Part shown: in pieces, positions 1 through 64,000 of the stretch
How positions within the stretch are numbered: the first letter of the stretch is position 1
Layout of the letters: each line of letters starts with the position of its first letter
Assembly: GCA_960531495.1 (NCBI GenBank)
Contig: OY482860.1
Location: forward strand, 11,762,799 to 11,826,798
Reading direction: 5' to 3'
Source: Zeus faber
Taxonomy: Eukaryota; Chordata; Actinopteri; Zeiformes; Zeidae
Length of the DNA stretch: 64,000 bases
Notes under the pieces: model-generated
Told to the model about the DNA's origin: nothing
What the model saw: the letters and a program-made list of their open reading frames with translations, nothing else
Database searches by the model: none
Program-made: the position numbers and the translations under genes

Positions 1-540
1 TCAGTGTTGGACAGGTGAAACCTTATCCCTCTCTATGCACTGTACAATATGAGTGCCAAATAGAGAGAAATTAGATCAATGCACCCTGGGTGAAAACAAA
101 CTCCCTGCAACTCAAAACCCTTCAGACAGGACGGCAAGGCCTTTTTTCTGTCCAGCAGCGTTGAACAGAAATCGATGTGAGCGGCGGTATGACGTCCTGT
201 AGTGGATCTGTTCAGAGCTTGTCCTAACAGTTGTTTCACGCAGAAAGCATAATTAACTTTTACGGCTTGTCAGGCCTTTGGAAACACGTGCGCAGACTAA
301 CTGGCCTGAATGACACGGACGTGCACACAGAGCCATAAACACATGCCTGCCACAAACATATACACATATACAGTACACACAGACACACACACAGACACAC
401 ACACACAGGAAATCATTACCCTACAGGCTGTGGAAAGTCAAGTATTTTCCCAATTTAATTTCAATTGGGGGGGGGACATGTGGACATGTGGACTCTCTCA
501 CAAACCACACTAGAAATTACCTATTAATAAAAGGACTCTG

Positions 541-838
541 TGGCAGATTTGCCTACCACATGCCACCCAAGTGGCATTTTCAGGGACCTCTGGCACAGGG
601 ACACAGACGATGGGGTAGAAAACACGCAAGTTTCTTGTGGAGAGTGGGCTTGAGAGAACGAGTCTCGGGGCAGATGGACACAGGTCATGACAGGGCTCCT
701 CTCTCCTGAGTGAGCGTGGGGATCGGGGTTTTACCTGTTAGACCAACGAACGAGCAACAGGTATGCAGCCACTCTGATCCTGGGTCCCCAATTACCTAGA
801 CCCAGGACAGGTGTGGCTGCTCAAACAACATCATCCCC
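541..838 (+). repeat. Dispersed repeat, copy A (about 300 bp)
   Basis: Aligns over nearly its whole length with 51331-51640 in the same orientation. Shared blocks include AGTGGCATTTTCAGG, CAGGCGATGGGGT (with one change), CATGACA(A)GGGCTCC, GTTTTACCTGTT and AGACCCA(A/G)GACAGGTGTGGCTGCT. Size, and a reverse-strand AATAAAA in copy B, would fit a solo LTR or the end of a retroelement, but no terminal dinucleotide pair or target duplication was established. Family unknown. Confidence 0.75.
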
Positions 839-894
839 ACGCCACAGACTCTGTGTCAATGGAACACTTTCTCCAGGGCATTCCAAAACTTTGC

Positions 895-895
<1 letters not shown>

Positions 896-982
<87 letters not shown>
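896..982 (+). repeat. (TG)n microsatellite
   Basis: 87 bp of uninterrupted TG dinucleotide. The CVCV and HTHT frames here are artefacts. Confidence 0.97.
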
Positions 983-983
<1 letters not shown>

Positions 984-1197
984 GCCTTTCCTCTTCCCTG
1001 TCTTCTATGGTGGTTGAATTAATGCCGCTCACAAGGCACAAGGGATCCAACTTCAGACCAATACAGCCCTGGGCTAAGCTTCCAAAAGGGGAAAAAGGCA
1101 TCTGCTACCACTGGAAAGGGGGAAACCTGGAATTTCCATTTGAAAAAAAAATAAAATAAAAAAAAAAGATAGGTCACGTTGAAAGAGGAGCCTGAGT

Positions 1198-1230
1198 AAC
1201 CACCCCACCCCACCCCACCCCAACCCCCCA
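1198..1230 (+). repeat. (ACCCC)n short repeat
   Basis: Four to five CACCC/ACCCC units after an A-rich run. Confidence 0.85.
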
Positions 1231-3079
1231 AAAAGGAAATCATGTGTTTTTTGTCTCCTGTGAAGTTCAAATAGAAGGAGATAGTAGTTTGATGAAAAAT
1301 GGCCTATTTAAATCAATAGATAATTGGAAGGTCATTTGCGCCATCTGTTTTACAGATTCGAGAAGTCTTAAAAGATATATCATTCATAATTTCAGGCTGT
1401 TGTAATTACGTTATAACACAATGTCCTTCATGGTCACGTCCAAACGATATGGCCTTGTTTTATCATCAAATGCAATTAGGAAAACTGTCAATTGTATCCA
1501 GCAAAACAGTCATCTAAAATCTGCAATCATACAGTATGTAGAATGAAAAGATGGATGAATGTGATGGATGTTTAATAATGCATAATGTGTCCTGGTGGTG
1601 AGTGTGTCCATATACGTGGCTAACACACGAGGCGATCGCTGGTCATGCACTTCCAGGAATCACTGACTTCAAAGCACGGACCTCGGGCCTGCCTTGAAAA
1701 CCAATAAAACAACCCTAAATTGCTGCTGCTGGCTCCTCGGGAGTGAACAAAAATAATAGGAGGGTTTCCGGCCAGGGGAAGCCTCCGGGATACCATTCCC
1801 AGGCCCTCTCTCTGGAGAAGACTGCTGCTGAGTGGTGGCCACGTCAGTTTTGGATCAACCATCTGCTGTTCAATTGTTCCCCCCAATGGAACCAAACTGG
1901 GCCCCCATGCGAGGGGGGCGGCGGCGGCGGCAACCATTGTACGATGCCGCGTCTCAGATCCTTCAAGTAGAACCTCTTGACCAAACACACCGCCCCGCCT
2001 CCAGCCGCGGCGTTGGGGCCACCGGCACAGCACTGCCAGCTAGCGGGGAGGCTATGGTCGTCCTTTCATTATGGTTTGGCGGAGTGAGACTGAGCCGCCG
2101 CTGGTACACAGGAGGCGGTCTGACCTCCTTTAGAAGCGTCAGGCCTTGTAATCTCAGGTATCCATGTCATCACACGTGAACAGTCACGGTGGGGAGCGGG
2201 GGGGGCGTCAACCGTCACAACAAGTCCTGAGGCCAAACTAGAAGAGCGGTCTACACTCAAAACATTGCTCATCCTGGAAGCCATGGAAGGCCAGGTAGCG
2301 TATCAGGTGGACCAAAGGAAGGACAAAACCCCCAGGTGTCTGTCTGTCCTCCATCTTATTGTGTCTAAAAAACGATATCAGCTGAATCATGTGATACAAT
2401 TACACCAAGCAGGAAGCTGCTTGTCATATTGTGGCGGCTTAATTGGTTAAAAAACATGATAGTCAGTCTCGAGTACTTTATTTGACCTACAACATTTCCC
2501 AAGGAGCAGACTGAAAAAGGACTGCATGAAAGACGAGGAAGACTTCCTATGGGGCCCACCACCGGAAAGACAGGCGCTTTTTGGGGATGGGAACCTGGAT
2601 CATCCTTTCACTTAGTCTCATGGGCTTTGGCAGATGACAACATCCTGGCCTGACTTGAGTGCTCAAGGTAGGGTTTCCTGTCCAAGCCATAATTCTGGTC
2701 GCCGTCTGTTTATGGCGCTGCATTTCGACACATTACACAATAACAACTACGAAAAATCTACATTTACTGTAAACAGACACAGAAACATACACTTTAATAC
2801 ACACAGACAAAGAAAGTCGCACGGACACACAAATATGGGAGACATGAATCTGAATCTGAATGACATGAATCTTTCTCCAAACACATGCGTTTTGTGCATC
2901 TCCTGTCTGTTGAATCCATTTTGTCCGAACGACACAGATTTCCTGCTGAGGGCAGCTGTCGTTAGAAATGGCCCTGGAAATGCCCTGGGTGGTGGGCCAA
3001 AGTGACGTTACAATATAAAATGAGCCAGAAATAATGGTTGGGTGGGTTGCACAGCTGGTCTGGGCCCACAAAGATATAT
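1231..3079. other. No gene seen; GC-rich patch at 1750-2110
   Basis: AT-rich sequence surrounds a GC- and CpG-rich patch with a (GGC)n run near 1918-1933. Open frames of 115-137 codons on both strands reflect base composition. No splice-flanked exon or domain was recognised. Confidence 0.5.
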
Positions 3080-3300
3080 CCATACAGATATAGTCTGGGA
3101 TTCTGGTTATTGTAATATCATGATATGGTTAAATGTTGTCTTTAAGCTGACTATTCTAGCTGCTCTTCATAATACCATGCCATAATATCCACATTACTAA
3201 TGATTGGTTCTCATGTATTTATAGTATATTTGTTGTGTGTAAATTTCACTATTGGAGATAATAAGATAATATCTTACGAAAGCTCCAATAGTGAAATTAT
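3080..3300 (+). repeat. Dispersed repeat family R2, copy 1
   Basis: Shares GTCTGGGATTCTGGTT, GGTTAAATGTTGTCT, CTAGCTGCTCT and ATATCCACATTA(C/A)TAATGATTG with 27570-27725. Its right end contains 16-bp perfectly inverted arms (AATTTCACTATTGGAG and its complement, 3243-3297) around an AT-rich loop. Confidence 0.7.
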
Positions 3301-3608
3301 GTAGGAAGGGCCCGTCACCCCAACAACCAGGACCAGGCCAATGAATAAAACCCGGACAAGGGGTAGGAAGAAGGAGGAGGAAAGTGAGGAGGAGGGTGAG
3401 GAGGAGTTCTCGCGCCTTGTTCTGCTCCTCCCCTGTGAGATGGAGGTCCAGTCATCAGCTCCCCACTGAGCTTCATGTTGACAGAAGGTAAACAAAGAGA
3501 GGAGGACTCAACAATCACACACACTCAGGGATTAAATCCTTGAATACAAAGAAGGGGGCTTTGACAGACATTTTGCCTCCCCCCTCCATCCCTGCCGGTT
3601 CTCCCTTA

Positions 3609-9805
<6,197 letters not shown>

Positions 9806-9833
9806 TGTGTGTGTGTGTGCGTGCGTGCGTGTA

Positions 9834-9885
<52 letters not shown>
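9806..9885 (+). repeat. (TG)n microsatellite with GC/AT interruptions
   Basis: TG repeats with GCGTGCGTGTATGTATG inside. A smaller pure TG tract follows at 10239-10265. Confidence 0.95.
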
Positions 9886-9887
<2 letters not shown>

Positions 9888-10232
9888 GAGACGTGTGTCC
9901 CCCTTGGGCAAAGTCTTTCAAGTCTCCCCTAATGACAAGTGAACTCTTGAGGTGATAGGTGACCTTTTGCAAATGAGCTCCTGCAATTTCGACTACTGTT
10001 CCCACTGCCCATCTGGAGCCGGTGGGGGCAGCGTCCCCCACCCCCCATTCAAGAAAAGGCCTCTGAGATGTGCTGTTGTTGGAACGGCTCCCAGCTCTGT
10101 TAAAATAAAACCCTCGCTCCCTGTGGATTTTGCTAAATCACTCCGCTGGCCGTGTTCCGATACCCACAGGATGTCAAGCGAGAAAGAGGCGCCTCGCCGA
10201 GTGTGTGCCAACACGCAACACCGCCCTCTGGT

Positions 10233-10268
<36 letters not shown>

Positions 10269-11560
10269 GTATGTTGGGGTTGTGAGTCACATGACAACCT
10301 GTACCAACTTTTTGGCCCTACTTTTCCTGCAAACAGCCATTACTGAATAAATGCATCTTAATGACTCCCATTAGCTGCACAGAAGCCATTGTGGGCCAAA
10401 CAGAAACACAGTTATTCATTCCAGTACATCACACATACTTGCCAATGGATACTCTCAAACACCCAATTTTCTAAACGCACCTTAAATACACAGCGTATTA
10501 ACACTAACTACTGCTATAGGTTCACTTCCAGAATTGGGGAAAAAACACTGAACACCGACCAAAAGAGGTGGCGGCGCCTCACCTCATTTATTAAGGACTT
10601 GGTTTCCTTATACAGCTGCCATTATGTGACCAGATCAAAATGAAATCTCTAACTCAGCCAGGCCCACCAGTTGCAGATTTAGTGGAATTAACTGGCTAAA
10701 AAACACTCTATAAGAGATTCTGAGCAAATTCATACTCATAACTCTGAACTGTCATCAGTGAATAATTTTCACACCATCTAAGATGTATTTGTAAATAACA
10801 TGACAACATGTAGTCAAAAGAAGAGCTTGACTTTATCAATGGCGAATGATGAACAATATACATACTGAATCAATAGCAGGACCATTCTTGGTGACACTGC
10901 AGTTTCTTGTGCCCAAACCAAATCTTAATTGGGTGATACAGCTAAAATCCATACTGTATACCATTTTACATCATGTAACGGCATCAAATTTGTGTATTCA
11001 ACACCACAGCTGGGCCGCTTACAGTTAAATCAGCAGAGAAAACCCTGAAACGCATTGCTGATGCCGTAGAGATGCCAATTCTCACAGCATACAGTACTCC
11101 CACCGAACCATCTGTATCAGACGCTTGCAATTTGCTTCTGTCATCCCCCTGCCGCCTGAATGTTTTATCCACAGCAAATAAATAGCACATTCATGTCAAT
11201 GGGTGCGAAACCCCTGCGGTCAGACCACGAAGGCAGAGCCACGGCAGCAGCACGCCAAGAGAGGGCCTGACTGCATTCGGTCCTTTCTTATACCGTAAGG
11301 AGGCCAACCAGCCGAAATTGCGGTTGGGTGGGGTGGGGGTGGATGGGGGTCAGATTAAATTACATCTAATTTCACCTCCTCGTATTCACTATCACGCTTT
11401 TATTTACGGCGGCGGCAACGGACGGCGCTCCTTTGAATGACCGCGCATTTCCTAATTCCTATTCACGCAAACATGAAACGAGATCCAGCCATACCCCTCG
11501 CAGGGCAAACATCTGAAAACCTGGGGCTGTTTGAGAAATAGAAAAACAAACATATTGTGC

Positions 11561-11597
11561 GCGTGCACACATGCACACACACGCGCGCACGCACACA

Positions 11598-11635
<38 letters not shown>

Positions 11636-11880
11636 TTCGCCATGTTTGCATTTCTGAAATTCAATTCCAAAGTGACAGCGAGCGGGGAGGTAAACGGCTA
11701 CGGAGGCATGTCTTCCATGAAGGAGTATTCAAAGTTGGCTGTGAAAACCTTTTCCAAACAAGATGCTAACAAGTGTACGATGCGTGTGTGTGTGCGTGTG
11801 TGCGCGTGCGTGCGTGTGTGCGTGTGCCTGCAAGTGTGTGCGTGTGCCTGCATGAGTGTGCGTGTGTGCGCGCGTGCGCT
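11561..11880 (+). repeat. (AC)n at 11561-11632 and (GT/GC)n at 11781-11880
   Basis: Two opposed alternating purine-pyrimidine tracts separated by about 150 bp of non-repeat sequence. The second is mixed GTGC/GTGT. Confidence 0.93.
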
Positions 11881-12089
11881 GGAACAGCAGCAGGCAGCAG
11901 ATCAGGTGGCTGGAAGCTGGAGGCTCATCATGGAGAAACCAGATGGAGGTGGAGTGGTCTTTTTTTTTTCTCCCCCCCCTCTCGATCCTCCTTCACATTC
12001 AGTCCCATGAAGTTCACTTCCTCATTAGCTCGTCTTTCTACACTACTACGTTCTACCGCAGACCGCTTGGATGCTGATGTGAATCATTC

Positions 12090-12182
12090 CTTTCGGACAA
12101 TCTGGTGTTCGCATCTTGCATCGGGGGCTAATTCCTGAATTTTCCCGACGGGAGATCAATAAAGTACGGTTTTAATCTGTTT
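12090..12182 (+). mobile_element. LINE-like 3' tail
   Basis: CTGAATTTTCCCGACGGGAGATCAATAAAGTACGG has the form of the 3' end of fish L2/Rex-type LINEs (stem-forming CCCGACGGG then AATAAA). No reverse transcriptase frame precedes it; 5'-truncated. Confidence 0.5.
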
Positions 12183-12239
12183 GTCGAGTCACTTTTTCTT
12201 TCTTTTTTGTTTCTTTTTCTCCTTTCCATAATCAACTCA

Positions 12240-12480
12240 AACATTGCAATCATTAGTAATATGGATATTATGACCAAGCAGGTAGAGGCATTGATTTGAA
12301 CAGCTAGAGCAATCTATGAACTTCAGAAAACTGTATTACTTCACTGTAATGCGGCCCTGAAGGCAACATTTAACTATATTACGATATTAAAATAAATAAA
12401 ATGTAGTCCCATAGAACGATATTGATAAAATATCATAATGATATAATATTATAGTAAAATCCATACTCTAACTCCCAACA
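12240..12480 (+). repeat. Dispersed repeat family R2, copy 2
   Basis: Shares GTAGAGGCATTGATT, GAACAGCTAGA and a neighbouring TGGATATTA block with 27960-28020, so it is another fragment of the family at 3080 and 27545. Confidence 0.6.
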
Positions 12481-12536
12481 ACAACCTCCAAACCCAACTG
12501 TAACTCTAATCTCAGCCTTATCGCCAAATGGTCAAG

Positions 12537-12622
12537 ACTTGAGCCCTACCTGGGAGTAAACACAGTACTTATTACTTATAGAAATATGTGTTGTATCCTG
12601 CATATAATTCTATAATATTGGC
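12537..12622 (+). repeat. 86-bp perfect repeat, arm 1
   Basis: By eye identical over 86 bases to the reverse complement of 16704-16789, about 4.1 kb away. Begins CTTGAGCCCTACC and ends ATAATATTGGCT. Non-coding. Flanks diverge at once on the right and within a base or two on the left. Confidence 0.9.
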
Positions 12623-13034
12623 TCAATCACTTCACAATATTTTGAACCTGCAACATTTGATCAAAATAAATGTTATTATGATGTTTGTTTTTTTTTTGTT
12701 CTTAATGCCTTCACTTTCTTGTATGGGGGAATGGGGTTGGGAGTAAATGTAAAAATCAATCCTTATAATTTATCGTAACTGATTCTCCCTGCTTACAGAA
12801 TGAAAAGATGACGCACAGCTTGAGGAGCTAGTTCTTTCAGACAACTTGACGGCGCCACGTGCTGCCGCACCCTTGTGGGCTGGCCTATTCAAGTAGCCAG
12901 TCCCTCCGGCTCTACCTGCTTTGCTGCTTACTTGGCTACCTGGCTCCCTCCACCTCCCTGCATCCGCCTGTTGGGCTCTACTCTTCTATCCAATGAAGGG
13001 ATTCAAGCTCATCACTCTCACCTTATTTCTAGCT

Positions 13035-13640
13035 CACTAAAGGTACTTTCACACATGAACTCTGGACAATATCCGGATAATCAGGTCCGGACATTGTCAC
13101 ACAACTGGAGACGGTCCTTGTCAGACGTGTTCACACCAACTGGAACAACTCTTGTTTGGTTTAGACAAGGGGCGGAGCCTGGGTAAAGCGTGATGGTGGC
13201 AGGACGTGACGCAATGAAGCATGACGCAGCGGAGTTTTGCACCAGAGATGGCGGACGAGGCGACAAACTTATCAGTAATCATTACCTTTTTTGCGTTGAT
13301 ACTCCATGTATTTGGATGTATCCGTAATATCAACATATATCTTCTTCAACTTCTTTGTCCTCGTATGTTATGGCGGTAAATGACCCTTCATCGCCCTCGG
13401 TCTCTATCATGCGCCAGTCCCATGATAGAGACCTCATCAACACATGACATGCCAACTCGCTCGCTGTGAATTCAACCACCTGCTCTGTTCATACATACCA
13501 CTCAATCGGACATTATGCAGACTTTGTCCTAGGGTGCTTAATGCCCGATCCAACTAATTCGGTCATTTGCTTTCACACGTAAAGCTCCTCCGGGTAATGT
13601 CTGGATCATTTCCAGGTTTCAGTGCATGTATGCCGTACGT
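13035..13640. mobile_element. Possible DNA-transposon relic
   Basis: The segment is bounded by related motifs, TACTTTCACACATGAACTC with ATATCCGG at the left and GCTTTCACACGTAAAGCTC with GGGTAATGTCTGG at the right. It has CCGGA-rich repeats between. This TTTCACAC/TCCGGA style is common in fish interspersed repeats. Ends and family were not defined. Confidence 0.35.
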
Positions 13641-14458
13641 TTGCTGTACAACTCACCGGGAGTGATGTGCGGTCGAGCCCCGACGCCAAACTCACATGAT
13701 ACATAATAAATAAAGATATATTTAAAGTAAACGTAAGTGTTGTCAGTCATGAATAAATGTATTTACAAAACAAGATACTTTTTTAAAATAATGTCCTTTC
13801 CAATATTTTTCCCTTTCCTCTCTGCCTTGACAAATAAGCAAATCCTCCCATCCTTCTACGTCCATGTCTGAGTCCATCGCTCTCTCTCTCTTTACCCATA
13901 TTTCCATATCTCCTAATTTATTTCCCCGGCTCCGTCTGCACTGTGGCCATGGCAGAACCTCCCAATATGGCCGCCCACTGGCAGCTGCACTGTAAACTTA
14001 TCACGGGCGAAGAAAGGGGATCTGCCCGGCTCCCTTCCTGTCAGCAGAGATGTCAAGGTGAACTTGGGGGACTCCTTAAATAACTACAACCCCCCACCCC
14101 GCCAAATCCCCCTCCACACACACACACCCACCCCCCGCCCCCACCCATCTCACCCCTTCACTGGGTCGCAAAAGATTAGAGGAAGCCTCTTGTTCAGAAG
14201 AGCATCTCGGGGATGTCGTCTTTAATTAGAATTTAGAAGTACTTGTTAAAAAAATATAAATAAAGCCCTTAATAAACTGGCTGTAACAGAACAATCACTG
14301 ACCGTTTGCTATGCGCAGAACAGGCAAAAAAAAAGTCTAATTTAAGAATATGTTGATCTTTCGGATGAAACTTTATCCCCATTCCTCCTGGACTGCTAAC
14401 GCAGTTATTACACTGTTATTACTTATGACTTCTGCTACTTATTAGGACTTCTGTTATA

Positions 14459-14837
14459 CAGTGGTACCTCGACTTGCGACTGTAATTCGTTCTATAAGAA
14501 CGGTCGTATGTTAAAACAAGAATGAAGCAATTTTTCCCATATAAATTATGAAATCATGAAGGGCAAAATAAACAAAATACACAGCACAAACGCAGAAAAT
14601 ACGAAAAAAATATCCATAAGCCACGAAATACGTGCACACACGATGTAGGTCGCCCGCTGACTGACTGCTGACTGACTGCTGACTGACTGCTGACTGGCTG
14701 CCGACGCGCCAACTGCAAATTTCCACGGTCGTATCTTGGAGCAGTCGGTCGCAAGTCGCTACAAATTTTTGCGATTATCGCTACTCGTATCTTGGATTAG
14801 TCGTAAGTAGATGCAGTCGTAAGTCGAGGTACCATCA
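14459..14837. mobile_element. MITE with CAGTGGTACCTCGAC-type ends
   Basis: The left end reads CAGTGGTACCTCGACTTGCGAC and the right end GTCGTAAGTCGAGGTACCATC, clear inverted repeats, with a TA just outside the left end. Inner segments repeat the motif CGTATCTTGGA. A short tandem of CTGACTGCTGA units sits at 14657-14700. The ends and TA target suggest a Tc1/mariner/pogo-superfamily non-autonomous element. No coding capacity. Confidence 0.8.
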
Positions 14838-16703
14838 TGAGCAGTGACGGGCCCCAGTTCAAACTTATGACGGGTCCTAGTGCATGCTAGTTACTAATTA
14901 TGAAGCACACATACACAAACACACACACACACACAGCACACACACAAATCATTAGACACATACGGTATTTTTTCTAATTCAAACCCGTACTCAAACAAAA
15001 GCCTCTAATAAATGCCAGGGGCGAGGTCGACACAAACAAATAAACGTCTGACTCAAATACAGACCGGTTGAAAAACCAAGGATGGATAAACTCGAGGTGT
15101 GCTATATAATGTGCATGGCAGTTAAGGCGAGACTGTAACATTTTTTTTTTTTTTACCTTATCTTGCACTATGTTTTGCGTATTTTTTGTGTTCGGTACGA
15201 AACCGTGGGAAAAGTACGTCATGCTTTACAATTCCTGTCGCGATAAATTAATAAACTTGCCGGTCAAAATGTCCGGTAATAATGCTCATACAAAACGCAG
15301 CCGCTTCACCCCCCCCGGTCCACTGGAGGGCTGAGAAATGACGAACAAAGAAATCTCTTAAAATTCAAAGAGAGAGTTTTGGTTTTGTTCTATATCCAAC
15401 ACACACTCACGTTACGATTATTTAGGACTAACGTTCTATCTATCTTGCTATCTGTACAGTATATGACAAAAATAGCAAAGAAAATAAGAAATTATTAATT
15501 AATTGAATCTCCTTTTAATAGTTTATTTATTGTTTTTATAGTTTAAGTAGAATAAGAATATAATTTTGTTTAAATACAAATGAAAACCTTGACGGAGATG
15601 GGCTTGCCTTGCCGATGGCATATGTACAGTCACTGATGGCGTCATATTTATTTAGTTCTTCTTTGAACACAGGCGTATTTCCGAGGCAGCAATCCGACTC
15701 TCGCGCAAGGGCCCGTTCTCTGCCCAACACATTTTGGAGGGCCCGCTTCAAGGGCCCCTCCCCACCGACCCCAGTGCAACGGCTCTGCCTGCGCTGTCTA
15801 TTTTTACTCCCCTGATCATGATTATTATGACCCTTTTTAATACTGTTATTATGGACTGCCATTATCATTGCCGTGACAAATGACCGTACAATTTTATACC
15901 CGTGCAACTCTTGACTTGTTTGTAATTTATTAAGTAACAATTGCGCTGCAAAGTTTCCTTCCTTTTGTTGGAATTGGCCGCTAATTCAGGGGTGTCGTTT
16001 TCGCGCATTCTTTTTTTTCCCTGACGAGGAATTCCTTCGCTTTCCTGCGGCTTTGTTCAACTAGAGAGCTGAGTTACAGTGGTTTTTACGATGGAACATT
16101 TGGGAAAGCCCAATTTGGCAACAACGGGGCGACAGCGACGCGCTAATGAAGACTTTTTTCCAAATGAAACAACGTCAAGAGGGTGAAACCTGCGATAATT
16201 AAGATTCATAATGTTCATGAAGGTGATCCATTGCTCCATCCCTCAACAAGTTCAAGTGTTTCAGATCGTTCACTGCTGTCCAGGGAAACAGATTGTACAT
16301 TTAAATTAGTTACAGACATGTACTTCACTTTCCCTCCTGCTGAAATAGGAAGGTAATTCCCAATTATATGATCACAATAAATTGCCTTATGTAACCTGAT
16401 GAAGACCAACATGTCGGTTTTAAACTATTGGAGAGTAAAACAATGTGAGTGGTTTCTCTCTTCCTTCAGTGCTTCCTTCTCCAGCACCAAGTAAAGCAGT
16501 GAAAGCAGGGCTGTTGTTTTTTTCAGGCGTATGCAACGTAAGAAGAAGAGCAATCAACCAGAGCAAAGTCAACTAAATATAATATGTGCACTCCAGTCCA
16601 CTATAATCCAGTCCTCGTGTTTTCCTTTATACAGCAGTTTAGGCTGTCACAAAACCAATTGTTGTGACTCTCCAGGTCACCAATTAGCCAATATTAATAT
16701 AAT
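14838..16703. other. No gene seen
   Basis: AT-rich, with an AC tract at 14906-14946. The 134-codon minus frame at 15536-15940 shows no domain or splice context. Confidence 0.45.
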
Positions 16704-16789
16704 AGCCAATATTATAGAATTATATGCAGGATACAACACATATTTCTATAAGTAATAAGTACTGTGTTTACTCCCAGGTAGGGCTCAAG
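16704..16789 (-). repeat. 86-bp perfect repeat, arm 2 (inverted)
   Basis: Inverted partner of 12537-12622. It ends 66 bp before the truncated end of Tc1 relic copy 1 and may be part of the same insertion history. Confidence 0.9.
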
Positions 16790-16854
16790 TTTTCAGCAAA
16801 TTATCATATTAGAGCATGTGACGTCACATTCCATAGTCTCTCCATCAAAACTAC

Positions 16855-17672
16855 ATACACCCCCTCGTGTCGCCAAAACAGCTCTGACCCGTTGAGGCAT
16901 TTGCTCCATGCGAGGCATGGACTCTGAAGGTGTCCTGTAGTATCTGGCACCAAGACGTTAGCAGCAGATCCTTTAAGTCCAGGAAGTTGTGAGATGGGGC
17001 CTCCATGAATCGGGCTTGTTGTTACAGCACATCCCACAGATGCTGGATCGGACCCCAACCCCCGACCATCCACATGATGGAGAAGAAAACGTGTCCAGCT
17101 CTGATGCTTTCAGATCACGTCCATTGTAAGTGCTTTCAGCGGTGGACAGGGGTCAGCATGGACACTCTGACCGGTCTGCAGCTACGCAGCCCCATACACA
17201 GCAAGCTGTGATGCACTGTGTGTGTGTGACACCTTTCTATCATAGCAGCATTAACTTTATCGGCAATTTGTGCTGCAGTAGCTCTTCTGTGGTATCGGAC
17301 AGGACAGGCTAGACTTCGCTCCCCACCCGCATCAATGAGCCTTGGGCGCTCATGACCCTGTTGCCGGTTCAGCAGTTGTCCTTCCTTGGACCACTTTAGG
17401 TAGGTACTTACCACTGCACCCCACCCCATAAGACCTGCTGGTTTGGAGATGCTTTGACCCAGTCGTCTAGCCATCGCAATTTGCTACTTGTCAAAGTCGC
17501 TCAGATCCTTACGCTTGACCATTTTTCCTGCTTCCAACAGATCAACTTCAAGAACTGACTGTTCACTTGCTGCCTAATATATCCCACCCCTTGACAGGTG
17601 CTACTGGAACCAGATGAGCAATGCTATACACTTCAGCTGTCTGTGGTATTAATGTTGTGGCTGATTAGTGTA
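16855..17672 (-). mobile_element. Decayed Tc1-like transposon, copy 1
   Basis: Its right end carries the fish Tc1-type terminus (GTGGCTGATTAGTGTA, read inward on the minus strand). The minus-strand frame at 17136-17474 encodes MARRLGQSISKPAG, SKEGQLLNRQQGHERPRLIDAGGERSL and RRATAAQIADKVNAA, the DNA-binding half of a Tc1 transposase. A later piece (16860-17110) resembles the C-terminal end, with AGHVFFSIMWM. The catalytic middle is missing and stops interrupt the frame, so it cannot encode an active enzyme. No left TIR was found; it is truncated near 16855. Confidence 0.85.
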
Positions 17673-17762
17673 CATTCTAAGAGACACCGCAGATAATGTG
17701 ATTTTCATCTCCAAATAGTGATATCAAAATACAATTATTGGCGCATCAGTGGTTTCTCTTAG

Positions 17763-17953
17763 AACTCGTTCTCTCTCTCTCCCCTCTCTTTCCCTCTCCC
17801 CCTTTGTGTCCCTCCCACCTCTACCTCTCTCCCCCCTCTCTCTATCCCTATCTCTCTCCCCTCCCCTCCCCCCCTCTCTGCCTTTCACTCTCCTCCCTCT
17901 ATATCCCTCCCTTCCTCTCTTCCCCCTCTCTCTCTCGCCCCCCCCCCCCCCCC
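17763..17953 (+). repeat. Polypyrimidine (CT-rich) tract
   Basis: About 190 bp almost free of purines, ending in a 16-C run (17938-17953). It makes long but meaningless frames on both strands (S/L/P-rich plus, G/R/E-rich minus) and could form triplex DNA. Confidence 0.85.
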
Positions 17954-18326
17954 TACAGTGTTTTTCCTTATACACATTGCTCACCCCATCATCGCGCCCC
18001 ACTTCTCCCCTCTCTCCCCCTGCCCTCCCTTTGATCGTGGGTGTGGGCTGTGCCGGTCTGTCAGCAGTGTGGCTGCTCAGAGCGCCCGGAGTTCCAGTCG
18101 TCCGTGTGGTCGCTGGGACCCTGAAAGTCACTCCGGCCCATGGAGCCCCGGGGATCAGGGCTCTGCCCACCGGTCCAATAAGAAGAAAAGTCCACACAAA
18201 GTCTATGTTCCACGGTCCAAAGTCACAACTGTTCCATAGGACGGTTGAGGAACAGGAATGAAAGGGGATTTGGATTACACACTTCAAGTTTTTCTCCGGT
18301 CATGATATTGTTGCCATTTGCAAATG

Positions 18327-18863
18327 TTGGTGGTGGAAGACCTTTTACTTCTGTTAAAAGTACATACTAATAATAATATCCTGACACAAAATGACACATG
18401 TAAAAGTACCACATTGACATTTCTACTTAGAAATGCCAAAGTATAGAAGTACTTGGTCTTAAATGTCTTGAAAGTATTAAAAGTGAGTATATAACATTAC
18501 ATAAAGTGCTACTCCACTGTAGCACTGTAGAACAGTTTTCATGCAGATCACGATTACAATGTACAAAAACAATATCAATATATAATAACAAATACATAAA
18601 TAAAACATATTAAAAATAAGATTTGGACCTAATGAATCAAGCCCAAGTCAGCATGTTGATAGATCCAGTCCCTGGTTTTAATATATACTGTGCTAACAAC
18701 AAGAAAAAAAAAAGAAAAAAGAAAAAAGTATAGACATTGTTCTTTGAAATGTAGTGGAATAAAAGTCTCTGGAAAATTAATATATATCTATAATAGGATA
18801 CTTGAAATACGTACTTAAGTACAGTGACAAAGCACTTGCACTCTAATCATTTCCACCACTAGG
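18327..18863. repeat. GTGGTGGAA-ended teleost interspersed repeat, full-length copy
   Basis: TGGTGGTGGAAGAC at the left and TCATTTCCACCACTAG at the right are inverted. The interior is rich in AAGTACTT/TAAGTACA motifs typical of a very common fish repeat. Non-coding. Confidence 0.65.
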
Positions 18864-19662
18864 TTTTAAATTTGCAATTCAACTCGAACCCTAACTTGTT
18901 TGACATGATGATGAAAAGTCTTAATTATTCCAGGGTGTAAATTAGGAACAACTGTTCTAACCCCAGTCATGTGTCACATTCTCAGTATATTATGTGTGTG
19001 TGTGAGAGCGTGTTGGTCCTGATTTGAGGCGATAGCGAGTAAGTGATGTCTGGGAGGGCTATGCCAACCATGCCAGGCTGTTGGACTTGTGTGACCGGCA
19101 GGGTTTTGGGACGGGGGCGGGGTGGAGGGTGTGAGGGGGGGTGGGGGCGGGGGTGAGGTCTTAGATTACACGCCTGCTTTCTGCTTTCTGGACGTGACTT
19201 CCCCTGGGACCCCAGCCAGGTAAACTGTCAAAGCCTACTTCCTCCCGAGCAGCGGGCCACTTTTAAAGAAAGGGTCTGGATCACACAACCCCCGATGCCC
19301 CCCCAACCACCCACCCACCCCACCCCACCATCCACCACCACCGCCCCGTTTTGACCTCACCCCCTCCACGATGGCTTCATCATATCTCCCCCTTTTTTTA
19401 ATCCCAGGACTTAGCTCCTCTCTGGGTGTCTTGTGACAAGAGAGTAGCATAGTGCATAGTTACTCACAGAGACAATGGGAAAATCATATTTATTTATTAT
19501 TTATTATTATTATATATATATAAAATTATGTATTTATTTACTTTAAGTTGTATAATATCTATATATAAAATATACTTTTAAAATGTATATTTGAATTTGT
19601 TTTACCCTATACATTTTTTTTCTCTTTTTTTGACTTCCACTGTTCTGTCAACTTACGTTGCT

Positions 19663-19694
19663 CCATTCAGGTTAAAAAGGTATAACCTGAATGG
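19663..19694. repeat. 12-bp perfect hairpin before a LINE-like tail
   Basis: CCATTCAGGTTA and its exact inverse flank an 8-base loop. AATAAAGTTTTATCTAATCTAATC follows, looking like a retroposon 3' end. Confidence 0.7.
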
Positions 19695-20097
19695 CAGAAT
19701 AAAGTTTTATCTAATCTAATCTTCTATTCATCCCCGTGACAGAGGAGGCTGTGCTCCCCTTACAGAGTCCAGTGTTCGCTGCATGTTACAGCTCTTATCT
19801 TCTCCCTGCGCTAATAAACTATGCCTTGTGATCTGTTTTTCCGTATTTTGTTATTGATGATCCATTTTGCAGCCGCTTCACAAGAGCTCCATGTGTGACA
19901 TCACACCATGTAAATATCTCTAACAGGCAGGGTTGGAGAAAAAAAACCTACGAAAAAAAACAAAAAACAACTGCTCGTACGTATTTTTAACCTCATAAAT
20001 CAGCAGCTTAACATATACACTCAGCATCCTCCGGGCCAAAAGCACGCGTGCGCGTTAGGAACGGCCTCAACAGCGTCCGAACACGCATGTGCACCCG

Positions 20098-20129
20098 CAC
20101 ACACACACAAGCACACACACACATGCACG

Positions 20130-20165
<36 letters not shown>
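20098..20165 (+). repeat. (AC)n microsatellite, imperfect
   Basis: AC repeat with GC and AT variants. Another AC tract lies at 20575-20613, and a shorter one at 14906-14946. Confidence 0.93.
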
Positions 20166-20167
<2 letters not shown>

Positions 20168-20573
20168 ACATAAGATCATCCCTCGCTCCGGATTGTTGGA
20201 CATGAACTTCCTCACTCTCTGCCGGACACGGGATTCCTTCTCAAGCTCGATTTCCAAAGTCTCCCCGATTCCTACTTCATAACTTCACTTTTAAAGTTAA
20301 TCTTGTTTTAAGATTTAAGCGGGTTATCACAACAAACAACTATTCCGTTTCCTGGTGGGTCGCGACTAATGCATTACCTATGGGACACACCGGGAAATAG
20401 TCATGTCCCTGTGACATTGTGTCTCTTTAAAAGAAGTTGTCCAACACCAAAGTAACAGGAATGGAAATGCATTACATGTTGAGACAACAAATACTGTTTG
20501 GATGTTACAGGTCGTGTTAGGTAGGAACCGCATTCATGGAATACCCAGACTGATGATATGGGACAACCCTCCC

Positions 20574-20615
<42 letters not shown>

Positions 20616-21715
20616 CACATATCTGCCCCATTAATTCCCATCCACTTATAAGGGCGTGTGCTGTATGTTGCACCTATTACTGGCCTTTTTTGGGACATTG
20701 TTAACAATGCTTATTAAGAAACAATTTGAAACAACTTTAAATATTTAAACAGGCCTAATTGGCAGCTTTATGGGAAGTTGTTGGGGTGTTCCAAAAATCT
20801 TTAGCCCTGGTTTTAATGTCAAACTAAGATTTATACCAAATGAGGGCTTGGGGAGGGAAATATGGGAATAAATTATGATATATGTCATCAAGAGACATTA
20901 TAATACATAATGGTACTCAAAGGTGCTTGCGTGCAACAGTTAAGAAATACATCAGAGTCATCATCTTTGGTTTTTTTCAATCCTTACCCTTGTTTTATTG
21001 CAGGTTGCAAAGTCAAGTTGATGACCTGGATCAAAATCTATTTACCTTTAATTTATTTAATTTGTATAAAACCATTACAGCGTCAGCGAGAGATAGAAGC
21101 CAAGGGAAACATCTGACCGTTCCATTTCATCCAATCAGGGGGAAAGACACGGGACGGGGTAATCACATTAACGGGCGATGAAAGGCCACGCAAATATATT
21201 TCAAAGAAAAGGAACAAAAAAAAAGTATAAAGGCTTTATGGCTTTTCCAGCGCGTTGCAACATCTCTAGATGCGGAAAACCATCCATCAAGTCTCTATCG
21301 GGATGACACCGTCCAGATGTGTGTTCTGTGAAGCTGAGGCAGCCTCCTCCACTGTGTGTAAACAGGAAACCCATCTGTAAATCAATGGGCGACATCATCT
21401 GTTCCTTTTGTCACATTTCATTTGTTTTCTTTCTCCTTTCTTTTTTTATTTAGGGGGTTTTCTTTCCCGCTCTCTCTGTTTCAGCGTCATCATCACTAAT
21501 CATCATCACCAATCATCATCACTAATCATCATGGTCGGTCGCCCTGGTTTTAAAATAAACAACAGCACGGCCGCCATAGAAGCAGAGTGAGAAATGACTG
21601 GCTGTAGCCAGGTGTATAGCCACCCTACACATTGATATTTATATCTCAAAATTCCCTTGCGGCCAAGGAGGAGGTGAATTGTGACTGACAAAGACACAAG
21701 TTTCAGACTGGACAT

Positions 21716-22457
21716 TTAAAGTGGAACTATTATGCTCCTTTTCCCCAAGCTAATAGGTCTCTGAGGTCCCCAAAACAAAAAATACCACTCAGATTATGCA
21801 TTCAAGGCCTTCTAACAGGCATGCAATCAGGGTGGATTGCATGCCTGTTAGAAGGCCTTGAAAAGGTCTGAAAAGGGGCTGTTTTTATGGGAGGAGCCAC
21901 CCTCCCAAGGCCCCCAGTTCTGTGAGCCAATGGGGTTTGAGCGTGGCTTTCGGGTTCTGTCCACCAAAATCTGTTTCTGAACAGATTTGAGGTGAGAAAT
22001 AAGCAATCCAGTCGCTGAATCTGCACTCATATGTGATCTACAAGGCTTCATTTAAAAGTTCGTTCCTACTTTGGTTGCCCTGCTCCAGGCTTGCGGGAGA
22101 CACTCACACACACGTTTTTTGTTTAATGTAAACGTCTGAAAATTAAATAAAATAAATGCATCGACAATAAAAATAAACACAGTTTTTATTGGTTTTGCTT
22201 GGAGAAACGCACAGCGGATCGGATGGAGCAGATAAACATATAAAGAAATCCATGATGAGCTGACGTCAGCTCGTGCAGAGTAGAATAAACTTTGCGTTCA
22301 GAGCGGTCGGAAGCCTCAGCATTTTGTTCACAGCGATTACTTTGTCATTAGTTCACCTTGTTATTTCACACTTTGACAACGTTGAATATGAACATCCCAC
22401 ATTTTAACATTATTTATATGACAGAGAATAAGGAAAAGTATAGTAGTTCCCCTTTAA
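21716..22457. mobile_element. Non-autonomous DNA transposon with long palindrome inside
   Basis: The left end (TTAAAGTGGAACTATTATG) and the inverted right end (TTAAAGGGGAACTACTATA) match with few changes, and TTAA occurs at both borders. Length is about 742 bp with no transposase. Near the left end are 28-bp perfectly inverted arms (21801-21828 and 21835-21862) around a 6-base loop. TTAA borders would fit piggyBac-type targeting, but the family is not proven. Confidence 0.75.
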
Positions 22458-22654
22458 GGAACATGAGCATGAATTTGGCAAAAGTTATACACTGTACACC
22501 AGTATTTGAAGTTATTTTTAATTTAAAGATTCTCAGATCCTGTACAGTATATACATCTATGTATTCACACCCAAAGCCGTCAGCAACATTGCATTTCATA
22601 TATTCAATTTGTTTTTACAAATTTACCTTTATTTGAATATTTGGCCATTTTTTT

Positions 22655-22765
22655 TTTGCTTTTTCAGACTGCTCAGCTCTTTAAGCTGTCTGTACAGCGA
22701 TGCACCAATGGCAAATTCCTCGAATTTGAAATGTGCTCCTCCCAATAAACACCTTCCGATTCTGG
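22655..22765 (+). mobile_element. LINE-like 3' tail
   Basis: TTTTTCAGACTGCTCAGCTC, GATGCACCAATGG, AAATTCCTCG and CCCAATAAACACC parallel 60095-60200 in order. This layout is typical of fish L2-like LINE ends. Non-coding fragment. Confidence 0.5.
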
Positions 22766-23207
22766 TTCGGACCATAATTAAAAAGGATCCTCACTCCAAT
22801 CGTAAAATGGTAACAATTTGGCAAACATTCCGTCAGCCTCGGACCCAACAGCTGATGCACGGTCGCCAGCTTGGCGACCGCTTCTAAAAGGGAAGCGTCG
22901 GGTCCCGGTGAAAACCCTCTCTGCGGATGTTCTCGGCGAGGTTCAAATTCCCCATTTTCTTCCCTCCAGCTGTTACAAGGGAGAAGACAACCGCCCCCCC
23001 AGCCCCCTCCCCTTTACCGGCTGTAAACTCCACCCGCACCATCTGGACCGGTGGAAGGCTGCGGAGTTGAAAGGCTCCCACACCTGCACCTCCTCTGAAA
23101 CTCCTCCACCCAGACCCTCGCTCCAAAACGGCCCCAAAACCCCTAACATCCTATTGACAAGACCAATTAGCACTAATGTGTGGTGGCTGTACCGTGGCAC
23201 CTCCCAT

Positions 23208-23211
23208 CGCG

Positions 23212-23292
<81 letters not shown>
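23208..23292 (+). repeat. Compound (CG)n(AC)n microsatellite
   Basis: Thirteen bases of CG alternation run directly into 72 bases of AC. Alternating CG next to AC is a classic Z-DNA-forming layout. Confidence 0.96.
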
Positions 23293-23295
<3 letters not shown>

Positions 23296-24605
23296 AATGA
23301 CTTAATAACTAACACCTGGTGGCTGTAGTAAAGAAACAGCTGTCTTCCATGGCCGAGATCAATTCTTCACTGAAATGTCCATAGTCAACTAGTGATGTCA
23401 TTACCTGACAAATGTACGAGTAATGACGAGTATTGACAAGTATTCACTATTCCATAGGGGTAACGTCTTCTTCTTCTTCTTCCTTCTCTTCGGGCTGCTC
23501 CCGTTAGGGGTCGCCACAGCGGATCAACTGCCTCCAACACCTTCTGTTCTGCGCATCTTCCTCCCTTACACCGACCCCCTGCATGTCCTCCCTCACCACA
23601 TCCATAAACCTGAGTGTTTGACTCAAAAACTTGGGATACCAGAAAGACCATTCTTAACTTGAAAAGTTAGGTTCACTTACTTCTCAACCCTGGGGCCTTT
23701 TTAAAATATTTCATAGCACAACATCGCCGAGCGCTTCACGAGTGAGAAACTGACCACCCTGCTGCAGCTCCTCACTGTGATTAAAAGCAGCCCAATCGGG
23801 GGAAACGTTTAAGCCTTGAAAAAAAAACCCTGTTAAATCTGCTTTTTTGGAAAACGGTAGTCGTCACATGTGTATATTGTCTTGAACAGCAGTGGTTGAA
23901 CTTTTTTTTTTGCAATTGCCACAGTACATCCAAAGCGTAACGTTGGCCACAGTAGGTTGGTCGCCAGTAGGTATGCAGAGCAACTTCCCGTTTCTAGTCT
24001 CTATTTTAGCATGGATGTAGCCAAAAGACTCCCCTAAAAAATTCGCTGAAAAACCTGCTGAACCTAAAATGCACAAACCATTTTTAACATACGACCAGTG
24101 TTTGACTGTATTGTGAACTTGCCATTTTTTAAAAAGGAGATTGAACATATTTCCTTAAGGCTTAAACATTTGCCCCATTGACTGCATTGAAGCACGGTGA
24201 AGAGCTGCAGCAGAGTGGTCCGTTCCTCAATAGTAAAGCGTTCAGGTTTAGGAGGCTGGGCTATGGACAGTTAAAAATGATGGGAACCAACGTTTTAATA
24301 AGAAAAATACTAAACCTGTCCTTTAAAAATTGGCATTTGTCATCCGATTTCCAGCACAAGCCAGTCCCATTGGAAATGTTTGACGAACAATTTCATACAA
24401 TAAACATTTTATCTAGTTTCCTTCATTCAACAATGTCAGACGAGATCAGCTGAAAATACTCTGGATTTCTTCATCCCCTTAGTAATCTGACCCCCCCCAG
24501 GAAAAAAAAAAAACTGGAGTCGGGCCATGTCCAGCGGGCACTTGCTGCTGCCATAACCAGAACCTAAATAGCACCGCCGGACTCTGAGATCAGTCCCCGG
24601 CGGCA

Positions 24606-24606
<1 letters not shown>

Positions 24607-24658
<52 letters not shown>
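24607..24658 (+). repeat. (GT)n microsatellite
   Basis: About 52 bp of GT. Confidence 0.95.
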
Positions 24659-24660
<2 letters not shown>

Positions 24661-25098
24661 GGTAATCAGCTCGTCCAGGAATAAATACCTCAGTGATACC
24701 ACTTTGTCACGCCAGCTTGCATCATGACCCGACGTGACACAAAACCCAAGCTCCAAATATCAATACGCCCTCCACTTGTCATGGTGGCTCTTGGTCCACC
24801 AGTAAAATCCCCTTAAAGCAAACCATACCTCCATGTGCCTCCACTGAAAGGGAATTCATAACGACCGCTCTCCTCACTTCGTATAATAACTCGGGACAAT
24901 CTCTGCCGCCGAAAAATAAGCCCAGATTTCGGCCGAAGCTTCATCGAGTCGCCCCGAGTTTTCCCCCGAAACACGACGGACTGAACCGTATTATTCACAC
25001 AGGAACTCAATGAAACACATAGATTAAGGTTAAAGTAGGAGTAGTAGATATTTTTCCCCAAAAACCATCCAAAACACCCAACACACAGCAGTCCAGCC

Positions 25099-25149
25099 AC
25101 ACACACGCACGCACACATGTACGCACGCAGGCACGCACGCACACACACG

Positions 25150-25195
<46 letters not shown>
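25099..25195 (+). repeat. (AC)n / (GCAC)n microsatellite
   Basis: Mixed GCAC units leading to pure AC, about 190 bp beyond the exon 2 donor inside inferred intron 2. Confidence 0.94.
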
Positions 25196-25196
<1 letters not shown>

Positions 25197-25387
25197 CTGA
25201 GTGCAGCAAAATGCAGTGATTTAAGGATCGAAGCAGCTCAGGTTATTAGTGGAGTTTCGCCAACTGACTTGAGCTCAGGAGGTGGGGAGGTGGGAAAGGG
25301 CCGGTTCGGTGGCATTGTTGGGGACAGGGAGGTGAGGTTGGGGGTCGGGTGGGGAGGTTAATGGTTTCAATGGATAACGGGGCTTAC

Positions 25388-25457
25388 CTGGCGGACACAA
25401 GCAGTTGGAGGAAGCTTCCCGAATCTTTCGCGTCTTAGAAAGCCATTCTGAAAGTTT
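25388..25457 (-). CDS. Transmembrane (MACIT) collagen alpha chain, exon 2, residues 96-118 plus one base
   Basis: This 70-bp exon is too short to appear among 60-codon frames. Seen: acceptor TTTCCGTAG at its 5' side, donor CCAG/GTAAGC at its 3' side. It starts in phase 0, exactly as exon 1 ends, and encodes KLSEWLSKTRKIREASSNCLCPP plus the first base of a Gly codon. RKIR (105-108) before EA is a minimal RxxR furin-type site, and C114/C116 form the CxCPPG motif. Known of the family: XXIII and XXV carry KIRxAREAPSECxCP just before the first Gly-X-Y run, and proprotein convertases shed the ectodomain there. The REA-three residues-C spacing matches XXIII/XXV; XIII has a longer gap. Identity rests on matching phase, consensus splice sites and this motif together. 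Intron 1 is 8,422 bp. The next exon must begin with the last two bases of Gly119. Confidence 0.87.
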
Positions 25458-25470
25458 CTACGGAAAGAGC

Positions 25471-25488
25471 AGAGAGAGAGAGAGAGAG
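25471..25488 (+). repeat. (AG)n microsatellite acting as exon 2 polypyrimidine tract
   Basis: Nine AG units. On the minus strand these are (CT)n at about -14 to -31 from the exon 2 acceptor, the position of the polypyrimidine tract. Confidence 0.85.
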
Positions 25489-25527
25489 AAAGAAGGGAGG
25501 GTGTTAAATGTTATTATTAATAAAAAC

Positions 25528-25562
<35 letters not shown>
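25528..25562 (+). repeat. (AAT)n microsatellite
   Basis: About eleven AAT units. Larger AAT/ATT tracts lie at 48667-48745 and 55199-55286. Confidence 0.93.
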
Positions 25563-25564
<2 letters not shown>

Positions 25565-26471
25565 CCACAATCTTCTTGTATTTCCCCTTTTCCCAATGCT
25601 AAGCAAATCATAAAGGAAACGTAAAGGAAGCAGTTAAAAACACAGAAAAGAGTTTAAAAACATAGATGAATTCTAATGCATTCTAAGAAGAATACTAAGA
25701 TGAATTCGAGCATACTTTCAACAAACTATTTTTGTTCAAGAGTCATGATCTGACGCCTGTTGCCAAAAAAGCATTACTCGAAAAGTGCCTCAGCGCTGGC
25801 TAGAGTTACAGTCATAGACGGTATGTTTAGAGCAAAGACCTTTCTCTGCGGAATGATGGTGAATCCATTGAAAAGAAGCCCTGAACTGTATTTTAACTAA
25901 ATACGTAAATGAAAACTCGCAGGTTGTAGGGGAAACAGACACCAGATGTTGATATCAACTTTATGAAGACAATAAAAAATGAATGCACGTCCTACTGCCT
26001 GCAGTCCCCTGAGTACTTCATGGCGTACGTAATGGAATAAGCTGCTACGGTGCACCTCAAAAACGACCGGAATGGCTTTCACAAACCTCAGGAAAAAACT
26101 GGGGAGTATTTTAAATGTCAAACAATACGAGAGCCTCATGCCGAATCAATCGCAGAAGTGCGCTCTCGGATATTCTTCTCCCTCTTGTAATGTTATTATT
26201 CAGGAGTCCCAGGAATGTATTGGGTTGATACTGGCAGAGCGCGCTGCCGACTGGAGAAGTCTTCAAGTGAGCTGTAAAGTTGCTCGCTTTGGCCTTTTTT
26301 TCGGAGCCAAAGTGAAGCTAAAACCTGAGGCAAAGACAGCAGCTGAGGGGGGCGTGGAAAGCAGCGTTACCTCCACTAGGCAGAGGTGGAAAGTCCGTGT
26401 ACAGAAGGTCAAATTCCACTCGGGATTTTGAGTCAACCGCGCTTATAGCTCCATTAGTTGGACCTCTAGGT

Positions 26472-26999
26472 CAGTGTTTCTCAAATGGGGGTAATCATAC
26501 CCCTCTGGGTACTCCGAAAATTTAAAAAAAAAGTTACATAATATTGGTTATATATAATGCACATACATCACCATGTGTTCATTTTATTTATTTTTTCTCC
26601 CAATGCCAGTGAAGGGGGTATTCAGCTGAAAAAGGACCTTTTTCTTTTTTTCAGCGCCTGTCCTGCCTCGTCGGGACAATGTCACTAAATCAGCTGATCA
26701 GTGGTTGGGGCTAAAACATGGAAACAGGATTTTTCCCTTTCTGAACCTGGAATCTTCCACCTGTTTGACTAGGGAACTAGAGGAACACCGTGGAGACTCG
26801 TCTGAACTGAAAACAGCCAAGACAAGCCCAGTCATAAAGTCACAAAGAAAATTGTCTGTAGGCCTATAAATAAAATCAGTACAAAGAAAATAAAAAATAA
26901 GCAATCATTAAAGAAAATCCTATTCATGAAGCCTTGGCCATTTTTAGGTTTTCTCAACGTAAAATGCATGCCTTTTATCAAATTATAGGTTGAGAACAC
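26472..26999. mobile_element. hAT-like non-autonomous element
   Basis: The left end CAGTGTTTCTCAAATG and the right end GGTTGAGAACACC are inverted relatives of the CAGTG-TTCTCAA termini typical of hAT elements. About 528 bp of AT-rich sequence lies between, with no transposase frame. No clear 8-bp target duplication was found. Lies in intron 1. Confidence 0.5.
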
Positions 27000-27544
27000 C
27001 AAAAAAAGAGTGTTAGGATTTAAAGCCTTCATTAATTAATCCAATGGCTTCAGCCTCTTTTTTTTTTCGTTTTTTGTTTTCATCTGATGACTACATTTTT
27101 CAGTGTATACATTCAGTCATTACAGTCTGAGCACACACTATTAAAAACATGCAGATGTCCAGTTAGTGATCCAGGTGTCTAGTTAAGTCAGCGCTGACAT
27201 CATATACAGTACATATGACACTACATCACTTATGATGCATAGGTCAGACTCTCGCACGGCAGCTGGGGTGGACTGCTCAATTCTTTTGGGAAACAGAGGG
27301 AGGCAGGGTGATACAAATGGAGGGCTGGATGTTTGAGGGGATGCATTCTCCGCCTCTCAGCCTCCCGACTTTAATGGTAACCTGATGCCCGAGTTTTTGA
27401 TCTGGGTTTAACATTCTATTTTGAAAGGATGACAGTGGCTCTGGCCATCGCGTAGTAGTCAGATTAGTGGTAAGACCTGGCGGTACTGGTCTGAGGGGGT
27501 GATGAACTGGGAGGTTTTTCAGACGAGTACTTCCTGAGTTCTTT

Positions 27545-28060
27545 ATCATGTCGATAGTGTGATACGAGACTAGATATCGTCTGGGATTCTGGTTTATTAT
27601 TGTGACGGTTAAATGTTGTCTAGAAAGAGCAGTTTTCTGAACAACATAGACTGTTCTAGCTGCTCTAACCAATGTCTTGACCTAATGGTTGGTCATCATA
27701 TCCACATTAATAATGATTGTTTCGCAAATATGTATTGTGTGGAAATACCTAATGAAAGCACAAATAGCCATCTCTAAAATATCGTTATCGAGGTATTCGT
27801 CAATTTTCATCATGTTAAATTTTTTTCAATATCACCATGCCCTAGTTGCCTGCAACATTCAGTTTTTTGGGTTTTTTTTGCATATGGCTGTTTTGCAAAT
27901 GGAAATTTGAAATTTGCGAATTTTGACCAATACCTTGATATTGATAATTTGACGATGTATTTTGGATATTAATACCAAGCAAGTAGAGGCATTGATTAGA
28001 ACAGCTAGAACAGTCAATGCAATTCAAAAAATGGCATCACTATCATAGTATAAGTTTATA
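27545..28060 (+). repeat. Dispersed repeat family R2, longest copy
   Basis: Contains both the 3080-type block (from 27571) and the 12240-type block (from 27955), so it links the two shorter copies into one family of at least 500 bp. AT-rich, non-coding, in intron 1. Family not named. Confidence 0.65.
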
Positions 28061-29891
28061 ACAGTGTTATAATGCATGTCTACCAAATGTACAAGAGCTA
28101 TCTAGCTGATATTGCACATTAGACAAAACACCCAACAGATGGAAATGCATCTAATTCCAATTTTATTTGTTGTCAATCCCTTGAAATTTGGTTGGAAACA
28201 ATGATTGTGGACGGTTTAACCAAAAGATTGTGATCTATTCAAAAAATTGGGCTCCACCCATGCTTATGTGAAATCAATATAATATACAGTATATACTGCA
28301 TTTATAGTTATTTATACTGTATACTATATTTAAACTGCTTTCAACAGTTTAGACATATGCAAAACTTCGATTGAATAAATGATTACACTGGGTCTAATCG
28401 TTTACTATTTGCTGCTGCTATTTGTGTGAATTCCGCAGCCGTCACCAACTGCTCTAACGAGTAGCAGAGCTCCCAGACACTTCTCCATGAGTGTGCTGTT
28501 TCTTTTTAGGCTGTCTGAAACCACGTGGAGTTTCAATAACACACCCAACACACACTTGATATTCTCTCCCTGCCATACACCCCATTGTACGGTAAACTAT
28601 GAACGCATATTCCTCACATATGTCAAGGTGCCCATCAATCTGTTTTTGTTGTTGCATACAATATTGTATGTGTGCATGTGTGTACAGTCTGCGTATGTGG
28701 GGCCCCCAGGCCATCAGCGAATATTGGGGGCCCCCAGCACCTTCCTTCAGCACCACATATACTTTACACTGTATTGGGTGACAGGTCATGGGGGAGGCGG
28801 TTGAGGAGGTGGGGGGGTGGGGGAGAGTCTGCTTTTTGGACTTTTCCGCACCTCGAAACGTGGCCTGCAGCTCCCACTGAGCTTCTGCAGAGAGTGTGCA
28901 CGACTGGCAGGTGACAAACCCAGTGAGACGGCCTAGTGGATGATTGGAAATGTTAAAAGTGGAGGGGGAGGGGGTGGCGGTTTAAGCTCAAATTCAAAGT
29001 TTAAAGCTTCAGGCTTCAGCTCAAGATTTGGTTTTAAAAAAGGAGAATATAATGTATGATACTGTAAAAAAAATTATAGAATGACATGTGAGATGTGTAG
29101 AGGATCAAAAGTGCGTACCAGCTGTAGATATAAAAGGCCGGGCCCACGCTCATATACAAAGCGCCGCATCCGAGTGGTTGACAAGGAGGGCAACCACAGG
29201 AAGATGGTTGGCCAATGGCCCAAATCTGGTTGCCGGAGCCATCTGGGCAACTGTAATTGTAATTGTCAAGCTGTGGAAGGTTGTTTTATTTGTAACTGAG
29301 CAGACTCAACCACTGTTACCACAAACAATGTCCCACAGTGACCTAGTGGAGTCTTCCCTTGAAGACCTGGTTTAAAGGGGGGCTTTGAGTGAAAAGTCTC
29401 AGTTTTGAGTGAAACCAACACAGACGTCTTTTAACAAAAGGCCACATCTGGGGTTGTGTGACATTAATAATGGCTATTTATACACACAGACCTAAACAAA
29501 GAGGCCGGCGTCGCCCAGGGCCAAAGTGGAGATGAAGAGAGGGGAGGTCCTCCTCGCTGGGCCCCAAACCACCCAGCTTAGATCTGCCGCCCTCTGTGTA
29601 CACTGACTTCTGGTGACTGACAGCAACTGACACAGGGCTTAGACAACCTTCATGGTATTGTACTGTAGGACTTACTTTAGGACTCTAAAATGTGCACATT
29701 AGCGTATATAATACATAAGTTGTGAATTTTTCACAACCCCAAGCATTTAAAACCCTCTTGCCTGTGTCTCCTTTGTATTCTAAATGTATTCTCTGATGTG
29801 TGTTCAATAATGAACAGTTGTAACTTCTATAATCGGCTATAAAGTCCTCAGAGGACTGGGGCGCCCCTCTCCATTAAGCACACAACTAAAA

Positions 29892-30148
29892 CAGTGATCC
29901 TCTAAGTGGGGTCCGGGGACCTCCCAGTGGGTTTTTTGAAAGGTTCCAAGGGGGTCCCAGCAATACTTAAACGTCACTGTTATTTTGTTGTTTCCTATTA
30001 TCTCTCTAAATATTATTACGTATTATTATTATATTTACCAATAAAACTCCTCAAATTGGGCTCCCACAGACACAAGATATATCAAATGGGGTCCACAGCC
30101 TTACATATAACATTGAGAGTACATATGAAGGTTGAGAAGCACAGCTTT
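29892..30148. mobile_element. Short hAT-like MITE
   Basis: The left end CAGTGATCCTCTAAGTGGGG and the right end GGTTGAGAAGCACAG are imperfect inverted repeats of hAT type. The body contains GGGGTCC-rich sequence seen in such elements (GTGGGGTCCGGGGACC, AATGGGGTCCACAG). About 257 bp, non-coding. Confidence 0.55.
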
Positions 30149-30169
30149 AGGAGATGCCCACGAGTGAAA

Positions 30170-30171
<2 letters not shown>

Positions 30172-30200
<29 letters not shown>

Positions 30201-30206
30201 CGTGCG
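30172..30206 (+). repeat. (GT)n microsatellite
   Basis: About 35 bp, ending in GCGTGCGTGCG variants, just after the hAT-like MITE. Confidence 0.92.
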
Positions 30207-30589
30207 TGTTTGGGGGTGATAAAAGTTTGGCCAAAGCAAACAAAGGAGGAGTAAACAAGAAAACAGGGGGACTGTGGACTGCAGTCCTAGTTGAAAAGTG
30301 TGTTAGTGTAGCTGTGGAAGTCGTCAATTAAAGGCCAAAATGTGAGGCAAATGTTAAAAGGCCAGAGTGAGATTTTATTGGAGTGGTTTGATTGGACGAC
30401 TTGTGTGCCAAAAGCATTTTCTGTTCTTCATTTCTATGCACAATTAAGGATTAAAACATAATTATCCTAAAACGGTTAAGCCCCATTCACCCCTAATGCT
30501 CCATTTGAAGTGAATGTGAAACACTGCTTGTTTAATTAGGGGTCCAGCGTGAAATGTGGTAACCTTATCGTTTTTGTTCAAATGATTAT

Positions 30590-33215
30590 TATTCTTCTGG
30601 CCATTCTCCGGCTAAAGGTGCCTGGCGCTCAGAAACCGTGTAAGCCACGGACACAAAACTAATATATTGTATTTGAGGCAGTCCAGACATGCTGTGGTCC
30701 AAGTTTGATCAACATTGCACCATCTCTGTTGGACGAGTCTCAGCATCAAGCACCTCATCGTGCATAACCCTTTATATACTATATACTCTCTATACACCAT
30801 ATATACTATATACACGGTATACATCTCATCTCATCACCCGTTCTCAGTCTCAGCCTAGTTCCTGCAGTCTGTCAGTATTCACTACACTAGTGTTCGCAAT
30901 GGCCATGCCCCCTTACCGTGAAATAACACGGGTCTGTGCTTATCGACCAATTTGCTTAACGACCTGGTCCTGGGAATGGGAATGGTTAAGTAAGGAGTAC
31001 CTGTGTACTGTATGTGCAGGGTATGACTCTGAAGGGGCTCTCACATAGGCGCGATGTGCGCTGCGCTTTAAACTTAATTGGTGTGTATTGGTTGCTCCGA
31101 GCAGGATCTGCACTGATGTGCGTGGAGGTCGGCAGCACCGCGCAAAATTTGTGTGTTTGCAAAAGGTGTGTGCTCTGGCCCACACAATCAAAAGTTAAGA
31201 AGGCACTCCAAGTTTTTATCGGGTCGAGACGAGTTCCTGCTGTGTCCCTTGGGAATTCGGAAAACTGGAATTTGTGTTGGTAGTATCCAGGTCTGTTAGC
31301 TAATGTCTGGCGCTCAGAAACCGTCGAACTACCAGAAACCATTTGTATTCGGGGCTGTCCAGACATGCTGTGGGCCAAGTTGGATCCATATCGCACCATC
31401 TGTAGGCGTAGTAAGTCAAAAACTGTTTTACCGGAGCCAACGTACCAGAACTGAGCGAGTGACGAGTGAAGTTGGTGAAGCGGGGCGCCTTGTGAAATCA
31501 TCATCCCAATTTGGTATATCTGTGGAGGGCTCTGGCTTTGAAGGGACAGTGCATGCTTATCCCAGTATAGATTATTAAAACACATATTAATATAATTTTA
31601 CATTTACCTGGATCTCTGGTGAAATTAAAATCTAAAATAAGCGGTGAAGCTCTAAAATGTTTGCAAGCGTTTGAAGTGAAAATGTACTAACCCCTGGTTA
31701 GTATATCTGTCAGAGTTGTTAGTAAAAACTTGTTTTTCCAGAAGTAGCCGAGCAGATGGACCAAAAGTGTTGGAGCAGAGCGCTTTGTGACATTATCATC
31801 GGATATGGTATATACGTTCAGGTTTTGGCTCTTGAATGTTCAGAATGCAAACTGCCAATACTTACAGTAAGAAGATGAATGTTCAGAACCACCAGTCGCA
31901 GTCTGGCTGAATACAGACTCTGTGACGTCATATATCAAATATATATATAATTGTTCTTTTGCATTTTAACTGTGCTAAAACATTGGCCTGAGAATTTACA
32001 GAAATTTACAGAGATATATATTTCTACAGATACCTAAGTCTATATTTAATTTCATTCCAGCGCACATTTGTATTAGTCCATAGATATTAAGCCAAATTCC
32101 ACACTATTAGTAGTCTACTATTAATGTTATACTTAATCGTCAAAGCCAGATGTGTCGCCATTATAACATAATGTAAGGGTGTATTCTATAACTGACAATT
32201 AATTTGGCTTGTCTTTTTAATGTCTTTTTTTAACACGGAAAAAGCAAATTTGTTTCATTTCACAAAAACTCAGAAAACTAATTTGTGTACTGTAATTGGT
32301 ACAATAGCTGCGACTAACCTGGACTCTATGCATAGATTTTTGTTTGAAGTCTTGTTTGTTCTGGATACTATCATATGTCACTGTAATGTGATAATGTCCG
32401 GTGCTCAGGAACTGTCAAACTCACTGGCATGAATGAATAAGATTAGTATTCGGGGCTGTCCACATATGCTATGGGCCAAGTTTGAGCCACATCGTATTAT
32501 ATCTGTCGGCGTAATTAGTGAAAAAACATTTTACTGAAGCCGACGTACCGGAACCAGACGAGCGAAGGTACCGGGGTGAAGCGGGGTGCGTTGTGACATT
32601 ATCATACACCGATATTATGTGCAGGTGGTGGCTCTGGGGGGTATTTCACATAGGGCCACGGTTGCTTGAACCGTCCCCAATTGCTCCACTCACTGATTGG
32701 CATTGGTGTTAAGAGTTTACCTCCAACTTTGAAAACAGAAATAGTATTTACGTTGCATTTAATGAAAACTTGTTAAAAAATGTGTGTAATTGGTAAAATT
32801 GCTGCAACTATACTAGGCCCTGTGAATTGCTGCCTGCAGCTATATTATTATCATCTGGCCATTCTTTGGCTTTAGGTCCCTGGTGCTCAGAAACCATGAA
32901 ACCCATGGACACAAAACTAATAAATTGTATTCAGGGCAGTCCAGACATGGTGTGGTCCAAGTTTGATGAACATAGGACCATCTCTGTAGAACTTGTTAGG
33001 GGGGGAAAAGTGACATTTTTCTAAATGACCGGAAGGAAGCGGAAATAGTGGAGTAGAGCGCATTGTGGCATTAGCATCCATTTGGTATACACTGTATGTG
33101 CAGGGCAGCGCAGCATATAAACAACCATGTTTTATTGAACTGTCTTTAAAGGATCCCATTATTGCCATTGCCATTGGACCCCATGCATTGGTGCCTGCAG
33201 CTACATTAATGATTT
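30590..33215 (+). repeat. Cluster of diverged copies of a repeat of several hundred bp
   Basis: Recognisable copies start near 30597, 31301, 31690 (partial), 32395 and 32857. Shared landmarks in order: CTGGCCATTCT, CTGG(C/T)GCTCAGAAACC, GGG(C/G)(T/A)GTCCAGACATG, GTGG(T/G)CCAAGTT, CACCATCTGT, CCGACGTACCGGAAC, GAGCGCATTGTG, TTTGGTATA and GTGCAGG. CCTGCAGCTATATTA (about 32831) directly precedes a new CTGGCCATTCT start, and CCTGCAGCTACATTA (about 33193) ends the last copy, suggesting a head-to-tail arrangement. No frame is conserved between copies. Family unknown. Confidence 0.75.
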
Positions 33216-33879
33216 TTTTTTTTTTTCTCCCCTTGATATCCTCGATCTTTTGGTCTCTTCTGCACATTTATTTTCATTCTGCTTTTTTCCTCTATTTCAC
33301 CTCATTGTTCTAATTAAGAATGTTTTATGTGCAGTAAAAAAACGAAATTAAGCAGCTAAAGCCAACTTTATTATCAAAAAGATGATAATAAATTATAATA
33401 AAATTTCACCCTGTATGGGGTGTCAAAAAAGTATATTGTCCCATAATTAAAGTATATTGTTAGTATATAAAGTATTTTTCTCCACATTTATCATTGTTGT
33501 GATCATTTGAAGTGCATTTTTTGTTACTTCTTACTTACTTTAACACTAGCAATATAAAGTACAGCTTCATTATACTAGTCATTATTATGGTGTAAGTGTA
33601 GTGTATACTGAAAAAGTATATTGAAACGTGAACTAAGCTTAAGCTGTACTTTAGTATACTTGACAAAAGAAACCAAAGAAAACTGAAAGACATTTAAGCG
33701 CAACAGGTACAACTTAGGTGCTTTTAATTGAACACCACGACTGAAAGTATACTTTCGGATGAATAAACATAATAAACAAACTCCCTTTTCCCCCCACTCG
33801 GGACTAACATTACAGTTCCACTCATACTGCAGGGTAACTGTCAAGCACAGCGAGTAAACGTAAACGTCCCCTCTCTCAC

Positions 33880-34164
33880 CTCCTCCAGAATGCTCTCTAC
33901 CCGGGCAGAGATCAGCGGCTCCACCTGCTTCTCGGACACCCAGGGGGAGAGCGGCGCGTCCCGCTCGCTCTCCAGACTCGCCACCTGGGACTGGAGCTGC
34001 GAGGTCCGCAAGAAAAGCGCGACGCAAACTCCCAGGGACAAGACACTCAGCGTCACGCAGACACACACGGCGGACAACTCTTTCGAGCTCGTCCAGGGGT
34101 GCTTCTTCTTGGTGACCGCAGTCCTGAGCACCTCGTTGGCTTCACACTGCCGGTCCCCTTCCAT
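33880..34164 (-). CDS. Transmembrane (MACIT) collagen alpha chain, exon 1, residues 1-95
   Basis: Seen: an ATG at 34164-34162 in good context (GAGATGG, G at -3 and +4) opens 95 codons ending at a donor (GGAG/GTGAGA) in phase 0. Residues 1-30 are polar with KKK at 19-21, 31-52 are one hydrophobic segment, and 53-68 (RTSQLQSQVASLESER) form a short coiled coil followed by a linker ending in ILEE. Known of the family: collagens XIII, XXIII and XXV are type II membrane proteins with a short cytosolic tail, one membrane span, then a coiled coil that starts trimerisation of the ectodomain. Inferred: this is such a chain at the plasma membrane, acting in cell-matrix adhesion. LQxxVAxLExER is shared across the group; RT..LQ..V recalls XIII, while LExERD..EP recalls XXIII, so the paralogue stays open. 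The open frame continues upstream of the ATG without another ATG. The overlapping plus-strand frame is a shadow. Confidence 0.87.
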
Positions 34165-34720
34165 CTCTATTCCACCAGGGGAAAAAAATCCCAAAAGAGA
34201 AAATGGGTTAAAATGCACAAATCCTGACGTCCCACAAACTTTTTTTGGGGGTGGATGGGGGGGGGGTGGGGGGTGGGAGTGGGCTCGGGGGGGCTTTTTT
34301 GGGGGGTTGGGAAGGGGGGGGTCCTCTTCTCCTCCGCTCTCAGCTCAACAGCTCTCCCCGTCAGATCAGTCTCACACCGTGGACCATGAAGTCACTTGCA
34401 GAAGGATCTCTTGGTCTTCTGCTCCGCTCTCCGGAAGGGTTCATGTGATGGAGCTCCGCTCTCCAGACCCGTCCCGCTCCGGCTCTCCGGCTCTCTGGCT
34501 CTCTGGCTCTCCGCAGCGCGGTCCACCGCTCCTCAGCTGAAACCCGAGCACCCGCCCCACCGCCGCCCCCCGCCCCCCGCCGCGCGGCCCTGCAGCCCCT
34601 GCTCGCTCCTCCTCTGAGCCTGCCCCGGGTTAAACGCTGGGGCGGGATTCTCCGCTCCTCCTTTGATGCGCTACGCGCTGAGGGATATTTTTAGGTGATC
34701 CGCCGCCACCGTGCTGAGCG
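34165..34720 (-). promoter_or_regulatory. 5' UTR and GC-rich promoter of the collagen gene
   Basis: Upstream of the collagen start codon the sequence turns GC- and CpG-rich, most strongly at 34470-34690, with several GC-box-like CCGCCCC / GGGGCGGG motifs. No canonical TATA box lies at a clear start site. On the minus strand an A/T motif, CTAAAAATAT, sits at about 34685-34694, roughly 520 bp before the ATG. It differs by one base from the MEF2 consensus and could also serve as a weak TATA element. The part next to the ATG (34241-34321) is a long G-run tract on the plus strand. The transcription start cannot be placed from sequence; a dispersed CpG-type promoter is the natural inference. Confidence 0.6.
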
Positions 34721-36370
34721 AAGACCTTGCCCCCTCTGCACGGTTCCCCCGGCCCGGCGCGACGCAAGCCGTTTCAACGACCAGCAGTGACGTCACGATG
34801 GGCGATAGTCACAAGTCAAATTGCGTTCGAAATGCACAATTCACAATTCATGATTTGCAACCTGAATCGCGTTTGCTATTTGCAGTTTGCAATTGCAGTT
34901 CCTGAGCCGTGTCACCTTGGTTTGCGATTGAAAGGACAATTGACACGCACGTACACGCAGAGGTGTGACGACGGGCGGGCTCGGGTGGGCGTCGCCCAGC
35001 CAGAGGAATTGTCAATCGATCACCCAAGGAAAACTGAACGAAATCACTTACATCCTGTCAAGCCTCCAGTTTTCCCGAGTGTCTACCGTATTTTACCCTC
35101 CTTTCCCACTGTCATCCTATTTTTCCGAAAGATCCCATATTTTTAACCTTTCTAAAAAAAAAGGGGGGGGGCGTTGATCAGAGCCAGCTCCGCTCCGATC
35201 GTGAAGGTCAGTCCGCGAAAATAGATTTCTCCAAACAAAACAGATATTGTAGATGCTGAAGATGAAGGAAAGAAAGAAAGCCCCGTGCATAACAGGGACA
35301 CTGTCTCATTCACTCTCATAACCCCCCGCCCCTCCCCTTCTTAAAATTAAACTACGCCCTTGTTTACATACCCTATTTAGGAAAAGCAACGTTTTTGTTG
35401 CTGCCCACTTAAATAATCCAAATGCCCATCCAACTATGACATCCTAGTTACACCTCGGTGTACATGTCCTCTATTCTGGTGCATTCCATGTGGTTTTATA
35501 ACTTCTGACTGCCCACACCGAGCAAGAGAAAAGTTAAATTAGGTCATTTCCAGTGGTGGAAAGTAACTTTGTTACTATACCTTAGTACGTTTTTCAAGTA
35601 TCTGTACTTAAGTATATTTAGTTCCTGAGACAGTCCCGTTACTTTACTCATGTTTTTTAATCACGATTTAGATTTATATTTGTATATCCTTCCTTGTGAA
35701 TAACTATGACACCACCTTTGCTATTTTGTTGTAAATTGTTATCAGGATCTGCACTCATGTGGAGGGAAAAAAAAAGGTCCAGTCGGCCTTTTGTCGCTCA
35801 CTCTCAGTAAATCTAAGCTGTAACCAAAGTTAAATATGTTCGAATCGGAATTGTACGCTTGCAGGGAGGGTAGATATATAGGTACATTTATAGCAATTTA
35901 AGGATATTCACTCACACGTTGTAAACAGCCGGAGGCACAACACAAGAGAATATGACCGCTGCAGATAAGGACTTTGTTGGGGAAATCCTCGTGAAATCCA
36001 GGCGATAGGAGGTTAAAGTCCTGAATGTCACTGGCCGGTCAAGTCCCTGTGGCAGCAGAAGACAAACGGTCCGGCCCCTCTTTGATTAGCTCGCTGCCGT
36101 TTCACCCACAGCCAAATAACAGTGTTTAGGTCGGCCCCGGGGCCTTTGAAGTCCCTGGTCTCCCACCCCATTAAAACAGGCCGGACACAAGCTGGATTCT
36201 GTTTGTGGCCTGGTCTTTGTGTGGGCAGGTGCATTTGTTACTACTTCCATTGTGTACTGGAGGTATTTCAACCGTTCAGATTGATTTCCATGTTGCCAGG
36301 TGCAATAAAGTATTGTAGTATTGTAACCTCTACAAAGCAGAACCAACACCATCCTGTTGTGCAGGATTCT
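34721..36370. other. Upstream flank, no gene seen
   Basis: Falls from GC-rich to AT-rich. Contains CAATTCACAATTCATGATTT-type short repeats (34836-34900) and the AGTAAC repeat fragment at 35554-35660. Confidence 0.45.
35554..35660 (+). repeat. Fragment of the GTGGTGGAA/AGTAAC repeat
   Basis: Starts CAGTGGTGGAAAGTAAC and continues with GTATCTGTACTTAAGTA, the plus-strand start of the family seen at 18327-18863. Confidence 0.65.
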
Positions 36371-36488
36371 ACTTTGACTTTCCCCCATTCTAGCCTTACA
36401 TTTACACAAAATGTTAGAAACTTTATTTGAATATATCGTTTCTAACGTTTTGTGTATATGTAAAGCTAGAATGGGGGAAAGTCAAAGT
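36371..36488. repeat. Long hairpin: 51-bp inverted arms, 16-base loop
   Basis: Left arm 36371-36421 and right arm 36438-36488 pair over 51 bases with about three mismatches (ACTTTGACTTTCCCCCATTC at the outer left end). The loop is A/T-only apart from one G and one C. It could be a snap-back MITE or, if transcribed, a precursor-like RNA hairpin. No target duplication was seen. Confidence 0.9.
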
Positions 36489-39400
36489 GAAATGTAAAAA
36501 ATGTGTATTGACAGTGGACAATAAACATTTTTTAACTTGAAAACATGATTACAACAATACGATACAACTGGACAAATACAACAAGTACAGAGGCCATACA
36601 CTCTTCTACGAGAGTGACCAGAAAGTGCTGAAATGACTGCTGTTAGTTGATTCCCAGTTGGAGTTGGAGTGGAACAGGAGTTTGACACAGAGCTTTAAAT
36701 AACCGTTTCAAGTGTTTCCAGCGTGTCCGGTCCACTCCAGTCCACGATCCAGTCCGTGCATCCGCTCCAAGCGCATTTATTTGTGGGTTGAGAGGTATAT
36801 TTATCCTGTTGTGTTTTTGCATTCAAAGATCGAAATACAGATTTGTGGGATTTCATTACATTTATTTGTGAGTTGTGTCACAGAATTCCTTCCATACGCA
36901 GGAAGGTCTGCTGCAAAGTCAATGACCGTTTGCCTCTGGGCACCAAAGTATAAATCTTAGTTTTGTTTTTTGTTTTTTTCACCGACGAAATGGGACATTG
37001 ATTTGTGTTTTAATCAAAAGGTCGACCGCCTTCTAATGAAAGAAAAATCTTGTTCAGGAACTGGATCTTATCAAGAACCACGACCTCAAAGTGGAGGCTT
37101 TTCTTAATTGAGTTGACAAAACGGAACGGGTTGGTATTTGATTACGGCAAGACGATACAGTGACCGCACAAGGGTTTTAAAAAGCGAATAAATAATTTCC
37201 TGACTTGTCCCTTCAACTGTCTGCCACATCTTAGGGACGCCGCCGGGCTCCTGGCAGGGGTTTACGACTCTGGTCGAATGGGAGTGGGACAAATCGAGTC
37301 GTGATGAAGCCGTACCCTGCGAGACCAAGACCTTGTAATTACAACGTGGCCCTGTATGACCACCTGGTTCTGCCGCTCCTCAAGCTGAAAAACACACGTC
37401 CCAAAATGATCCTCTATTCAAGGAGGTTACGTTTATTGCAATCACCGGGATTAAACCTAATTAAATGCAATTCGCTGCACTGCTGTGACAGCTGCAATAG
37501 AGATTGTAACAAGAATGACTTTTCCACTTGTTTTCATATGGATTGGTATAAGGAAGGGGCTTTGGTTGCTAGATGCATCCAAATCGACTCTAAAATGCAT
37601 ATTTGCATATTTGGGAGCGACAAGAGAGAAGAAAATATTTGGGAGTCAACGTCATCAACTGATGCCGCGAACTTTGATTATTTAACAAGAGGAAACAACA
37701 CAATACTAATTCAATATAGCTGTATCGCCGAACAAATTAGGTAAAGGGTCATGAGACTGACAGGGTCATGATGCACATATTCCCAAATTGCCCCACCAAG
37801 AGGAATCATTTGTCAAGCCATTTAAAAGAGATGGCAAAGTGCATGTGCATATGACTTGCATATAACAGAGAAGGCAAATTGTTTACAGGATAACTGGCCG
37901 ATACGAGGAAAGTCAATGAGAAGTTGCACCAAACAAAGTGACTCAAAACAATTTGAATAATGAACAATTGAACAGCTGATTCCTGATTGAACTGGTGCTC
38001 AGAGCTTCATACATTTCTCTTTAAGGAACTACTCATTGGCAGCAGCATCCTTACAACAAATCAGATTGATTTCCAAAACCAACCGTTAAAGCTGCATAAC
38101 TTTGATCACAGCTTCGCTTGTTCATTCCACAAGACGCAACTGCGCCCAAATCCACCAACTGCGATTCCCACAATTCCCATTCAAATTCCCTCGGAAACAT
38201 CAGCACGTGTTGACCATTGCGTCTGATCTTTCCATTCTTTCCATCGGTCAAACAAGGCACCAATCACTGTTATAAACATAACTGCAATAACATCAGAGTT
38301 TCTGAAAGTTCAACTTTATAAATCCCGCCTTGCCGTGATTTCCTGTGGTGGAAGTATTATTTAGGATAATAATAATTCTTAAACGAAGCAAGCTGTTAGC
38401 TTATTGGGAAGGTTACCGGGTACCGACAAGTTGTTCTTAAAAAATGTCACAGCGCACCGGTACACCAGGGCATCTGGCCTCCTGGTGCAGCCTTTTTTGG
38501 CCGCATCTGCAGTGATCTCACAGAGAGTTCAATGGCCCAACATGTGCTGCGGTTCGGATAATTCTGCAGCCTCAAACATTTAATCTCCCTCCTGAATTGG
38601 CAAAACAAGCCCGCTCAAAGTGCTTCATCACCAGAACGAGCGGAGGAATGAGATGCGTTCACCAACCTTTGAACTATGCATTTGTCTTAAGGACGTCCCT
38701 AAATAGCCTTTTAGTCGATGCCATCTCTGATGCCATGTTGGGGCACCGGGGCCATTTAATGCCTTTGGGAGCGGAGGCCCGTTCAGGGTAAAGCCGACTG
38801 TTAGACAAGTCAAAAAAGGCAGTATACAGTACACTATCATTAACATTCATTGAAGACCTTATGAAATAAGTCACAAAAAGCATAGTGTCAAATATCACCC
38901 AATCACCAAACTCAAAATCCTGTAGTCCATGTCTCTAAAGTAAGAACCACAGAACCACAGATATTTCTGCATAAATGACCAAAATCACCGAATATGATTT
39001 TGGATTATTTTTGGAACCACCATTCTACTGCTGCTCTCTTTCTAATACATAGATCGTTTCGAATAAATCATTCATTTAAGTTACATCACCGTACACTTTG
39101 TGTGAACCCGCTAGCACCAACAGAGCCAGTAGGAACACTCCCTCATACTATTTGTGTTGAAGGCCCTTACTCAGTGCCAACGCTGATACTACTAAGAGCT
39201 CTCTGATCTAGCCGCTCTGGCATTTACTTTTAGAAGCAGCCGATGGAGCTTACGTGTACTTAACAAGTATTTAATACAATTTCATACACTGGGCTGAGAG
39301 AAACAAGTGATTTCTCAAAAAGAATCTTGAAAAATGTATAACCCAGGGCCATTTAGCCAGTTTGCATTTCATATTTCAGAAAGCTGACAGATTTTGTACA

Positions 39401-41020
39401 TATAAAAATGAAAATATCATTAAAATGATCCCACATATCCACTCCACTCTCCATTACATGCAAAAAGTCACCTGAAATAATTGTAACAAATTGTTCTCTA
39501 TAAGACTTAAAAACACATGCAACAGCATGAGAGCTATGTTTTGTATGTTGCTGGAAATTAATAAGCCTTACAGTGGAGCAAAGTGGAGAGAATTTGTGTC
39601 AGAGAGAAAGATATAGAGGATAATAGGTCCTCACGCTCTCTTCTCTGCCTCTAAACTGATCCTTTGACTCTGAAGGCGGGTGTTTGAAAGTTAGGAAGAT
39701 TTATTCTTAAATAAATGTGTCTGGGAGAGCCACTCCTGGGTGGTAACAGGCACAGTGGAGAGCTAGAGCAGTAGACCTTTCCATCCTTGGAGACAAATTG
39801 TAGCAGAGGGCTCTGAGGACATACAATACTAGAAGTTATGGCAATACCTAAGAAAACAAACACAAATACTGAGGAAGTCGAGCAACCAATGTTGATCATG
39901 AACAACAACACGGGAGCATTTACCTCTGTAATGTTTGTGCCCGCCCATGAGACAATGAGCGCTGTGCGATATGTGTCTTATTTTGGCTCGCCATGTGTGA
40001 AAGCATTTACCTCAGGTAGACCCCTTAAGTTTAATTCAATATTTTTCATCTTCCACAGGAAAACCACTGCATTCTGCCACTGTATTGCACAATTCTGCCA
40101 TTTATAACTTCGTAAACCCATAACCTCCTCATCACCTGCTAACATGATATCCTTTAACACTGTTTGGATAACAATAAATCCAGGCCAGTCACAAATGGAT
40201 AATTGCTCTTAATTCATTCATTAGATTTTATGTATATTGGATTTCATATAACAGCCTGATATAGAAATGGATGACAAATGAAGCCAGGCGTTTTTTTTTT
40301 TTTCAGGCCGCACAAAGACAGCTAGAAGTATGAATAACATTCTAGGTTTCCCCCTTAGCTTTAATAAATTACGCCACGATGGTGAATAGCTGCACAGGGC
40401 TGTTTTCCAGCGACCAAACCACACTTCCTGGAAACGTCTCAAGGTATGGGAAAATGTCTCAAGGTCACAGAGAGGGGCGTTCACAGCGCCTTGGGCTAAT
40501 GACTTCTAATCACATGCATCTGGAGAGGAGCCCTGTCCTTTAAAAGTGGACAAATGTGTCCGTGGCATCACAGGCCATCACGGTTGCCATCTTGGCTGCT
40601 GAAATGTGAATAAGGTGTGTGTGTATGGGGGGGCACAAGAGGCCATTTACCTTCGACTGGACCACCATGAAAGCTGCACATTTTACCAAAACCCATGCTC
40701 AGGACTGGTAATTAGATCTGTATATTACGTTTAATTGGATTGTAATTGTTTGAATTAGTTTCGTTTTATATAAATAAGCTTTGAGAATGATTCATGTTAA
40801 TATGTATTGCTTTTTTATATGACACTTGAATTGCCACTGTCGAACCACTGCGGAGAAATTCATGTGACCATAAAGGAAGGATTCTCCGGGCATATCGCTT
40901 TTGCAGGTCACCCCAACAGTATGTTTCCTCACCCTATGTTCCCTCAACTCTGTGTCCTTTATTGTACTGTATAGTACGGTATAGTACAGGGTCACATGGG
41001 ACTGAAATCTGTGTTGATTG
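36489..41020. other. No gene seen
   Basis: Mostly unique AT-rich sequence. The plus-strand frame at 37301-37744 (147 codons) is long for its composition but has no signal peptide, membrane span or recognised motif and no splice context. Confidence 0.45.
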
Positions 41021-41766
41021 AACATAGGGCTGAGGGAACATAAAGGGTTAAGGGAACATAGGGTTAAGGGAGAATAGGGTTGAGGGAACATAGGGTTAAG
41101 GGAACATAGAGTTAAGGGAGCGTAGGATTGAGGAAACATAGGGATGAGAGTGCTGAGAGAACATAGGTTTGAGGGAACATGGATTTGAAGAAACATACGG
41201 TTGAGTCAACATACGGCTGAAGTAACATAGGGTTGAGTGGATTTCGGGATGAGGGAACATAAGGCTGAGGGAACATAGGGTCGAAATTTGTGTTGAAGGA
41301 ACATAGTGTTGAGGGAACATAAAGGGTTGAGGGAACATAGGGTTAAGGGAAGAAGAAGAAGAATCTTTATTTGTCACATTGCACACACACCACAACACAA
41401 GCACTCATGCATAGGGTTGAGGAAACATAGGGAAACATAGGGTCTAAATCTGTGTTGAAGGAACATACGTAGGTTTGAGTGAACATAGGGCTGAAGGAAC
41501 ATAGGTTTGAGTGGACTTCGGGATGAGAGAACATAAGGTTGAGGGAACATAGGGTCTGAATTTGTGTTGAAGGAACATAGTGTTGAGGGAACATAGGGAT
41601 GAGAGAACATACTGTAGTGCTGAGAGAACATAGGTTTGAGGGAACATAGAGTTAAAGGAACATAGGCTTGAGTGAACATAGGGATGAAGGAACATAGGGT
41701 TGAGGGAACATAGGGTCAAAATTTGTGTTAAAGGGACATAGGGATGAGGGCACATAGGGTTGAGGG
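41021..41766. repeat. G-rich minisatellite (GGGTTGAGGGAACATA-type units)
   Basis: Dozens of variants of a roughly 15-16-bp unit in direct tandem array. A longer landmark (TGTGTTGAAGGAACATA) recurs near 41011, 41289, 41449, 41562 and 41723, indicating higher-order duplication. It is interrupted at about 41349-41412 by an unrelated insertion. Frames through it (repeats such as CSLNPMFPQ on the minus strand) are a by-product of the repeat. Confidence 0.9.
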
Positions 41767-42834
41767 GTCCTGTTCTGCTGAATGTCAAGTATAAAAGTTT
41801 GTCTTGAAGCTTTGCTGAGTCAACCACACCGCACCAAGAGCATCCATCCATCTGTGTGAGCATCACCATCTTTTCATTAATCTGCTTCTAATCTAGTTTC
41901 AATCAAACAAAGTGAAGAAGTAGCTCAAGGCGCAGGCAGGACACAAAGCAGCCTCCAGAGAAGTCAAAGCATCTTTCTCTCCACACGCTGAAACCGCAGT
42001 ATCAGGCAGCCGCGGCTTCCAAATATCAAAATTAGTACCTCGCTCTTTCTGCACTGTGTTATTAAAGGGTGAAGCAGGCACATGCTGCACTTGTTCAAAG
42101 CAGCGTACATAGGATGATGGACTCTGATGGGGTGGTGCTGTGGGTCTGGACTCTCAGTGGCTTGGGGGTTAGAGGGGTGGAGGGTGGTCTGCCTTAGTCC
42201 TGCCTCCCCTCCCTTCCTCCCTTCTCATCTCCCTCCATTCTCCCTCTCCATTCAATACTCCTGTCCTTCCGAGTCAGCATTTCCAGCAACACAAGGTGAG
42301 GTCCATCCAAGCCACTTGGCTGCAGTACCCAACCAGCCCCCAGGGGGGCCCTGCGAACGGTTTGTGTGGTTTTCTCACTCTTCTATAATTAGCCGCTCAC
42401 TCCACCCTCAATGTTATTTTCTTTTGGGATATTAAATTTTGCTGACATCCACGTCAAATAAATTACAGGCTCTCATCTGCACTTATGGTCAGATCGTTTG
42501 GGTTTTTCTTCACTAAGCTGGGCACTTGCCTTCTTTCAGCTTTGAGTGCTTCGGACCAGCGGCACCTGCCAGGCCCAGGGCATCACTCCCAAACCTGTGA
42601 ATTGCTTTTCAGTTTGGTCATCTGTGGTGAGGCGAATGTTAAAAGAGTTTGGATTTCCATTTTGTTTTTTCCACCGTGGGTAAAGGTTTTCAACATCTAT
42701 ATATAACTGTTTTCACCACTGACCAGAGAGTGTGGATCCTCATTAGGTAGTGAGCAGAGGTGAAACTTCCAGGTTCAGAAAACAAAAACACGACCCCAAG
42801 TATTTTGAGACAACCATCAGGATTTGCTAATTAC

Positions 42835-43495
42835 TAGCGATGCAAGACCCACAAACGATTCGAACGAGTCGAGTCATAGTGAACAAATCTTTTAAATGAC
42901 TCAGCCGCCGGGGGTCACTCCGGTGAAAGAGCCATTTCTTCATCGTGTTGGCGCCTGGTTAACTGCAGCCAGGCACACAGGTGTTCACTGAGACTCCAAC
43001 CTCGATTTGCAAAGAAAAATAGCCGTGAGCTGCGAGTCACACAGCCGAGCAACATGCGCACAAGCTGCTTAAGTTTCGATTCCGTGAGTGGGTGAGCAAG
43101 AGAGAGAGTGAGAAGCTAAGGTGGAAAAATTGTTAAGGCATTTGACGTTATCTATATTGAATGTGACTTAGGGTTAGGGTTAGGGTTAGGGTTAGTTGTA
43201 ATGTTGGTTAGGGTTAGGGTTAAGGTTAGTAATCGTGTCTAACCCTAACCCTAGCCCTTACACTTTGATTTCCACCAAAATAAATAATTGTGACAAAATT
43301 TAATAAATCTCAGGAGTATTCCATTCACAACTCAGAGCCGAACCGACTCTTCTGACTCTCGTATCGCTCACCGGAAGCACACCAGCTGAATCAAACGAAC
43401 CAAGAGTCGGAAAATTGATTAACCGATTAATCTTCTTACTGAGTGACTCATCAAGAACCGAATCTCAAAAAAAGAGCCGAAGCTTTCATCACTGA
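42835..43495. mobile_element. Likely hAT-type non-autonomous element containing a telomere-like tract
   Basis: Left sequence (TAGCGATGCAAGAC, then ACGATTCGAACGAGTCGAGTCA) is inverted at the right (GACTCATCAAGAACCGAATC, then GCTTTCATCACTGA). Fish genomes carry abundant hAT-related elements with GATTCG/GAACGA-rich ends of this kind. No target duplication confirmed. The TTAGGG tract at 43168-43260 lies inside. Confidence 0.5.
43168..43260. repeat. Interstitial telomere-like repeats, opposed orientation
   Basis: About four and a half TTAGGG units (43168-43195) are followed by three to four more with one variant (43207-43229). A short block in reverse orientation (CTAACCCTAACCCTAG) follows at 43239-43254. 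Vertebrate telomeres are (TTAGGG)n. The tract is short and degenerate. Confidence 0.85.
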
Positions 43496-44021
43496 GTCGC
43501 TGAGCCCCGAGTGAGTGAAATCAGCTGGCTCACTGCATGGGTGGAGCAAGAACGTTCTCTCTTCTCAGTTGGCTCCACAGCAATACACTCAGACAGCAGG
43601 AGAGATGTATTGAAATGTTTTTTTCTCAAAAATTACTGCGAACCCATCTCTGCCTTGAATTAATGTTGTCATGAACAGAGTCCAAGCGGGCGGAGAGATG
43701 ACTCAACCAACATGGCGCCCCCCCCCCCCCCCCCCCCAACCCCCACTTCCACCCGAACATCTCTTTCACTGGGAGGGAGGACCATGTGCTTCAATTTCAC
43801 CAAGTGCTTATTAGATGTCTTTGGTGTCATCCTCCTCCTCCTCCCAAACCCCCTGCCCCCCGCCCCATGCATCTTGTTCCTCAACCTGGCAACGTCCAAT
43901 AATGTGTGAGAGGAACAAATTACAAGCAGCTTGCCTGAGGTTTTGTTTTTTATAAAGCGGGGAGTCATTAAATGCAGATGTGTGGCGACGAAAATCGCTT
44001 TAATGAACAAAAACCAGCTAC

Positions 44022-44046
44022 GTGTGTGTATGTGTGCGTGTGTGCG

Positions 44047-44085
<39 letters not shown>

Positions 44086-44102
44086 ATGTGTGCGTGTGTG
44101 CA
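44022..44102 (+). repeat. (GT)n microsatellite, imperfect
   Basis: GT repeat with GCGT variants. A G/C homopolymer-rich stretch with about 18 C lies upstream at 43720-43738. Confidence 0.93.
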
Positions 44103-44539
44103 TCCGCCTCCTTACTGTCAAACTGTGCCGTTGAATTGAGCGTTCTTGTTTGAAACATCCCTCAAGCTTGTCACCACATCATTCCACCCATGACTATTTC
44201 AGGTTTGGCGGATTTTTACTTGGTCCCTCGACATTACACTGTATGTACATACGGCCGCCCCCAATTTTAGGGTTTTGAATAACCGTTGATATATGAAATA
44301 TGGTCATTGTTTTTATGTATTGCAATGGCCGTCACAGTTCCACCCAATCTAGTGTTGAAATGGGATGGAAAATTGGATTTATCTTTCCAAGGCCTCGCCC
44401 ACACAGATGCTTACGTCTCTCTGCAACGTAGTGTTTTATATTCTCTCATGGTAAATTTGTGACGTCCATGCGACACTTTAAAACTCTAGATTAGACTATT
44501 TCAGTCAGTGTGACATGAAGTTCGAGACGTTCCCAGCGG

Positions 44540-44630
44540 CCATGCGAGATTTTAATCCAAGATTCAAGATGTTTAGTTGTATACATACAAATACATACTT
44601 TCATACAGTTGCATGCAGTGAAATGTCTTT
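44540..44630 (-). mobile_element. Retroposon-type tail (reverse orientation)
   Basis: AGATTCAAGATGTTTAGTTG then CATGCAGTGAAATG resembles the reverse of LINE tails also seen at 63530-63600 (AAGTTCAAGAGATTATTTGCC, TATGCAGTGATT). Weaker related pieces are at 41349-41412 and 61205-61270. No coding part. Confidence 0.35.
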
Positions 44631-45456
44631 GCAACGCACCCGGAGATTATGCACAATAGTTACTAAACCAAACATAATAGTTAACCTAATTCCTACCTGG
44701 CAACTAACTGAAACTAACTGATTCCTAAAATGTAATGCAGATTGTGAATAGAATAATATAAATAAAATAAAATCAAAATAAAATAACACTCAAAAAGGTA
44801 ATACAAAGTGTGGGTACAAAATACAAGGGAAAAGAGTTTTGAATATGAGATAGGCTATTTGTTTGTACAGATATGTGCGGTAAAGTGTATGTGAATAAAG
44901 TGAGTATAGAGATATACAGTACAATTTAGATTTAGTATCCAACCATGCAAGGTAAAACCAAATCAAAGCGTTATAAATGATCGTGACTGATGGAAAAAGG
45001 TTAGCCCAGCTTGTGTTTCTCGCTCTCTCTCGCACATGAAAAGTGGGAATTGGATTTGTGAATGAGCCGCAGCAGCCGGGCGTAAAGAGTGAGACCACAG
45101 CGGTGAGTCACAGCACAGGGTTTATTTTCGCAGCGCCAGGCCTGATGCAGGGCAGCAGGCCCGCACCACTTTCTGTTCGCTTCATGGCCCTTGGCTACAG
45201 CAGCCGCGCTCAGACCCGGGTCGGTTCACTAATTTGGGATTTAGAAGGGTTTGGCCTGCTTAAATTGAGCGTCTGAACCGAAGCAGATTTAACCACACAG
45301 TCCACGGTCCAAGATGTCCGTTCCTCCAAACAGAGCCAGAGTCCATCTGTGAACGGTCAACCGTTTACTGCAGCGCCTCCATAATTATATTGTTTGACAT
45401 GAGTGCTAAAGCGAGTGGCCTTAGTTCTGCAGAATCTGAAACAAGGCAAGAATATA

Positions 45457-45461
45457 ACACA

Positions 45462-45502
<41 letters not shown>
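45457..45502 (+). repeat. (AC)n microsatellite
   Basis: About 46 bp of AC with one GCGC variant near its start. Confidence 0.93.
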
Positions 45503-45503
<1 letters not shown>

Positions 45504-45570
45504 TGCACACATGTCCTAAGGAGCCCCATAAAAGATGTCCTTTTCCTGGAGGTTTAATCTAGAAATGTAT

Positions 45571-45912
45571 ACACTGCAGAAAAATCTCTGTCAAATGACA
45601 AGAAAAGAAAATTACAATTTAGCAAAACACTAACGTAACTTCAGGAAAATTCCTAAAACTAGGAAGAAAAAAAAAGCTTGTGATAGAAGCTAGAAGACAG
45701 TCAAACAATGGTCTTATCAAAATAAGGAAAGGTGCTTTAAATGATGCAGTTTGGAGAGCATCAAAGGTCCTCTGTTCTCTTTTAAAATATTTTTTCCAAG
45801 TCAGATAGTTAAAGACATTATTTTCTCCAAACTATCTGAATAATCTGATACACACAAGTCAAAAGGAAGATCTATTATATATTTGCAAGATTTCCAGTCT
45901 TTTTGCAGTGTA
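45571..45912. mobile_element. MITE with ACACTGCA(A/G)AAAA ends
   Basis: The left end ACACTGCAGAAAAATCTCTG and the right end CAGTCTTTTTGCAGTGT are inverted repeats. The 340-bp interior is AT-rich and non-coding and includes internal complementary blocks (CAGATAGTT / AACTATCTG). This matches a common class of fish hAT-like miniature elements. Confidence 0.65.
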
Positions 45913-47360
45913 ACATTGGTGGAAATGGAAGTGTGTATCCCCCCTCCCCTCCTAACCCCCTATGTGCCTGGTTTGACCGGTACGGATCAGGGACATGGTG
46001 CTTTGGACCGTGGGTCACTGATCAACCAGCCTCTTTGATTCTTTAACAGCTCGTCCAGGCCTCCTCGGAATACCACAGCAGCTGAACACCAAGAGTCTAG
46101 GTCACACCAGATCCAGATCCACCAGCAGCCGCCACACCCTGTTGCATGGCTTCCAGTACCACCTGCCAACCCACCCCGAGCCCTGAGCCCTGCCAGGGGG
46201 GCGTTAACCCAGCCTGATCCCTCCCTCCCTCTAGGGTGAAGGCTGGATTCTGCTCCTCCATCTGCACGTAAGCTAACATGCGCGGGCGTCTTTTGGAGAC
46301 GTTCGCATTGGTTTTTGTGTTGTAAAGTCAGGCGACAACTAGGGGGGCAGGGTCACATTTAGTGAACCACAATGCACAGCCAATGAAGAATAAGCTTTCT
46401 TTTGTTTTATTCCAAACTTTATTTGAAAACTTCAGAACTTTTAAACCCCATCCCTACAGGAAGTTGGACAATCCAACCAATCAGCCGGTCGCATTGTTGA
46501 GATTTGGGAGGTGTAGAGGTTGGCTCCCCTGCAAGCCTCTGCGACCTACGGTTACCCATAACCCCCTCGCTGCGTAGCTCCACAGAGACATTTACGTGTA
46601 CCTACTGAGAAGCATAATCTGGGTTTAAGTCAGACCAAACAACTCTCTTGCGGAAACCACCGTCCTCAGAGTGGGAAATGGATACAGAGATGTGGACACA
46701 GCCAATCCTATGCTGCATTTTTTCTCTCTTTTTCTTACTTAGCCGTAGAGCAAGTGTGTTGAAGAAGGCCATTTTTCCAGATATTTCCCTTACAGAAATT
46801 ACAGTGTCAACGAGAGGAATCTATGGCCGGAACATTCTCATGCATCACATACAGTACATGACTCATTTGGTAGGACGGATGGTGCACCGCTAAAAAAGGT
46901 CATTGCGTGGATTTCCTTTTCCTCAAAAAGGTTTGTGGGCTTCCAGGTTTCGGATTTTTTTTTTTGGAGGGGGGTCTCCCCCAAAAGATTTCCAGGCTTC
47001 CAGGTTTTGGAGCCCTTAGTGGTGATCTGAGCCTCGGGAGATGTTTGCTGCAGATGGGAAGGTAAGAGTGTTGAGGCGACCCAGTGCCAGTTTTGACAGA
47101 CTTTTAATTGGTTTCACAGGACATAAAGCGTGAACCCCAGGGGAGAAAAAAAGCCACGTTTTTCAAATACGCACATTTAGGCTCCTTTGCCGTCTGGATC
47201 CTTGATGTGAGTCCATTATATCCATATCTCGGCTCAAGTTCCCTTACTGTACTTGGGAGATGTGGCCGTCAGTATCTTTCCGCTTTCAGACCACGGGGCG
47301 TAGGGGATCACTGCTTGCCACTTCAAACAAGAAGAAAAAGAAGAAAAGAAATGAACTTAC

Positions 47361-47501
47361 TTGACTTCCAGCGCAATGATCTGGATGAGTTGTCAAGTGT
47401 GGCAATCGATGTTCCACCTCCGCCATCAGTCAAGAGGCAGCGAGGCCCCCGGCGGAAGCTTTGTGAGGCCTCGACTGCCAGCGGCGTGATGGCTGCCTCC
47501 C
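47361..47501 (-). CDS. Exon-like segment, unknown protein
   Basis: Seen on the minus strand: CT-rich tract and acceptor GTGGACCCAG, a 141-bp open stretch, then a strong donor TCAA/GTAAGTTC. The frame starts and ends in phase 1 and encodes about 47 residues, including FRRGPRCLLTDGGGG and LDNSSRSLRWKS. No domain was recognised. Cautions: the CT tract belongs to an (AG)n microsatellite, and the plus strand is also open here (part of a 147-codon frame, 47108-47551), so openness alone is weak evidence. If real it belongs to a gene upstream of the collagen gene in the same orientation. I do not know which gene. Confidence 0.27.
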
Positions 47502-47510
47502 CTGGGTCCA

Positions 47511-47549
47511 CAGAGAGAGAGAGAGAGAGGGTAGAGAGAGAGAGAGGGT

Positions 47550-47577
<28 letters not shown>
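47511..47577 (+). repeat. (AG)n microsatellite with GGGT interruptions
   Basis: AG units broken twice by GGGTAG. On the minus strand it forms the CT tract next to the exon-like segment 47361-47501. Confidence 0.95.
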
Positions 47578-47580
<3 letters not shown>

Positions 47581-47880
47581 GGAGAAAGTGCTTTGATGCT
47601 GGTGTGGGTACTCCTGCTCTCTCTTCTCTTGTTCTTCCTCCCGATGGGGATCATCAAAAAAAAAAAACCCGACTGAAGTAGGAGTTCCGGACCTTATTAT
47701 CCGGTGGGGAAGGGGTTTAACTATCCAAAAATTGTACATAAGATATTACTTTCCCAGGAGGACAATTTGGGGTTTACAATAAACCAAAGATAAAGTGAAA
47801 ATATTGAATGTAAAATAAAGCAATGAACATTGTTGCATATCGTAAAAAAAATCATTGTAATATATAACAGTATATATAAA

Positions 47881-47945
47881 CTGTGTATATATATATATAT
47901 ATTATATATAATATATAATATATATATATAATATATTTTTTATTT
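47881..47945. repeat. (TA)n / TATAT palindromic tract
   Basis: Nearly pure alternating A/T with ATTATATAATA turns, so it can fold as a cruciform. Confidence 0.9.
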
Positions 47946-49004
47946 TTTATTTTTGACGATGTAATGGCTCTATTGTATGCCCAGTTTGCTGACAGAGCAG
48001 TGGAAAATAATAAATAGACCATCATTTTTGAACTTTACTCAAAGCTTTAATTTCCTTTATTTCTTGTAGCTGTTGTCAGTATGATTGCATAAACCAAAGG
48101 TTTAAAAGAATATCATAAACATAACTACGGCATGTCTACAAACAATAAAAGACATTCCACACAAAAAAACGTTTGTAATAAAATACCGGCTCAAACTCAA
48201 ATTCAGCGCCCCTTGTCGGGTCCCTGGACCAGTGGTTGGGAACCCGCGGCTCTAAAGCACATTTTCCATCTCAACTCTCCTGCTCCGGCTGTCTGTGTTA
48301 ATAAAAGAAAATAGCCTGCTACCCGCTTGAGATGGAACCCAAGTGTTGTGGATGTTTTGGGGATGTTTTGTGGTGTTTTTGTTGAAGTGGAGACCAAACC
48401 AAAGCAAGCAAAAACACAATTTGGGTCTTCTTCTGAAACGGACACGCTCATAGTGGTTAGCTGGAAATGGCAGTTATTGTTAAAAAAGAAGGATGTACAG
48501 TGAATTGGACTTATGGATGCCAAAAAAAAAGAATACTGTGTTTTTTCATAAGAAACAACTCAATGAGGGGATTAGATGCAATTTGCCCGGGGTCAGGATC
48601 CATCTTGAAGTATATTGCCGAGTGGTCTCAAAACTCTAGAAATGTGTATTTTTAACATTAAATACAATGATAATAATAATAATTAAAAAAAAAAAAATAT
48701 AAAAATAAATAAATAAATAAAAAAATAATAATAATAATAATAATGAATAAAACATAAATGCTCAATCAATCAATGAGGTTATTAATGATTATCTGCAATA
48801 TCGTTTTCCAATAATCTCATGTGAATTAATCAAGATTGATAATATTTGCCGAGGAATGATAGTGAGAACTATTGAGAGGAGTATTAACAATTAAAAATTG
48901 TGATTGATTGTTCAAGATCTGATGACCCAAATCTGAAAATGAGTGTAATATTTACTTTTTAAATGCATTTTGCTTGTTTGCTTTTTTATTGTTACATTAT
49001 TTTG

Positions 49005-49085
49005 CCTTTTATTAATGTGAAGCACTTTGAGTTGCACATTGTGCATGAAAGCTGCTGTACAAATATAGGTTATTGATAATCATAA
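49005..49085 (+). mobile_element. LINE/SINE-like 3' tail
   Basis: GTGAAGCACTTTGAGTTGCA followed by GAAAGCTGCTGTACAAATATAGG matches the familiar 'AAGCACTTTG...GCTATACAAATAAA' ending of fish retroposons. Truncated. Confidence 0.5.
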
Positions 49086-50666
49086 AAACCAATACCCCGG
49101 TCCAATAACCAAGGTCAATGTATTTTGGATATTTCGGTTTGTTTTCAGACGGAAGACAGGGGCTCGACCCTCTCCTAGAGTACAAGCTCAGACAACGTCA
49201 AAGTGAAATACTTCACAAGATTTCTCAGAAAAAAAAAAAAAAAATCACAAAGCATCCACGTCTGAGCCTTTAATGACCCCTGCACGTTAGAATGCTTTGT
49301 GCCAAAACACATGAAAGGATGTAGTAGTTTAGTAGTAAAAAGGCCAAAAAGGCCCGTCCTTTGTTCCGGCAAAGTGATGACATTTGCTCTTAGTCGCCTT
49401 AGAAACGTCCCTTCCAGAGGGAAAACAGAACCCAAAACCAATCAATACACCGTCCGCCCTCCAACAACTAACTTCTCCCTGTTTAAGCCGAGGGAACGCA
49501 GCGGCTTTCAGAGCAACAAACGGCTCTTAATGGATGGCCGGCGGCGAAGCGTCAGCTGAGAAAACATGAAAGCAGCGGCGGTAATCGCAGCGATCCAGAG
49601 GCTCATCAGACGCCCCGAGAAACTATTTAGCCATTTGGACCTGGCAGGGATCGCCTGAATACCAGCCCTCAAAGCTCCCTCCCTCGCCCTCATCTCCCCG
49701 CCCCATCTCACTGTTTCACCGTCTCTTCAAACCCCAAATGTTATTTCATCCATGCCTTCAATAACACAGCGTAGGGGACCTTCAAAGGTGTTCTCCCCAG
49801 AAAAAAAAGGGTATTGGTTTGAGTTTTTCTAGCAAAAGGAGACTGGCTACAGAGAATTTTTTTCTTTTTAGACAACGATTTAAAATCTACAGTTTGGGGA
49901 CCTGAGGACGAACCCGACAGTTGCACTAAACCCAACTATAATGCTGATTTGGGCGTCAAAAAAGGCTTGTTTTTCGTTATGTGACAGTAACTTCAAAACA
50001 GCCGGCCCTATTTAGAGCTACAGTATAGTTCTTCCATTGAGGCCGCCTGCCTGCTGAGGAAACCTCAATTAAGGGCTTTGTCGCGGTTTCTTTGGTGTAA
50101 ATCATCAGCGCTTTAACCCCGGGGAAATAGACCCAGCCCGGCCCTCAGCTGCTCCTGTTTATATTTAGTGTCGGAGACGAAAAAAATAAAAATATGGAGC
50201 TGTGGTGTAAGTTTACTGCGAAACCCAACCTGCCGCTGCTGCATTTTATGGTTTAGATAAATTTTACCACCGCCCCAACCACCACCCAATCCCCGAAAAT
50301 CCCCCCTTTTGCAGGGTGTAGGTGTGTATCACAGTCATTTGAATACAAAATTGGCCGTGATAATTCCTGATCTCCTTATCTGTCAACTCGTTGCTATAGA
50401 AATGTATTGTAAAGATTATCTGGAGTTACTGCCCGTCTGTCAACAGAATGAACGGATTTGTGAAGTGACGGTTAAGTAAGCGTGGCATCTTTGGAAAGTC
50501 TATTAAAAACAGTTAATTTCAGATTTTTTTAATTTTAAAAATATCAAAACTGACCTGGAAGCAACAATAACGGAAGCTGAATGAAGATTTTTCTTAACTT
50601 AAAATTGCATTTTCTGGAAATTCAAGAATACAATATTTGTTTCCCTGCCACAATACACACAATCTA

Positions 50667-51284
50667 TACACAGATCAGCCACAATAGCAAAACCACTGAC
50701 TGGTGAAGTGAATAACATTGCTCACCTCGTTCCAGTAGCACCTGTCAAGGGGTGGGATATATTAATCAGCAAGTGAACAGTCAGTTCTTGAAGTTGATGT
50801 GTTGGAAGCAGGAGAAATGGTCAAGCGTAAGGATCTGAGCGACTTTGACAAGGCCAAATTGTGATGGCTAGACGACTGGGTCGGAGCATCTCCCAAACAG
50901 CAGGTCATGTGGGGTGTTCCAGATATGCAGAAGTTAGTACCTACAAAAAAAAGAGGTCCAAGGGAGGAAAACTGGTGAACCTGCGACAGGGTCATGGGCG
51001 CCCAAGGGCTCATGTATGCGGGTGGGGAGCGAAGTCTAGTCCCTCCGGTCCGATCCCATGGAAGAGCTACTGCAGCACAAATGGCTGAAAGAGTTAATGC
51101 TGGATATGATAAAAAGGTGTCAGAACACACAATGCATCACAGCTTGCTGCTTAGTGGGCTGTGTAGCCGTAGACCTGTCTGAGTGGCCATGCTGACCCCT
51201 GTCCACCGTTTGGTGGCACGAGGGGGAGCTACACAATATTAGTGGTTATTAGTGGTGGTTTTTTATGTTGTGGCCGATTGGTAT
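50667..51284 (+). mobile_element. Decayed Tc1-like transposon, copy 2 (internal deletion)
   Basis: Both ends are present: CAGATCAGCCACAA near 50670 and TTGTGGCCGATTGGTA near 51268-51283, imperfect inverted repeats. ATG at 50817 begins MVKRKDLSDFDK. A one-base loss then shifts the frame, and the DNA-binding half resumes at about 50861 (MARRLGRSISQTAGHVG) and ends at MLTPVHR. After that the sequence jumps almost directly to the terminus, so the DDE catalytic part is deleted. At about 618 bp it is far shorter than a complete Tc1 element (about 1.3-1.6 kb). Confidence 0.88.
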
Positions 51285-51330
51285 AATTTGACAGGAATTT
51301 TGACATTAAGTGTAGAGGTAAATACTTAGT

Positions 51331-51640
51331 GGCAGTTCCGCATGCCACACGCCACCAGAGTGGCATTTTCAGGTCCCCCTGACACGGAGACACAGGCGAT
51401 GGGGTTGAAAACACACCAGTTTTATTGTAGAGGGTGGGCAGGGTGGAACAAGCAAGGAGCCGATGGAAAGCATGTCATGACAAGGGCTCCCTCGTGTGTG
51501 TGGGGCATGGGAGTTTTACCTGTTGCTCATTGATTGGTCGAACGAACAACAGGCGTACAGCCTCCCGGGTCCCGGGCCCAATTACTAAGACCCAAGACAG
51601 GTGTGGCTGCTTAAACCCACCCCCACACCACCCATTATTA
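51331..51640 (+). repeat. Dispersed repeat, copy B (about 300 bp)
   Basis: Partner of 541-838, diverged by scattered substitutions and small indels. It lies about 50 bp after the end of the second Tc1 relic. TTTTATTG at about 51419 reads as CAATAAAA on the minus strand, a possible poly(A) signal, so the element may be in minus orientation. Confidence 0.75.
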
Positions 51641-54600
51641 TATAAATGATCGCAGAATTCACAAATATGAATGTTGAATAATGTATAAGACTTGAACAAT
51701 TGTATTTTTAACCGAGAAACTACAGTAGAAAGTGGTTTAAAAGCTGCTCCTCCTGATGACACCAACAACCGTTGCTACGTCATCACATCCCTTTCAACAT
51801 GGCACTTGACTTTGATGTCACTTTTCCAGAAGCAAAATTTCCCTTTGACATGATAAAACCCACACACCTTCCGCATATTAAAAATAATATTGTTCTGCAG
51901 ACAACACAATTGCCAAACAATTGTTCCTCCTTTTAATCTAATCCGGCAGCAGCATTTCCTGGTGCACTGTTTTGGGGTGGGAAGTACAGATGACTTAGTC
52001 TCAGTCCTATCTGCAATATCCTCTTCCCCCCCGGGATAACCTCAAGGAATCCTTGAACTTTATTCTTTAAGTTATCTGCGAAGCTTCATGCTTCCGCTTT
52101 CGCAGAACAACATGTTTTAAGCGCAAACACAATTCGGGGAACATGGGCATTAAAACAGCAACTAAAAACGACGAAACAAATTCTGAATTCCAGTGACACC
52201 CTTATACATGGAAACCTTTCTCAGGGGAACTGCCTCCAAAGTTCGTCGAGATGTCAAAACAGCAAGAAGGATTCTTTAGTTATTATTCCATATTTGTGTC
52301 CGAGACCAAAGAAACCCCCAACAAAACCCTGTAGACGTTTAAACAGGTAAAATCTCTGAGCATCCCTAGCTATAGAGGTGGAGGTGGTCTCCGCAGGACC
52401 AGGTTGGGGGTGGTCTTAATGGGCCACTTGAAGAGGGTGATGGGGGTCAGCAAAGCAACGCTGCTGGGCACAGGATGGGCCTCGGCTCCAGGGGTTAACG
52501 GGCAGGGTTAAGTGTTTTCAAAGCAGTACACCCAGAATTCAACACATTGATCCGGACTGAACCGGCGGCATATGGGGGGGGGGGCGTACATCACGGGTAA
52601 GGGAACACGGCGGTGGTGCTGGTAGGTGGAGGGGGAAAAGGCTGTGACTGACTGTGATGCAATTTCAGAATGGAGAGAAGCTTCGAAGGTACAATGATTC
52701 AAAAGCCATGTCGTTAAGTTAAGTCCAAGGTCACGTTATTACGGAGACAGATAAAAAAAAAAACCTCATCTGCATAGAAATTTGTTGTAGTATTACACCA
52801 CGGTGGTCAAACAATGTTGTGAAAGGATTATTCCAGGCTGTTGGACAATTTCTCAGGAGAAGAACAGCTAGGCTTAGATGTAAGTATCGCTTAAAAAACT
52901 CAGAGGTGCTGGATTCTGTACTGTACTGTATGTATTTCCCATTTTTTTTAATCGAAGCAAGGCTAGTTGATCCGATCTGCAGCCAAGCATTGAGCTAACA
53001 CGGTTAGCATGCAGCCTGTCGCTAACTCGTACTGGGCACACATGGATGAAATTGGTGTTGACCTTCTAGTGCAAATCCGGATGGACTAGATGGACAGACC
53101 AAAAGCCAAAAACGATCCGTTCAGTCATTTTACGTGTGTCACGAAAACCAGCCAGAATTTTCGTGCAACAATTCAGTGAGTTGAGCTTTGAATTCCTACC
53201 AGAGGAGGGAAGGTCTTTATAGCCATTGAGCAGGCGCCAAACAAAGTAAGTTGTATCAGTGCTACAAAGAGCCAACTACACATTTGTGTTTTCATTGGAT
53301 ACAAGGACCTTTTATTTAAGTCATTTAAATCCAGCCGAAAGCAGGAAATACCTTTTTTCTTTATTTTTACTAGAAATTGGACTTGCTAAGAAATCCAATT
53401 GAAAGTGGAGGGGCGAGGGGTCACGGTACAAGGCAGCAGTAGAAATAGTATAACATAGTACTTACGGTATTTGTCCTTATGGAGAAGGTTCTTGAGTCTA
53501 AATTAAGGACTATTCACAGCTGAGTGAGGCGTCTGTCCAGTACACAAACACAAACCCTGCTGGAATTTTGAGGCCGTTACATTAAATGGACGGCAATAAT
53601 AAGTCCTAACCCCTGACAGTACTGCAGGGCACCCTGGCTGTTGACTCAGGTGGCGTCCATCTTATAAATGATCATTGCAGCAGTTTGTGGGTGGTAATTT
53701 CACCCGGGGACGAAAGGTTTATTTATTTTTTATTTTTTTTGTGAATTTCTTGGTTTATATTTAATGGATGGATCGAGTTAGGTTTATTGAAGATTTGCCT
53801 TTTTATAATTATTATTCATTTTTAGGTCTATTTATATTGTTTGTGATTAATTGTTCATTGTATATTAAAAAAACATGTTTTTCTATCTTCTAGTTCATTA
53901 TGTTAAATTAGTTATTTCATTGTATTTTTTCCTTGTTTCGGGTTTTAATTAGGTTTCTATTAACTGTTTATTGTTCATCATGAGGTTTTTCGATATTCGC
54001 CAATTTTTTAAATTAGGTTTATTGTTTGCAAATGTTAAGGTTTATTGCATATTGCTATTTTCTTTTTTCTATTTTTATTGTTATTACTTTTTATTATTAA
54101 TACTGTAGCTATTTTGATATCTGTCTATCTATTACTTTGTCCATTTGAATGTTTAAGTGTTTCTCTGCAAAATACAACCATAGTTATTCATGTCCAAAGC
54201 AAGTCATCCATATAGCGATTCATGGGAAAGGTTGAATACCTTACATATTACATAACATAATAGCTGGTTGAGAGGTTTCTCTGTCTTGTAATGTATCTGT
54301 AATTGTTGTAAATAGGTCGTCAGCTCTGACATGTTGATGTAGATTTGGTATTATTTTCCCTGACCCTCCAACACCAGCGACCGACCACGTCCGTTGGAGG
54401 AGAAAGCCGCAGGGAACCATTTCCTCCACTCACACGCTCCAGGGCTAAATAACACAAATTAGTTTCTGCACGATCAAGTTCCCAAATGTTTTCTTATGGA
54501 AAGGAAGCGATTCTTTGAGGCAACATTCAATGGTATTGATGGTGGCGAACCGGTAAATGATATTCCCAGCAATGTCTGTAAAACCCCTAATGCTGTCAGG

Positions 54601-55238
54601 GAATGGCCGGTTAGCTGGAATAAACACTGTTGGGAGATTGTGTCATTTGAGGGCAGTAGTATTTATGAGTTATTTTTTTAAAGAAACAATTTAATAATAT
54701 CAAGTGTCATTCAAGTGGGAATCCATAAGATCGCCTGTGCTGGGAAGTCATGTGGCAAGTCCCAGAATTCCATTTGAAAATGCAACATTACTTCCTTCTC
54801 TTCAAAGTTTCCCTTTTTTTTTTTTGGATCGTTTGATAGAATTCTTTTTTCTTGGTCACTTGAAGTGGTGGGCATATATTTTGTTATTTTTTGTGAATCT
54901 TCATCCATATTGACAGTTTACTGACCGCAGAGAGCTATTCTACTTTACCAAATTCACAGAGTCTGCGTATACAATACATAACACAAATACATTGAATGGC
55001 TGTTTCTTAGGAAGTGCCGGCTAAGAAAGTATCAAATATGTGTGTTTTTTATTAACAAAATAATGTTATGGTAACCTCTAAAGAGAAAATGAAAGCCAAC
55101 AAAATTATTCAATTTATTAGCCATTTTCAAAGTTAATAAGGTACTTTTAGGTATGTATAGGTCCTTATAGACCCCTATTGTCATATACTTGTTATAATTA
55201 TTATAATTATAATAAAAATAATAATATGTATTATTATT

Positions 55239-55286
<48 letters not shown>

Positions 55287-57589
55287 CATGTACAGAAATA
55301 TCTAACCATCCAGTCAATACTTCCTTACTGCCAGAGCCTTTTGTGTTTTTCTTTAAAATATTATGTATTATGTATTATGTATATATCACATTTCTTGAGT
55401 TTTTTTCTTGTGTGGGCCTTTTTTTATGCTTTCTGTTATTATTTTTTTCATTTTCACATTATAATGAATTAACTATACCAAGACAAATCCGAAATATGAC
55501 GGCAACTGAACGTGAATGGTAAAATCCGAACACACTTCCTCCTTAATGTAAATCCCATTCGTTTCCCAGACGAAAGACACCACCCTGTCTGTCACCTCCA
55601 GAGCGCGGAGGAAAGGGCCTCCCGACGACGCTGTCCTTGAAATGCCTGCGCAAAAATTATCAGTTTATTGTCCCAAAACAGGACAAGCAGTCGCCGCCTT
55701 TTGTTTGCTCGTGAAATTCTCCAAACCGTGAAGTAGATATTGATTTTTTGGGACCGAAAGTCTGGCCTCTCGTCTATTAAAAACTCCACATGACGCACTA
55801 AACGACAATTTAATTCTGGGTATCACAAAGGCTGCTACAAACATTGGATTTCCGTTGCACTGGTGTTGATAGTGGGGATATCCTGCTGATCCCGCCTCAC
55901 TATCCACCGTCACAAACCAGCGCTGGTGTCTGTTTAACGCTTAAATTGTAGCTTTATTTCTCTATTGTTCTTTTAGGCTCATATTTAAAGCTTTGTCATT
56001 CGGTTTATTGTACATTACCATTTATTTTCTCATCTCACAGTAGGTCCATCTTTCTGGTTATGACCACATTTCTCTGGGGTTTTTTTTTGGGCCCCTTCAA
56101 TTTCATTTAATTTAATCAATTTTCTTATAATTTTATTAGTTATATTTTGCTGATTATCGTTAGGTTAAGTGTATTGTCATTTTACCGTTATTGTATATTA
56201 TTGTATGTTTACGCATTTTTCCATACTGTTTATTGCCATTTTCTTTCTTTTCTTATATTTTTATAGTTTTTATTCTGTTGCTTTATTATTATTTTGCCTA
56301 TTTTGATATAAGCTGTTGCTGACACTGCAATTTCCCTCGGAGGATGAAGTACTCATCCATCCATCCAGCTATCTGTCAACATGTCCTTTAGAAAAACACT
56401 CCTGGTTTTGTCTCTTAGGATGAAAACACCAGGCTTCCATTATTTTTCCATCAAAAAGTTTGAATTAAAGTGAGAAAATGCACATGGAAGATGGCCTCCT
56501 CACATCTCCAAAGCCTGTTGTCACCGTCTTCACCTCAGAGGTAATTCCATGATATACTGCTCCTTCAAGTCCCAAATCCTAAAAACCTCACTTCCAAATG
56601 TGCTTCCAATTCCTATAATAAAAATCCCTTTTATTTGAGGCCCCAGTGACTAGTTCCATTAAATCACAACGACCCAGGGACGGCTTATCCACCCATTTTT
56701 TTATCCCTTTTAGGTCATTACTGGCGAGGGGGCCATGAGTTGGTGAAATGAGGAGTGGTGAGGTTTTGGAATTTAAACCGTCCTCCTCATTGTTTCAGTC
56801 AGTGTCAGATCTAGAGTTGAATTTTAGCAGATTTTTAGCAGACAGCAGACTGCAGTAGAATTTTTTTCTTCTTTCTTGGAGCTTTTGATACTGGAAAATA
56901 CTGTTTGGACTAGATTGGACCCAATGCACCTGGACTAAATAGTTGTTTTTTTTCCCCTCAAATTACGCATTTTTCACATGCAGCTGTATTAACCAACATT
57001 TCTGCTACAATCATCTTTTTGATTGCACTTATTAAAAAAAGGTCATTGTTAAAAGGTGAACTTGAAAAGACCGTTTTTCCACATGACCCTGTGCTGCTTT
57101 TCTGCGTTAAATACTCTCATTGCACGAAAAATAAAACATTCAAAAATTGAAAAAGCGTAAAGGTTAAAAATGTTGAATGACCACTGATCTACGGAGTTTT
57201 GAGTGATCCGATCGTTCCACTGCTGGATTAGCCCTGTTTGAGTGAGCGATAAATCACTCGGTAGAAAACAACAAAAAAAAAATTCTCCAATAGCCGGCCT
57301 ATTATATTCAAGGTAAACTCTTAATTGTTTTCGGGGTATGTCGCAGCACATGGGGAAAACATTAGTCCTAATGCACTCTGTAATGACTCTATAGGGCCAC
57401 GTTCCCCCTCTCGGAATTCTCCTGTGTCTGGGGTCCAAGTCTTCCCTGCTTCCTGAGTAATCATCGGTGGCTTTGCTTTTGTTCTTCTGCAGCAGATCCA
57501 CATGAAAGTGCACCAAGACCCTCGTACCCTGCGCCCAGTCCGGCCAATCTGGAATCCTCCGAAAGTTATCCCCTTAACTTTCAGTTATA
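51641..57589. other. No confident gene; very AT-rich
   Basis: Long T-rich stretches (53700-54130, 55990-56300) and an ATT repeat (55199-55286). 52370-52507 has a coding-like codon pattern on the minus strand and is discussed as a finding. 54440-54680 is open on both strands without recognisable protein features. Confidence 0.4.
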
Positions 57590-57800
57590 AATAATAATAA
57601 TAATTCGATTTTATTGTGCAATTCAATGTTTTCTGGACGCAACTACCAGTTTTGTGGTGTGTAACGGAAAAAGTAATTGAACATGTAGTGTAACAAATTA
57701 CTGTTGGCAGGGAGTAATAAGTAAAACTATTAATTTTGAAAAGAGTAACGAGTAATAAATTAAATTTTTCGAGTAACGAGCCCAAAACTGCCGGTGTTAC
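57590..57800. repeat. Interspersed repeat of GAGTAACGAG type
   Basis: Contains GTAACGGAAAAAGTAATTG, AGAGTAACGAGTAATAA and CGAGTAACGAGCCCAAAACT. Such AGTAAC-rich ends are typical of non-autonomous hAT-like fish repeats. Borders not defined. Confidence 0.4.
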
Positions 57801-59291
57801 ATCCCAATGGGTGACAAATGAAACAAATGACGAAAATGTATAAGTTATTGACGCACTTGACTGTATTAAAAACTGTATTATTTGACCTGTCAAAAAGGGT
57901 CAAATAATCACACATATCTCGACACCACGCTTTGGTACAAATATGACAGAGATGTAGTCTCACAGAAAAATGTTTGTTTTGCTTCGATGGTTCCACCAGA
58001 GCAGCGATTTGACACGATACATCTCATCTTCCGTGTCACACAGGGCATCACACACACATCACACATTCCGCAGATCACACACATTTCAGCGCAGCACCGG
58101 TAATAACACCGTGGCACTGAACGCAGATTGTGGATATTGTCCCCACATGAGGGGTAGGTAAAAGAATAAAATGGAAAAAAAATAATTTAAATCCAAACCG
58201 GGGTAAAGTCTGACGAAGGCTCTCTAATACAGAATATTAGAAACGTAATTATGTTGAAGACGTGCACGTACACAGCACGTGGCAGACAGTGTCATTGTTA
58301 AGTGGACACGCCCCCAGTGGTTTCAACCAGTCGGTCCATTGACAGCGAGGTCTTGAGGTTCTGAAATTCCAGTAGCAGAAACTTTTCAAATGAGCCGAAG
58401 ATTCATATCCCTATTGAGAATTTCAGCAATAAACAAAACAAAAGGAGCGTTCATAGGCTATAAATCAGATCCTTGCTCTGGTTAGAGTCAATTAAATAAG
58501 TGTAGTCCTATAAGTCAGCTCTGTTATATGGTAGGTTTGAGTCCCACCGGGGGGCCAGAACATGCTGAATTCTGTCGGACGACTAAGTCATAATTCTAAT
58601 GTATGTGTTGTTTAATGGCTTTTATTCGGTTTTATTCTTGTAAGCGTTGTTGCTCATGGCTGACACAACTTTCCGTACGCCGTCGAAGCCAACTTCATCT
58701 CATTGTATATACTGTACAAATGAGAACGCAGCCCAGTCCCATGAACGTAGAACAATCTGATGATTGGTATTTTACTTCTCATTCCTGAGGAACCCGACAT
58801 TGTCCAGAAATAATAACAGTCACTGGATTACAGCTTTAATGCTCGCAAAACGTCAACAACCTCGCACAGGGCCAACGGGAATGATTCCCTCCCAAGAATA
58901 AAAAGTGAAATGTCATTTAACACCGGGCTGAGAAAACGTCCAATGGGTAAAGCTAAAGATTTATTTCACCGTCAGGGGAGGGTGGGTGAAATACTGGGCT
59001 GAGATCCTTCATCATCATAATCCTGTTCCTGGGTCTGTTTACAGTCTGCTCTCGGAGAGAAACTCCAAGACAAACAGGGCTGACGGTGAAACGACTGCAC
59101 TTCCAGGAGGCTTTTTCAAGACCTTGATGTTTTGGGTTTTAAATGGTCTGAGACCAGGAGCAGCCTGAGGAGAAGGAAGCGAGGAAGCGAGGCCAGGAGC
59201 CCAGTGGAGCATGGTGGAGATCCAGGGGAGAATTTCACAGAAACTATGAAAAATAGTCCATTTCCTGGTGTATTTCATTTATTTTCTTTTT

Positions 59292-59293
<2 letters not shown>

Positions 59294-59331
<38 letters not shown>

Positions 59332-59346
59332 GTGTGTGTGTGTGTG
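59294..59346 (+). repeat. (GT)n microsatellite
   Basis: GT repeat with one GCGT. An AC tract of similar size lies 140 bp on, at 59486-59521, so the two face each other and can pair. Confidence 0.94.
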
Positions 59347-59483
59347 AAACACTAAAAATGATAAGAAGCTAAATTTAGCAGAAACGACATCATTTATCTT
59401 CTTTTTGACAAATCAACTGACATATTTTATAGATATTCTACTCAATACTTTTGTTTTCCCTGAATGACAGACCACCTTAAAGA

Positions 59484-59522
<39 letters not shown>

Positions 59523-60049
59523 GTATGATCTATTACAGCAACTTTAGGCAATAAATTATTTCATATCTTTGACTGTCGGGGAGTCGTAAAAAACAGAGGC
59601 TGGCTGGCGAAAACAACTTAGAGTAAACCATCTGAACAGGAGTCGTAAAATATTATTTCCAAGTCTCTATGATCGCGACGGCGATTAAACTTAAATGTGA
59701 TTCCTCGGTGAAATGTCGTAAAATAACGCCTTTATTTTCTGAGGCATTAAATGGCTTTGGCGGCTCAGGTCATTTCCATACTCATCAGTAGATTTAGACA
59801 ATGAAGTCACTGGATAGTTTTACTGATTAGAACAGTCATAGCACCATAAGTGTTTCTTTTTATAATATATAATATATTATAATACATTGTCATATTATTA
59901 TGGTTATATCACTACATTAGACTGTCATAACAATTTGGTACAGTACATAGTAATCATTTATACCTAATATCACCAATATTTGATCCCCTGCATAAAATCA
60001 CACTTTGCATATTCTGTATATTGTTATTTCTGTTGTGTATTTTTTACTA

Positions 60050-60205
60050 TTTCTGTATATTTGGCTGTTTTTTATTTTATTTCAATTTTTTTTCAGACTG
60101 TTAAGCTCATTTCTTGCAAATATTCTGGACAGAAATGCATCAATCCTCACCACGAGAAATTCCTCATACATGAAAATGTACTTGCCAGAATAAACTGATT
60201 CTGAA
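60050..60205 (+). mobile_element. LINE-like 3' tail
   Basis: TTTTTCAGACTGTTAAGCTC, AATGCATCAAT, GAGAAATTCCTC and CCAGAATAAACTGATTCTG follow the same plan as 22655-22765. The short overlapping frames are not genes. Confidence 0.55.
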
Positions 60206-62173
60206 TAGTTTATATGGGATCGGTATATAAACAGGTTATATTTGAGGTTGTTTTAAAAAGACCATTTCACACAAGGTTAGTCGCAAAAAAAAAAAAATTC
60301 AAGTTGTGGGTCAGTAATAAAATCATATACCCGCTGCATCGGTAATGGTGTTTATTAGGGGGAACCATGACCTGTTCATGGCTTGGGATCATTTAAACTC
60401 TCGTACCTCTCTAGAAAGAGCGTGCGGTTCATCACTGTAGTAAAATACACTTTGTTTTTCCCCCTCCCCCTGTTCTCCTCAAACTTTATGGATGGTTTAA
60501 AAAAGAAAAAAAAAAAGAAAGGTGCATCTCCGGACCTGGGACTCCAGACAGAGCTAAGTGAGAAGATCTGCTGTTCCAACCCGAGGACCTCCTGTCTCCT
60601 TAAAGCTTCTGAGGCCATACAAATTGCTTCCTGGTCATGGTTTCACATGGCCCTCACCATCAGAAAAAGGGGGGAAGCAGCATGACAATCCATTAGAGGG
60701 GAAAACCTGATATGTGTCATTTTACGCTACTTTACTTAGGACTTCCCTTCCCCACTCCCACCCACCCCAAAAAGGAAGCATTTGCTATATAATCCGGTGA
60801 TTTAAAGAAGCAGACACATACTTAAATTAAAGTTTGAGTCATTATTTTATATTCTGTTTTTTTTTTTTTTGTTCCAATTGCAAAATGTCATTTTTCAATT
60901 CCAAGTTCATTTTTGGAAAACTCTTCACACAGCTAGGACCACAGTGCTCCATGAAAACCAAGCCATGAATGGGTTTTCATGAGTTTTATCTTTTTACACA
61001 AAGATCGTCCATTGAACGATCAAAACTCTAAATGCACTGACCACCTCCAACAAAACTGTCCATCTCCCTACATGCAGATGTTTGCGCGCTTGTGTGTTTG
61101 CAATTCAAAACATATTCAACTTCAAAATGTTTATTCAACGTGGAAATATACAATACTTTAATTTCCTCAAACTCCAAAATGAATTTATGTATAGATAATA
61201 CTGTATAGATTCAAGATTCAAGAAGTTATTTTTGCCACACATTTGTACTTTATGTTTTGTGACAGCAAATTCACATTACACTATAGTATATAAGAACTCA
61301 ACCTTGTCATTGTCAATTTCAATTATCATCAAATTAAGTCTTCATTTATTTCCAAAATTAGAAACAATATGCCATAATTTTACGTGCAGTAAGAAAAAAA
61401 TAATATACTTCTTATAATAATCTCAAATTGTATATATTCAAGAGGTTTTACTGTTTCCATCTATAAAACAAAGCATTTTGGTATGAAAACCCATTTTTAA
61501 TTAAACTGTGTATACTGTATTATAAATACACATCTGGCATTTGTAACAAACCAAACCACTTGAAAATCATATCATCAGGCATAGGACGGGGGGGACGCAA
61601 TCATTCAAAAAATTTAAAAAAAGCAAATGTTGGAGTCTTTTAAATCATAAAGTTATGTTTACAATGATGTATCGGGGGGGACGGCTCTGATTTTCCCGGG
61701 TAGGCGAAGCCTGAATTGACATTAGCACTAAATTACACTTCAGATCCACCATGTTGATTAGCAAGCATCTGCCCTGCGTTTCCTGCTGACGCTGAAAGAA
61801 ACTTGTACACAGAGAGAGAGAGAGAGAGGTAATTGCCTGGCCAGATGTGACAGTGCACTGCTGAGGCACGGTGACTTATGGCTGCACCTCGGCCCCGCGT
61901 CACTTCACTACGAGGCCTAACGAGCCTGCGAAGAAATTAGGACACGGCATCTGTCGGACTGTGCCGAAATATATAATTCAGGCGTCGAAAAAGTGTAAAA
62001 GCTTTGGCTAAATGATGCCGCAGGAGTTGATGATTTAATATTTGGAGCGCACCAGGCTGGACTTGGACTTGGAGCCTAAGAAGAGGGAAGGAAGCAGTGG
62101 TTGTCATCACAGCAATTGGCCACGAGTGAAATTTCCTCCCTGACTACGGTGACCAGACGTCTCAACTTCGGGG

Positions 62174-62174
<1 letters not shown>

Positions 62175-62239
<65 letters not shown>
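62175..62239 (+). repeat. (TG)n microsatellite
   Basis: About 65 bp of TG followed by CATGCCTGCGTGCGTG variants. Confidence 0.95.
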
Positions 62240-63529
62240 ATGCCTGCGTGCGTGTGTCTATGTAGGGCCGGCGCTTCCTTCGGGTTGGGGGGTTTCAAAA
62301 TGTGGTCATCTGGATCAAAGGAATATAAACTATTGGCTGAAACATTTCATATTGACCCAACATAAGGGATTGAAGACTTTCTATTGTGATTTGAGGGAGT
62401 TGGCTTGATAAATAAAGCGTGACTTGATTTGACTTGACATGCTGTATGGGGGATTAAGGGCCTTTGGACCTGTCGGCCACACTAGTTCAATGCACAGTTC
62501 TTCATTTTAGAACTGTGGCAAACCGCTCAATTGCTTGGAGTTTGTGTTGGTTTCCATGGCCATGTGGGTGGCCCGGTGCAACCGCTTGCTCCGCACCCCG
62601 AGGGGGGAGCCGCTCCAGATGTAAATAACCTAATTGTGTTCACTGCAAAAACAATAGCGATCGATGATTAAAGCCACGATTTCAGATAGCAATAGAAAAC
62701 AATGCTAATGACTCTTATCAAAAGACTGGAGCCCCGGCTGTCTTTTCTTCAGTGGCGGCAAAAGTACTCGTAACCCGTACTAAAAATGGAAGGATAAATA
62801 AAAAACAAACAAACAAAAAAGCCTCCTCCTCAGGTAAAAGTATGGACACGTTCTTCCTTAATGCGCTGAGCTAAACGCTGTTGATGGTCCACTTTGGGTT
62901 TCCCTAATGGTGTTGTGTTATTGCTCGCTGACTCAAACGTAATAGTCAACCCCTTTTTACAAATTGATCGTACTGCTTTTGTGCAAACCCAATAAGGGTA
63001 TCTTTCAAGAGTGCCTTTTAAAGGAACCCGATCACCCGGTTGGGGGTTATTTTGCGGTAATGGCCGGGTGGCTGCACATTACCCGGCTATACACTTACAT
63101 AAAAGACTACATGTTGACTTGACAGAATATTGACTTGTAATTATTTGATAACTAGTATGCCTAGTTTAATAGCATCTGCTAAGAAAAAATAGTCCATGAC
63201 AACATGGCAAGCACTGCAACAATGTAGAGAACTATTCACTATACCAAAAACACTTCAGCCTACCACTTTAATCAACACATGTTTTGTTATTAATGGGAAA
63301 TTGGACACATTCGCATCTCTTCAAGTCTTCCATTGTAGTTTCTATGCAGCGTCACAAGCTAGTGTTGCATGTACAGTAGGCAGAGTGATATGAGAGATGT
63401 GAGTACATGCAGGAAGAAGTGTCTCCCTTGACAACAGTCATTATTAACAGGTTGGCGGTCATTATTCAGAAATAACTGTCCGCTAATAATCGCCGCTATT
63501 GACCAATCAGAATTGAGGCAGAGCCTTGT

Positions 63530-63600
63530 AATCAAGGTCAAGTTCAAGAGATTATTTGCCACATACATGTACATGCAGTCATGCATATATGCAGTGATTA
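63530..63600 (-). mobile_element. Retroposon-type tail (reverse orientation)
   Basis: Related to 44540-44630 through TCAAGTTCAAGAG, ATACATGTACATGCAG and ATGCAGTGATT. Short and truncated. Confidence 0.35.
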
Positions 63601-63637
63601 TCAAATGTGGAGTAAAAGCTTAATGCCCTCTAAAATG

Positions 63638-63722
63638 GAACTACTCGAGTGAAACACACACCTCAAATTAATACCCAAGAACCCTACTTGAGTAAAAGTA
63701 CTCAGTTACTTTCCACCGCTGC
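63638..63722 (-). repeat. Fragment of the GTGGTGGAA/AGTAAC repeat
   Basis: Ends GAGTAAAAGTACTCAG then TTACTTTCCACCGCTG, the reverse orientation of the same family. A further scrap with GCAAAAGTACTCGTAAC is at 62750-62790. Confidence 0.6.
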
Positions 63723-63865
63723 TGTTCTTCCATCTCTCAGCCGTGACTTTCAAACGGCCCGGCGGTCGGGATGGAGGCGATGCGCTGTGGATCGCTCCCA
63801 TGACGCAGGAAGTGGTGTTGTCTTTCCAGGAAGCATCCCATCGCAACCATCCTACAGCTCTACCA

Positions 63866-63900
63866 GACCGTCAGTCAGTCAGTCAGTCAGTCAGTCAGTC
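63866..63900 (+). repeat. (CAGT)n tetranucleotide repeat
   Basis: About eight CAGT units, near the end of the window. Confidence 0.93.
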
Positions 63901-64000
63901 GACCCCCCCACCTTGCGTGCCGCCTGTTACATGGCTGCGTCATCTGGCAGTTATCAGGACAAATTAGAAGACCAAATGCTCCCAGTGATCCCAGTCCGAT

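Follow-up and report, generated by a model that had tools for sequence, protein, structure and literature searches.

The first two coding exons of what is very probably the collagen XIII gene of Zeus faber

Collagen XIII helps in mammals to build nerve-muscle synapses. In people, mutations in its gene COL13A1 lead to congenital myasthenic syndrome 19 (PMC4678414). According to PMC4678570, the MACIT collagens (XIII, XXIII and XXV) are recognized by three traits: a type II topology, collagen helices with interruptions, and a C-terminal motif with two cysteines. Their chains end in W(H/N/Q)K. The same source places the human cleavage sites at RRRR107 (XIII), RTAR110 (XXIII) and RIAR112 (XXV). For human COL25A1, PMC12669723 has exon 3 ending with the first base of Gly123, c.367; the exon is 70 bp long in a legend, but r.300_367del spans 68.

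The window, a stretch of 64,000 nucleotides (C16:11762799-11826798) from the Zeus faber genome (803 Mb, 153 contigs), includes the start of a gene of this kind. The region examined, 224 kb in all, consists of the window extended by 120 kb at its low end and by 40 kb at its high end. The features within the window, in window coordinates, are:

33880 to 34164, minus strand: coding part of exon 1, 285 bp, 95 codons, ATG at 34164, left in phase 0
25458 to 33879, minus strand: intron 1, GT-AG, 8422 bp
25388 to 25457, minus strand: exon 2, 70 bp, entered in phase 0 and left in phase 1
1 to 25387, minus strand: start of intron 2, with exon 3 outside the window at C16:11752621-11752577
34012 to 34068, minus strand: predicted membrane span, residues 33-51, from hydropathy
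25419 to 25430, minus strand: RKIR, residues 105-108, predicted furin-type RXXR site, from the motif only
25388 to 25403, minus strand: CLCPP and the first base of a split Gly codon, entry to COL1, from translation
33700 to 35200, strand not given: CpG-rich 5' end, presumed promoter and 5' UTR, from composition

The 3' edge of exon 1 lies at 33880, where splice signs and the open frame give GAG/GTGAGA, and exon 2 is preceded by CTCTTTCCGTAG and closes with CCGCCAG/GTAAGC. Spliced together, the two exons yield 118 codons, plus one further base that opens a Gly codon, without any stop; the split of this Gly codon is the same as in exon 3 of human COL25A1. Around the ATG (33700 to 35200), the GC content is 0.53-0.64 and the CpG observed/expected ratio 0.65-1.1, against 0.43 and 0.58 for the whole window. 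Below 25388, the minus strand of the window has only short or low-complexity Gly-X-Y runs, and a Gly-X-Y scan requiring splice sites returned none between exons 2 and 3. Exons 1 and 2 are thus the sole coding exons of the gene found in the window, and the location of exon 3 outside it implies an intron 2 of about 35.6 kb.

In the joined product, the 19-residue hydropathy maximum (mean 2.62) coincides with residues 33-51, the one hydrophobic span close to the N-terminus, and basic residues precede it, which fits a type II topology as judged from hydropathy only. RKIR at residues 105-108, an RXXR motif at the place of the furin-type NC1 site of MACIT collagens, agrees in position with the human XIII, XXIII and XXV cleavage sites, with RRRR in human COL13A1 and RKIR here. 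CLCPPG occupies residues 114-119. The original prediction had ascribed to this product the full N-terminal plan of the group; the span, RKIR and CLCPPG hold, whereas the coiled coil is the weak part, a simple heptad scan giving no clear repeat and prolines standing at residues 71, 74 and 83. Searches with the 119-residue product returned nothing useful from Pfam, where the sole match was Gastrin (13.6 bits, cut-off 22.2), and no match among PDB sequences.

Beyond the low edge of the window, the gene continues with the following exons:

C16:11752621-11752577, gene's strand: exon 3, 45 bp, phase 1 to 1, GSPGSRGKRGRDGDP
C16:11749437-11749430, gene's strand: micro-exon GACCCCCA, 8 bp, phase 1 to 0
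C16:11736450-11736400, gene's strand: one exon of the open chain, 51 bp, donor GTAAGT
C16:11697639-11697553, gene's strand: C-terminal exon a, 87 bp, ending in GLDAPCPL
C16:11696817-11696740, gene's strand: C-terminal exon b, 78 bp, ending in GLDAPCPV
C16:11695185-11695147, gene's strand: last coding exon, GDDGLPLPGCWNK (GCWNK), then a GTGAGT donor

The 8-bp micro-exon, which supplies the last part of a GPP and brings the frame back to phase 0, was missed by phase 1-to-0 scans after exon 3 that called for greater length or for at least two Gly. It ranked first by splice strength among the nine candidates listed and was then tested by pattern: AG-GNCCNCCN-GT occurs at four places on both strands of the 224 kb, and the micro-exon, the best of them, is the only one whose splice score reaches 20. 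An exon of 8 bp has also been reported for human COL13A1. The exons that follow are Gly-X-Y exons in phase 0, with lengths of 27, 36, 45, 54 and more bases, and thirteen exons, the micro-exon among them, can be chained from the ATG in an open frame with no stop. Gly-X-Y runs in the 224 kb number 33 on the gene's strand versus 12 on the opposite one. The chain search, which by design favours collagen-like exons, retained 34 candidate phase-0 exons, some of them doubtful (e.g., GICGDYTHR). Pfam Collagen matches the joined first collagenous exons with an E value of 5.3e-20, and non-collagenous stretches break the candidate chain, as in the interrupted helices of a MACIT ectodomain; some NC2/NC3 exons were not placed. 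The C-terminal ending, GLDAPCPL followed by GDDGLPLPGCWNK, provides the two-cysteine motif and lies about 68 kb beyond the low window edge. Some stretches of the product also appear to match human collagen XIII, which is a lead on the identity.

Two further genes of the family are found in the same genome. One on contig C10 is XXIII-like and the other, on contig C22, is XXV-like, and in each case strand and order suggest that the pieces belong to one gene. Their placed exons include:

C10:11005131-11005087, strand not given: exon 3 of the XXIII-like gene, 45 bp, phase 1-1, GPPGKRGRMGRRGDP
C22:9439610-9439682, strand not given: relative of exon 2, 73 bp, phase 0 to 1, RSYEHFARIRIARQAESPECNCPP/G
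C22:9523686-9523730, strand not given: exon 3 of the XXV-like gene, 45 bp, phase 1-1, GPPGKRGRRGRNGEP

On C10, the relative of exon 1 is 288 bases long and is closed by a phase-0 GT in the corresponding position; the genome search gave it E 0.003 and 31% identity. Once its product had been trimmed by hand at that GT, its alignment with exon 1 scored 72, while 1000 shuffles had a mean of -6.9, a standard deviation of 9.7 and a maximum of 34. The 73-bp exon on C22 has the same C-x-C-P-P/G end as exon 2. Within this genome, exon 2 was not found for the XXIII-like gene, nor exon 1 for the XXV-like gene. Taken at the level of sequence, the placing of exons 1 and 2 is confirmed, by homology as well as by splice signs. 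The original prediction of exon 1 (34164 to 33880, open frame, GTGAGA donor, phase 0 exit) proved exact, as did that of a 70-bp exon 2 running from phase 0 to 1, to which the C22 exon adds a relative with equal phases. Its reading of the pair as the start of a membrane collagen of the XIII/XXIII/XXV type is supported by the in-phase collagen exons and the family C-terminus on the same strand.

The gene might be assigned to collagen XXV or XXIII rather than XIII. The three chains have this plan in common, exon 3 here (GSPGSRGKRGRDGDP) resembles both the XXV-like GPPGKRGRRGRNGEP and the XXIII-like GPPGKRGRMGRRGDP, being in all three genes a 45-bp exon of phase 1-1, and C-terminal exon b is identical to its XXV-like counterpart at 23 of 26 residues. 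Such an assignment is nevertheless improbable, as this genome has both an XXV-like and an XXIII-like gene, each with exons of its own. The C22 gene, with its related 73-bp exon and its own pair of exons a and b, is a separate gene ending in PCQL and GPDGLPMPGCWQK (GCWQK), and the C10 gene, with its related exon 1 and 45-bp exon 3, is likewise separate and ends in PCPV and GQDGLPIPGCWHK (GCWHK). Since these related genes are present, the C16 gene is a third, separate one; three places in the genome thus carry the ends WNK, WHK and WQK, and WNK is the end here. PMC4678570 gives the three letters only as a set; N is taken here to mark XIII, H to mark XXIII and Q to mark XXV. From the WNK end and the two separate genes, the C16 gene is best read as having XIII as its closest chain, with one copy found in the Zeus faber genome. 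Compared with COL13A1, the gene here has a 45-bp exon 3 and two tandem C-terminal exons. The canonical human collagen XIII chain is not known to have such a 45-bp exon.

That exons 1 and 2 join in frame by chance, as two pieces with no relation to each other or as a decayed copy, is scarcely credible: phase agreement alone would have a chance of about 1/3, but the paralogue exons have equal phases, the chain is open across thirteen exons and the C-terminus is complete and of the family type. Exons 1 and 2 are very probably the first two coding exons of the vertebrate collagen XIII alpha-1 gene (col13a1). The gene is an ordinary membrane-anchored collagen, of a kind already known.

The neighbourhood bears on the same identity. 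An H2A-type exon with a macroH2A look has its motif at C16:11866042, and a macro domain at C16:11868372 scores 57.8 bits (cut-off 22). In the human genome, a macroH2A gene lies on the 3' side of COL13A1; a macroH2A-like gene is linked here too, but on the opposite, 5' side. A FAM241 gene was also expected as a neighbour; the search for this family gave a match on C13 only and none on C16.

In the window as a whole, searches for tRNAs and for Rfam families at gathering score came back empty. An open frame at 17136-17483 (minus strand) has a weak match to a Tc1/Tc3-type transposase (PF01498, E 5.4e-5, 23.8 bits, cut-off 31.5) and is likely a transposon relic within intron 2. Upstream of the gene, 41020-41766 is a tandem array in which a degenerate 16-bp unit, GAACATAGGGTTGAGG, recurs about 47 times. 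The window holds 58 open frames of at least 110 aa, five of which were scanned against Pfam; two of these five lie within 34700-64000 and gave no match. That part may be gene-poor.

At the C-terminal end, each of the exons a and b has an open frame in phase 0 and precedes the common GCWNK exon. The pair recurs in the same order in the XXV-like gene (C22:9589364-9589917), whereas only exon a was found in the XXIII-like gene, where it matches the C16 and C22 exons at 17/29 and 19/29 residues. Between C16 and C22, exon a is identical at 21 of 29 residues and exon b at 23 of 26. In exon a, the two genes agree at 27 first, 25 second and 12 third codon positions out of 29 each, and in exon b at 25, 24 and 14 out of 26; because the changes are mostly at the third position, both exons look selected as protein. 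Comparing a with b over the last 26 residues gives 15/26 and 16/26 within a gene and again 15/26 and 16/26 across genes. As a and b are less alike than each is across genes, the pair seems older than the XIII/XXV split. Tentatively, the pair may predate that split, and the two exons would serve as alternatives, the selection of one or the other changing how the helix ends at its C-terminus. In the XXIII-like gene, APCPV followed by GTACAG occurs near C10:10973736 (minus strand), past exon a and ahead of the last coding exon. A relic of exon b in that gene is not claimed, the signal being weak, with 2 and 6 of 200 shuffles reaching the two scores.

No description of the pair appeared among the literature matches listed, and it may still be known. 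COL13A1 is counted among human mutually exclusive exon cases with the exons unspecified (PMC5740500), a COL13A1 splicing shift is named without detail (PMC9343278), and the variants of human COL25A1 are not alike in their last exons (PMC12669723). PMC9741552 does not name these collagen genes.

The spliced product would comprise a cytosolic tail, a type II membrane span and an NC1 stalk. By analogy with mammalian collagen XIII, three chains would assemble and cross the membrane, their N-terminus on the inner side, a furin-type protease would shed the ectodomain at RKIR, and the first triple helix would start at CLCPPG. The assembly into trimers, the shedding and a function at the neuromuscular junction are all transferred from the mammalian protein and may apply here. 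Raw sequence can suffice to place a 70-bp exon securely, even with introns of 8 kb and 36 kb on its two sides, when paralogues in the same genome serve as the test. Through the a/b pair, the part of the family that is best conserved and functionally unexplained becomes accessible to tests.
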